IMG/VR virus record: IMGVR_UViG_3300050123_000024
Span: 1-40,017 of that record
Reading direction: 5' to 3' (one strand)
DNA length: 40,017 nt
DNA from: a virus
Positions 1-40,017 of the stretch are shown here, in pieces. The notes below the pieces were generated by a model. That model saw only the letters and a list, made by a program, of their open reading frames with translations. It was not told the DNA's origin and did no database searches. Position 1 is the stretch's first letter. Each line of letters opens with the position of its first letter. A program made the position numbers and the translations under genes.

Positions 1-278
1 GAAGTTGCTAAATACGGTCAAGTTGCTTCGCTGAATGAACAGGCAGCCAATCAAGGTGACAGGGGCGGTATAGGCAGACAGAATTCTTTAGCGGCTATGG
101 TAGGTGGTGAAAATAGGCTTAATACCATCAATTTACAACAAAGCGGCGAAAAGGCTACTCTGCAAAATGATATAGCTAATTTGTTGCTTGAGGGTAACGT
201 TCAAGAAGCAACGTTTAGCGCACAGAAACTAAAAGACCTAATAGCCAACAATACCAATATGGATAATACGAACTATTC
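1..278. repeat. Terminal repeat, left copy
   Basis: These bases recur at 39740-40017 with 10 mismatches (positions 9, 30, 31, 33, 39, 57, 88, 96, 105 and 198), about 96% identity. Both copies encode exactly the same residues. See the right copy for interpretation. Confidence 0.95.
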
Positions 279-924
279 AAGGGGTATTGATACTGCTAAC
301 TTAACTGGAATGTTAGGCGGTCAAAAAACAATGGCGGGGCAATCAGCAGACCTTCAAAATGCGCTTGCTAAAATTAACATTGATACAGGTACCTTAAACT
401 TGGCAGCATTGCCACAGCAAATACAAGACCAAGCAACACAGGTTACACAGCAGATAATAAAGGGTGACATAGATATAGAAACAGGAAGAGCACAGCTTAA
501 AGAGCTTACTGACCCAAACAGCGTAACTAACCAAATGAATAGATTAGGGCTTGACACAGCTCAGTTTAACTATTCACAGCTTAGTGTTACGGCTCAACAG
601 CAAGCTCAGCAAGTGGCTAATGACCTTGCAAATGGCAGAATGTCAAGAGCTCAGGCACAATCATCCATTAATCATGCAGGAGATTCGGCAGCGGCAAACG
701 CAGCACAGTTAGCATGGGATAAAAGCCCAGATAATCCGAGTAATCAGACATCAGCAAAATCAACTGATTCATTGTATAACTCAACTTATTCCAAGGCAGC
801 AACAATGGGCGCAGATACTAGCACAACACCGGGGGCAACAGAAGCAGAGGTATACGCTTATATTAATGGGATACAAGGTTTAACGGCAACACAAAAAACC
901 GATATGATGAATAGTTTATATTAA
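1..924 (+). CDS. Probable ejection (internal virion) protein, C-terminal 307 codons
   Basis: The reading frame is open from base 1, so this is the 3' part of a gene whose 5' part lies at 39401-40017; joined through the terminal repeat the product is about 420 residues. It is rich in Gln, Asn and Ala, has no membrane segment, and is predicted mostly helical. I do not recognise a catalytic motif. Its place after the tail fibre genes and before the 1142-residue protein is that of the P22 gp7/gp20/gp16 ejection proteins, which leave the virion with the DNA; this role is inferred from position. The first in-frame ATG in the window (97) is internal and is not the true start. Confidence 0.6.
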   Translation, partial: EVAKYGQVASLNEQAANQGDRGGIGRQNSLAAMVGGENRLNTINLQQSGEKATLQNDIANLLLEGNVQEATFSAQKLKDLIANNTNMDNTNYSRGIDTANLTGMLGGQKTMAGQSADLQNALAKINIDTGTLNLAALPQQIQDQATQVTQQIIKGDIDIETGRAQLKELTDPNSVTNQMNRLGLDTAQFNYSQLSVTAQQQAQQVANDLANGRMSRAQAQSSINHAGDSAAANAAQLAWDKSPDNPSNQTSAKSTDSLYNSTYSKAATMGADTSTTPGATEAEVYAYINGIQGLTATQKTDMMNSLY

Positions 925-939
925 GGGGGGTGGTATTAG

Positions 940-3900
940 ATGGGTAAGTATACTGTTAGCGATTTTGAAGAAAAAAAGATAGGTAAATATACAGCCGCTG
1001 ACTTTACCAGTAAGCCCAGTGGTAAATATACCGTAGCTGACTTTGAAAAAGGGGCAACCCTAAAGGCTACTCCTTCTAAAAACCCATTCATTACAAATAC
1101 TATACCGAATAGGCTAGGCGTACCATTGCCGAAGTTTGTTAATGCTCCAATAACTCCACTTAATAAAATGATGTCACAAGCTAAAACTATAACGCCACCA
1201 ATTTCGGGATTTCCAATTAATAAGTTAAACAATAAAATAGACCAGTTCAAACAGGGTATAGTAGGTGCAGGACTAAGCGGATTGGGTAAAGGGATTGATT
1301 TATTAAGTAGACCTCAAAACGCATTATCAAATGTGCTCAGGGCGCAAACACAAAATAGACTTAATCCAGATTTTACGAAACGTATTGACGAGGGTCAAGC
1401 ATTAATAAAGGGGATTACAGGTAAAGAAAGACCTAATGTATTTGAAACACTTATGACACCGAAGCAAGCTGAAAAGGTGCATAAAAATTTGAATCCTACT
1501 GTAAATATGTTGCTAGACATGATGATAACAACGTCACAAGACCCTACTATGATATTATCTTTAGGCGCAGGAGTATTGGCTAAGAATGTTCTAAACAAAG
1601 TCGGATTAGTTAAAAAAATGACTAATGGTGTTGCAACAATAGAAGATATTGCACAAGCTACAGGGAAAACAGAAAAGGAACTTCAAGGGATAATTGCAAG
1701 TGAAAGAGCAGTCCAAATTGAAAAGGCTAATCAACTTTTATCAACTGCAAAACCAGTTATAAACAGTAGACCATTTGCGGATATAGGGAAGAGTGCGCCT
1801 ATATTACCTAAGCCAATTGGTGAAATAGGTAATCAAATACCTATCAAGAATACACCTATATTGGCAAATGATACGTTAAAACCATTAGGACAAGAATTAA
1901 AGGCTCAAAATGGTGTAAAACTTCAAACATTAGGGCAAGATACAACAAACATATTAAAACCGCAAAGCAAGTTTGCACAAACAATTGCTGATTCTAAAAA
2001 TACCGTTCCACAGTTATCAAAGGATTTAAAAAACCTTAATTTAGGTTATGACAAAGTAACAAATGAACAATCTTTAATGCAAGCCAATAAAAGGATAGCG
2101 GACAATTCAGAAAATGCAGTTAGATTTGTACTTGATACAACAACCCCATCCGCAGAGCATACCGCCACAGCATTACAATTAATCAATAAATTTCAGAATG
2201 AAGGCAATTTTGAAAGAGCGGTTGATATTGCCAGTGATATTTCGAGTAAACTTACTAAAAACGGTCAAGCTATTCAAGCAGCTTCAATATATGACAGGTT
2301 AAGCCCCGAAGGAATTTTGATGTATGCACAACGCAGAGTAAATAAGTTGAATGATGAAAGATGGTTTAAAGGGCTTACTAAAGAACAAAAAATAAACCCC
2401 AACCTTGCCAAAGAATTAAAAGGGTTATCTGAAAATATGAAAAACCTGACAGGAGATGCAAGGGTTGAAGCAAGTCAAGAATTGCAACAGGCTTTACAGG
2501 CTTTGGGAAAATCAACTGGATTGAGAAAACTTGAATCAACACAAACGATAGGTCAGTTGTTGACCCCTAAGACTAACATTAGAAATATAGTTGGCAATGA
2601 GTTATTTTATAAACTTGAAAGGCTCAATAAGTATGTTGCAACTCCTATTGATGTTGCAAGGTCAACACTAACTGGAGCGGATAGGACGGTAACATTTAAA
2701 ACGAATAATAGTGCATGGTCTAGGTATTTTACAGGGTATGCCGAAGGAGGAACAAAACAAGGGCTAAAAAGTGCTTTATATTCGCCTTATATGGAAGGGC
2801 TTACAAAAGGTGTAAAAGCAGGATGGAAAGGTGTGAACCCAGCAGGGCTTACAACTCAATTTGATTTAACAGCCCCTGCGTTTAGTGGCAAATGGAATCC
2901 ACTTACTTACATGGAAAAGGCTTTAGGTGCATCTTTGAAAGGTTTTGATTACGCAGCATATAATAGAGCGGTAAAACAAACTATTGGAGAAATGGCAGAA
3001 CTCAAAGCAATGAATCAAGGGTTGAGCGGTGTAGCAAAAAAAACAGTGGTACAGGACTTTATGAAAAATACTGATAAAAATATTCTTGATATTGCAGACC
3101 AATACGGAAAATATGTTACCTTCCAAGATGATAATGTTTTGTCAAAAGGTTTATCAGCGGTAAAGCGTGGTTTAAATTTAGGAAAAGAGTTTGGAGTTGG
3201 CTCATTAGTCGTCAAGTATCCTCGTACACCTGGAGCTTTAACTATGCGTGGGTTGGATTATTCCGCAGCAGGATTTTTGAAATCAGCTTATGAAGTAGCA
3301 AAGCCTTTACTAAAAGGTGGTAAAATTAACACCAGAGAAGCTACAATGGCATTGTCTAGAGCAATTACAGGAACGCTAGGATTTACAGGGTTGGGCTATT
3401 ATCTTGCTGACAATGGAGTTATAACAGGTCGTACAAATAAAGATGCAGATGTTAGGAACTTACAAACACAGACAGGAGCAGGCAGTTACAAAGTCAATTT
3501 AAGTGCATTAAAAAGATGGGCGATGAGTGGATTCAATACATCAACCTTAAAATTGCAAGATGGTGATATGCTTTACAGTTACGATTGGGCGCAACCAATA
3601 GCAATGGCAGTTTCTTTTGGTGCTAATATTAACCAAAACATCAAAGACAACAAAGGTGTACTCAATAACTTTAGTGCAACCGCAGCGTCATCAATGGAAG
3701 GTGCATTGGGAACCATTACAGAGCAACCAGTGCTGCAAGGTGTAACAAGGTTATTCCAAGGGTATGACTTAGGGCAAAATATTACTAACACTTTAAAAGG
3801 GATACCATCTAGCTTTACGCCAACAATATTGAACCAAATTAGGCAACTTGGTGATAATACAGGACGGTCAACTTATAATCCAAGTCCACTAAAAGAATCT

Positions 3901-4368
3901 TTAAATATGGCTAAAGTTAAAATACCGGGGTTATCTGGACAACTTCCTGCAAATTATGACACTTTAGGGAAACAGAAAGAAAACTTCCAAAATGGGAGCA
4001 ATAATTTCTTTAATGTATTCTTAAACCCGGGCTTTGTGTCAAAGAATAACCCAACGCCAATTCAAAAGGAAATATTAAGGCTTTATGACACAACAGGCGA
4101 TAAAACACAGTTTCCAAAGGTTATAAGCGATAAGATTAGCTATTCTGTTAATGGAAAGCCGAATTCATATACACTATCGCAGGAAGAAAAACCGTTATAC
4201 CAAAAGGCGGTGGGTGAATTAGCCCAACAAAGGATCAGTACTTTTATGAATCAAAAATCATATATTAATTATACTGATGCACAAAAAGTTAAAACGGTGT
4301 ATAATATTCTAAGCGATACATCAGAATGGGTTAAAAATAATTTCTTAAAACAGAAGGGGTTGAGATAA
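940..4368 (+). CDS. Large probable ejection/internal virion protein, 1142 aa
   Basis: This is the largest gene in the window. It starts 15 bases after the preceding stop with a GGGGGG-type ribosome site. The N-terminus carries three copies of an eight-residue unit related to GKYTVADF (about residues 2-9, 15-22 and 28-35), then a low-complexity Pro/Asn/Ile linker, then a long mostly helical body with a hydrophobic Gly-rich segment near residues 810-830. No lytic transglycosylase or protease motif is visible. Size and position fit the large ejection protein of podoviruses (gp16-like), which helps DNA cross the envelope. The function is inferred from context; it could also be a large polyvalent-type protein. 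Confidence 0.6.
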   Translation: MGKYTVSDFEEKKIGKYTAADFTSKPSGKYTVADFEKGATLKATPSKNPFITNTIPNRLGVPLPKFVNAPITPLNKMMSQAKTITPPISGFPINKLNNKIDQFKQGIVGAGLSGLGKGIDLLSRPQNALSNVLRAQTQNRLNPDFTKRIDEGQALIKGITGKERPNVFETLMTPKQAEKVHKNLNPTVNMLLDMMITTSQDPTMILSLGAGVLAKNVLNKVGLVKKMTNGVATIEDIAQATGKTEKELQGIIASERAVQIEKANQLLSTAKPVINSRPFADIGKSAPILPKPIGEIGNQIPIKNTPILANDTLKPLGQELKAQNGVKLQTLGQDTTNILKPQSKFAQTIADSKNTVPQLSKDLKNLNLGYDKVTNEQSLMQANKRIADNSENAVRFVLDTTTPSAEHTATALQLINKFQNEGNFERAVDIASDISSKLTKNGQAIQAASIYDRLSPEGILMYAQRRVNKLNDERWFKGLTKEQKINPNLAKELKGLSENMKNLTGDARVEASQELQQALQALGKSTGLRKLESTQTIGQLLTPKTNIRNIVGNELFYKLERLNKYVATPIDVARSTLTGADRTVTFKTNNSAWSRYFTGYAEGGTKQGLKSALYSPYMEGLTKGVKAGWKGVNPAGLTTQFDLTAPAFSGKWNPLTYMEKALGASLKGFDYAAYNRAVKQTIGEMAELKAMNQGLSGVAKKTVVQDFMKNTDKNILDIADQYGKYVTFQDDNVLSKGLSAVKRGLNLGKEFGVGSLVVKYPRTPGALTMRGLDYSAAGFLKSAYEVAKPLLKGGKINTREATMALSRAITGTLGFTGLGYYLADNGVITGRTNKDADVRNLQTQTGAGSYKVNLSALKRWAMSGFNTSTLKLQDGDMLYSYDWAQPIAMAVSFGANINQNIKDNKGVLNNFSATAASSMEGALGTITEQPVLQGVTRLFQGYDLGQNITNTLKGIPSSFTPTILNQIRQLGDNTGRSTYNPSPLKESLNMAKVKIPGLSGQLPANYDTLGKQKENFQNGSNNFFNVFLNPGFVSKNNPTPIQKEILRLYDTTGDKTQFPKVISDKISYSVNGKPNSYTLSQEEKPLYQKAVGELAQQRISTFMNQKSYINYTDAQKVKTVYNILSDTSEWVKNNFLKQKGLR

Positions 4369-4565
4369 TGTGGAACAAAATACCCGTACTTTTGAAACTT
4401 CCTATTTTAGCATTTATACCAGTATTAATTTATTTTTACTTTAGTCCTACTAGTGAGTATAAATGGGCGTTTGTGATAGCGGTATGGATTGGGTCATGGA
4501 TATGGGAAATAGTCACTTTGCGGATTACAGGCATGGATATTTTTAATAGTAATCCCAAACCGTAA
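4368..4565 (+). CDS. Small two-helix membrane protein
   Basis: This 65-residue protein overlaps the preceding stop by one base (TAATG), so it is translationally coupled to the ejection gene. It has two hydrophobic segments (about residues 8-26 and 31-49) separated by a short SPTSEYK turn. Family unknown. It lies between the ejection genes and the holin candidates, so a role in membrane passage or lysis is possible but unproven. Confidence 0.6.
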   Translation: MWNKIPVLLKLPILAFIPVLIYFYFSPTSEYKWAFVIAVWIGSWIWEIVTLRITGMDIFNSNPKP

Positions 4566-4580
4566 AACACAATAAGAACT

Positions 4581-4620
4581 AAAAAGCAGCAAGGAGTTAA
4601 CCCTCTAAGCTGTTTTTTTA
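4581..4620 (+). terminator. Possible intrinsic terminator before the lysis genes
   Basis: AAAAAGCAGC (4581-4590) can pair with GCTGTTTTT (4609-4617), leaving one bulged G and an 18-base loop with its own small AGG/CCT pairing, followed by Ts. The stem is weak in G+C, so it may only attenuate transcription. Confidence 0.4.
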
Positions 4621-4649
4621 TGTCAAAATAAGAAAAGAGATGACAACGA

Positions 4650-4901
4650 ATGACAGCAGAAATGGTTATACAATTAATATCAACATTCGGGATTATACCC
4701 GCCTTATTTGTGTGGCTTTTAATGTACATAATGAGCGAAAACAAAAAGGATAAGGAAGATTCAAGAAAACGTGAGATTACATTAATGGAGCATATAAGTA
4801 AGTCGGATATTTTGATGGCAGGAATAATGCAGAGCATTGAGAACGTTAACGGCAGTATGAACACTATCCAAACAGATATAGCAATACTGAAAGCAAGATA
4901 A
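4650..4901 (+). CDS. BhlA/UviB-type holin-like protein
   Basis: This 83-residue protein has one N-terminal membrane helix (about residues 5-24) followed by a charged helix (SENKKDKEDSRKRE) and a coiled-coil tail with NGSMNTIQTDIAIL. That layout is typical of the BhlA/UviB family found next to amidase endolysins in Bacillus and Clostridium phages, where it is thought to form the membrane lesion that releases the endolysin. The downstream small membrane protein and amidase support the call. A hydrophobic segment plus coiled coil could also mark an accessory protein (spanin-like), but the family pattern is good. Confidence 0.7.
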   Translation: MTAEMVIQLISTFGIIPALFVWLLMYIMSENKKDKEDSRKREITLMEHISKSDILMAGIMQSIENVNGSMNTIQTDIAILKAR

Positions 4902-4924
4902 ATAAAATAAAGGAGGAAATTAAA

Positions 4925-5095
4925 ATGTTAGAACAGTTAAAAAAGTTAGTTGAAGTAAAGTCATTAGTAACATTACCCTTGACGGCAACATTTATTGTAA
5001 TGTCACTAACTGGACGAATCAGTGCCGATATTTTTATGATGGTATTCTTGCCAGTAATGACGTATTTTTTCACGCGTAAAAAGGACGGTGTGTAA
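4925..5095 (+). CDS. Small holin-like membrane protein, 56 aa
   Basis: The start has a perfect AGGAGG site (AAAGGAGGAAATTAAAATG). The product has two hydrophobic stretches (about 16-28 and 35-49) and ends with the positively charged FTRKKDGV, a usual holin tail. Its stop overlaps the start of the amidase by one base. Position, size and topology fit a second holin or antiholin acting with the BhlA-like protein. No family is recognised with certainty. Confidence 0.65.
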   Translation: MLEQLKKLVEVKSLVTLPLTATFIVMSLTGRISADIFMMVFLPVMTYFFTRKKDGV

Positions 5096-5790
5096 TGTTT
5101 GATTACATAAAAGACCTTATCCCAGTAGGCAAATTAAACAGGCCAGGAAATAAAATGTCACCTGAATATATCACTATCCACGATACGGGGAATACATCAG
5201 CAGGAGCTAATGCTTTAATGCACGCCAGGTATCTCAAAACGCTTGATAAAGAGGTCAGTTGGCATTATACGGTAGATGATACCACAGTTGTACAACACTT
5301 GCCGTGGAATGAGATTGGATGGCACGCAGGGGACGGCAACGGTGAGGGAAATAGAAATTCAATAGGCATTGAAATTTGTATGAACTCAGACGGCAACAGA
5401 GCAAAGGCAGAAGAAAACGCACAATTATTATGTGTGGATTTGATGAAGGAAACAGGAATTACATTAGACCATATTGTTCAGCACAATCATTGGAGCGGTA
5501 AGAATTGCCCGCAAGTTTTGAGAGCTAGAGCGAATGGATGGGCTAATTTTATTGAGGGGATTGATAAAATAATTCATCCAGTAGTACCAATAATTTTATC
5601 AGCACAAAAAGAGGAAGGAACTGATAATATGACAGTTGTTAAAGTTACTATCTTAGGCAAAACAATAGAAGGGTATATGATTGACGATAAAGTATATGTT
5701 CCCATACGTGAGTATACAGACACTATCAAGGGGGCTATCGACGAAATATCCTATGTTGGCGGTGTCACACCCACAGTTGAAATAAAGTAA
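5095..5790 (+). CDS. N-acetylmuramoyl-L-alanine amidase endolysin (Amidase_2)
   Basis: The enzyme cleaves the bond between N-acetylmuramate and L-alanine in peptidoglycan to lyse the host. Residues 22-150 form an Amidase_2 domain: ITIHDTGN gives zinc ligand H29, IGIEIC gives the likely catalytic E93, and IVQHNHWSGKNCP gives H130 and C138. After a linker, residues 180-231 form a small beta-rich domain with KVYVPIREY, resembling the stalk domain of copper amine oxidase N-terminal type, probably for wall binding. There is no signal peptide, so export depends on the upstream holins. Its length of 231 residues is normal. A terminator follows at 5842. Confidence 0.93.
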   Translation: MFDYIKDLIPVGKLNRPGNKMSPEYITIHDTGNTSAGANALMHARYLKTLDKEVSWHYTVDDTTVVQHLPWNEIGWHAGDGNGEGNRNSIGIEICMNSDGNRAKAEENAQLLCVDLMKETGITLDHIVQHNHWSGKNCPQVLRARANGWANFIEGIDKIIHPVVPIILSAQKEEGTDNMTVVKVTILGKTIEGYMIDDKVYVPIREYTDTIKGAIDEISYVGGVTPTVEIK

Positions 5791-5830
5791 GATAAAGTAA
5801 GATAAAGTAAGATAAAGTAAGATAAAGTAA
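5791..5830. repeat. Four perfect 10-bp tandem repeats after the endolysin
   Basis: The unit GATAAAGTAA occurs four times head to tail, with a degenerate copy on each side (5781-5790, including the endolysin stop, and 5831-5840). The array puts stop codons in several frames just after the endolysin. It probably arose by replication slippage, and copy number may vary between isolates. Confidence 0.9.
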
Positions 5831-5841
5831 GATAAAATTAA

Positions 5842-5869
5842 AGGATCCTTAATTGGATCCTCTTTTTTT
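5842..5869 (+). terminator. Intrinsic terminator of the late/lysis operon
   Basis: AGGATCC (5842-5848), loop TTAATT, GGATCCT (5855-5861), then C and a run of seven Ts. It closes the late transcription unit before the toxin-antitoxin genes, which have their own promoter. Confidence 0.9.
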
Positions 5870-5923
5870 ATGTCAATTTCACAATATTTTATTGTTACAA
5901 TAGACAATATTTATAACAAAAGC

Positions 5924-5950
5924 TTGACGGTTCGCATAATATGGTATAGT
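5924..5950 (+). promoter_or_regulatory. Promoter of the toxin-antitoxin pair
   Basis: TTGACG (5924-5929) and an extended -10 TGGTATAGT (5942-5950) stand 15 bases apart, about 48 bases upstream of the first start codon. The TG before the -10 compensates for the short spacer. The promoter lies right after the lysis terminator, as expected for a gene pair expressed in the lysogen. Confidence 0.6.
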
Positions 5951-5997
5951 TTAATAATAAACGTGCATACTTATTCTTTAAAGGGTGGTGTTTGCAT

Positions 5998-6231
5998 ATG
6001 TGTAATAAAGATAAAAACAACGAAACAGATGAAAAGAGAGTGAGCGATATGAATACAATTACTGCTGAAAAATTGTCTTTATCGAATTTCATAAAACAAA
6101 ATAAATCTAAAATTTATGAACAAGCTAGAAAAAATACACTTTTGAATAAAGAGGGTAAAGCAATTATATCAAAAAATGATGATTGGTTTTATGAAAAAGA
6201 GTGGGACGAATTTTATAAAAAGGATGAATAA
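5998..6231 (+). CDS. Probable antitoxin of the MazF/PemK-type pair
   Basis: This 77-residue charged protein lies 6 bases upstream of the toxin-like gene. ATG 5998 is preferred over TTG 5992 because it sits 7-10 bases after GGGTGG. Residues 19-40 look helical, and the C-terminus (NDDWFYEKEWDEFYKK) is acidic and aromatic, like the toxin-binding tails of MazE/PemI-type antitoxins. The family itself is not recognised; the call rests on gene order and composition. Confidence 0.6.
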   Translation: MCNKDKNNETDEKRVSDMNTITAEKLSLSNFIKQNKSKIYEQARKNTLLNKEGKAIISKNDDWFYEKEWDEFYKKDE

Positions 6232-6237
6232 CAACTT

Positions 6238-6564
6238 ATGGATATTGGAGAAATTTGGTGGGTTGAGTTCCCTTATGAAGAAGAAGGATCAACTGAATCA
6301 AGCATAAGACCGTGTATCATAATGAACGTTGATGAAAACTTAGAAGTATTATCAATTAAAGTTACTAAACATCGACCAAGAGATGATTATGATATACCTA
6401 TATTTAAATGGCAAGAAGCAAATTTAAAACTACCGTCTTATGCAAGAGTTTCAAAGTCGTTGATATTTAAACAAGATTCATTTTTAAAAAAGATTGGAGA
6501 TATGAATGGCGCTGATTTTAAAAATATTATAAATGCATTTATTAGATTTCATTCAAATACATAA
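6238..6564 (+). CDS. MazF/PemK-family toxin (putative mRNA endoribonuclease)
   Basis: The start, IGEIWWVEFPYEEEGSTESSIRPCIIMN, is the first beta-hairpin of the CcdB/MazF fold: G-(E/D)-I-W-W-V then a RPCIIMN strand where MazF has RP(A/V)-hydrophobic-V. The later segment VTKHRPRDDYDIPI and the 'PSYARVSKS' strand match the family (SxxxxxxI motif for dimer and active site). At 108 residues it is normal length. MazF-like toxins cut mRNA at short sites and are neutralised by the upstream antitoxin. Here it may stabilise the prophage or act in phage exclusion. Confidence 0.75.
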   Translation: MDIGEIWWVEFPYEEEGSTESSIRPCIIMNVDENLEVLSIKVTKHRPRDDYDIPIFKWQEANLKLPSYARVSKSLIFKQDSFLKKIGDMNGADFKNIINAFIRFHSNT

Positions 6565-6577
6565 TTAATAAAACAAA

Positions 6578-6606
6578 AAGACTTCCCTAATCGGAGGTCT
6601 TTTTTC
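6578..6606 (+). terminator. Intrinsic terminator after the toxin gene
   Basis: AAGACTTCC (6578-6586), loop CTAATC, GGAGGTCTT (6593-6601) with one G-U pair, then a T run to 6605. Because the gene on the other strand ends at 6618, it probably ends both converging transcripts. Confidence 0.85.
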
Positions 6607-6617
6607 TATGTCGATTG

Positions 6618-6881
6618 TCAATTTAATTTATCTAAGTCCGATTGTTTCGGGGGGTTACATACCTTGCATGCTTCTAGGCTGTCATATAAAGCCCTAGATA
6701 GATTTATTTCTATTGCTTTACCTTTTACATACCTGCAATTTATCTTGTGGTATTTTGCTCCTGCTGATGTTTTATAGACCGTTATGTCATACTCTGGAGC
6801 TTTATAGCATGATGTGAGAGTTGCAGAAAATATTATAAATACAATTATAATTAAAATTTTATTCTTCATAACTGTTTTCAT
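6618..6881 (-). CDS. Small lipoprotein, possible lysogenic conversion gene
   Basis: The 87-residue product has a classical lipoprotein signal: charged MKNK start, a hydrophobic segment ILIIIVFIIFSATL, and the lipobox LTSC, so Cys at about residue 25 would be lipidated. The mature part has TVYKTSAGAKYHKINCRYVKG and CKVCNPP, a short domain with conserved His and Cys residues that resembles small metal-binding domains found fused to nucleases or surface proteins. It overlaps the upstream membrane gene. Minus-strand position beside the integrase suggests expression from the prophage. A superinfection exclusion role is possible but not shown. Confidence 0.65.
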   Translation of the reverse strand: MKTVMKNKILIIIVFIIFSATLTSCYKAPEYDITVYKTSAGAKYHKINCRYVKGKAIEINLSRALYDSLEACKVCNPPKQSDLDKLN

Positions 6882-7344
6882 ATCTTTCTAACAAGACACT
6901 GGATAAAGCCCGTACTCCAAAAATTATAACGATGTAAATAATTAATTCCAACAAACCCACCCATTGAGTATTTAATATTAATATTATTATAGCAAGTGGA
7001 ACAATACCAATGCCAGCAATTAATGAACCTATTATTACACCAACCCATCCCCAGACAAAATAAACAATAAGGAAAGACCATACCCAAAGCAATAAACCAA
7101 ATATATAAGAAGATACAAACAATCCCGTCAAGCCTACATCTCTAGTACATTCGATTATTGAAAGAGGGAGCAACCCGATTACATCAATAGCAATAGTTAT
7201 CCAAAATACAATACCTACCCACGGGAATATCTTTTCGCTAAACCATAGGCTTCCTTTCAATAAAAATAATCCTATTAACAATATAGCCAAAAATATTATG
7301 ATTCCTAAAGCCATTCCTCCGATATATTTTAGAATTTCCTTCAT
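6859..7344 (-). CDS. Polytopic membrane protein, possible lysogenic conversion gene
   Basis: I chose ATG 7344 because GGAGGGA lies seven bases upstream; an upstream ATG (7404) lacks such a site. The 161-residue product has about five hydrophobic segments, including GMALGIIIFLAILLIGLFLL and repeated Gly/Ile-rich stretches. It resembles general small membrane proteins and has no recognised family. It overlaps the lipoprotein gene by 23 bases, so the two are probably co-transcribed leftwards in the lysogen. Confidence 0.65.
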   Translation of the reverse strand: MKEILKYIGGMALGIIIFLAILLIGLFLLKGSLWFSEKIFPWVGIVFWITIAIDVIGLLPLSIIECTRDVGLTGLFVSSYIFGLLLWVWSFLIVYFVWGWVGVIIGSLIAGIGIVPLAIIILILNTQWVGLLELIIYIVIIFGVRALSSVLLERYENSYEE

Positions 7345-7504
7345 CCTATTCCCTCCAATACATATTTTTACAACCACAATATCCCTTAACACAAAATATG
7401 TCAAGCTAGAACTAATGTTCTTGTAAATATTTATGGAACGTGTTGAATAATGTCGAATTTTAGCAGATAATTAATACACTCACCAAAAAAGGAGGATGTG
7501 CAAA

Positions 7505-7528
7505 ATGGCATACGTGAAATATGGTTAA
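7505..7528 (+). other. Seven-codon ORF with a strong ribosome site
   Basis: A perfect AAAGGAGG stands 7-8 bases before ATG 7505, followed by GCATACGTGAAATATGGTTAA, so only MAYVKYG would be made. This may be the residue of a gene whose body was lost, or a leader peptide for the next gene. Nothing else is seen between 7405 and 7579. Confidence 0.3.
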
Positions 7529-7579
7529 TTTTAGATACAACCCTACTACTACTATAAAAATTTTGAAGAGGGGTATACA

Positions 7580-7741
7580 ATGGATAAAGAAAGATTGAAA
7601 GAATTAGAAGAAAATAGTTGCAATGCTTATATTTTTTTTATAGAATCAATGAAGTTAAACTCAGCCCAAATACATTCGCTTGATTATGTAATTGATACCG
7701 CTTTAGAATATCGTGAATTTAGTGAAGATAAAAAGAACTAG
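7580..7741 (+). CDS. Small hypothetical protein next to attP
   Basis: This 53-residue ORF has the weak site GAGGGG 5-9 bases upstream. It encodes an acidic helical protein (KERLKELEENS, then VIDTALEYREFSEDKK). The pattern of short helices ending in an E-Y-R motif resembles small Spo0E-like or excisionase-size proteins, but I do not recognise it. Its stop codon lies inside the left 29-bp repeat of the presumed attP. A directionality factor is one possibility from location only. Confidence 0.45.
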   Translation: MDKERLKELEENSCNAYIFFIESMKLNSAQIHSLDYVIDTALEYREFSEDKKN

Positions 7742-8000
7742 GGCGAAACTGGGGCGAAAATACGCAAAGGGTTTCAATATAAATTCTGAAACCCTTTGAT
7801 ATAACCGTTTCCAGATTGATATTAATAAAATAGCTTTTTATCTGGTAGATAAGATGTTATTATGAAAGCAATGTTTTAAGATATGCAAGAAATGTTGTAT
7901 CTACTACGTTTTAAAGCTATTGATTTAATTTTCTTCAATCGTTTTTAGCCACTATTTGAAGATGTTTTTTCAAAAGAACTAGGGCAAAACTAGGGCGAAA
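7731..8000. promoter_or_regulatory. attP: Candidate attP region with flanking 29-bp direct repeats
   Basis: Two direct repeats of 29 bases (7731-7759 and 7972-8000, 27 of 29 identical) bracket 212 bases next to the 3' end of the integrase gene. Each holds two copies of a nine-base motif, RGGGCRAAA, as expected of arm-type integrase sites. The space between contains an 11-bp perfect hairpin (7765-7798) and A+T-rich DNA. attP beside the int stop is usual. The core crossover bases cannot be fixed without a host attB sequence. Confidence 0.5.
7765..7798. terminator. Hairpin inside the attP region, possible bidirectional terminator
   Basis: CAAAGGGTTTC (7765-7775), a 12-base loop, GAAACCCTTTG (7788-7798): an 11-bp perfect stem. 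There is no long T tract, so it could be a weak terminator between int and the genes to the left, or part of the recombination site itself. Confidence 0.45.
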
Positions 8001-9149
8001 TCATCCTTTTCTTTTAAAAGTTAGCACCTTGTGAGTTTGGCTTTTTTCTTTTTCTATTGCTTCTAATTGCAAGTCAAAATTTTTGAACGAACTGTCGATA
8101 GCAGTAATTTTGTTATCATTATCTTCACTTATCATAGTTCCGTATAGATCTAATGTTTGTGTACTTTTACTGTGACCTAAGACATTTTGTAATTCTCTTA
8201 GCGATAAGTTCTTGTTTGTAAAGAATACAAATGTATGCCTTAAACAATGTGGGGTTGCATATATTTCTGCTCTTTCAGCAAATCGTCTAACCATTGTATA
8301 ATATGCACCAGGCTTTAACATGTTAGATTCATTGTTTGGGAATACAAGTTCAAAGTTTTGATTATGTTCTTTTTGTAACATATTCTTTTGACCCTTTAGG
8401 TATTCAACAGCTTTACTCGACAACGGCACATAGTGAACCTTCCCTGATTTTGTATCCCCTAACCCTGTTACACTGTCGGACTTGTCTACTGTTATCTGTT
8501 TATTAATAACGTCTATATCAGCCCATTTTAGAGCTAGTAGTTCACCTCTTCGCAGTCCAGTAACTAGCAAAAATCGAATAGACCATATCCATCTGCTATT
8601 CTCCATAGCTTTAAACAATTTACTCATTTCAGATACGGTTAATGTTTTACGCTCCTTTGCCTGCTTATTGGGTATTTCTATATCTTTATTCACTGGGTTT
8701 ACTGCAATAACATGTTCAGCCAACGCTTTTTGAAAAGCCAAACGCATAACATTTCTTGTCTGTCCCATTGTACTGGTAGCCCGTCCTTTTCTCGCCATTT
8801 TAGAAATTACGCTTTGAATATCTTTAGTGGAAACTTTCTGCATAAACCTATTTCCTAAAACAGGCTTTATATGGACCTTATATAAAGATTCATATTGATT
8901 ATATGTCCCGTCTTTTTTGAGTGGTGGTTTAATGTATGTTTCTAGCCACTCAGTAAACCAACTATCAACAGCGTATTTTTCTTTAATAATAGGAATGTCC
9001 GCAACAGCTTTTACTTTTAACTGTAACTCTTTCAATGTTTTAGCGGTTAAATATCTTATCTCTCCATTGATTTGTTGCGACCATTGAACACGACCATCTG
9101 GCAAGTCTTTATAACTTCCCTGCCCGTTTGGATTTCTTTTTTTAGACAT
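8001..9149 (-). CDS. int: Tyrosine site-specific integrase
   Basis: This 382-residue recombinase inserts and excises the phage at attP/attB. The N-terminus has the AP2-like arm-binding start NPNGQGSYKDLPDGRVQW, then a SAM-like core-binding domain (about 62-150), then the catalytic domain. The active-site set is visible: R200 (TGLRRGELLAL), K234 (TKSGK), H301 and R304 (HCLRHT), H326 (LGHSK) and nucleophile Y336 (LDLYG). The gene starts one base after the repressor stop, with AAGGAG upstream, so int and repressor form one leftward operon. Confidence 0.96.
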   Translation of the reverse strand: MSKKRNPNGQGSYKDLPDGRVQWSQQINGEIRYLTAKTLKELQLKVKAVADIPIIKEKYAVDSWFTEWLETYIKPPLKKDGTYNQYESLYKVHIKPVLGNRFMQKVSTKDIQSVISKMARKGRATSTMGQTRNVMRLAFQKALAEHVIAVNPVNKDIEIPNKQAKERKTLTVSEMSKLFKAMENSRWIWSIRFLLVTGLRRGELLALKWADIDVINKQITVDKSDSVTGLGDTKSGKVHYVPLSSKAVEYLKGQKNMLQKEHNQNFELVFPNNESNMLKPGAYYTMVRRFAERAEIYATPHCLRHTFVFFTNKNLSLRELQNVLGHSKSTQTLDLYGTMISEDNDNKITAIDSSFKNFDLQLEAIEKEKSQTHKVLTFKRKG

Positions 9150-9150
9150 A

Positions 9151-9456
9151 TTATCTCCTTTTCAATAACTCAATATAATCTTTAGCTTTTTTAATTTCTT
9201 CTTCATTTAATCCGTCAAAGGGATTTGCTTCTTTCTCTTTTATTTCCCTTATTCCCCATTCCAAAACCTCATTTGTATCTAAGCCTAAAATATCCGTTAA
9301 TTTTTTTAGTCTTTCAAAAGGTATACCCTTGATTTGACCGTCCTCGTACCTCTTAATAGTTGATTCTGCAACACCTAATAAATTTGCCACATAACTTCTT
9401 ACATATCCCTTCTGTTTCCTAGCACTATAAAGCTTTTCACCTATATAATTATTCAT
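9151..9456 (-). CDS. XRE-family repressor (CI-like), short form
   Basis: The 101-residue protein has an N-terminal helix-turn-helix (KLYSARKQKGYVRSYVANLLGV-ESTIKRYEDG, residues 8-40) and a short charged C-terminal helix. It lacks the S24 peptidase domain of LexA/CI repressors, so induction cannot work by RecA self-cleavage; the metalloprotease-like or antirepressor genes elsewhere in the window may do this instead. It has AGGAGGGT upstream, lies divergent to the Cro-like gene, and is co-transcribed with int. It probably keeps the lytic promoter at 9550 off. Confidence 0.88.
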   Translation of the reverse strand: MNNYIGEKLYSARKQKGYVRSYVANLLGVAESTIKRYEDGQIKGIPFERLKKLTDILGLDTNEVLEWGIREIKEKEANPFDGLNEEEIKKAKDYIELLKRR

Positions 9457-9480
9457 AATATTACCCTCCTCTTAAATAGT

Positions 9481-9604
9481 AGTTTACACATAACAATCGT
9501 AATATGCAAGTATATGAAATAAATATTTTTAAAAACTTGCATATTGTGCTTGACATATATTTTATGACGTGTATAATTAATTTAGAACTTGCACAGGGGG
9601 CAAG
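9481..9604. promoter_or_regulatory. Immunity region: divergent promoters and repressor operators
   Basis: Rightward promoter: TTGACA (9550-9555), 16-base spacer, TATAAT (9572-9577). Leftward promoter read on the minus strand: TTGCAT (9504-9509), 17-base spacer, TAAACT (9481-9486). Operator-like sites share ACTTGCA: AATATGCAAGT (9501-9511) overlaps the leftward -35, its exact inverse ACTTGCATATT (9535-9545) lies just before the rightward -35, and CTTGC-N7-GCAAG (9588-9604) covers the rightward start point. A further ACTTGCG follows cro at 9831. This is a normal lysis/lysogeny switch. Confidence 0.75.
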
Positions 9605-9625
9605 ATATGAAAGTGAGGTGATATA

Positions 9626-9829
9626 ATGATAAATTTTGATAAACTAGCGGGCAAAATGGCAGAAAAAAGATTTTCACAAATAAGGTTGGCTAAAGAAACT
9701 AAACTGTCTACAACAACCATGAGTTTGATAATGACAGGGCAAAGAGATGTTAAATTAGGCAACATACTAAAGATTTGTATTGCGCTAGATTTGACACCAA
9801 ATGAAAGGGCAGAATTTTTTTTATCGTAA
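9626..9829 (+). CDS. Cro-like XRE regulator
   Basis: This 67-residue protein is a single helix-turn-helix domain (KLAGKMAEKRFSQIRLAKETKLSTTTMSLIM, with MTGQRDVKLGNILKICIALDL). It is the first gene of the rightward operon, preceded by GAGGTG and by the operator cluster. Gene order and size fit Cro, which would shut off the repressor promoter when lytic growth begins. Confidence 0.85.
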   Translation: MINFDKLAGKMAEKRFSQIRLAKETKLSTTTMSLIMTGQRDVKLGNILKICIALDLTPNERAEFFLS

Positions 9830-9887
9830 AACTTGCGTGTGGTGCAATAAAATTAAAATAAATACATATTAAAAGGAGACAAGCACT

Positions 9888-10535
9888 ATGAACAAATTAG
9901 CAATAGTATTTGAAAAATCAGACAAGCCCATGACAGATAGTTTAATAGTAGCAGAATATTTCGGGAAAAGGCACGACAATATTTTAAAGGATGTTAGAGA
10001 ACTTGAATGCTCGGAAGATTTTTCGCTCCTAAACTTTGAGGAGTCAAAACGCAAAGATGAACGTGGAAAGTATCAACCAAAATTCAATATTACCTTTGAC
10101 GGCTTTATGTTTTTAGCAATGGGGTACAGAGGGAAGAAAGCGGCACAACTTAAAGAGAACTACATAAAAGCATTTAATCAAATGAAAGACTTCATTCTCG
10201 AACTTCAAACAGCAAAGGAAGAATTCAAAGAATTATCAGAAGCAATCAAATTAGCACATCTTGACGAATTACACAGCTACCACTTTTCAAACGAGTATGA
10301 CCTTATAAATCGTATCGTGTTAGGTATGTCAACAAAGAAGTATAAAAAGGCTAACAACATACCCGATAACGCAAAGAGTATCAGACCTTTTTTGTCAGCA
10401 GAGCAAGTTAAGGCAATCACAAGGCTTGAAAAATTCGACACTGGATTAATGTTGACAGTTGAAAAGTATGACGATAGGAAACAAATATTGGGAAATTATT
10501 ACTCAAAGATACGCAATATTAGGCAAATAGCTTAA
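9888..10535 (+). CDS. Rha-family phage regulatory protein
   Basis: Residues 10-105 form a pRha domain: SLIVAEYFGKRHDNILKDVREL, then FNITFDGFMFLAMGYRGKKAA and a helix. Rha proteins are early regulators or antirepressor-like proteins of temperate phages. The C-terminal 110 residues are helical with no named domain that I can assign. The leader AAAGGAGACAAGCACTATG is almost the same as that of the BRO gene at 11025, which suggests a shared gene boundary. Confidence 0.88.
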   Translation: MNKLAIVFEKSDKPMTDSLIVAEYFGKRHDNILKDVRELECSEDFSLLNFEESKRKDERGKYQPKFNITFDGFMFLAMGYRGKKAAQLKENYIKAFNQMKDFILELQTAKEEFKELSEAIKLAHLDELHSYHFSNEYDLINRIVLGMSTKKYKKANNIPDNAKSIRPFLSAEQVKAITRLEKFDTGLMLTVEKYDDRKQILGNYYSKIRNIRQIA

Positions 10536-10577
10536 TGGGACAAGCAATACATAAATCAAGAAAGGAGGAAATCAAAA

Positions 10578-10727
10578 ATGGATTATAAATCAGTGATAGA
10601 AGAACAGATCAGAGAATTACAAAAGGTACAAGATGCAACATCAGAAACGCTAGTAGATAGCAAAATACATCTAGCATCTACAATTTGTAATTTAACATTT
10701 AGTGCCAAAGCAATAGAAAGAAGTTAA
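10578..10727 (+). CDS. Small hypothetical early protein, 49 aa
   Basis: It begins after a perfect AAGGAGG and codes for MDYKSVIEEQIRELQKVQD followed by a mixed helix. This is an acidic, probably coiled-coil peptide. I do not recognise a family. It lies between the Rha gene and a minus-strand gene. Confidence 0.55.
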   Translation: MDYKSVIEEQIRELQKVQDATSETLVDSKIHLASTICNLTFSAKAIERS

Positions 10728-10751
10728 AAGTAAAGGGGCTTGCACTGATTA

Positions 10752-10931
10752 TTATTTAGGTGGGCAAATCTGTTGGCAAAGTTGGCTTTTAACTCTGCCA
10801 AATATATTTCCAGAAACAGTTATAAGTTCCTCTGGAGATTGAACATTATACTTACTTAAAATAGCAGCAGTTATAATTGCTGCGGATTCATTAATACCTA
10901 GTAATTTTTCTTTTATTTCTTCTTCAGACAC
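10752..10931 (-). CDS. Small hypothetical protein on the opposite strand
   Basis: GTG at 10931 is preferred because AAAGGAG lies seven bases upstream; a GTG at 10937 is too close to it. The 59-residue product (MSEEEIKEKLLGINESAAIITAAIL, split here for length) has two helices and a basic C-terminus ending QLCQQICPPK. It is the only leftward gene within the rightward early block and has its own promoter. Family unknown. A lysogenic or regulatory role is possible. Confidence 0.5.
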   Translation of the reverse strand: MSEEEIKEKLLGINESAAIITAAILSKYNVQSPEELITVSGNIFGRVKSQLCQQICPPK

Positions 10932-10970
10932 AAACACGCTCCTTTAGTACAAGACCCCTTTACTCGACAA

Positions 10971-10999
10971 AGTATAACAAAGATTTACAGTACAAACAA
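10971..10999 (-). promoter_or_regulatory. Promoter for the minus-strand small gene
   Basis: On the minus strand, TTGTTT (10994-10999), a 17-base spacer, and the extended -10 TGTTATACT (TATACT at 10971-10976) lie 40 bases upstream of the GTG start. The TG before the -10 makes it a fair promoter. Confidence 0.55.
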
Positions 11000-11024
11000 A
11001 TAAAAATTAAGGAGGACAAGCACT

Positions 11025-11774
11025 ATGAACAAACTACAAATATTTAATTATCAAGAAAAGGAAGTAAGAACAGTAATGATCGACAATGAGCTTTGGTTTG
11101 TTGCGTCTGATGTTTGTGAAATATTAGAAATTTCTAACCACAGGGATGCAATTTTAAGACTAAGCGAATCAATGAAGGGGGTCGCTACTACCGACACCCT
11201 TGGCGGAAATCAAGAAATGAGAGTTATTTCAGAAGCAGGCGTTTATAAATTAGTCTTTACTTCTCGTAAACCCGAAGCCGAAAAATTCACAGATTGGCTA
11301 GCAAGTGAAGTTATTCCATCTATACGTAAAACGGGCGGCTACTCAAAGCAAATGACAATGACTGAGATAATCGCCGCATCAGCTCAGCAATTGGTTGAAG
11401 TTGAAAGATTAGCAAGTGCAGCCTTTAAACTTGCAGATAACCTCGACAGCAAAATTACAAACGTAATCGATGTATTCACCGCTCCAACGGCTGACAATTG
11501 GAAACATGACATGAGTTCAAAGATTAATCAGATTGTCGAAAGTCAAGGATTCAGCCATCAAAAATTCAGGGGCGACCTGTACGAGGAATTGGAGTGTTTG
11601 GCACATTGCGATATTACCGCACGTCAAAGTAACCTCAGAAAGCGTATGAAATTGCACGGTGCTACATATAAGGATTGTGCTGCGGCTACTAAATTAGATG
11701 TGGTCGACAGGGACGCTCCACTGAAAGTTATTTTTGAGGGTATTGTAAGGAAATATCAAGTTAAATTTGTGTGA
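11025..11774 (+). CDS. BRO-N antirepressor with C-terminal ORF6C-type domain
   Basis: Residues 1-105 are a Bro-N domain: VMIDNELWFVASDVCEIL, then HRDAILRL, VISEAGVYKLVFTSRKPEAEKFTDWLASEVIPSIRKTG. The rest (110-249) is a helical domain like ORF6C/ANT-type tails, with FSHQKFRGDLYEELE and SNLRKRMKLHG. Such proteins act as antirepressors or early regulators. Because the repressor here has no self-cleavage domain, an antirepressor is a natural way of induction; that step is inferred. Confidence 0.88.
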   Translation: MNKLQIFNYQEKEVRTVMIDNELWFVASDVCEILEISNHRDAILRLSESMKGVATTDTLGGNQEMRVISEAGVYKLVFTSRKPEAEKFTDWLASEVIPSIRKTGGYSKQMTMTEIIAASAQQLVEVERLASAAFKLADNLDSKITNVIDVFTAPTADNWKHDMSSKINQIVESQGFSHQKFRGDLYEELECLAHCDITARQSNLRKRMKLHGATYKDCAAATKLDVVDRDAPLKVIFEGIVRKYQVKFV

Positions 11775-11783
11775 GGTGAAATT

Positions 11784-11939
11784 ATGAAGATAGGTGACTT
11801 TGTGAAAATAATCGATTGTATTAACAATTACAACTTAGAAGGTGTGGTCGCTAGAATACTCGATAACGGGTTAATAGCGGTCAAATGGGATGATGAAACG
11901 GTGCATTATTACTGGTCAGAAAATTTGAAGGTTATTTAG
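11784..11939 (+). CDS. Small beta-rich hypothetical protein, 51 aa
   Basis: It follows the BRO gene by 9 bases with GAGGTGAA upstream. The sequence KIGDFVKIIDCINNYNLEG-V and ALKWDDETVHYYWSENLKVI-like strands suggest a small SH3-like barrel. No family is recognised. Confidence 0.6.
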   Translation: MKIGDFVKIIDCINNYNLEGVVARILDNGLIAVKWDDETVHYYWSENLKVI

Positions 11940-11949
11940 GAGGTGCGAA

Positions 11950-12093
11950 ATGAAATTAATTTTGAAGTTTTGCTCGTGGATGCTAAAGAAAAATTGTAGC
12001 AAATATTATATGTGCGAAGGTTGTATCTTCTGCAATGGTGCATACCAAAATTGTACAGCTAGACCGTATGCAAAAGGGGGTAGGAGAAAATGA
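11950..12093 (+). CDS. Small Cys-rich protein, 47 aa
   Basis: AGGAGGTG precedes the ATG. Six Cys residues, including CEGCIFC, suggest metal binding or disulfide bonding. The C-terminus is basic (AKGGRRK). It overlaps the next start by four bases (ATGA). Function unknown. Confidence 0.55.
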   Translation: MKLILKFCSWMLKKNCSKYYMCEGCIFCNGAYQNCTARPYAKGGRRK

Positions 12094-12206
12094 ACATATA
12101 TGCATGGATAGGATTGGTAGTCATATTGTCGTGTTTATGGGGTGCAATATTGGCTATGTGGGACAACAAGGAGGAAAAGAAGAGGAAGGAGGACGAGCAT
12201 GTATAA
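12090..12206 (+). CDS. Single-helix membrane peptide, 38 aa
   Basis: One N-terminal membrane helix (IGLVVILSCLWGAILAMW) is followed by a charged tail (KEEKKRKEDEHV). It starts within the previous gene's stop (ATGA overlap) and overlaps the next gene by eight bases. Function unknown. Confidence 0.5.
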   Translation: MNIYAWIGLVVILSCLWGAILAMWDNKEEKKRKEDEHV

Positions 12207-12354
12207 AATGTCAAAACTCATGTACAAGGGAATTATGACCGACTGGGGCAGGTTGAAAGGAATTGACAAAAAGTGCCGCAGAGAGATTATCGGGACAGTC
12301 AATAAGGAATTTGGACTGCTACGCAAAATAAGCGGAATAAGAATCGAGGGGTGA
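12199..12354 (+). CDS. Small basic hypothetical protein, 51 aa
   Basis: AAGGAGG (12186-12192) sits at the right distance from ATG 12199. The product is basic (KGIDKKCRREIIGTVNKEFG-) and may bind nucleic acid, but no family is recognised. An earlier ATG in the same frame at 12142 is not preceded by a ribosome site. Confidence 0.5.
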   Translation: MYKMSKLMYKGIMTDWGRLKGIDKKCRREIIGTVNKEFGLLRKISGIRIEG

Positions 12355-12356
12355 AA

Positions 12357-12515
12357 ATGAAAATAATAAACGTTAAGGGCGTAAGGGTTGAAACATATAA
12401 GACTAAACAGTGCAGAGAGGAGATACAGTTATTTTTAGGCACGGTGGTATTGGTGGTATTGGCAGTTGCAATTTGTTTGCTGTTGGCGAAGATGTGGGGG
12501 TTGAACAATGGATGA
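12357..12515 (+). CDS. Single-helix membrane peptide, 52 aa
   Basis: GAGGGGTG overlaps the previous stop, and ATG 12357 follows. A charged N-terminal half is followed by a hydrophobic helix (LFLGTVVLVVLAVAICLLLA). It overlaps the next gene by eight bases. Function unknown. Confidence 0.5.
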   Translation: MKIINVKGVRVETYKTKQCREEIQLFLGTVVLVVLAVAICLLLAKMWGLNNG

Positions 12516-12657
12516 GTGTAAAACATGTGGGTTGGAAATTCGTTGCAGTAATTGCGTGGCTAATGGGACAGATATTGGAGAAGAGCCATGTGTGAGTTGT
12601 GAAACGTACGACAAGTGGGAATGCACAGATTGTGAACGTGGCGACGACAATAATTAG
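12508..12657 (+). CDS. Cys-rich putative zinc-binding protein, 49 aa
   Basis: The protein has eight Cys residues in CxxC-like pairs (CKTCG, CSNC, CVSC, CTDC), which is a clear double zinc-ribbon pattern. It ends ERGDDNN. It is encoded in a different frame from the longer ORFs that cover the same bases, but gene-to-gene overlaps and the ribosome site support this frame. Function unknown. Confidence 0.6.
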   Translation: MDECKTCGLEIRCSNCVANGTDIGEEPCVSCETYDKWECTDCERGDDNN

Positions 12658-12670
12658 GAGGTTGAGGGGA

Positions 12671-12844
12671 ATGTGTAATCATGGAGGGCATTGTAATTTT
12701 TGCGAATATATCGATGCCAATGCGAAAAAACCACCTTGCAATAATTGTATGTGGCTGCACGGTTTTAAAGGCGACGATAATTTCAAATGTGCAATATGTA
12801 AAAAAGAAAAGTCGCCATTGACGGACGACGATTCCAAAACGTAA
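12671..12844 (+). CDS. Cys/His-rich putative zinc-binding protein, 57 aa
   Basis: GGAGGTTGAGGGG precedes ATG 12671. CNHGGHCNFCEY, CNNC and CAICKKEK supply seven Cys and two or three His, consistent with one or two zinc sites. An upstream start at 12599 would run through the previous gene. Function unknown. Confidence 0.6.
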   Translation: MCNHGGHCNFCEYIDANAKKPPCNNCMWLHGFKGDDNFKCAICKKEKSPLTDDDSKT

Positions 12845-12904
12845 ACATAAAAAATTACACGTCTATCTTAAATTAAATTTGGTGGCGTATCAAGGGGGTA
12901 TCTA

Positions 12905-13147
12905 GTGAAGCCAATTGGTAATTATTATTTCGATAAAGCTTACGGCAACTGGCAACCAGTCGAGCCAGTCGAAATAATCGGCGGTAAATGTAAGCGTTGC
13001 GGTGAAAGTTTGATAGTCGGTGAGGAATACGTAAGGGACAGCAAGGACGGCGAAGAATTTTGTAATAATGAATGCTTTTTGAATGAATACGCACAAAAAT
13101 TTATATTGGAGGTAAAAGAAGATGGCAGAGAAAATAACGATGATTAA
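12905..13147 (+). CDS. Small protein with a zinc-ribbon-like centre, 80 aa
   Basis: The start is GTG 12905 with AAGGGGG upstream. Residues 27-56 have CKRCGESLIVGEEY and FCNNEC, a treble-clef/LIM-like pattern, and the rest is acidic. It overlaps the next gene by 26 bases. No function assigned. Confidence 0.65.
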   Translation: MKPIGNYYFDKAYGNWQPVEPVEIIGGKCKRCGESLIVGEEYVRDSKDGEEFCNNECFLNEYAQKFILEVKEDGRENNDD

Positions 13148-13409
13148 GCAATTGAAGGCGTACGTTGAAATGTATAAGAAAGAAAAGAAATTTAGGTATG
13201 GGGAAATTAGATTTTGTGGCATGTTTAACACAGGTGTACTAATAAGCGGTGTTGATGACATTTTCAAAATTGCAAAACATTTAGGCATTAATGTAAAGAT
13301 AAATGATTTTAATTCTGAAATATATGGCAAAAAGGTAAGCGTGATGTATGAAGGAGTGGAGTTTTTTGCTCTAGGAACTAATGAAGAAGTAGCGGAGGTA
13401 AATGTATGA
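13122..13409 (+). CDS. Hypothetical early protein, 95 aa
   Basis: AGGAGG-type site (GGAGGTAAAAGAAG) precedes the ATG. A basic N-terminal helix is followed by alternating strands (GEIRFCGMFNTGVLISGVDDIFKIAKHLG). It stops four bases inside the start of the Gam-like gene and so is coupled to it. Family not recognised. Confidence 0.65.
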   Translation: MAEKITMIKQLKAYVEMYKKEKKFRYGEIRFCGMFNTGVLISGVDDIFKIAKHLGINVKINDFNSEIYGKKVSVMYEGVEFFALGTNEEVAEVNV

Positions 13410-13990
13410 GTGAAATAGAAATGGGTTTGCTTGAAATTATCGACGAAATACAAGAAAAAGAAGGTTTTGTAGTTGATACACCAGATGAGATTGATGTTGA
13501 AGATACTTTTATTGTAGACAGCGATATTATGGCGGAATGGTGTATAAAGAAAATCAAGGAAGAACAAGCGGATGCCAAAAGGTTAACGGACATTTTAGAG
13601 TATGAAAAAATGGAATGTATACAGAAGATTAGAAACTACGAAACACGGTTAGAAAGTAGGGTAAGTTATTTTAAGGCACGGCTAGAACAATATTTTGCAA
13701 GGGTTGAACACAAGAAATCTAAGACTGGAATAGAAAGTTACGAGTTACCTTCGGGCAAATTGAAATTAGGTAATCTGACGAATGAATTTGTGCGTGAGCC
13801 AACAAAACTTATTAAGTTTTTTGAGGAGAATGACTACGCCGACTACATAAAAACAACGCAAGAGCCAAAATGGGGCGAATTTAAGAAGCTAATTAAAGTT
13901 GTAGGGGATAAGGTTGTCACTGAGGATGGACAAGTCGTAGACGGTGTGACGGTAGTAGAAAAGCCTGCTGAATTTGAGGTGGTGTTATGA
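13406..13990 (+). CDS. Mu Gam-like host nuclease inhibitor / Gp157-type protein
   Basis: The 194-residue protein has a long coiled coil (about 45-105) followed by YELPSGKLKLGN and a C-terminal part with WGEFKKLIKVVGDKVV. This combination is typical of Firmicute phage proteins assigned to the Gam-like family, which coat DNA ends and block host exonucleases. It precedes the ERF annealing protein, as in many phage recombination modules. A Siphovirus Gp157 assignment is the main alternative. Confidence 0.65.
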   Translation: MSEIEMGLLEIIDEIQEKEGFVVDTPDEIDVEDTFIVDSDIMAEWCIKKIKEEQADAKRLTDILEYEKMECIQKIRNYETRLESRVSYFKARLEQYFARVEHKKSKTGIESYELPSGKLKLGNLTNEFVREPTKLIKFFEENDYADYIKTTQEPKWGEFKKLIKVVGDKVVTEDGQVVDGVTVVEKPAEFEVVL

Positions 13991-14652
13991 GTTTATATGA
14001 GAAAATTTACAACATAATGGTGGAATCCGAAGGACTGGAAAAAGATTTGACAGTTGGCTCAGGCACAAATAGTTACAGAGCGGTTGGAGAAAAAGAAGTC
14101 CTTAATATGCTTAAACCTTTATTCAAAAAATACAAGCTCATAGTATTTCCTGTTGATGGTGATATTTCAGAGCAAAACAGCACGTTTGAAAGCGAATACA
14201 ACGGAAAAATTTCTACGAAAACAAGAAATGTCACGCAGGTAAAAGTTAATTTTAAAATAGTTGATACGGAAACAGGAGAATTTGAAACATTGGTGGGTTT
14301 TGGCAATGGTGCGGATAGTCAAGACAAGGGGAGTGGTAAGGCATTTACATACGCATATAAGACCATGTTGTCTAAAACCTTTATGCTATTTTCTGGCGAA
14401 GATACTGACAATACCCACAGCGACGACATAAGCAAAGGGGCACCAACGACTAAAAAAGAACCACTGAAAACCGAAACAAAGCCATCCGCAAGAAGCCAAG
14501 CTTTATACAATATAGCAACCTCCAAGGGAATCACAATAGCTTCGGTTGTTTCTTCTGTACGCAAGAATTTTAACAAGAGTATGGACGAAATGACGGCTGA
14601 TGAATACGAAAAAGTAAGAAGCACATACGATTCCATGTTGGCGAAATCGTGA
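13987..14652 (+). CDS. erf: ERF-family single-strand annealing recombinase
   Basis: Residues 1-140 match the ERF superfamily: LYEKIYNIMVE, YRAVGEKEVLNMLKPLFKKYKL, then VNFKIVDTETGE and the hallmark GFGNGADSQDKGSGKAFTYAYKTML with FMLFSGEDTD. ERF proteins bind ssDNA and promote annealing for phage recombination and circularisation. It shares an ATGA overlap with the Gam-like gene. The C-terminal 70 residues form a small helical domain after a charged linker. Confidence 0.92.
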   Translation: MSLYEKIYNIMVESEGLEKDLTVGSGTNSYRAVGEKEVLNMLKPLFKKYKLIVFPVDGDISEQNSTFESEYNGKISTKTRNVTQVKVNFKIVDTETGEFETLVGFGNGADSQDKGSGKAFTYAYKTMLSKTFMLFSGEDTDNTHSDDISKGAPTTKKEPLKTETKPSARSQALYNIATSKGITIASVVSSVRKNFNKSMDEMTADEYEKVRSTYDSMLAKS

Positions 14653-14960
14653 GACACGGAATACCCGCTAAGCTACGAAAGCAAGTATACGAGCGGTCAA
14701 ATATGTTATGTGAAAATTGTACAGGGCATGAGGGGTTGAACATTCACCATATCATTAAGCGAAGTACATGGAGAGAGACTGAAAATATCAATAGCTTAAT
14801 CCTTCTTTGCCATGAGTGCCACCATAACAACATTGAGAACGGAAACGGAAATTTACGCATGAAATTAAAACTAGGTCTGCAACTGACTTATTTTGAGATG
14901 GGATATACAAACGAGGAAACCATGGTTTTAATGGGAGGATGGCTATATTATGAAGAATAG
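14649..14960 (+). CDS. HNH-fold nuclease (NinG/Rap position)
   Basis: GTG start overlaps the ERF stop (GTGA). CENCTGHEG-LNIHHIIKRSTW, then NSLILLCHECHHNNIENGNG, form a beta-beta-alpha metal (HNH) nuclease core with two Cys pairs that bind structural zinc. The catalytic His is in IHHI. Its position in a recombination module next to ERF suggests a recombination endonuclease like NinG, rather than a homing nuclease. Confidence 0.85.
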   Translation: MRHGIPAKLRKQVYERSNMLCENCTGHEGLNIHHIIKRSTWRETENINSLILLCHECHHNNIENGNGNLRMKLKLGLQLTYFEMGYTNEETMVLMGGWLYYEE

Positions 14961-15576
14961 AGGGCAGGACATGTTTAATAAAATTTATACGCTGGAATGT
15001 TTAAACGGTATGGGTTGGTTGGGTGATAACAGTGTCGACTTAGTATTTACAAGTGTTCCATTTAAAAACGAGGATGCGAATGTAAAGACAGATAGTGAAT
15101 ATTGGGATTTATATAGCAAGTGGCATAAAGAAATGTTGCGAGTAGCCAAAAACGCAGTAATTGTAATTCAATCTCCATCAAGGATGAATGAACAGATAAA
15201 AAGGTTCGAGCCGAAACGCACAATGATATGGGGCAAGGGCGTAATTATGAATCATAGCAGATATAATCCTATATTTGTATATCAGCTGACAGACGATTAC
15301 AAGATAAATAAATACATATGGTCAGATACGTTTGGGGTTGACCCTGTGGCTAGTTATAAAAGATGTGGAATAGAGAAAGTACATAAATATCAAGACCCTG
15401 TTTTATTGTACGAAACAGTTTTGAAAATGTTTAAAGATTGTAAAACAGTTCTAGACCCGTTCATGGGAAGTGGCACAACCGCCATAGCTTGCAAAAACTT
15501 AAACCTTAGTTATATAGGGTTTGAAATTGATAGAAATTATGTTGAATTGGCCAATAAGAGATTGGAGGGCGCATGA
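14950..15576 (+). CDS. N4/N6-type DNA methyltransferase
   Basis: It transfers methyl from AdoMet to an exocyclic amine of C or A. Motif IV (residues 34-38) reads TSVPF rather than the usual TSPPY, and motif I near the C-terminus is LDPFMGSGTTAIA (169-181), followed by YIGFEID. The order (IV before I) is the beta-class seen in N4-cytosine enzymes. At 208 residues it is short and lacks a clear target-recognition domain. The altered Pro-Pro pair may change or abolish catalysis. ATG 14971 is an alternative start. Confidence 0.88.
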   Translation: MKNRGQDMFNKIYTLECLNGMGWLGDNSVDLVFTSVPFKNEDANVKTDSEYWDLYSKWHKEMLRVAKNAVIVIQSPSRMNEQIKRFEPKRTMIWGKGVIMNHSRYNPIFVYQLTDDYKINKYIWSDTFGVDPVASYKRCGIEKVHKYQDPVLLYETVLKMFKDCKTVLDPFMGSGTTAIACKNLNLSYIGFEIDRNYVELANKRLEGA

Positions 15577-16121
15577 AAACGACAAGTAACACTATCCGCT
15601 TATCTTTCAACGAAAAATCAATGCCCGAGTTTACTTTAACACTTAATTGTAGCAGAGTAGACGCGATAAAATATGCTACTGAATTAAGGGAGATATTAGG
15701 CAAAGATAAAACGCTGACGGTTGAAATTAAACAGTTTCGTAAAATAAGAAGTCTTGACGCAAATTCGTACGCATGGGTATTAATCTCCAAAATAGCCGAT
15801 ATAGTCCGCACGAGCAAAGAAGAATTATACATTGAAATGCTAAAGAAATATGGACAACGTGAAAAACAATTACTTTCAGTTTTGGCAGATGCCGTTGATA
15901 TGATTTTCAGGGCAACAAATAATCATTGTGTAGAAATTGGTGAAAGCGAATTAAACAGTAAAACATTCAAACATTTAGCGATATTGAAAGGTTCAAGCGG
16001 ATATGATTCAAAGGAGTTTAGCATTTTTCTTGATGGCATAATCTCTGAATGTAAGGAACTTGGGATTGATACGGTGACTGAAAGTGAGAAAAATTTACTT
16101 TTGAAGGAGTGGGGTAAATGA
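15573..16121 (+). CDS. NinB-like recombination protein
   Basis: The 182-residue protein has RSLDANSYAWVLISKIADI, TSKEELYIEMLKKYG and a C-terminal EFSIFLDGIISECKELGIDT, which fit the pattern of NinB/Orf-like proteins of Firmicute phages. NinB binds ssDNA and works with phage annealing proteins. Gene order with ERF, HNH and RusA supports the call. Overlaps of 4 bases with both neighbours show tight coupling. Similarity is recalled from the family pattern. Confidence 0.55.
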   Translation: MKTTSNTIRLSFNEKSMPEFTLTLNCSRVDAIKYATELREILGKDKTLTVEIKQFRKIRSLDANSYAWVLISKIADIVRTSKEELYIEMLKKYGQREKQLLSVLADAVDMIFRATNNHCVEIGESELNSKTFKHLAILKGSSGYDSKEFSIFLDGIISECKELGIDTVTESEKNLLLKEWGK

Positions 16122-16873
16122 ATCACTTAAGTTTGTTTACAGGCATAGGTGGAATTGATTTAGCTGCTGAATGGGTGGGATTTACGACAGTTGGTCAATG
16201 TGAATTTGCTGATTACCCTACTAAAATATTAGAAAAACACTGGCCGTCTGTGCCAAGGTGGAGGGATATACGAGATGTCACAAAGGAAAGTTTTACAGAA
16301 AAAACAAGACTGCGAACAATTGAGCTTATTAGCGGAGGATTTCCTTGTCAGCCTTTTAGTATCGCCGGGAAGCGAAAAGGCAAAGATGATGACCGTTACC
16401 TCTGGCCGGAAATGCTTAGAGTTATATCAGAACTCCAACCCAGTTGGGTTATTGGTGAAAATGTTGCTAACATCCTCAATATGGGAGTCGAATCATGTAT
16501 ATCTGACTTGGAGAATATCGGATATGAAGTACAAATTTTTGTTATTCCAGCTTGTGCCGTCCAGGCTAACCACAGAAGAAACAGAGTGTTTATTATTGCC
16601 AACTCCAAGAGCAAGCGACGGCTTTGCGTGGGAAAGGATAGGGAGAAACGATATGCAGACATCAATTTCAAAATCGGTCAAGAAATTAGGGGATATACGC
16701 TTGATTTATTATCTGATGTATCTGAGTTTTTCGATAATCCAGTGTGCGGAATACGCAGAAACGATGATGGGCTTTCCGAAGGGGTGGACAGACTTAAATG
16801 TTTAGGAAACGCAGTAGTACCGCAACAAGTTTACCCAATATTAAAAGCAATCTATGAAATAGAAAGAAGGTGA
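16118..16873 (+). CDS. DNA cytosine-5 methyltransferase (Dcm type)
   Basis: Motif I LFTGIGGIDLAAE (residues 6-18), motif IV GGFPCQPFS with nucleophile C77, motif VI ENV (114-116), motif VIII ANHRRNRVFI (150-159) and motif X LGNAVVPQQ (about 231-239) are all present. The enzyme methylates C5 of cytosine, probably to protect phage DNA from restriction. At 251 residues the target-recognition region between motifs VIII and X is very short. A different frame over 16275-16805 is also open and protein-like; see the separate entry. Confidence 0.94.
   Translation: MNHLSLFTGIGGIDLAAEWVGFTTVGQCEFADYPTKILEKHWPSVPRWRDIRDVTKESFTEKTRLRTIELISGGFPCQPFSIAGKRKGKDDDRYLWPEMLRVISELQPSWVIGENVANILNMGVESCISDLENIGYEVQIFVIPACAVQANHRRNRVFIIANSKSKRRLCVGKDREKRYADINFKIGQEIRGYTLDLLSDVSEFFDNPVCGIRRNDDGLSEGVDRLKCLGNAVVPQQVYPILKAIYEIERR
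16275..16805 (+). CDS. Candidate overprinted gene inside the m5C methyltransferase
   Basis: In the second frame, ATG 16275 follows TGGAGG by 11 bases and the ORF runs 176 codons to TAG 16805. The product contains YLTWR, LLFQLVPS, TEETECLLLPTPRASDG and MMGFPKGWTDL in that order. I remember these motifs from phage proteins annotated as methyltransferase-associated C-terminal parts. The main frame over the same bases holds motifs VI to X. Both frames look family-conserved, so this may be a true overlap or the trace of an old frame change. No direct proof of translation is possible from sequence. Confidence 0.4.
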   Translation: MSQRKVLQKKQDCEQLSLLAEDFLVSLLVSPGSEKAKMMTVTSGRKCLELYQNSNPVGLLVKMLLTSSIWESNHVYLTWRISDMKYKFLLFQLVPSRLTTEETECLLLPTPRASDGFAWERIGRNDMQTSISKSVKKLGDIRLIYYLMYLSFSIIQCAEYAETMMGFPKGWTDLNV

Positions 16874-16877
16874 TAAC

Positions 16878-17783
16878 GTGGCAAGACCTAAAAAGGATGG
16901 ACTTGAATATTTTCCGCTTGATACAAAATTTGATGATGAAGTTTTAATGATCGATGCAATGTTCGGTTGCGAAGGAACAGGGATTTTAGTTAAAATGTGG
17001 CAAATTATTTATGCTAACAATTACTACATAAATTGGGGCGAAAGAGAAGTTCTTGTCTACAAAAGTAGGCTAAATGCCGACATTAACATAATAAATGACG
17101 TCATAAATGAGTGTTTAAAATGGGGAGTATTCAACGAAAATTTGTATAAAAAATATCAGATATTAACATCAGGTGGAATACAAAAAAGATTCATTGAAGC
17201 AACTCAAAGAAGAAAGGAAATTGAGTTTGTTAAAGAGTATTTGCTCTTGAAAGACATTAAGAAAATGTATCCTCGAAAGAACAAAAAAGGTGAATTAGTA
17301 GTTAATGTTGTCATTAATCGAATAAATGCCGTCAATAACCGAGTAAATGACGTCAAAAGTACACAAAGAGAAATAGAAATAGAAAGAGAAATAGAAAGAG
17401 AAATAGAAATAGAAAGTAATATATTGTCGAGTGAAACTGTAAAAGAAATAGTTGATTACCTGAACGCAAAAGCCAAGACAAAATACAGGCACACCTCTAA
17501 CGCAACGAAAGAATTAATTAGGATTCGGTGGAGTGAAGGAAACTCTGTTGATGATTTTAAGACTGTGATTGATAAAAAGTGTGCCGAATGGATCGGAACA
17601 GAATTTGAAAAGTTTTTACGGCCTAGCACATTGTTCAGCACAAAATTTGAGGGGTACTTGAATCAAAACATTATTAAGTCAAAAAGCAAGTCAGCCAAGG
17701 ATAATTTTGAACAAAGGGAATACCCAGATGAAGTATTAGAGAGTTTATATTTTAACTCAGATAAGGAGGATGATGATGGTTGA
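16878..17783 (+). CDS. DnaD-like replication initiation protein
   Basis: The N-terminal domain (MARPKKDGLEYFPLDTKF, then EGTGILVKMWQIIYANNYYI) is the Lin1244/Lin1753-type (DUF4373) winged-helix found in phage initiators. The C-terminal domain (VDYLNAKAKTKYRHTSNATK, then FLRPSTLFSTKFEGYLNQ) is the conserved phage C-terminal domain of DnaD-like proteins. Between them is a linker with seven-residue repeats and an EIE/REIE run. The middle of the gene carries the candidate replication origin. It would open the origin and recruit the host helicase. No helicase loader is recognised next to it. Confidence 0.88.
   Translation: MARPKKDGLEYFPLDTKFDDEVLMIDAMFGCEGTGILVKMWQIIYANNYYINWGEREVLVYKSRLNADINIINDVINECLKWGVFNENLYKKYQILTSGGIQKRFIEATQRRKEIEFVKEYLLLKDIKKMYPRKNKKGELVVNVVINRINAVNNRVNDVKSTQREIEIEREIEREIEIESNILSSETVKEIVDYLNAKAKTKYRHTSNATKELIRIRWSEGNSVDDFKTVIDKKCAEWIGTEFEKFLRPSTLFSTKFEGYLNQNIIKSKSKSAKDNFEQREYPDEVLESLYFNSDKEDDDG
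17070..17363 (+). repeat. Iteron-like repeats in the initiator gene: candidate origin
   Basis: Five 21-base units related to RTAAATGMCGTCAWWAAY start at 17070, 17091, 17301, 17322 and 17343. The last three are tandem and encode (V/I)N(V/A/D)V repeats. A purine-rich A+T-rich run of AGAAAT units follows at 17366-17415. Iterons in the linker of the initiator gene, followed by an easily melted strand-asymmetric run, is the plan of the lambda origin inside gene O. Confidence 0.55.
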
Positions 17784-18210
17784 ATATATCAAAACGGGAT
17801 ACAAGCGAACATTAAAAATATGCCCGATATGCAAGTGCGAAAGGTTAATGAGATTTAATCAAAAAGTATGTCCCGGTGAATGTGCAAAAGAACATAACAG
17901 GCAATTGCAAAAAGAATGGTATAGAGCGGGTCGGCGAAAGGTTAAAAAGAAAGCGGTAATAATAAAGCCGGCTAAAACAGAACATAGAGAGCTGAGCGAT
18001 TTAACCGAAGGTTTAATTTGCATATATACCCATGCCAGCGGCGAAAGAAACACAGTCAAACAGATAGCGGAGGACCTCAGCAGACCAGTCAAGCAAGTAA
18101 AAAGTATTCTCAGTGAAGCCCGCAAAAGTGGCAGATATGAGAAGTATATCGAACAGTTGGAAAAGTATCACAATATATACTATGAGTTGCAGGAGAGGGG
18201 AGCGGTATGA
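17776..18210 (+). CDS. Zinc-finger plus helix-turn-helix protein
   Basis: Of three consecutive ATGs (17770, 17773, 17776) the last has the best distance to AAGGAGG. The N-terminus has CPICKCERLMRFNQKVC and CAKEHNRQ, a treble-clef zinc site; the middle is basic; the C-terminus has TVKQIAEDLSRPVKQVKSIL, a helix-turn-helix. It is likely a DNA-binding protein of the replication region, perhaps a helper of the initiator, but the role is unknown. Its start overlaps the end of the initiator gene. Confidence 0.65.
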   Translation: MVEYIKTGYKRTLKICPICKCERLMRFNQKVCPGECAKEHNRQLQKEWYRAGRRKVKKKAVIIKPAKTEHRELSDLTEGLICIYTHASGERNTVKQIAEDLSRPVKQVKSILSEARKSGRYEKYIEQLEKYHNIYYELQERGAV

Positions 18211-18638
18211 ACATGGAATTAATGTTTAGCAGTAACGACAATGGTTGGGCTACTCCAAAAGATTTTTTTGATAAATTAGACGCTGAATTTAATTTTACGC
18301 TTGATCCATGTGCAACAGCAGAAAACGCAAAATGTAATCGTTATTTCACTAAGGAACAAGATGGATTAAAGCAATTTTGGGGACACGATACAGTATTTTG
18401 TAACCCTCCATATGGCCGCGAAATTGGGAAATGGGTGGAACATGCGTTCAATACACACTGGGTAAACGATAACACAATCGTTATGTTATTACCATCAAGA
18501 ACAGACACAAGGTGGTTTCACAGATACATATATAGTAAAGCGGAAATTAGATTTATAAAGGGTCGTCTGAAATTTGGGGACAGTAAAAATTCGGCACCAT
18601 TCCCAAGTATGGTAGTAATTTTTAAAGGAGCGATATGA
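18207..18638 (+). CDS. Phage N6-adenine methyltransferase (Dam-like)
   Basis: The 143-residue protein matches the DNA N-6-adenine methyltransferase (PF05869-type) family: WATPKDFFDKLDAEFNFTLDPCA, then FCNPPYG (motif IV at 66-69), MLLPSRTDTRWFH and FIKGRLKFG. These phage enzymes methylate adenine, often GATC. Length is normal. It is the third methyltransferase in 3.7 kb. Confidence 0.93.
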   Translation: MNMELMFSSNDNGWATPKDFFDKLDAEFNFTLDPCATAENAKCNRYFTKEQDGLKQFWGHDTVFCNPPYGREIGKWVEHAFNTHWVNDNTIVMLLPSRTDTRWFHRYIYSKAEIRFIKGRLKFGDSKNSAPFPSMVVIFKGAI

Positions 18639-18784
18639 CTAAACAAAAAATAAACAAATACCTAAATGTAATTTTAGACTGCATAAATGATATTAGGCTT
18701 GATTGGCAGGTTGAAATGAATATTCAAGTGCTAAAACTTACGGCTGATGAATTATTGAAAAAATTTAAGGAGGACGAAAAATGA
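18635..18784 (+). CDS. Small hypothetical protein, 49 aa
   Basis: It overlaps the stop of the dam-like gene (ATGA) and the start of the next gene in the same way. The product is helical (KYLNVILDCINDIRLDW-, TADELLKKFKEDEK). AAAGGAG precedes it. No family recognised. Confidence 0.6.
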   Translation: MTKQKINKYLNVILDCINDIRLDWQVEMNIQVLKLTADELLKKFKEDEK

Positions 18785-19071
18785 AAATTTATGATATTGA
18801 TGTGTTTGCTAATACTTGTGGATATTTTTACAACGCTTGCGTTGAGGAAAGTTTTAACTGCAACAATGGGTACAATTGTAGGCATCCAGAGCAGGAAGAA
18901 TTAGAATTTAACAAAAAAACAGGTAAAACAGTAGGAAGGTGTCATGCGTTTTCGTGCCCATTAGGAGCCGAAGCTGACGAAGAAGATTTTATTGATCCAG
19001 ACGTAGACCAAAACGGATATGACACTTATGAAGAAGGACATTTTATCATTGTGGAGGAGGAAGAAAAATGA
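18781..19071 (+). CDS. Cys-rich acidic hypothetical protein, 96 aa
   Basis: Six Cys lie in the first 60 residues (CGYFYNACVEES, CNNGYNC, CHAFSC), which suggests a metal or disulfide site, and the tail is strongly acidic. It is preceded by AAGGAGG. Family unknown, though similar small proteins occur in many clostridial phages. Confidence 0.6.
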   Translation: MKIYDIDVFANTCGYFYNACVEESFNCNNGYNCRHPEQEELEFNKKTGKTVGRCHAFSCPLGAEADEEDFIDPDVDQNGYDTYEEGHFIIVEEEEK

Positions 19072-19280
19072 GAATAGGACATTTATCAAGCACAACAACA
19101 GCAAAATGTATTAAATGCGGGAAACCAACAAGCACATATAAGACATACGACCAAGGTGGAATTGAAATAAGAATACCTTTGTGTGATAGGGATGAAAGAC
19201 ATTGTTATAGAGAAGTTGACATTAAATTTATAGCAGATACGGCAATTAAATTAATCAAGAGGGAGGTAAACCATGAATAA
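19068..19280 (+). CDS. Small protein with CxxC motif, 70 aa
   Basis: CIKCGKPTSTYKTYDQGG and LCDRDERHCYRE give a possible four-ligand zinc site. It overlaps both neighbours by 4-8 bases. Function unknown. Confidence 0.6.
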   Translation: MRIGHLSSTTTAKCIKCGKPTSTYKTYDQGGIEIRIPLCDRDERHCYREVDIKFIADTAIKLIKREVNHE

Positions 19281-19635
19281 AGAAAATAAATTGGCAAGAT
19301 GTATAAATAATTCTCACACATGGAGAGACATGTTAACAATAGGTAAAGAATACAAAGTGTTAAATTTATACGATGATGAATATGCAGGATATGAAATGTT
19401 AGAAATTGTATGTGATGACGGAGAAGTACACCCTTATCGCGCTGACAGATTTGTTATAACAGAAAGTAAAAGTATAGACGAAAAGATAAAGCAATTAGTT
19501 TCTGTGCTGAGTATGTGCGACCCTCGTATAAATTATGGCGAGGGGATGGCGTGCCAATTCTGCAAAGACTTAAAAGAGCATAAAAAGGATTGTATATATT
19601 TAAATTTGACCGAAGGAGGTGGGCAACATCAATAA
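19273..19635 (+). CDS. Hypothetical protein, 120 aa
   Basis: The N-terminal 60 residues (LARCINNSHTWRDMLTIGKEYKVL, split; then VHPYRADRFVI) form a small beta-barrel-like domain common in phage accessory proteins. The C-terminus has CQFCKDLKEHKKDC. The last residues overlap the beginning of the broken ssb gene. Function unknown. Confidence 0.65.
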   Translation: MNKENKLARCINNSHTWRDMLTIGKEYKVLNLYDDEYAGYEMLEIVCDDGEVHPYRADRFVITESKSIDEKIKQLVSVLSMCDPRINYGEGMACQFCKDLKEHKKDCIYLNLTEGGGQHQ

Positions 19636-20089
19636 GGCAATTTTAATGGGAAGATTAACAAAGGATCCAGAGCTTAAATATACGACTACTACAAATATGG
19701 CAGTATGCAATTTTACACTTGCAGTCAATCGTCGTTTCGCTAAAGAAGGACAAGTTTCAGCAGATTTTATCAACATCATAACGTGAAATAAAACAGCTGA
19801 GTTTTGCTCAAAATGGTTTAAAAAAGGTCAGTAGGTAGCCGTAATAGGGTCAATTCAAACTCGTACTTGGGACGATAATGAAGGTAAAAAACATTATGCA
19901 ACCGATGTTGTTGCGGATGAGGCTTATTTTGCAGAGAGTAAGCAAGTTGATAATCACGACAGTTACGAGTTGACAAATACTATAGCAGCAGAGACAGTGA
20001 AAGGGTTTATAAAGCCAGTTGAAACGCAAAGGGTTATAGATGGTGAACTTGGGTTTTATCCGATTGATACGGACCAACTTCCCTTCTAA
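19628..20089 (+). pseudogene. ssb: Single-strand DNA-binding protein gene, broken by two nonsense codons
   Basis: The frame reads NKAILMGRLTKDPEL..., an OB-fold SSB start, then NFTLAVNRRF, DFINII and VAVIGSIQTRTWDDNEGKKHY, and ends with the acidic tip DTDQLPF. TGA at 19784 replaces the conserved Trp of 'INIxxWNKTAE' (Trp54 in E. coli numbering). TAG at 19832 replaces the residue after KKGQ. The expected ATG start is ATC (19628-19630), with GGAGGTGGG upstream. There is no frameshift, so decay is recent. Readthrough cannot be excluded, but neighbours end normally at TGA and TAG, so the code is standard. Confidence 0.85.
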
Positions 20090-20112
20090 GTTAAAATTAA
20101 AAAGGAGAAATT

Positions 20113-20391
20113 ATGAGTTTACAAATAATTAAACGCAGAGAAATGCAAAAAACAGAGATTGAAACGATAGACCGAATTAGAGACGATGCTCCTCAGATTT
20201 CTTACAGCAGTGAGGGTAGAATCGCAATAAGAATCCCTCAAAGTAGTGGTGATACACTTGTTGTACTAGATAGGCCACTTACGAAAGAGTTAATTAGATT
20301 TATAAAAAATGGAGTACAAGAGTTGCCGACAGGACAATCGTGGTGTAGTAAATGTGCAGACGAATTCAACAGTCAAGATTTGCCTTTCTAA
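20113..20391 (+). CDS. Hypothetical protein with SSB-like C-terminal tail, 92 aa
   Basis: The product has SEGRIAIRIPQSSGDTLVVLD, a helix, then WCSKCADEF and ends NSQDLPF. The last residues mimic the tail of SSB (DDxIPF/DxLPF) through which repair and replication proteins are recruited. It follows the broken ssb by 23 bases with AAAGGAG. It may be a partner or substitute for recruiting host factors, but this is only suggested by the tail. Confidence 0.6.
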   Translation: MSLQIIKRREMQKTEIETIDRIRDDAPQISYSSEGRIAIRIPQSSGDTLVVLDRPLTKELIRFIKNGVQELPTGQSWCSKCADEFNSQDLPF

Positions 20392-20500
20392 CCACCGCTC
20401 AAAGCTCAAAATTGACACGAGGACAAGTTTTATATATGTATGGGTGAAAAGTTACATTGACATAAATAAAAATAGCTTAAAAAGGATTAGGAGGAATGAC

Positions 20501-20671
20501 ATGGCTAAGCGAACAATAGAAAATTGCACATTGATTAAAAAAATGGTGAGAAAAGATATAGGAGAACCACATCAATATGTAAACGGAAAATGCGACGGAT
20601 ATTTAACCGATGAAGAACCACACGAGATATGCGATAAATGTAAATTGTGCACGAGTTACGAGGAGGAATAG
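20501..20671 (+). CDS. Small Cys-rich protein, 56 aa
   Basis: AGGAGG precedes ATG 20501. The C-terminal half has CDGYLTDEEPHEICDKCKLC, a likely zinc site. An upstream ATG in frame at 20309 lies inside the previous gene and lacks a ribosome site. The 109 bases before this gene (20392-20500) show no feature. Confidence 0.6.
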   Translation: MAKRTIENCTLIKKMVRKDIGEPHQYVNGKCDGYLTDEEPHEICDKCKLCTSYEEE

Positions 20672-20673
20672 CA

Positions 20674-21045
20674 ATGTTTATACCATACAAATTTACACAG
20701 TTAAACGACTACATAGACGCAGAGCGTACAAATAAATTTATCGCTTCTGCAATTAAAAAAAGAGAAACAGAAGTTGCAAGATTGTATTCACTAAAGCAAG
20801 GCACGATTGAAAAACTAGTTAAAATTAGATTCATTTGGAGTATTAAAAACGTAAAAGTTGACCCTGACAATATAGCATTTGCAAAGAAATTCATTTTAGA
20901 TGGAATGGTAAAAGCTGGACTACTCAAAAACGATACACACAGGTACATAAAAGGATTCATAGACGATTTTTGGGTGGGAGATAAAGAAGGTGTAAGTGTA
21001 CTGTTTATTGATGTAGACGAAAATGGAGACAGATTACTAAAATAA
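20674..21045 (+). CDS. rusA: RusA-family Holliday junction resolvase
   Basis: AGGAGG precedes ATG 20674. The 123-residue protein has the RusA signature: VKVDPDNIAFAKKFILDGMVKAGLL (D63, D65, K71 or K72 and D76), then NDTHRYIKGF with D87. These acidic residues bind Mg2+ and cut four-way junctions, here to resolve recombination or replication branches before packaging. The N-terminal part is longer than in RusA of E. coli. Confidence 0.85.
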   Translation: MFIPYKFTQLNDYIDAERTNKFIASAIKKRETEVARLYSLKQGTIEKLVKIRFIWSIKNVKVDPDNIAFAKKFILDGMVKAGLLKNDTHRYIKGFIDDFWVGDKEGVSVLFIDVDENGDRLLK

Positions 21046-21066
21046 TTAAGTGATGGAGGTAGTGGA

Positions 21067-21285
21067 ATGAAAAGAATACGAAAGATTATTTGTAATTGGT
21101 TTTATACTACTGAAAATGGAGAGGAATATGAATCTTACGAGGTAGGACATAATGAAGTCGTGGAAATAGAAAGACATATACCGAGAAATGGGCTAGAACG
21201 CGATTTTTGTCTTGTAAAACTTGAAAATGGAACAGAGGTTATAAAATTCAACGTGGATTCAATAAATTTTAAGGAGGTAGATTGA
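21067..21285 (+). CDS. Hypothetical protein, 72 aa
   Basis: GGAGG precedes the ATG. It is a mixed beta protein (EVGHNEVVEIERHIPRN, VKLENGTEVIKFNVDSI). It ends FKEVD at a junction (AAGGAGGTAGATTGATGA) that recurs after the next gene. Function unknown. Confidence 0.6.
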   Translation: MKRIRKIICNWFYTTENGEEYESYEVGHNEVVEIERHIPRNGLERDFCLVKLENGTEVIKFNVDSINFKEVD

Positions 21286-21467
21286 TGATTGTAAATTGTG
21301 ATGTAGTTGACTGCATAAACAATAAAAATTGTAAATGTACTGCGGATAGCATTAATTTAGGATTAAATCATGACAGCGACGGCATATGTCATATTGAATG
21401 CACTAACTATGTTTGTGATCCTAACTGGAGAGTAAAAAATAATTTAATTATTAAGGAGGTAGATTGA
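21282..21467 (+). CDS. DUF1540-like Cys-rich protein, 61 aa
   Basis: VNCDVVDCINNKNCKCTAD-SINL and CHIECTNYVC match the pattern of DUF1540 small proteins (C-x3-C-x4-N-x3-C-x-A). These are found in Clostridia and are thought to bind metal. It ends IKEVD at the repeated junction. Start is one of two adjacent ATGs. Confidence 0.6.
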   Translation: MMIVNCDVVDCINNKNCKCTADSINLGLNHDSDGICHIECTNYVCDPNWRVKNNLIIKEVD

Positions 21468-21964
21468 TGAAATGTGAACATAAAAGGATATGCGACAATT
21501 GCAAACTAGATAAAAGCCGTGACTGTTGTAATTGCTTTAATGGGTTAGACCATAAAAAGTTTAGTTGTAAAATATGCAAAGATAATAAGCCGTTGACAAT
21601 AGCGGAGTTAGAGCAGATGGACGGCGAGCCTGTGTGGGTAACTCATAAAAAATGTTGTTGTGAACGTAGATTGGTACATGTTAGTGACAACCCTGAGTAT
21701 AGTCGATTAACAGATAAATGTGGGAGCCCTCTACTGTTTAGCGAATTTAACAAACACAATGTAAAAGTCTACAAACAAAAGCCATCTCCACGCATGGTGA
21801 CAATTGCACAGGCGATAGAGGGAAAGTTGTTGGTAAAACTTGCAAACGATAGTGAATACAAAAGCCCAACATATCAAATATTCGAACTAAAAGGTTGCAG
21901 TGACCACACCTTTGCTCATTATTTAGAGGATGCATGTTGGGAGGCAAAGGAGGTAGATAATTGA
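21464..21964 (+). CDS. Cys-rich N-terminal protein of unknown function, 166 aa
   Basis: The first 40 residues have eight Cys (CEHKRICDNC, CCNCFN, CKICKDN), probably two zinc sites. A second part (PLTIAELEQMDGEPVWV, then CCCERRLV) is a mixed domain. The C-terminus ends AKEVDN at the third copy of the junction. Function unknown. Confidence 0.6.
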   Translation: MMKCEHKRICDNCKLDKSRDCCNCFNGLDHKKFSCKICKDNKPLTIAELEQMDGEPVWVTHKKCCCERRLVHVSDNPEYSRLTDKCGSPLLFSEFNKHNVKVYKQKPSPRMVTIAQAIEGKLLVKLANDSEYKSPTYQIFELKGCSDHTFAHYLEDACWEAKEVDN

Positions 21965-22398
21965 GAAATTACACAGGAGGAATCCCAAGCTACAAATGGA
22001 ACACGATACAAGCGATATTATCCTCGTACGACACTATGAGAAAAGAATACGCACAACGGACAAGCTCGATTCTCTTATCGTCACCTTCACCACCCGACGG
22101 ACAGCCTAGAGGTACGAATTTGAGCGATACAACGGGTGACAAGGCAACACAACTCAATAGCCCATTTATGGTGCGATTGTTGGCAAATATTATAGCAGTT
22201 GAAACAGCTTTTGAAAACATGGACAAGGCTGAACAGGAGTTTGCCAGACAATACTTTTTTCAGGGCAGACGGTACATAGATTGTGATATAAGAGTAAAAA
22301 GAAAAGGTAAAATAGTAATTTTGAGTGTAAATACACTGTCAAGAGTATGCAAGAGGATTGTATATACAGTGGGGAAAGAATTAGGAGAAATAGAATAG
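21961..22398 (+). CDS. ArpU/RinA-type late transcription regulator
   Basis: TTG start at 21961 after AAGGAGG. The N-terminus has an unstructured Ser/Pro-rich segment; the C-terminal 80 residues (QYFFQGRRYIDCDIRVKRKG, SVNTLSRVCKRIVYTVGKELG) look like a sigma-factor region 4 helix-turn-helix as in ArpU/RinA. Such proteins switch on late packaging and structural genes. Its place at the end of the early operon, before the terminase, supports this. Confidence 0.7.
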   Translation: MRNYTGGIPSYKWNTIQAILSSYDTMRKEYAQRTSSILLSSPSPPDGQPRGTNLSDTTGDKATQLNSPFMVRLLANIIAVETAFENMDKAEQEFARQYFFQGRRYIDCDIRVKRKGKIVILSVNTLSRVCKRIVYTVGKELGEIE

Positions 22399-22412
22399 GG
22401 GGGAAATACATA

Positions 22413-22586
22413 ATGGATAAATGTTTTGCGGATAAAGGGAATGAGTGTTCAGCACTTACTAAAAAAGAATGCCAAGACTGTGGATTCTTTAAAACAGAAG
22501 AACAACATCAAAAAGATAAAAAGAAGGTATTCAATAGATTATCTAAGCTCGGATTAACTTATCTTCTTAAAAAATACAAGGAGTAA
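22413..22586 (+). CDS. Small Cys-rich protein, 57 aa
   Basis: AGGGGGG precedes ATG 22413. CFADKGNECSALTKKECQDCGFFK gives four Cys for zinc, then a charged helix ending KKYKE. Related small proteins often sit before terminase genes in Firmicute phages. It is the last gene of the early operon. Function unknown. Confidence 0.6.
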   Translation: MDKCFADKGNECSALTKKECQDCGFFKTEEQHQKDKKKVFNRLSKLGLTYLLKKYKE

Positions 22587-22705
22587 AAATAAATCAATAT
22601 ATTTTTGCATTTGGTGTACGGGGGTAAAATAAACGTGATATTATGTCACTGTAGTAGTTTGGCTAGAACTATACCCAAGCGACAATAATTCATAATTCTT
22701 CATAC

Positions 22706-22740
22706 AGCCTGCCGAATTTTGGCAGGCTACCTCCTTTTTA
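22706..22740 (+). terminator. Terminator of the early operon
   Basis: AGCCTGCC (22706-22713), loop GAATTTT, GGCAGGCT (22721-22728), then CCTCCTTTTTAT. The 8-bp G+C-rich stem is a strong terminator for the 13 kb operon. The stretch 22587-22705 shows no other feature. Confidence 0.85.
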
Positions 22741-22757
22741 TAGGGGTGAAAGTGTTG

Positions 22758-22820
22758 TTGACATTAACAATAAAATAATGTTAAATAATACTTGACAAAC
22801 GTCATGACAAGATATATTAT
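22758..22820 (+). promoter_or_regulatory. Two promoters of the small operon that holds the CRISPR-like repeat
   Basis: Promoter 1: TTGACA (22758-22763), 17 bases, TTAAAT (22781-22786). Promoter 2, the stronger: TTGACA (22792-22797), 17 bases, TATTAT (22815-22820), placing a start near 22827. Between its two boxes lies GTCATGAC (22801-22808), an 8-bp palindrome, within CTTGACA-N7-TGACAAG, an imperfect dyad. This is a good operator for the ribbon-helix-helix protein encoded two genes on. Confidence 0.75.
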
Positions 22821-22853
22821 AGGTATATCAAATAAATGGCGGAGGGAAACAAA

Positions 22854-23027
22854 ATGAGAAAAGTTTATTGTCAATATTGCGGAGAGTTATTAGAAAATAG
22901 TTGTGATTGTGAAAGAGAGTTAGCAGAAGAAAGAGAACAATTCATTGAAGATTATGAAAATAGTCCCGAAACTCAATATGGATGGGCACAACAAGATTTA
23001 ATAGATACGCGGAGGCGTGAACAATGA
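22854..23027 (+). CDS. Small zinc-ribbon-like protein, 57 aa
   Basis: GGAGGG precedes ATG 22854 (an in-frame ATG at 22836 lacks a site). CQYCGELLENSCDCE gives four Cys for zinc; the rest is acidic. It is the first gene of the small operon. Function unknown; in this context an anti-CRISPR role is possible but not shown. Confidence 0.6.
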   Translation: MRKVYCQYCGELLENSCDCERELAEEREQFIEDYENSPETQYGWAQQDLIDTRRREQ

Positions 23028-23191
23028 GCGACACAAGAAGAACATTCCGCATGACAGATGAAGAATACGAAGCATTAAGGATACAAGCTGAGAAGCTAGG
23101 AACAGACCGCACAGGATATATAAAGCTGATAGTAGCATTAGATACAGCAACAGAGATAATAAGAAAGCTGAGGGAACAAGATGAAAGTTAA
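23024..23191 (+). CDS. Ribbon-helix-helix putative repressor, 55 aa
   Basis: The layout RRTFRMTDEEYEALRIQAEKLG, then TGYIKLIVAL and a helix, is a ribbon-helix-helix fold (strand RTFRMT, two helices). Such small proteins bind short palindromes and repress their own operon. It could act on the dyad inside the promoter at 22792. In anti-CRISPR loci small DNA-binding 'Aca' proteins play this part. It overlaps its neighbours (ATGA, and 11 bases with the next). Confidence 0.7.
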   Translation: MSDTRRTFRMTDEEYEALRIQAEKLGTDRTGYIKLIVALDTATEIIRKLREQDES

Positions 23192-23333
23192 AATGTTAAT
23201 TAATAAAAGAATATCGCTGAAAAAGGGTAATATATATGATGCAAGGGAAAGAGATAAGAATTCATTGTGGGTAAAAGATTTGAAAAATGATGAGTGGGTT
23301 GTCAGTAAAAAACAAATAGAGATTGTCAATTAA
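23181..23333 (+). CDS. Small basic hypothetical protein, 50 aa
   Basis: It starts inside the end of the ribbon-helix-helix gene. The sequence KVKMLINKRISLKKGNIYDA, with WVVSKKQIEIVN at the end, suggests a small beta barrel. Function unknown. The CRISPR-like repeat lies 20 bases after its stop, in its terminator. Confidence 0.55.
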   Translation: MKVKMLINKRISLKKGNIYDARERDKNSLWVKDLKNDEWVVSKKQIEIVN

Positions 23334-23340
23334 AAAAATT

Positions 23341-23408
23341 AAAGGAATCCTAAGTTTTAGAGCTGTGTTGCTCTAAATGGTATTAAAACTTGTGGGTTTC
23401 TTTTTTTA
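23341..23408 (+). terminator. Terminator hairpin containing the CRISPR-like repeat
   Basis: AAAGGAATCC (23341-23350) pairs with GGGTTTCTTT (23394-23403), and AAGTTTTA (23352-23359) pairs with TAAAACTT (23384-23391), an 18-bp stem broken by a 1x2 internal bulge. T residues follow to 23407. Inside is a second small hairpin, GAGC (23360-23363) with GCTC (23370-23373). So the repeat is in the transcript's 3' end, folded as the terminator. Confidence 0.8.
23354..23389 (+). CRISPR. Solitary type II-A-like CRISPR repeat, candidate RNA anti-CRISPR
   Basis: Exactly 36 bases, the type II-A length. It begins GTTTTAGAGCTGTGTTG (first 17 bases as I recall the S. thermophilus CRISPR3 repeat), has AATGGT at positions 23-28 and ends TTAAAAC. 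Against that repeat I count 29 of 36 matches; the seven differences fall at positions 18, 20-22 and 29-31. Here positions 18-22 create a hairpin with the preceding GAGC. There is no second repeat, spacer or cas gene. It lies in the crRNA sense with respect to the promoter at 22792. A decoy for tracrRNA/Cas9 is the best explanation; see the finding. Confidence 0.75.
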
Positions 23409-23430
23409 TGTGGAACAGTAAGAGGATAAC

Positions 23431-23613
23431 ATGAGAACATACATTATACACTGGATAAGATTAATAACGTGCCAAGATTGTGCATTGCAATATATAGATG
23501 CTAACGACACGAAAAAGAGAATATTAGCACAGGACAGAAGGACGAGACCGAAATGCCGAGGTTGCCCGAGATTGGATAAAACACTGGAGCGATATTATGA
23601 GGTAGGGACATGA
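23431..23613 (+). CDS. Small basic Cys-containing protein, 60 aa
   Basis: AAGAGGATAAC precedes the ATG. CQDCALQYIDA and CRGCPRLDKT form a possible four-Cys zinc site; the centre is basic. It is the first gene after the repeat-bearing terminator. No family recognised. Confidence 0.55.
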   Translation: MRTYIIHWIRLITCQDCALQYIDANDTKKRILAQDRRTRPKCRGCPRLDKTLERYYEVGT

Positions 23614-24056
23614 TAGACGTTATTGAAATTAAAAAAGCAACACAGTTGGCTATACAAAAGCAAAATGAACAATTTGTTTCTGACTACGAAAAAGAGAATG
23701 TTGAATTAATTGAAAAGATTAATGAGGAAATTACTAAAAGTGCAAACTTAGGGTTGCATGAATGTGATGTTAAAACTAATGCAAATCTTTATAATTGCAA
23801 TGAAATTAATAATCCACTAATTAAGTATTTAAACTTAAAAGGGTTAAATGCCAGGGCATATATTTACACAACTATTATAATTTGGTGGTATACAGTCAAA
23901 ACTTGTGAAGAGGATTCCTCAAGCGATGATGACGACGACGATGTTAAACCGTGTGAAGGATTAAGCTTCAACGAAGAATCAGCCTATTACAATAGCAACG
24001 AAACAAGTATAGAAAGAAGTGAAAGATTAGGTCACGATTGTATGTATACAAAGTAA
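23610..24056 (+). CDS. Hypothetical protein with acidic run, 148 aa
   Basis: It overlaps the previous gene by 4 bases. The N-terminal half is helical and charged; near residue 105 there is SSSDDDDDDV, an acidic run. A 10-base hydrophobic stretch (IYTTIIIWWYTV) does not look long enough for a membrane helix. Function unknown. Confidence 0.55.
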   Translation: MIDVIEIKKATQLAIQKQNEQFVSDYEKENVELIEKINEEITKSANLGLHECDVKTNANLYNCNEINNPLIKYLNLKGLNARAYIYTTIIIWWYTVKTCEEDSSSDDDDDDVKPCEGLSFNEESAYYNSNETSIERSERLGHDCMYTK

Positions 24057-24087
24057 AATGAGAACTGTGTACGGCTAAAGGAGCGGT

Positions 24088-24207
24088 ATGAGAGAGTTGA
24101 TATTTAGATATGGTAAGTCATATATAATTAAACTGATATTTATATTGATATTTATAGCAGCAGTAATTACTACAATGGTGTGCGAATTGATAAATTTAGG
24201 GAGGTAA
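24088..24207 (+). CDS. Single-helix membrane peptide, 39 aa
   Basis: AAAGGAG precedes ATG 24088. The peptide is a hydrophobic helix (IIKLIFILIFIAAVITTMVC) with a short charged N-terminus. Its end holds the ribosome site of the terminase gene. Function unknown. Confidence 0.45.
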   Translation: MRELIFRYGKSYIIKLIFILIFIAAVITTMVCELINLGR

Positions 24208-24209
24208 CT

Positions 24210-24653
24210 ATGAGTAAATTAACAGGTATGCCAAACGGCAGGCCATTACTATTTGGAACAGTAGAAGACATGAAAAAGAAAATAGATGAATACTTTAATA
24301 GTTGTTATAGGGTAGTAGAAGATGATAAAGGTAATAAGAATACAGAGAACATAAGACCGTTGACAATAACAGGACTAGCATTAGCATTAGACACGAATAG
24401 AGAAACATTGCTGAATTATGGTAATAAAGAAGAGTTTTTTGACACTGTACGCGCGGCAAAGCTGAAAATACAGAACTTTGCAGAGGAAAACCTCTTCACA
24501 AACCGCAACGCAAGCGGGATTATATTCAACCTCAAAAATAACTATGGTTGGGCTGATAGAATTGAAACAGATAATATCAACCACAACTACAATCAAGACA
24601 TAACCGCCTTATCCGATGCAGATATTGACGCAGAAATAGAGAAATATAACTAA
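24210..24653 (+). CDS. terS: Terminase small subunit (DNA packaging)
   Basis: ATG 24210 follows GGGAGGTAA; a start at 24180 would lie inside the previous gene. The 147-residue protein matches the small terminase family: MPNGRPLLFGTVEDMKKKIDEYF, RPLTITGLALALDTNRETL, and FNLKNNYGWADR. The helix-turn-helix at about 60-80 binds the packaging site. The protein ends with an acidic tail that would contact the large subunit. Confidence 0.88.
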   Translation: MSKLTGMPNGRPLLFGTVEDMKKKIDEYFNSCYRVVEDDKGNKNTENIRPLTITGLALALDTNRETLLNYGNKEEFFDTVRAAKLKIQNFAEENLFTNRNASGIIFNLKNNYGWADRIETDNINHNYNQDITALSDADIDAEIEKYN

Positions 24654-24971
24654 ATGGTAATTCTATTTCCAATTGATATTTGCTAGGGGTTACTACAACA
24701 CGAGGAATATTGGTGATATTTAGTGCCAAAAATATAGGGGTTTATACTTCCAAATTGGAAATTTTACTTCCAATTGTAATGTATAAAAACTCAAATTCAC
24801 TGTATAAAGTTATCGTTTATACATTAGTTTAATATTCGCTTATTTTGTTGATTTCTTGTAATGTAGTGATAGTGAGGGTTTGAGCAACAAAATGATATAA
24901 TATTAGCACAAAATAACTGTTTTGTATAATTGGGGTGAAAACGATAACTTACCTAAAATATAGGAGGGTTT
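24654..24971. other. 318-bp non-coding gap with repeats; candidate packaging/regulatory site
   Basis: There is no ORF of note here. TTCCAATTG-type elements occur at 24667, 24748 (as the palindrome TTCCAAATTGGAA) and 24768. TGTATAAA occurs at 24780 and 24801 and as an inverse (TTTATACA) at 24816, making a hairpin with a 7-base loop. An extended -10, TGATATAAT (24893-24901), could begin transcription of the packaging genes. The gap between small and large terminase genes is a usual place for pac or cos. Confidence 0.45.
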
Positions 24972-25271
24972 ATGAATATACCTGAGAAAGTAAAAGTAGG
25001 TGGCATGAATTACACAGTAACACAGAGCGACAAGATAATTGATATTAAACGGTGTAGAGGGCTTATAAACCACGAAATGCACACTATTGACATAGATAAC
25101 GCTGTGCAAGATAAGCAAGGTTGTGAACAAACATTCTTACACGAATTAGTACATGCAATTACGAGAGAACGCAGTATTAAATTTGATTGTGGAGATAATG
25201 AATCAATCACTGATGAAATTGCAAAAGGATTACATCAAGTGATTATAGATAATCCCGATATATTCAAGTAG
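24972..25271 (+). CDS. HEXXH zinc metallopeptidase-like protein, 99 aa
   Basis: AGGAGGG precedes the ATG. TFLHELVHAITRE contains the HEXXH zinc site, with a Glu-rich third ligand region (ITDEIAKG). Size and layout fit small ImmA/IrrE- or SprT-like peptidases. ImmA-type enzymes cleave phage repressors, which here would be attractive because the repressor lacks self-cleavage, but its location beside terminase genes is unusual for that. Function therefore open. Confidence 0.6.
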   Translation: MNIPEKVKVGGMNYTVTQSDKIIDIKRCRGLINHEMHTIDIDNAVQDKQGCEQTFLHELVHAITRERSIKFDCGDNESITDEIAKGLHQVIIDNPDIFK

Positions 25272-25275
25272 GTGA

Positions 25276-26757
25276 ATGATGGATAGAAAAGATAAAGAAC
25301 GTAAGCTTCTTTTATTGAGAGAGAAGCAAAGACGAGAAAGCTCAGTTAGAGCAAAACAAGACTGTGAATACTTCATTGAAAATTATGTATACATAGAGGA
25401 CAGAGATTCTAAAGAATTAGCCGTTCCCTTTATCTTGTGGGACGGTCAAAAGAAAGCCTTAAATGACTTCCAAAACGAAAGGCTTAACATAGTCCTTAAG
25501 GCACGTCAACTAGGTCTTACATGGCTTACATTAGCCTATGCTGTATGGTGTATGATATTCAAGCCAGGATACATGGTAGTAGCGTTAAGTAAGAAGGATG
25601 ATGATGCAAAAGAACTTGTTAGACGTGTCAGTTTTATATTACGATATATGCCCGATAAGCCTCAGATATACGCAACAACAACACAAGTTACAATCAACCA
25701 TAAGAACGGTGAACCTTCAACATTCAAGTCGTTCACAGCAGCACCTGACAGCGGACGATCATTTACAGCTAACTTAGTTATCTTGGATGAGTGGGCATTT
25801 CAACAATGGGCCAGAGACATATGGACAGCTGCGTATCCTACGATTAACAGACCAACAGGCGGTAAACTAATAGGACTGTCAACAATAGAACGAGGTAGTT
25901 TATTTGAGGATATATGGCTTGCAAGCAAAGAAGGCAACAACACATTTAATCGTATATTCTTAGGGTGGAACACAGACCCAAGACGTACAAAAGAATGGTA
26001 TGCACAGACAAAGAAAGATTTAGGAGATTCAACATTAGCTGAGTACCCTGAGACAGAAGAAGAAGCCTTCTTAGTACCCGGCGGAGCATACTTTAACGAA
26101 TATAAACAATCTATTCATATTAAGCCAGTAGAGTTTGACAAGGCTAATTCCAGGTATTACATAGCCTTAGACTATGGGCGTGACATGTTAGCAGCAGGAT
26201 TATTCGAGATTGACCGTTATGGTTATGCAAGGCAAAAGGGAGAAATATGCAAGAGCGGTTTATTAGTATCAGATGCAGCCGAAGAACTCAGAACCCTTAC
26301 AGCAGGCAAAACAATCTACTCTTACTTAGCACCAAAAGACATGTGGAACTTATCCAATCAGACAGGCAAGAGCAATGCAGAAGTATTTCAGGCTAATGGC
26401 ATATATCTAAGTCAAGTTGTACCCGGTAGTCGTGAACAAGGGGCATATATGTTGGCCGAACATCTTAAGCCTATCATAGTAAAGGATGAACAGACAGGCG
26501 AAGAATACGAGACAGCTTTATTGACCTTTGATGAAGGTATGTGTAAGGAAACGACACGATGCTTGCAGAATATTCAAAAGGATAAGAATAAGCCTAATGA
26601 ATACGCAAATCAGCCACACATTCTCACCCATTCCTGTGACATGCTTTCTTACTTTGTTGCAGGCAGACCAAGACCAGTAATAGTCGAAGAAAAAAAGAAA
26701 AAGAAACTTTGGATGTTTGAAACTAGGCAGGAAAGGAATGACCTTGACATATGGTAA
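25276..26757 (+). CDS. terL: Terminase large subunit
   Basis: The ATPase motor cuts and packs DNA into the prohead. Walker A-like KARQLGLTW (75-83), Walker B VILDEWAF with D171/E172, and coupling motif LIGLST (198-203) are clear. The nuclease half has YYIALDYGRD (D299) and a C-terminal HSCDMLSYFVAGR with another acidic ligand. The 493-residue length is normal. ATG 25276 and 25279 are both possible. The sequence ends 7 bases into the next gene. Confidence 0.95.
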   Translation: MMDRKDKERKLLLLREKQRRESSVRAKQDCEYFIENYVYIEDRDSKELAVPFILWDGQKKALNDFQNERLNIVLKARQLGLTWLTLAYAVWCMIFKPGYMVVALSKKDDDAKELVRRVSFILRYMPDKPQIYATTTQVTINHKNGEPSTFKSFTAAPDSGRSFTANLVILDEWAFQQWARDIWTAAYPTINRPTGGKLIGLSTIERGSLFEDIWLASKEGNNTFNRIFLGWNTDPRRTKEWYAQTKKDLGDSTLAEYPETEEEAFLVPGGAYFNEYKQSIHIKPVEFDKANSRYYIALDYGRDMLAAGLFEIDRYGYARQKGEICKSGLLVSDAAEELRTLTAGKTIYSYLAPKDMWNLSNQTGKSNAEVFQANGIYLSQVVPGSREQGAYMLAEHLKPIIVKDEQTGEEYETALLTFDEGMCKETTRCLQNIQKDKNKPNEYANQPHILTHSCDMLSYFVAGRPRPVIVEEKKKKKLWMFETRQERNDLDIW

Positions 26758-26954
26758 ACATAGATGTTATTAGAAAAGCATATAGAAAATTAAGCAATAG
26801 TAAATCTCAACCAAAGTCTTTAATATATCCCAAATGGTTGGTTGACAAATTAACCGTAGATGGAACTATTGAATGTATAGATGAAGTATTCGGAATAAAA
26901 ATGACATTAAAGAGTAAAGAAGAATATCAATATTGTTTCAAAGAGGTGGAATAA
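26751..26954 (+). CDS. Small hypothetical protein, 67 aa
   Basis: It overlaps the terL stop and is a mixed alpha/beta protein (VIRKAYRKLSNS, LVDKLTVDGTIECIDEV). No family recognised. Position suggests a packaging accessory. Confidence 0.55.
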   Translation: MVNIDVIRKAYRKLSNSKSQPKSLIYPKWLVDKLTVDGTIECIDEVFGIKMTLKSKEEYQYCFKEVE

Positions 26955-27197
26955 ATGAATATAGTATTAATAATCGGCTTGTTACTAGCATTTGTAACAG
27001 GCTTTTTTGTTGCCCTAAAATCAATGCAGATTGGATTACGCTGGAATATACAAATAGCGAATAAGCAGGAACCAGAGCTACACAGTCCTATTGCTCCAAT
27101 AGTAGAGGTAGTGCAGACAACAGCACAGCAGAAAGCAGTTGAGAAAGTTAATAAATTCACATCAGAGCAGTTAGATTCTATCAATCCGTTTTTATAG
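26955..27197 (+). CDS. Single-pass membrane protein, 80 aa
   Basis: An N-terminal membrane helix (IVLIIGLLLAFVTGFFVAL) is followed by a polar Gln/Glu-rich tail ending SINPFL. It directly follows the previous stop. Small membrane proteins between terminase and portal genes are seen in some clostridial phages; function unknown. Confidence 0.6.
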   Translation: MNIVLIIGLLLAFVTGFFVALKSMQIGLRWNIQIANKQEPELHSPIAPIVEVVQTTAQQKAVEKVNKFTSEQLDSINPFL

Positions 27198-27208
27198 GAG
27201 GTGTTTAA

Positions 27209-28939
27209 ATGGCAATTAAAATAGATCCGGCAAGTATAGTAAAAGAGTTTAATCTTGACAAGACCTACAAAACTAGCAAAGGTTTTTTTGCTACATGGAA
27301 AGAGTGTGTAGACTTCAATGAGGGCAGACATTGGGAAAACGTACCAGTGTCTAAAGAAACACGAATGCCGAGAGTTACCACTAATCAAATAAATTTTATC
27401 ACAAGAAACAAGAAGTCTAATATACTTTCACAGAATCTTAAAATGGTTTATTCTCCGGGAGAGTTACCCGAAGATGGTAATTCAGAACCCTTAATGAAAG
27501 CAGCAGAGGATTATACCGATGCAGCAGCACAAACATGGTCAGACATTGACCAGGATGGTTTAATTGAATCATTAGTTAATAATACAATTGTAGAGGGAAC
27601 AGGAATACTGCACTATTTACTTGACAATGAATACAGTGGAGGACAATTCACAGCTTATATAGGCACATTAAAAGGTGAATCAATAAACCTTAAAGATATA
27701 TGTTTTGGTAACCCCAGACTAAGTGCTTATCAAGTCCAGGACCAGTCATTTATTACGATAAGAAAAGCAAGTGATGCTGATACATTGAAAGAACGTGCAA
27801 AGAAAACAGGAACAGGATGGGAAACAATACAGCCAGACGAACCTAAAAAAGGTACAGAATTAGAGAATGAAGTTACTGAGAACTCAAATGTAGCAACAAG
27901 TTATATCAAATATTATCGAAAGAATAAACAAATGTGGTGGGTAGAGGTAACAGAGACAGCAACAATACAGAAGTCTATTGCACTTGCACCATCAATAGAA
28001 GGTATGGAAGTTGAACCTGCTACATTATATCCGATAGTTATTTTAGTTTTAGACGAAATAAAGGATTGCACTTTCGGAAGATCTTCAATACAAGATGTTA
28101 TCCCAATTAACAAAGCTATCAATTGGGTATACAGCATGATTTTAAACAGCGTTCAAGGTAATGCATGGGCAAAGGTATTGGTTAAAGTGGGAGCATTGCT
28201 ACAACCTATTACAAATACACCAGGAGAGATTATAACAGACCATAGCATGATGCAAGGTGCAGATGGTATCAAGTATATGCAACCACCTAATTTTAGTAAT
28301 ATGCCACCTTTACTAGCTGAAAAGCTTATAGAGTTAAGCAGGCAGACTACAAGCACTACAGAGATAAACAGCGGTGAAGCATTAGGTGCTAACATGGCAG
28401 CAGCGGCAATAATGGCATTACAAAGCCAAGCGCAAAAGCCTTATGCTTCTGATAAAAATAAAGTTTATAGAATGGTAAAGTGCATAGGCAGAATTTACGA
28501 GCAGTTTTATAAATCCAATTACAATATGCCAAGACCAATTCAAGGCAAAAATTTAGAGGGAGAAGATATAACCAAAAAATTTACAGGAAGTGATTCCGCT
28601 AAAATAAACTTTGATTTAGTCATTGATGTTGGACCCGCAAACGAATATTCGGAAGCTTTACAATTAACGGTTGTTCAGAATATGTATGACAAAAAAGACA
28701 TAACCAAATATCAATTTGTAAAGTATTCGCCTAAAAACATTGTGCCGCAGGAACTTAAACAAGACTTTGAGAAAGAAGAAAAACTTATGCAAGAACAGCA
28801 AGCACAAGCCGCACAAATGCAACAACACGCAGGGAATATTATGGGGCAACTTAATCCTCAGGAGCAGGCGGTTTTGCAACAGAATCCGCAAATGATTAAT
28901 CAAGTGGTTAATTCTATACAACAACCACAAACATTATAA
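27209..28939 (+). CDS. P22-like portal protein
   Basis: The protein forms the 12-fold ring through which DNA enters. The pattern is that of the P22 gp1-type family: FATWKECVDFNEGRHW, RVTTNQINFITRNKKS, then a DY.D AAAQTWSDID region, and a Gln-rich C-terminus (EQQAQAAQMQQHAGN) forming the long barrel helix. At 576 residues it is shorter than P22 portal (725). It starts after AGGAGGTG. Confidence 0.88.
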   Translation: MAIKIDPASIVKEFNLDKTYKTSKGFFATWKECVDFNEGRHWENVPVSKETRMPRVTTNQINFITRNKKSNILSQNLKMVYSPGELPEDGNSEPLMKAAEDYTDAAAQTWSDIDQDGLIESLVNNTIVEGTGILHYLLDNEYSGGQFTAYIGTLKGESINLKDICFGNPRLSAYQVQDQSFITIRKASDADTLKERAKKTGTGWETIQPDEPKKGTELENEVTENSNVATSYIKYYRKNKQMWWVEVTETATIQKSIALAPSIEGMEVEPATLYPIVILVLDEIKDCTFGRSSIQDVIPINKAINWVYSMILNSVQGNAWAKVLVKVGALLQPITNTPGEIITDHSMMQGADGIKYMQPPNFSNMPPLLAEKLIELSRQTTSTTEINSGEALGANMAAAAIMALQSQAQKPYASDKNKVYRMVKCIGRIYEQFYKSNYNMPRPIQGKNLEGEDITKKFTGSDSAKINFDLVIDVGPANEYSEALQLTVVQNMYDKKDITKYQFVKYSPKNIVPQELKQDFEKEEKLMQEQQAQAAQMQQHAGNIMGQLNPQEQAVLQQNPQMINQVVNSIQQPQTL

Positions 28940-28947
28940 AATAAGTA

Positions 28948-28976
28948 TTGCATATGCTAGACAAATGATATATAAT
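28948..28976 (+). promoter_or_regulatory. Promoter of the moron island
   Basis: TTGCAT (28948-28953), a 17-base spacer and TATAAT (28971-28976) lie between the portal gene and the next start. A separate promoter inside the late operon is typical of morons expressed in the lysogen. Confidence 0.7.
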
Positions 28977-29004
28977 ATAATTATCTTATTAAGGAGGTAA
29001 TTAT

Positions 29005-29409
29005 ATGAATTTAAAGGAATTTGCAAAAACGCTAGATGGAAGAAATGAAGGGGTAGAAACTACAAAACTCGAAGAACTTCAAGCCAAAGAGCTAGGTTAT
29101 GTTATTGTATTTGGTTATTCTGATGATAATGTTGAATTTAGGGGTGCTATTGATGATGAAGCAGGGTGTTTTAATGGTGGAGAAGTTTATTTAGACGAAA
29201 ATGGTATCTTTGAAGAATGTGAAGAAGAATGTAAATATTCCAAAGCCGCAAAGGAAAAATGTAAAGAATTATCAATAGAATGTGAAGGTGAAGAAGGTTA
29301 TTTCTGGACATACGAAATTGGCGTACCACATGAAACCTTTGATATTTTAGATGAAGAAGGCAATAAGTGGTGCCAAGGTATTGTCTTTGAGTTAAAGGAA
29401 GTGCGCTAA
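29005..29409 (+). CDS. Acidic hypothetical protein (moron gene)
   Basis: AAGGAGG precedes the ATG. The 134-residue protein is strongly acidic (CEEECKYSKAAKEKCKE) with several Cys. No family recognised. It is the first gene of the island inserted between portal and scaffold. Confidence 0.6.
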   Translation: MNLKEFAKTLDGRNEGVETTKLEELQAKELGYVIVFGYSDDNVEFRGAIDDEAGCFNGGEVYLDENGIFEECEEECKYSKAAKEKCKELSIECEGEEGYFWTYEIGVPHETFDILDEEGNKWCQGIVFELKEVR

Positions 29410-29573
29410 TGTCTCCAATAACCAAAGGTGAAAAGCTTCCCGATGTTCGAGTATCACAAAAGCTAAAAGCTGAAACCATCAAGGCAGCAGAAATTGAGCA
29501 GGAAAATTTATCAGAATATGTCCGCAAGTCAGTAGAACAACGGAATAAGAGAGTATTGAAGGGGAAGCAATGA
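29409..29573 (+). CDS. Putative ribbon-helix-helix protein (moron gene), 54 aa
   Basis: Its ATG overlaps the previous stop (TAATG). KLPDVRVSQKLKAETIKAAEIE, then NLSEYVRKSVEQR, is an Arc-like ribbon-helix-helix pattern. It may regulate the island promoter at 28948. No proof. Confidence 0.55.
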   Translation: MSPITKGEKLPDVRVSQKLKAETIKAAEIEQENLSEYVRKSVEQRNKRVLKGKQ

Positions 29574-29848
29574 ATTTAAGACGGGAGTTATACAAGCAAG
29601 CACACAACATTAAATCAGACGAGGACGTGAAAGAACATGATTACATCGTATGGATTACAGACAAGCTACGACAATGGAAAAAATTAAATGCGGCAGAAAA
29701 TTGTTTGTTTATATCAGAAAGACAATATGTGAAGTTTGATGAATGGCTGAGTAATGAGGTGGAGGGAATGAAATTGACTAACGAAGAAAAGAAAGAATTC
29801 AGGGAGTGTGCCGTAACCCTTGGAGAGATTATGAAACTAAATAAATAA
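29570..29848 (+). CDS. Hypothetical protein (moron gene), 92 aa
   Basis: It overlaps the previous gene by four bases (ATGA). It is a helical, charged protein (VWITDKLRQWKKLNAAENC). No family recognised. It ends before a terminator. Confidence 0.55.
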   Translation: MNLRRELYKQAHNIKSDEDVKEHDYIVWITDKLRQWKKLNAAENCLFISERQYVKFDEWLSNEVEGMKLTNEEKKEFRECAVTLGEIMKLNK

Positions 29849-29860
29849 GTAATAAACTTT

Positions 29861-29887
29861 AAGCACTCATAATAGGGTGCTTTTTTA
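29861..29887 (+). terminator. Terminator after the first moron group
   Basis: AAGCACTC (29861-29868), loop ATAATA, GGGTGCTT (29875-29882), then Ts to 29886. The stem is the same as that of the terminator at 30550. Confidence 0.9.
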
Positions 29888-29915
29888 ATACAAAGTATGC
29901 AAGGAGGTGGTCAAG

Positions 29916-30110
29916 GTGCAATGTCCGTACAACCGTAAGTCAACAAAATATGTTAAACAATACAAGAATGACTTAATAAATGAAGATACTGGAATTATAC
30001 AAGGTTGCGAAGAAGTAGTGGTTGAAGAATACACGCTCATGAACTGTTTACAGAGTTCATGTGGAGTATACTATAATGGAAAGTGTCATTATAATCAGGA
30101 GGTGTTTTAA
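29916..30110 (+). CDS. Small Cys-rich protein (moron gene), 64 aa
   Basis: GTG 29916 is preferred over GTG 29907, which touches the AAGGAGG site. The product has CPYNRKSTK, CEEVVVEEYTLMNC and CGVYYNGKCHYN, a likely zinc site. Function unknown. Confidence 0.55.
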   Translation: MQCPYNRKSTKYVKQYKNDLINEDTGIIQGCEEVVVEEYTLMNCLQSSCGVYYNGKCHYNQEVF

Positions 30111-30286
30111 TGAATTGTTCAGTATGTGGTAATCCTCTCCGTGTTCTCAGTGGTGGCAATAAGACAACAGAAGGTACAACAGATATCACTATGGTGCATA
30201 TATGGGGTTGCATGAATGAGAAGTGTAAAAATAAAATGATCGAGCAAAGTCGCAGTGAAAATATACAAGAATCATTTAAGGGGTGA
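30110..30286 (+). CDS. Zinc-ribbon protein (moron gene), 58 aa
   Basis: CSVCGNPLRV and GCMNEKCKN form a four-Cys zinc ribbon. It overlaps the previous gene (TAATG) and has AGGAGG upstream. Small zinc ribbons of this form are common in phage genomes. Function unknown. Confidence 0.6.
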   Translation: MNCSVCGNPLRVLSGGNKTTEGTTDITMVHIWGCMNEKCKNKMIEQSRSENIQESFKG

Positions 30287-30290
30287 CAAC

Positions 30291-30536
30291 ATGAAATATA
30301 GAAAGAAACCAGTAGTGATAGAAGCTTTCCAATGGATAAATAAACCTTGTTTTCCAAAAGGGTTTGAAGAATTACACCCTATTGCAAAGATAACCGATAA
30401 TGAAAAACTAGCTATTGAAACACTTGAAGGTATTATAACCGCAAGCGATGGAGATTGGATTATTAAAGGTGTGAACGGTGAATTTTATCCTTGCAAAGAG
30501 GACATTTTTTGGAAAACTTATGAAATAGCAGAATAA
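30291..30536 (+). CDS. Conserved phage protein of the MKYRKKPVVIEAFQW family, 81 aa
   Basis: Start ATG 30291 after GGGGTGA. It begins with MKYRKKPVVIEAFQW and ends with GDWIIKGVNGEFYPCKEDIF, a signature of a small family found in very many phages. The family has no firmly known function to me. It is part of the second moron group, ending at a terminator. Confidence 0.8.
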   Translation: MKYRKKPVVIEAFQWINKPCFPKGFEELHPIAKITDNEKLAIETLEGIITASDGDWIIKGVNGEFYPCKEDIFWKTYEIAE

Positions 30537-30549
30537 TCTAACTTATTAT

Positions 30550-30575
30550 AAGCACTCTTAACAGGGTGCTTTTCT
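30550..30575 (+). terminator. Terminator after the second moron group
   Basis: AAGCACTC (30550-30557), loop TTAACA, GGGTGCTT (30564-30571), then TTC. It differs from the 29861 terminator only in the loop, and the pair brackets the second moron group. Confidence 0.85.
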
Positions 30576-30627
30576 TATGTAGAAAAATATCGCTTAAGTA
30601 GCGTAAAAACGAGAGGAAGATATAAAA

Positions 30628-31398
30628 ATGGATGAAAATTTAAACCCTAGCGAGGGACAAGAGGCAATCGTAGAGCCTCAAATAGATGTACAGGATACAG
30701 GCGTTAAAGATTCACAAGTCGCCGATGTGAAACCAGTACAATCGCAAGAAGACAATGCCAAGTATGCTGATGTGAGAAGAAAAACCGAATCAGAAACAAA
30801 AGACAAAATGATTAAAGAAATGTATGGTGATTCTCATAACATTAATACATACGCAGAGTATCAAAACGCAATTAAAACACAAAAGGAAACCGAGGAAAAC
30901 GCAAAATTTCAAGAAGAAACAGGGGTTAATCCTGACAAGATGAAACCAATGTTTGAACAATGGAAGAAGAGTGACCCCGATTTCCAAGAATTAAGTAACA
31001 TGCGCCAAGAAAAGAACTTAAGCAAAGAACTTGAAAACTTAAACAGCGAGCTAAAAGAGAATGGCGTTGATATTCAATTAAAAGATTTGTCAAGTGAGGA
31101 AATCAACAAGATACCAAATGTGGCTAAAGTAACCGAATATGTGACAAAAGGTCACAGTTTGGCTGATTCTTTTTGGTTAGCTAATAAAAAAGACATCATG
31201 ACAAAACAGGCACAGGCAGCGCAGCAGGACACGATCAAGAAAATAGCGGCTAATGGAGCAAGTTCCCCCGGCTCGCTAAGTGGCGGAGAATCGTCAGTGA
31301 CTTACACGATGGATCAGATAAACGCAATGTCACAGTCAGACATAAACAAAAACTACGGTGCTGTAATGGCATCAATAAAAAATATGAAAAGAGGATGA
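30628..31398 (+). CDS. Scaffolding protein
   Basis: The 256-residue protein is strongly charged and helical (MKPMFEQWKKSDPDFQE, then a coiled coil KELENLNSELKENG), with Asn/Gln-rich ends and a basic tail MKRG. This pattern and position before the coat protein fit phage scaffolds that guide prohead assembly. Sequence similarity between scaffolds is low, so position carries the call. Confidence 0.75.
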   Translation: MDENLNPSEGQEAIVEPQIDVQDTGVKDSQVADVKPVQSQEDNAKYADVRRKTESETKDKMIKEMYGDSHNINTYAEYQNAIKTQKETEENAKFQEETGVNPDKMKPMFEQWKKSDPDFQELSNMRQEKNLSKELENLNSELKENGVDIQLKDLSSEEINKIPNVAKVTEYVTKGHSLADSFWLANKKDIMTKQAQAAQQDTIKKIAANGASSPGSLSGGESSVTYTMDQINAMSQSDINKNYGAVMASIKNMKRG

Positions 31399-31404
31399 TA
31401 ATAA

Positions 31405-32244
31405 ATGAGTACAGCTAATTTCGTACCTAAAATTTGGGCAGCAACAATAATGAGAACTTTAGAGGACAACCTCATAGCAAGAAAGATTTGCAACACTACC
31501 TATACAGGAACTATAAAAACCAAAGGTGATGCAGTTTACTTTGATGGACTAGCAGACCCTACAATATCTCCATACACAGGTGCAACAATATCATATGAGA
31601 ACCTACAGGACAGTAGGATTACGCTGTTAGTAGATACGGCTGATATGTTCGCTTTTAAAGTTGGAGATATTGAAAAGGTTCAAGCAGAACTTGACCTTAA
31701 AGGTTCACAAGCACAAAGGGCAGCATATGGGCTTAAAAAGGCGTGTGATACATCAATCATGGGATTATACACAGGCGCAGGAAAGATAGTAACAGCAGCA
31801 ACAATCACGACTGCCAATGTTCTTTCTGTAATAGGAAGTTTTCAACAGTTATTACAAGAATCAAACGTTCCGGAATCCGAAATGTGGACGGTAATACCAC
31901 CTTGGCTACAATTAAAGTTAAAACTAGCAGGAGTAAAATTCCAAATTAAAAACGGTATCAACGAAACCGGAAGTATACTTTGGACTGACGAGTTGGGATT
32001 TGACATGTATGTTACCAACCAAGTTGTTAACACCGGAACAGTAGCGGTTCCAATTTCACAGATAATGGCAGGAAGTAAGAACGCCATAGCATTTGCAGAC
32101 CAAATTACCGAAACCGAGGATTTGAGACTTATTGAAACATTTGACACAGCTGTTCGAGGTCTTCACACTTACGGTAAAAAGATAGTTAAACCTTTAGAAC
32201 TTGTTTCGGGCGCATTAACGTTCGGAGCAGAAACATTAATATAA
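31405..32244 (+). CDS. Major capsid (coat) protein, P22-like
   Basis: The 279-residue protein starts FVPKIWAATIMRTLEDN and has GDAVYFDGLADPTI and DTADMFAFKVGDIEKVQ, the pattern of the P22 coat-type (HK97 fold) capsid proteins of Firmicute phages. It is smaller than P22 gp5 (430). It follows the scaffold gene by 6 bases. A weak hairpin after it would lower transcription of the following genes relative to the coat. Confidence 0.88.
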   Translation: MSTANFVPKIWAATIMRTLEDNLIARKICNTTYTGTIKTKGDAVYFDGLADPTISPYTGATISYENLQDSRITLLVDTADMFAFKVGDIEKVQAELDLKGSQAQRAAYGLKKACDTSIMGLYTGAGKIVTAATITTANVLSVIGSFQQLLQESNVPESEMWTVIPPWLQLKLKLAGVKFQIKNGINETGSILWTDELGFDMYVTNQVVNTGTVAVPISQIMAGSKNAIAFADQITETEDLRLIETFDTAVRGLHTYGKKIVKPLELVSGALTFGAETLI

Positions 32245-32252
32245 CCAATAAC

Positions 32253-32271
32253 GAGGGGTGAAATTCCCCTC
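32253..32271 (+). terminator. Attenuating hairpin after the coat gene
   Basis: GAGGGG (32253-32258), loop TGAAATT, CCCCTC (32266-32271), followed by TAATTT. With no real T run, it may stabilise the coat mRNA end or attenuate transcription. Confidence 0.5.
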
Positions 32272-32299
32272 TAATTTAAAATTGAGAGGATGATAAACC

Positions 32300-32707
32300 A
32301 TGGCAGCAGGAGCAGGAATAGTAGTAACTAATATATCGGTAGTAAGAGGTACACCCATAGATGTATCTGTGTCACAAATGACAGCAGCAACAAACGCTGG
32401 AATCAATACAGCGGATAACGACTTTTTCACAATTACAACACCCGCCAACGATCAAAAGATAGTTATTTTAGTTAACAACGGCACAGGCGCAACAATCACA
32501 GCTTATATTAAGAATGGTGGGATGTGGGCTTCGGTTGGAGATTCCGCAACGCAAACCATCGTAACAGGAAAAACTTACGCATGGACAATTGACAGTGCGA
32601 AGTACAAAACCGCAGCAGGAACAATTATAGTTATGCTTACAAATGCAAACGCAGTAGCTTTGAGCGCATCAGCAAAAGCAAATGTAACTTGTTTACTATT
32701 AGGCTAA
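32300..32707 (+). CDS. Putative capsid decoration/head protein, 135 aa
   Basis: The sequence is beta-rich and Ala/Thr/Val-rich with no charge clusters (TVTNISVVRGTPI-like strands, INTADNDFFTITTPAND). It directly follows the coat gene, which is the usual place of head decoration proteins. Family not named. Confidence 0.55.
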   Translation: MAAGAGIVVTNISVVRGTPIDVSVSQMTAATNAGINTADNDFFTITTPANDQKIVILVNNGTGATITAYIKNGGMWASVGDSATQTIVTGKTYAWTIDSAKYKTAAGTIIVMLTNANAVALSASAKANVTCLLLG

Positions 32708-32714
32708 TAGATGG

Positions 32715-32742
32715 GGGACTTTAATTAGTCCCTTTTCTTTTT
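32715..32742 (+). terminator. Intrinsic terminator after the head genes
   Basis: GGGACT (32715-32720), loop TTAATT, AGTCCC (32727-32732), then TTTTCTTTTT. It is a strong terminator form, in the middle of the late genes, so downstream expression may need antitermination or partial readthrough. Confidence 0.85.
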
Positions 32743-32752
32743 AAGGAGCATT

Positions 32753-33019
32753 ATGAAATTTTACGGAAATCCAAACGAATTAGTAGTAAATAGAAGAAAA
32801 ATAAATGGAGTAATTAAAAATATACCGTTATTTACCTTTAACGAAAAAGGCGAATATGAAACAGTTGATGAAAAACTAATCGAGAAACTTAAACAACACT
32901 TTAAATATGATGAGAAACACTGTAAGAAATGTGACTTTACTTGTGAAAATCAAGGGGAATTGCTATCTCATTACCGAATTTCCCATAACAGTAGTAGTAA
33001 AAACATAAAAAAGAGGTGA
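32753..33019 (+). CDS. Protein with a C2H2-type zinc finger, 88 aa
   Basis: AAGGAGC precedes the ATG. The C-terminus has C-KK-C, 12 residues, H-YRIS-H (CKKCDFT...SHYRISH), a classical C2H2 spacing that is rare in bacteria and phages. The N-terminal part is beta-rich. Position between capsid and connector genes suggests a structural or head-completion role. Confidence 0.65.
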   Translation: MKFYGNPNELVVNRRKINGVIKNIPLFTFNEKGEYETVDEKLIEKLKQHFKYDEKHCKKCDFTCENQGELLSHYRISHNSSSKNIKKR

Positions 33020-33023
33020 TATT

Positions 33024-33935
33024 ATGAAAACTAAGGGCGATTGTTTAGCCCTTTATTTATCTTACATTGATGAATACAGTAAAAAAGGCGTAGCACTTCC
33101 CATAACCAAAAATGCAGACTATAGGAGCAAATTCTCCTTTTTCCTCAATGAGGCTCAGGTGTACGTAGCTTCACTAATCAAAATACCCGCAGTATTCACA
33201 GTGACACAATACCCCGTGCCTAATCAGTTGGGACTACTTCAAGGGTTCGAAGCAGTTCAATACCTCCCGGGTACGCCTAAAATTTTAACCGCCACAGGCA
33301 CAAAGTCGTATTACTTAGAGCTGGACAACGTAGGAACGGTCACAATCGCCATAAACGGTGTAACAACATCAACCTTGACTAATACCCTAAAGAGACAGTT
33401 CACAGCGTATAAGGGCAATATAGGCGCAACCTCAACTGATATAGTAACAATAACCTTCACGGGTTTATATCCTTACAATATCCGAAACACTGCTTTATAC
33501 GGCTATGCGTTTCCTTTGGATACAGACGTGCCAGATTATAAGTCTATGTTGATCTATGATATGCCGTCAGACTTTATGAGTTTCGATATTACAATGTTAC
33601 AATCAGACCCACGCTGTTATCAAGCATATTTGGGCTATAAATGGGATATACGCAAAAAGATTTTATTAGGCTACTATGATAAAGGCAGTTATAACATATA
33701 CTACTTTGCATACCCTACAACCATTCTGCCGACAGACCTCGACAGCGTTTTAATGAGTGTAGAGGATAAAGCAATAGATTTAGTAGTTTTGCAAGCAGGA
33801 ATCATGGCAACAGCGGCAGACAATCCAAGTCTTTCAAGTTGGCTAAGGTCATTGTATATCGAGAAGGTACAGAATGTCACGCAATCGGCAACCGTCTCAG
33901 AAACAGTTGTGCAAACTGTGTATAGTATGCTATAA
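33024..33935 (+). CDS. Probable head-to-tail adaptor/connector protein, 303 aa
   Basis: The N-terminus has FSFFLNEAQVYVASLIKIP, a helix bundle like that of gp4-like adaptors that sit under the portal. A central Ig-like or beta-rich region (TKSYYLELDNVGTVTIAING) follows, then a helical C-terminus. The function is inferred from the P22-like gene order. Confidence 0.6.
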   Translation: MKTKGDCLALYLSYIDEYSKKGVALPITKNADYRSKFSFFLNEAQVYVASLIKIPAVFTVTQYPVPNQLGLLQGFEAVQYLPGTPKILTATGTKSYYLELDNVGTVTIAINGVTTSTLTNTLKRQFTAYKGNIGATSTDIVTITFTGLYPYNIRNTALYGYAFPLDTDVPDYKSMLIYDMPSDFMSFDITMLQSDPRCYQAYLGYKWDIRKKILLGYYDKGSYNIYYFAYPTTILPTDLDSVLMSVEDKAIDLVVLQAGIMATAADNPSLSSWLRSLYIEKVQNVTQSATVSETVVQTVYSML

Positions 33936-34031
33936 TATAGGGGTGAGATAGCCTCTGCAGGGCAACAAGGCAGTTTTCCGAACTGCTTTCTCACTATAAT
34001 ATTTCGGATATACTACGGAGGTATAATTTTT
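33936..34031 (+). other. Structured leader of the HNH gene
   Basis: GTGAGA (about 33944) can pair with TCTCAC (33989-33994), enclosing a GCAGTT/AACTGC hairpin (33970-33986). The region has no ORF. It does not show the conserved core of a group I intron. Confidence 0.4.
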
Positions 34032-34802
34032 ATGGAACAAACTAAAGTATGTAAAGAATGTAAGCAAGAATTCCCGAGAACATTAGAATATTTTTTTGCA
34101 GAATTAAAAGTGTTAGATGGTTTGGATGGTATATGTAAAAGTTGTTCTAGAAAGCGACGAACTGAGTACGCTAAAATATACGCAGAACGAAGAAAAGCAT
34201 ATATAATAGTATACAATGAAACACATAAAATCGAACGGTCAATGCACCATAAACAATACTATTCAGATAACAAAGAACATATTGTGAAAAACTCAAAACA
34301 ATATCGCGAAGAACATAAAGAAATAATAAAAGAAAAAAATAAAATATATAACACAAAAAATAAGGATAGGATAGCCAAGACTGTTAAAATTAATCACGAT
34401 TTAAACAAAAATAAAATAGATAAATACTTAAAACAGTACGCCTCGGAAAATAAAGAACAATTTAGAATGTATAGCCATAATAGAAAAGCAAGAGAATCAC
34501 TGCTAGAAAGTACTTTAACGGTAGAACAATGGGGATCTACAAAACAGCACTTTGATAACAAATGTGCATATTGTGGTAAAGAATCAAAATTAGAACAAGA
34601 ACATTTTATAGCACTTATTAGTAAAGGAGAATATACTCACAACAATATTATACCTGCATGTAAAAGTTGTAATTGCAGTAAAAATAGTAAAGATTTTTTT
34701 GAATGGTATCCTAAATACGAATTTTATAATAAAAAAAGAGAAACTAAAATACTTAAATATTTAAACTATAGTAATAAAACACAACAATTAACATTTACCT
34801 AA
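34032..34802 (+). CDS. HNH homing-type endonuclease, 256 aa
   Basis: The N-terminus has CKECKQEFPRTLEYFF and CKSCSRKRR, a zinc-ribbon; the middle is lysine- and asparagine-rich and coiled; the C-terminus is an HNH domain: CAYCGKES, QEHFIALISKG, NNIIPACKSCNCSKNSKDFFEWY. Base use is more A+T-rich than its neighbours, typical of recently acquired homing nucleases. Inserted between adaptor and hub genes, which are adjacent in related phages. Confidence 0.85.
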   Translation: MEQTKVCKECKQEFPRTLEYFFAELKVLDGLDGICKSCSRKRRTEYAKIYAERRKAYIIVYNETHKIERSMHHKQYYSDNKEHIVKNSKQYREEHKEIIKEKNKIYNTKNKDRIAKTVKINHDLNKNKIDKYLKQYASENKEQFRMYSHNRKARESLLESTLTVEQWGSTKQHFDNKCAYCGKESKLEQEHFIALISKGEYTHNNIIPACKSCNCSKNSKDFFEWYPKYEFYNKKRETKILKYLNYSNKTQQLTFT

Positions 34803-34843
34803 CGGTAAGTGTTTTTATGTCTAATTTTAAGGAGGTGGTTAAG

Positions 34844-35149
34844 TTGTACATAGCCCCCAAAAGCATAGCAGCCCCAAGGTCACCACAAATCAAATTTACC
34901 CCAAATAATACGCTAGATGGAGGCGTGGACTATGTAAATAAGGAATGGAAAATATCAGCTAATAAAACAAGTAAGGCTCTAAACGTATGGTATTTAAATG
35001 GAGAACTCAGCAAGAGAATTGGACAAGACCTATTAAACTACATCGGAAGCCAACCCATCATAAGTTCATATAAGTTTTTGTTTAAAGATAAAATTATCGT
35101 ACACTATGGCGATAAATTACTGGAAATAGAAGGAGAAAATAATGGCTAA
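34844..35149 (+). CDS. Tail hub protein, N-terminal fragment (split gene)
   Basis: TTG 34844 has AAGGAGG eight bases upstream; ATG 34817 lacks a site. Residues IAPKSIAAPRSPQIKFTPN, then GGVDYVNKEWKISANKTSKAL and DYLNYI-like parts, are the N-terminus I associate with clostridial gp10-like hub proteins. The frame ends after KLLEIEGENNG, whereas the family continues into the region now at residue 243 of the 761-residue protein. It is therefore one half of a split hub gene, overlapping the next gene by 8 bases. Confidence 0.65.
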   Translation: MYIAPKSIAAPRSPQIKFTPNNTLDGGVDYVNKEWKISANKTSKALNVWYLNGELSKRIGQDLLNYIGSQPIISSYKFLFKDKIIVHYGDKLLEIEGENNG

Positions 35150-35531
35150 TAACATGTCAAATTACCTAGAAAATGCTTTAATAAACGCAGTTTTAAGAAA
35201 TATTCCATATACACCGCCCGCAGTAGTATATCTAGCACTATATACAACAGACCCTACTGACGCAGATGTAGGTACGGAATCAGTCTTAGGAGCATACGCA
35301 AGGCAACCATCCGCATACGTAGCACCCACTAATGGCGTAACAACAAACTCCGCAGATATAACCTACCCTGTTGTAACCTCGGGTTCTGCAACAATAACAC
35401 ATATCGGGGTACGAGATGCCCTAACAGTAGGGAATCTTTTATTTTACGGACCGCTTATAACGACAAGAGCATTGATAACCGATAATCAACTTGTCTTTAA
35501 AGCAGGGCAAATATCCGTTACTTTAGATTAG
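35142..35531 (+). CDS. Phage tail fibre-associated protein, 129 aa
   Basis: The sequence YLENALINAVLRNIPY, VVYLALYTTDPTDAD and TITHIGVRDA-like, ending ISVTLD, is a common small family annotated as phage tail fibre protein. It is probably a beta-sandwich protein of the tail tip. Here it lies inside the split hub gene. Confidence 0.75.
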   Translation: MANNMSNYLENALINAVLRNIPYTPPAVVYLALYTTDPTDADVGTESVLGAYARQPSAYVAPTNGVTTNSADITYPVVTSGSATITHIGVRDALTVGNLLFYGPLITTRALITDNQLVFKAGQISVTLD

Positions 35532-35542
35532 AGGTGATATAA

Positions 35543-37828
35543 ATGTCACAATTAATAAATAATTTAGTTACTAATGGATTTTTTGTCAGTGGTACGACAG
35601 GGTGGCTCCCAGCGGCATCAACTTTATCTGTAGCAGGAAATATATTGTCAGTAACTGGGAACGGTGCTAATTCAACTTCTTATACTTATTACAGAGATAT
35701 ATCTAAACTTTTTATTCAAAATCATAAGTATTATTTTAAAGCCAACATAATGGTTACTAACCCAAATTGTACAAGCATACAATTGACTATAGGGACAAAT
35801 GGTGCTCCTGTAAATAACTTATCAAACCCAGTACAAAATCAGCAATATACCTTAAGTGGCATTTGGATAGCAGATGCAGCTAATAATGGCTTACAACTTG
35901 ATATTAGAATCATAAATCGTTATATTGATGCCGCCACCGCAAATGGGAAAGTAATGCAAGTACAACAAGTCTTTGTACTTGACCTTACAGCAAGATATGG
36001 AACAGGTAACGAACCCACACAAGCATGGTGTGACGCTAATATCACCCCTGTTGGCTTAGAATGGTATGTAACTACAACCCTTATCGAATCATCGGCAAAT
36101 ATTTCATCGTCAGCAACGTTGACAGCAGAAACAAAGTTGATAACAATAATACAAGCTAGTGCTAATTTAAGCGGAAATTCAGAATTGACAGCAGACACAA
36201 TTGTAAAAATAGTAACAATAGCTTTAGCCAGTGCTACAATAACAGCTACAGCAACAATGACCGCTAATGCTTACAAATACAAAGTAATCCTAACAGGGTT
36301 AACCACGGACAAAGGGAACTTTTTTAAATTTAACAGCAATCTATATTATATTCATCATGGTGGAATGTATGTTTACAATGGAGTAACCGCAACCGCAGTA
36401 ATACCGTACATACCCCTAACTATAATCAACCGTACCCCTACAGGTGGTGGCACAATAAACGAGCAATACAACCGTATAGGAGCAGGGTTTATCAATGCCT
36501 TCAACGGTACTGGTACAAATGTACCTTATACCTTGACAGACACAAATTTAGACGCAGCCGTGGCAGTCGCAAGTTATGACAGCGGTGTAACGTGGGACAA
36601 GATTGAAGGAGTAGACTTTACAGTAAACAGGACAACAGGAGTAGTAACATGGACGGCTATTCAGCCAATAGGGCAAAACAATATCCGTGTTAAAGCGTAC
36701 AAGACCGATACAGCCGCTTTAAACTCTATACTAGACTGTTTATATGCTATTCCATTTGGCGGGCAAAATGACAATCGTGTGTTCATCGGCGGTAATGGCA
36801 CAGGCTACTATTATTGGACAGGTATTTCAAGTGTGGGAGTAGACGCGACTTATTGGGCATACAACAATTACAACATAATAGGCAATTCAGACGAGAATAT
36901 CACAGGATTCGGCAAGCAATACGATATTCTTTGCATATTCAAGGAAAAGGAAATCTATGGCGAAAGTTATTACTTTGACGGAACAATAGGAGTGTTTAAT
37001 TCATTCCCTGTTAACTCTCAAATAGGTTGTGACTGCCCCGAAACGATACAAAACGTAAACAATAACTTAACATGGCTTAATTCAATGGGTGTTTATGTGC
37101 TTGTAGGGACGGCGGTGGAAAGCCAAAGAAATGTATTCCCGATAAGCAGGAATGTTAATCCTCAATTACTAAAGGAGACCAACTTGAAACTTGCTTCATC
37201 AGTGAATTTTGATGGCAAGTATTGGTTGTGTATCAACGATAAAGTTTACTTATGGGACTATACAATTTCACCTTATGTTGATACTGGAAACCCTGACAAG
37301 AGCGCGGAGCTACTCAGTTGGTGGTACTTTGACAACATCAACGCTTATTCATGGATTACGGAAGGACAAGATTTATATTACATTGATAGAGCAAGTGCCA
37401 AAATAGTAAAATTCCACACAACTTACGATAGTTCGCAGTTTTACGACTTCGGAATGGGCATTAACTCAGTTTACAAAGTGCCCGAGAGGGACTTCGGGGG
37501 AAGTATTTTCGAGTTTGATGTAATTGATGTGTGGGTTGACGTTCGAGGTGACACAAAGACAGCTTTTAACGTAACTTATTTTACTTCGGACGACCCCAAC
37601 GGAATAGCAGAAGATGAAGGAATTTCAGTAGGCTCATTTAGTTTGAAGAACTTTTCATTAAAAAACTTCACGCTAAGAGTGATGGGTAAAAAGACAACAT
37701 TCCCTCTTAGACCGAATGAGAAAAATATAAGTTTATTTGGTGTTGAGTTTGCTAACGATTTAGCAGGACGTGACATGAATATTTCAAATATAGTAATGTC
37801 TTATTTAATAAAGAAGAAAAAAAGATAG
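35543..37828 (+). CDS. Tail hub protein C-terminal part fused to an adhesin domain, 761 aa
   Basis: Residues 1-180 resemble a carbohydrate-binding module plus DLTARYGTGNEPTQAWCDANI (a phage fibre motif). Residues 181-242 are three repeats of about 23 residues with ASANLSGNSELTA-like units. From about 243 (YKVILTGLTTDKGNFFKFN) the sequence is that of the gp10-like hub, with INRTPTGGG, GAGFINAFNG, ITFGGQND-like and GFGKQYDILCIFKEKEIYG parts. So the protein is a hub with a new N-terminal adhesin. P22 gp10 holds tail needle and tailspikes. Confidence 0.75.
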   Translation: MSQLINNLVTNGFFVSGTTGWLPAASTLSVAGNILSVTGNGANSTSYTYYRDISKLFIQNHKYYFKANIMVTNPNCTSIQLTIGTNGAPVNNLSNPVQNQQYTLSGIWIADAANNGLQLDIRIINRYIDAATANGKVMQVQQVFVLDLTARYGTGNEPTQAWCDANITPVGLEWYVTTTLIESSANISSSATLTAETKLITIIQASANLSGNSELTADTIVKIVTIALASATITATATMTANAYKYKVILTGLTTDKGNFFKFNSNLYYIHHGGMYVYNGVTATAVIPYIPLTIINRTPTGGGTINEQYNRIGAGFINAFNGTGTNVPYTLTDTNLDAAVAVASYDSGVTWDKIEGVDFTVNRTTGVVTWTAIQPIGQNNIRVKAYKTDTAALNSILDCLYAIPFGGQNDNRVFIGGNGTGYYYWTGISSVGVDATYWAYNNYNIIGNSDENITGFGKQYDILCIFKEKEIYGESYYFDGTIGVFNSFPVNSQIGCDCPETIQNVNNNLTWLNSMGVYVLVGTAVESQRNVFPISRNVNPQLLKETNLKLASSVNFDGKYWLCINDKVYLWDYTISPYVDTGNPDKSAELLSWWYFDNINAYSWITEGQDLYYIDRASAKIVKFHTTYDSSQFYDFGMGINSVYKVPERDFGGSIFEFDVIDVWVDVRGDTKTAFNVTYFTSDDPNGIAEDEGISVGSFSLKNFSLKNFTLRVMGKKTTFPLRPNEKNISLFGVEFANDLAGRDMNISNIVMSYLIKKKKR

Positions 37829-37840
37829 AAGGAGGCTATT

Positions 37841-38905
37841 ATGCCAGACCCAAATTTAATTTACGACCCCCCAGAACAATGGGAAAACACAACAATATTT
37901 AAAGATAATCCAACTGATATAGAAGTAAGACCGATGTTTACAAGGATATTCACACAAATACAGACTTTCATCAACACAACTTTAATAGCGTGGATAAACA
38001 ACACGTTTACGACTAAAACAGACATAACAACTAACAGAAAGTTAGATTCAACAGGAAACTTCACAGGAACGCTAAACGGCGCCGCTATAACTTCAAGTGA
38101 CGCAGGATTAGCCGCAACGGTTACTGGACATTTGACTGATAGCACGTATCAATTAGCAACAGGAACAGGAACAGCAATAACATTAGCTATCTCAACTTTA
38201 ACAGATGGTTATGCTAAAACATTTGTTGTTAGTGCTAATAATAGTGGTAGTGCAACAACTATAAACGGAAAGCCACTTTACAAGCCAAACACCACTATTG
38301 CCCCAAACTTAACCGCAGGCAAAGCAGTAACGGTTTGGTATAACTTAGTAGGCAACTGTTTTTTTATCAAAGCTAGTGCAGAGGGCGATGCCGTTGCTGG
38401 CGATGTACTAGCGAGTAAAAAGTTTAGCAACGACACTGATGTTGGGTTATCGGGTTCTATGATTGACAGGGGAACGGTAAATATTACACCTAGCACCACA
38501 AATCAAGCTATTACAGATGGTAAACATAGTGGTAGCGGTGTTGTGTATGGTGACACGGACTTAATTGCAAGTAATATATTAAGTGGGGTGAACATATTTA
38601 ATGTAGTAGGAACCGCAACTATATCAAGTTTAGGTGGTAAAAAATATTTTAATGGAAGTGGAACAACTACAAGTGGTTCAGTATTAGTTGGAGCAACTGT
38701 TACTTTTAATATTAGATATGCAATTATTAAAATCGTTGACAGAGAATTTTATTTTAGTCTTTCGAAAAGCTCAACGAATATATATAATACCGATGACGGG
38801 GTTTATTGGCCCATTTTGAATTACACAACAGCTATAACTTTTAATCTTCCAGTAGCTAATGGAACATATGCAACTAAAACATATACCTATGAATATTTTG
38901 AGTAA
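37841..38905 (+). CDS. Tail fibre protein, 354 aa
   Basis: AAGGAGGC precedes the ATG. The N-terminus (DPNLIYDPPEQWENTTIF) would attach to the tail; the middle has repeated Thr/Ala/Gly segments; residues 185-245 have VLASKKFSNDTDVGLSGSMIDRG (split) and GKHSGSGVVYGD, a repeat typical of clostridial fibre proteins; the C-terminus is a beta-rich tip, probably host-binding. It is likely homotrimeric. Confidence 0.75.
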   Translation: MPDPNLIYDPPEQWENTTIFKDNPTDIEVRPMFTRIFTQIQTFINTTLIAWINNTFTTKTDITTNRKLDSTGNFTGTLNGAAITSSDAGLAATVTGHLTDSTYQLATGTGTAITLAISTLTDGYAKTFVVSANNSGSATTINGKPLYKPNTTIAPNLTAGKAVTVWYNLVGNCFFIKASAEGDAVAGDVLASKKFSNDTDVGLSGSMIDRGTVNITPSTTNQAITDGKHSGSGVVYGDTDLIASNILSGVNIFNVVGTATISSLGGKKYFNGSGTTTSGSVLVGATVTFNIRYAIIKIVDREFYFSLSKSSTNIYNTDDGVYWPILNYTTAITFNLPVANGTYATKTYTYEYFE

Positions 38906-38923
38906 AGAATGGAGGTCTTATAA

Positions 38924-39190
38924 ATGAATACAATAATAATTTATGATAGTTTAGGATACATAATAATTCAGGGACAAGGTTCAATTCGTGAACCCGTAGG
39001 GATACCTTTTATATGGGTAGAAATACCGCAAGGCAAACGAATTAAACTTACCAATGGAATTGGTGTAGATGTAACAGTTACACCAAATGTGGCTATTTTA
39101 GAGGATATTCCAAAGACAGAAATTGAATTATTGCAAGAACAGATTGATACAAGCGCGGGCGCAATTGATTATATTGTTATGAACTTTTAG
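38924..39190 (+). CDS. Small structural-region protein, 88 aa
   Basis: GGAGG precedes the ATG. It is a beta-rich small protein with a C-terminal helix (EIELLQEQIDTSAGAIDYIVMNF) of the kind found before XkdX-like genes in Firmicute phages. Possibly a fibre chaperone or tail accessory; function unknown. Confidence 0.65.
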   Translation: MNTIIIYDSLGYIIIQGQGSIREPVGIPFIWVEIPQGKRIKLTNGIGVDVTVTPNVAILEDIPKTEIELLQEQIDTSAGAIDYIVMNF

Positions 39191-39215
39191 AGAGGAGTGA
39201 AGGGAGGTGGATGAT

Positions 39216-39365
39216 ATGGCTTTGTATTTAACAGATAGAATCGAAAAAGGAAAATTGGATTACTTAGCAGTTTTCAAGATTTCAAGATACACACCACTAA
39301 AAGAAGATGTTGATGCAATGTTGACAGTAGACGAGTACCAGAATTTAATTGTGCCAATAGTTTAA
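39216..39365 (+). CDS. XkdX-like small tail-region protein, 49 aa
   Basis: GGGAGGTGGATGAT precedes ATG 39216. The end (EDVDAMLTVDEYQNLIV) matches the XkdX-type 'V-x-x-G/L-x-x-T-x-x-E/Q-Y' pattern of small proteins that follow fibre genes. Function unknown. Confidence 0.5.
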   Translation: MALYLTDRIEKGKLDYLAVFKISRYTPLKEDVDAMLTVDEYQNLIVPIV

Positions 39366-39400
39366 TCAAAAAAGAGACTTGAAATCTTGAAAGGAGAAAA

Positions 39401-40017
39401 ATGGCAACAGATTATGCAGCTTTATTAAGGGATGCGATTACACAAAAAAAGAGTGCTTCTTACATAGACACCCTTTCAGCAGGCAGAGACGCTAAAATGG
39501 CAAGTGACCCTACTAAATATAGTGGTGTACAGTCCACACAAAGCTATATGGATTCTTTGGGGTACAAGCCACAAGTACCTTATCAAGCACCTCAAGCGGT
39601 TGACAATAGCGGATTAATTAACACGCAATACAGCGACCTTACCGCAGCACTAAAAGCACAAATTCAGCAAGGCGTGAACGATAAGAATATGACTATTGGT
39701 GGACTAGGCGAAAAATATCAGCCTGACAAAAACGCCTCCGAAGTTGCCAAATACGGTCAAGTTGCTTCATTAAATGAGCAGGCAGCCAATCAAGGAGACA
39801 GGGGCGGTATAGGCAGACAGAATTCTCTAGCGGCCATGGTAGGCGGTGAAAATAGGCTTAATACCATCAATTTACAACAAAGCGGCGAAAAGGCTACTCT
39901 GCAAAATGATATAGCTAATTTGTTGCTTGAGGGTAATGTTCAAGAAGCAACGTTTAGCGCACAGAAACTAAAAGACCTAATAGCCAACAATACCAATATG
40001 GATAATACGAACTATTC
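39401..40017 (+). CDS. Probable ejection protein, N-terminal 205 codons
   Basis: AAAGGAG precedes ATG 39401. The product starts ATDYAALLRDAITQKKSAS and runs off the end of the window. From codon 114 it is the same sequence as the gene at base 1, so it is the 5' part of that gene in a circular or permuted genome. The N-terminal 113 residues include a Gln/Pro-rich segment (PQVPYQAPQAVDN). Confidence 0.75.
   Translation, partial: MATDYAALLRDAITQKKSASYIDTLSAGRDAKMASDPTKYSGVQSTQSYMDSLGYKPQVPYQAPQAVDNSGLINTQYSDLTAALKAQIQQGVNDKNMTIGGLGEKYQPDKNASEVAKYGQVASLNEQAANQGDRGGIGRQNSLAAMVGGENRLNTINLQQSGEKATLQNDIANLLLEGNVQEATFSAQKLKDLIANNTNMDNTNY
39740..40017. repeat. Terminal repeat, right copy
   Basis: It matches 1-278 with ten mismatches, all at silent codon positions (for example GCT/GCC, TCG/TCA, CTG/TTA, GAA/GAG). 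This shows overlap of the two contig ends and gives a unit genome of 39,739 bases. Because mismatches are silent, they look like real strain variation and not read errors. Confidence 0.95.

Follow-up and report, generated by a model that had tools for sequence, protein, structure and literature searches.

Solitary repeats and related systems

Solitary CRISPR repeats have been catalogued on viral sequences by Camara-Wilpert et al. in 2023, who recorded 2,103 of them from all CRISPR types except type VI, with type II already represented (PMC10651486). The solitary repeats tested as Cas inhibitors belong to types I-C, I-E, I-F and V-A, and a test of type II-A is not mentioned in the main text (PMC10651486). 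Within type II-A systems, leader-proximal repeats can yield crRNAs in which the upstream flank acts as the guide, and the leaders often form hairpins that block the tracrRNA (PMC13187072). A further group is formed by the viral mini-arrays (Faure 2019, Medvedeva 2019), in which, as far as the accounts in PMC7099407 and PMC8616872 go, a spacer is placed between two repeats.

The locus described here lies in a stretch of 40,017 nucleotides, referred to as the window, which comprises positions 1 to 40,017 of IMG/VR virus record IMGVR_UViG_3300050123_000024. It resembles the Racrs (PMC10651486) in that a single intergenic repeat with at least 90% repeat identity is found in a virus, downstream of a promoter-like site and with no array. 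It differs from the tested Racrs in that the stem-loop of a terminator encloses the repeat, and in that any mechanism would be based on tracrRNA, with the upstream flank supplying the guide (PMC10651486). With the extraneous crRNAs of type II-A it shares a non-spacer upstream guide and a flank–repeat hairpin able to block tracrRNA pairing, although those RNAs are by-products of host arrays whereas this repeat is phage-borne and solitary (PMC13187072). The likeness to viral mini-arrays, as these are presented in PMC7099407 and PMC8616872, consists of a host-type repeat and a guide matching a related virus, but the window has only one repeat and its ‘spacer’ is native phage sequence. Classification as a mini-array was rejected, given that this requires a spacer between two repeats, one of them possibly truncated.

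An initial annotation of the window knew of no description of this form for II-A; type II solitary repeats had already been reported, although they are not among the types tested (PMC10651486). A literature search, with most subscription journals and preprints outside its scope, found no test of a II-A solitary repeat and, within the same limits, no description of the flank-guide and PAM-junction idea developed below.

A type II-A repeat in a phage genome

The element, GTTTTAGAGCTGTGTTGCTCTAAATGGTATTAAAAC, occupies positions 23354..23389 on the plus strand and, judged by its match to known repeats, is almost certainly a type II-A solitary repeat. It is identical at 33/36 positions (91.7%) over 36 nt to the repeat of a 24-copy array in an Oscillospiraceae MAG (L066/L073), the three differences being positions 17–19 (GCT for ATC). 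The subtype of this array is established by profile matches to cas9, cas1, cas2 and csn2, which adjoin it as a complete locus. The repeats of Clostridium weizhouense, whose array contains 13 pattern matches, and of Brochothrix campestris, with 24 copies in its array, each match at 31/36 positions, and that of S. thermophilus CRISPR3 matches at 29/36. The comparison repeats of S. thermophilus, S. pyogenes, Enterococcus and Listeria are taken here to be of type II-A. When 84,980 genomes were scanned with a pattern that held the conserved II-A positions fixed, only three matched, namely the Oscillospiraceae MAG, C. weizhouense and B. campestris, and each carries an array. Among 298 genomes of the Oscillospiraceae family concerned, the 36-mer was found at up to three mismatches in this same MAG (G002) only, and a search of the Listeriaceae gave arrays only among the matches listed.

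The resemblance greatly exceeds what the base composition would produce, since 60 simulated sequences (order-2 Markov, 40 kb each, with the composition of the window) reach 26/36 at best against six II-A repeats, and the best other match elsewhere in the window is 25/36. The first 17 bases of the repeat have a single match in the 40 kb at up to three mismatches, and it is exact. The sequence, coordinates, strand and single copy given in the initial annotation are thereby confirmed, as is its view that the resemblance is not due to chance; it had proposed that the absence of any II-A repeat within eight mismatches would count against the idea, and repeats within three mismatches exist. No Rfam family and no tRNA were found for the element. 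By the identity threshold for a solitary repeat unit (SRU), which asks for at least 90% over at least 90% of a typed repeat, the element qualifies. A second repeat nearby is absent from the window in both the 17-mer and six-repeat comparisons, and the element is intergenic, with one flanking ORF ending at 23333 and the next beginning at 23431. A tracrRNA would carry an anti-repeat complementary to the repeat, whereas this element lies in the repeat sense relative to the operon.

The window is of phage origin, with genes for a terminase, a portal protein, a tyrosine integrase, an ERF recombinase and a cytosine methylase. The repeat is found 3′ of three small ORFs of 63, 55 and 50 amino acids (22836..23333, plus strand), the second of which has a weak, below cut-off resemblance to NikA-like mobilization proteins. 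It lies 5′ of a gene for a small CxxC protein (23431..23613, plus strand), with the gene for the small terminase further downstream. A promoter-like site, TTGACA-17-TATTAT (22792..22820, plus strand), precedes the short operon closed by the terminator and matches the consensus at 11/12 positions. The site had been called a strong promoter; it is indeed the best consensus match of the region, but the region holds no excess of such sites, with 23 found against 27.5 expected in shuffles. The picture of an intergenic repeat that is oriented as in a crRNA, belongs to a short operon and has no surrounding array is supported.

The repeat might also be imagined as an att site through which the phage would integrate into a CRISPR array of the host. 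The tyrosine integrase gene (8001-9149) is about 14 kb away, whereas an attP normally lies beside the integrase, and this very improbable explanation was rejected. Two DNA methyltransferase-like genes of the window lie close together, at 14950-15576 (judged by eye) and at 16118-16873 (a C-5 cytosine methylase, Pfam PF00145). With regard to the host, genomes from the class to which C. weizhouense belongs encode TerL relatives with 45-57% identity, and searches with the capsid and integrase proteins for a named host gave distant matches only. Spacers of the arrays in the three genomes (G001-G003) gave no convincing match to the window, to the related loci or to the phage records.

A probable insertion into a terminator loop

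A sister phage (L003), whose TerL is 95% identical, has the same flanks contiguous at its positions 43-82, where GGAATCCTAAG is joined directly to GGGTTTCTTTTTTTATGTG. Relative to this phage the window has 39 extra bases, the minimal insertion spanning 23355..23393 (plus strand) and comprising 35 nt of the repeat plus TTGT; the first G of the 36-mer is shared with the flank of the sister phage, and the edges of the 36-mer coincide with those of the indel. In the sister phage AAAAAATTAAAGGAATCCTAAG abuts GGGTTTCTTTTTTTATGTG to give a canonical terminator with a 10-bp stem, a 4-nt loop and a predicted energy of -9.8 kcal/mol. As the same flanking terminator exists there without the element, the difference takes the form of a discrete 39-nt insertion into a terminator loop. 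A gene at 238-411 of the sister contig, after the empty-site terminator, resembles the CxxC gene of the window (judged by eye), which supports synteny between the two. The comparison with this one empty-site relative points to an insertion, and we infer that a deletion did not produce the difference.

The initial annotation had made conservation in related phages a test of the idea, and the picture is mixed. A near-identical contig (L002/L007; 100% over 11.7 kb for L007) keeps the element intact, but the sister phage lacks it. In three more distant relatives (L004-L006, 87% TerL) no match was found at the element site, and one of them (L005) carries a different terminator.

An ordinary terminator that happens to look like a CRISPR repeat would account for the folding of the element as a terminator, and the GTTTTA and TAAAAC ends suit a stem. 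Set against this are the 33/36 match, compared with at most 26 in simulation, and the coincidence of the element edges with those of the indel. On both grounds chance resemblance was rejected as scarcely credible.

Terminator structure and tracrRNA pairing

According to the predicted fold, which spans 23341..23407 on the plus strand, the element lies in a hairpin shaped like an intrinsic terminator whose loop has been enlarged. The outer arms are AAAGGAATCC (23341-23350) and GGGTTTCTTT (23394-23403), followed inwards by AAGTTTTA and TAAAACTT and then by an apical GAGC/GCTC pairing, all within one long predicted hairpin with a T run that extends to 23407. The predicted energy is -22.8 kcal/mol (z -4.55), and the GC-containing stem followed by a U run is that of an intrinsic terminator; a simple terminator scan missed it because the loop is larger than the limit of the scan.

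The apical hairpin, TTTAGAGC-TGTGTT-GCTCTAAA (23356..23377, plus strand), places repeat positions 17-19 in the arm that pairs with GAGC. This hairpin had been described as a feature that natural II-A repeats do not have. It is real, but it is not unique among them, as the S. pyogenes repeat can form the same 8-bp hairpin with G-U pairs. A role in keeping the RNA stable had also been suggested for it, and here the prediction disagrees: with the Oscillospiraceae bases at positions 17-19 the terminator is about equally stable (-22.3 kcal/mol), which means that the changes at these positions are not required to keep the terminator.

A candidate tracrRNA was located by duplex energy upstream of cas9 in the Oscillospiraceae locus (L073) and a similar one in a second locus (L074); with their own repeats they give -34.4 and -35.3 kcal/mol, respectively. 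The 36-mer forms a predicted duplex of -30.1 kcal/mol with the Oscillospiraceae candidate, compared with the -34.4 of the cognate repeat. The suggestion that the repeat could pair with tracrRNA thus holds for the isolated 36-mer, whose predicted binding gain of -17.2 kcal/mol is far above that of shuffles (-4.6 +/- 2.5), but does not hold for the full terminator, where the gain of -6.1 is at the level of shuffled sequence (-5.0 +/- 2.7). Co-transcriptional pairing could differ from these predictions. The three differences from the Oscillospiraceae repeat are predicted to weaken tracrRNA pairing and to strengthen self-pairing of the 36-mer. Given the small gain within the terminator, the structure may hide the repeat and block loading, as the hairpins of II-A leaders do.

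A would-be guide and a possible PAM at the junction

In type II-A the guide precedes the repeat, and a single repeat is therefore enough to specify a crRNA with the upstream flank as its guide. For the window this would-be guide is AAAAATTAAAGGAATCCTAA (23334..23353, plus strand), directly upstream of the repeat. It matches the sister phage at 20/20 positions and is followed there by GGGGTTTC, a place taken by the repeat in the window. The GGGG of the sister phage, which would serve as an NGG PAM, thus sits at the point where the repeat was inserted. The initial annotation had supposed that Cas9 would be loaded with a useless guide, and with a perfect match beside GGGG in a sister phage the guide is not obviously useless.

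NGG is an assumption for the host of this phage, as the Cas9 proteins of the Oscillospiraceae MAG and of G003 do not have the complete Arg-x-Arg PAM dyad found in S. pyogenes Cas9. In C-terminal alignments the former has Gln-Gly-Arg and the latter Ala-Gly-Lys opposite the Arg-Lys-Arg of S. pyogenes.

A second case in Streptococcus phage Javan263

The only other true solitary repeat of this group in the phage collection is GTTTTAGAGCTGTGTTGTTACGAATAGTTCCAAAAC of Streptococcus phage Javan263 (MK448721.1, 5029-5064), which matches the S. thermophilus CRISPR3 repeat at 34/36 positions. In IMG/VR, patterns for this group were confined to the phage of the window, a contig with the Javan263 sequence (L095) and an array at a prophage edge (L094). 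The Javan263 repeat is in the sense of an early operon; it comes after the repressor region, and its end meets a ribosome-binding site. Phages Javan227 and SVep1 have no repeat at that exact point, and with several relatives lacking it the direction of the event as an insertion is firmer than in the window. The interval after the CI-like repressor is variable in this set of loci, to which L093 also belongs: Javan227 (L090) and SVep1 (L092) have no repeat, Javan231 (L091) has a different insert and Javan263 has the II-A repeat.

The would-be guide of Javan263, TAGTTGTACCTTCGCAAGAA, matches SVep1 at 20/20 positions and is followed there by AGG. In Javan227, also an empty site, the match is again 20/20, but NGG occurs one base later and so out of register. 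The S. thermophilus CRISPR3 Cas9 recognises NGGNG, and NGG is a better assumption for Javan263 as its repeat is of this kind. The sequence AAGAA is found on both sides of the Javan263 repeat and includes the bases that would separate a Cas9 cut from the PAM. When 300 genomes from the class that includes Brochothrix were searched for this guide, there was one match with two mismatches, which is probably due to chance.

Both phages thus have a single II-A repeat in operon sense that, in comparison with sister phages, is an insertion placed at an NGG motif. They differ in that the Javan263 repeat is placed at a ribosome-binding site, outside any terminator, and is nearest to S. thermophilus CRISPR3. 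The chance of NGG in register in both the sister phage of the window and SVep1 is about 0.002 (local NGG frequencies of 4/58 and 2/58), a figure that is suggestive only, since the PAM test was framed after the flank of the sister phage had been noticed and there are two cases.

Possible function and origin

The leading reading, which is put forward tentatively, is that the element gives rise to a crRNA-like decoy of Cas9. A genuine II-A repeat would have entered the loop of an intrinsic terminator in a temperate-type phage, as the 33/36 match and the clean indel suggest, and would be transcribed at the 3′ end of the small operon as a crRNA-like RNA with the guide–repeat layout of type II-A. 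Host tracrRNA would pair with the repeat, RNase III would cut and Cas9 would be loaded with a guide derived from the flanking phage sequence. Competition with host crRNAs for tracrRNA and Cas9, much like that of an RNA anti-CRISPR, would be the most likely outcome, and a possible additional one would be that sister phages in which the site is empty are cut. The carrier itself would be spared, as the repeat replaced the bases on the PAM side. If the RNA does engage tracrRNA and Cas9, it would be a natural RNA that modulates Cas9, small and easy to test.

Were the cutting of superinfecting empty-site sister phages the main function, the repeat and its upstream flank would act as half a mini-array that directs the host Cas9. 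In both known cases a sister phage matches the guide over all 20 nt and has NGG, but only one repeat is present, guide and repeat are both paired within the terminator, NGG is assumed for the host Cas9 and the cases are two in number. We consider this main function improbable.

Ranking close behind the decoy, although on balance unlikely, is an explanation in which a host spacer targeted the site and the phage acquired the repeat next to that spacer when recombination or break repair used the spacer as a bridge. This would have moved the PAM and allowed escape, and the repeat would now be no more than part of a terminator. It would explain why the repeat begins exactly where NGG follows the matching 20-mer, in Javan263 and SVep1 as in the window and its sister, and it is consistent with the AAGAA that flanks the Javan263 repeat, with terminator folding whether or not the native bases are present and with a hairpin that lowers predicted tracrRNA pairing. 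On the other side, no host spacer matching either site was found among the few genomes that could be searched, the duplication in the window is inexact (TTGT on the right flank against TAAG), and conservation at 33/36, which extends to the 3′ half, is more than would be expected of a scar that has long been inert, although a scar could be recent. The decoy and the escape could both hold, one after the other.

The two cases together suggest the capture of a spacer–repeat junction from a host array. A junction captured in this way would part the protospacer from its PAM and so give escape, leaving a one-repeat crRNA gene directed against sister phages with an intact target; that this would apply to phage II-A solitary repeats in general is distinctly unlikely. 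If the PAM-junction pattern does recur, it would show a route by which CRISPR repeats enter phage genomes, and the way in which escape could leave a phage with a guide against its competitors.

Other repeat-bearing records

Several further records came up in the searches. Listeria and Enterococcus ‘phage’ records, together with the array at the prophage edge, were rejected as solitary repeats because they have several repeats each and look like host arrays. Unverified phage records (L089, OR847561.1 and OR846895.1, named Listeria phage LM 4-11-1) hold several II-A repeats and look like contamination with host chromosome. In B. campestris (L070/L071, G001:C13) cas9, which shares its contig with the 24-repeat array, is matched as two separate parts and contains a TAA, and the Cas9 may be broken or misassembled. 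The Streptococcus satellite phage Javan624 (L096, MK448584.1) has a degenerate array of about 6-7 II-A-like repeats at approximately 1355-1790, between small ORFs and a helicase loader gene, and several of its spacers are palindromic. An Enterococcus faecium plasmid (L097, NZ_CP064407.1) carries two CRISPR-like repeats at 1001-1100, TTTTAGAACCATGCTGTTTTGTATGGTTCTAAAAC and a shorter copy, with one spacer, a pair that resembles a plasmid mini-array.
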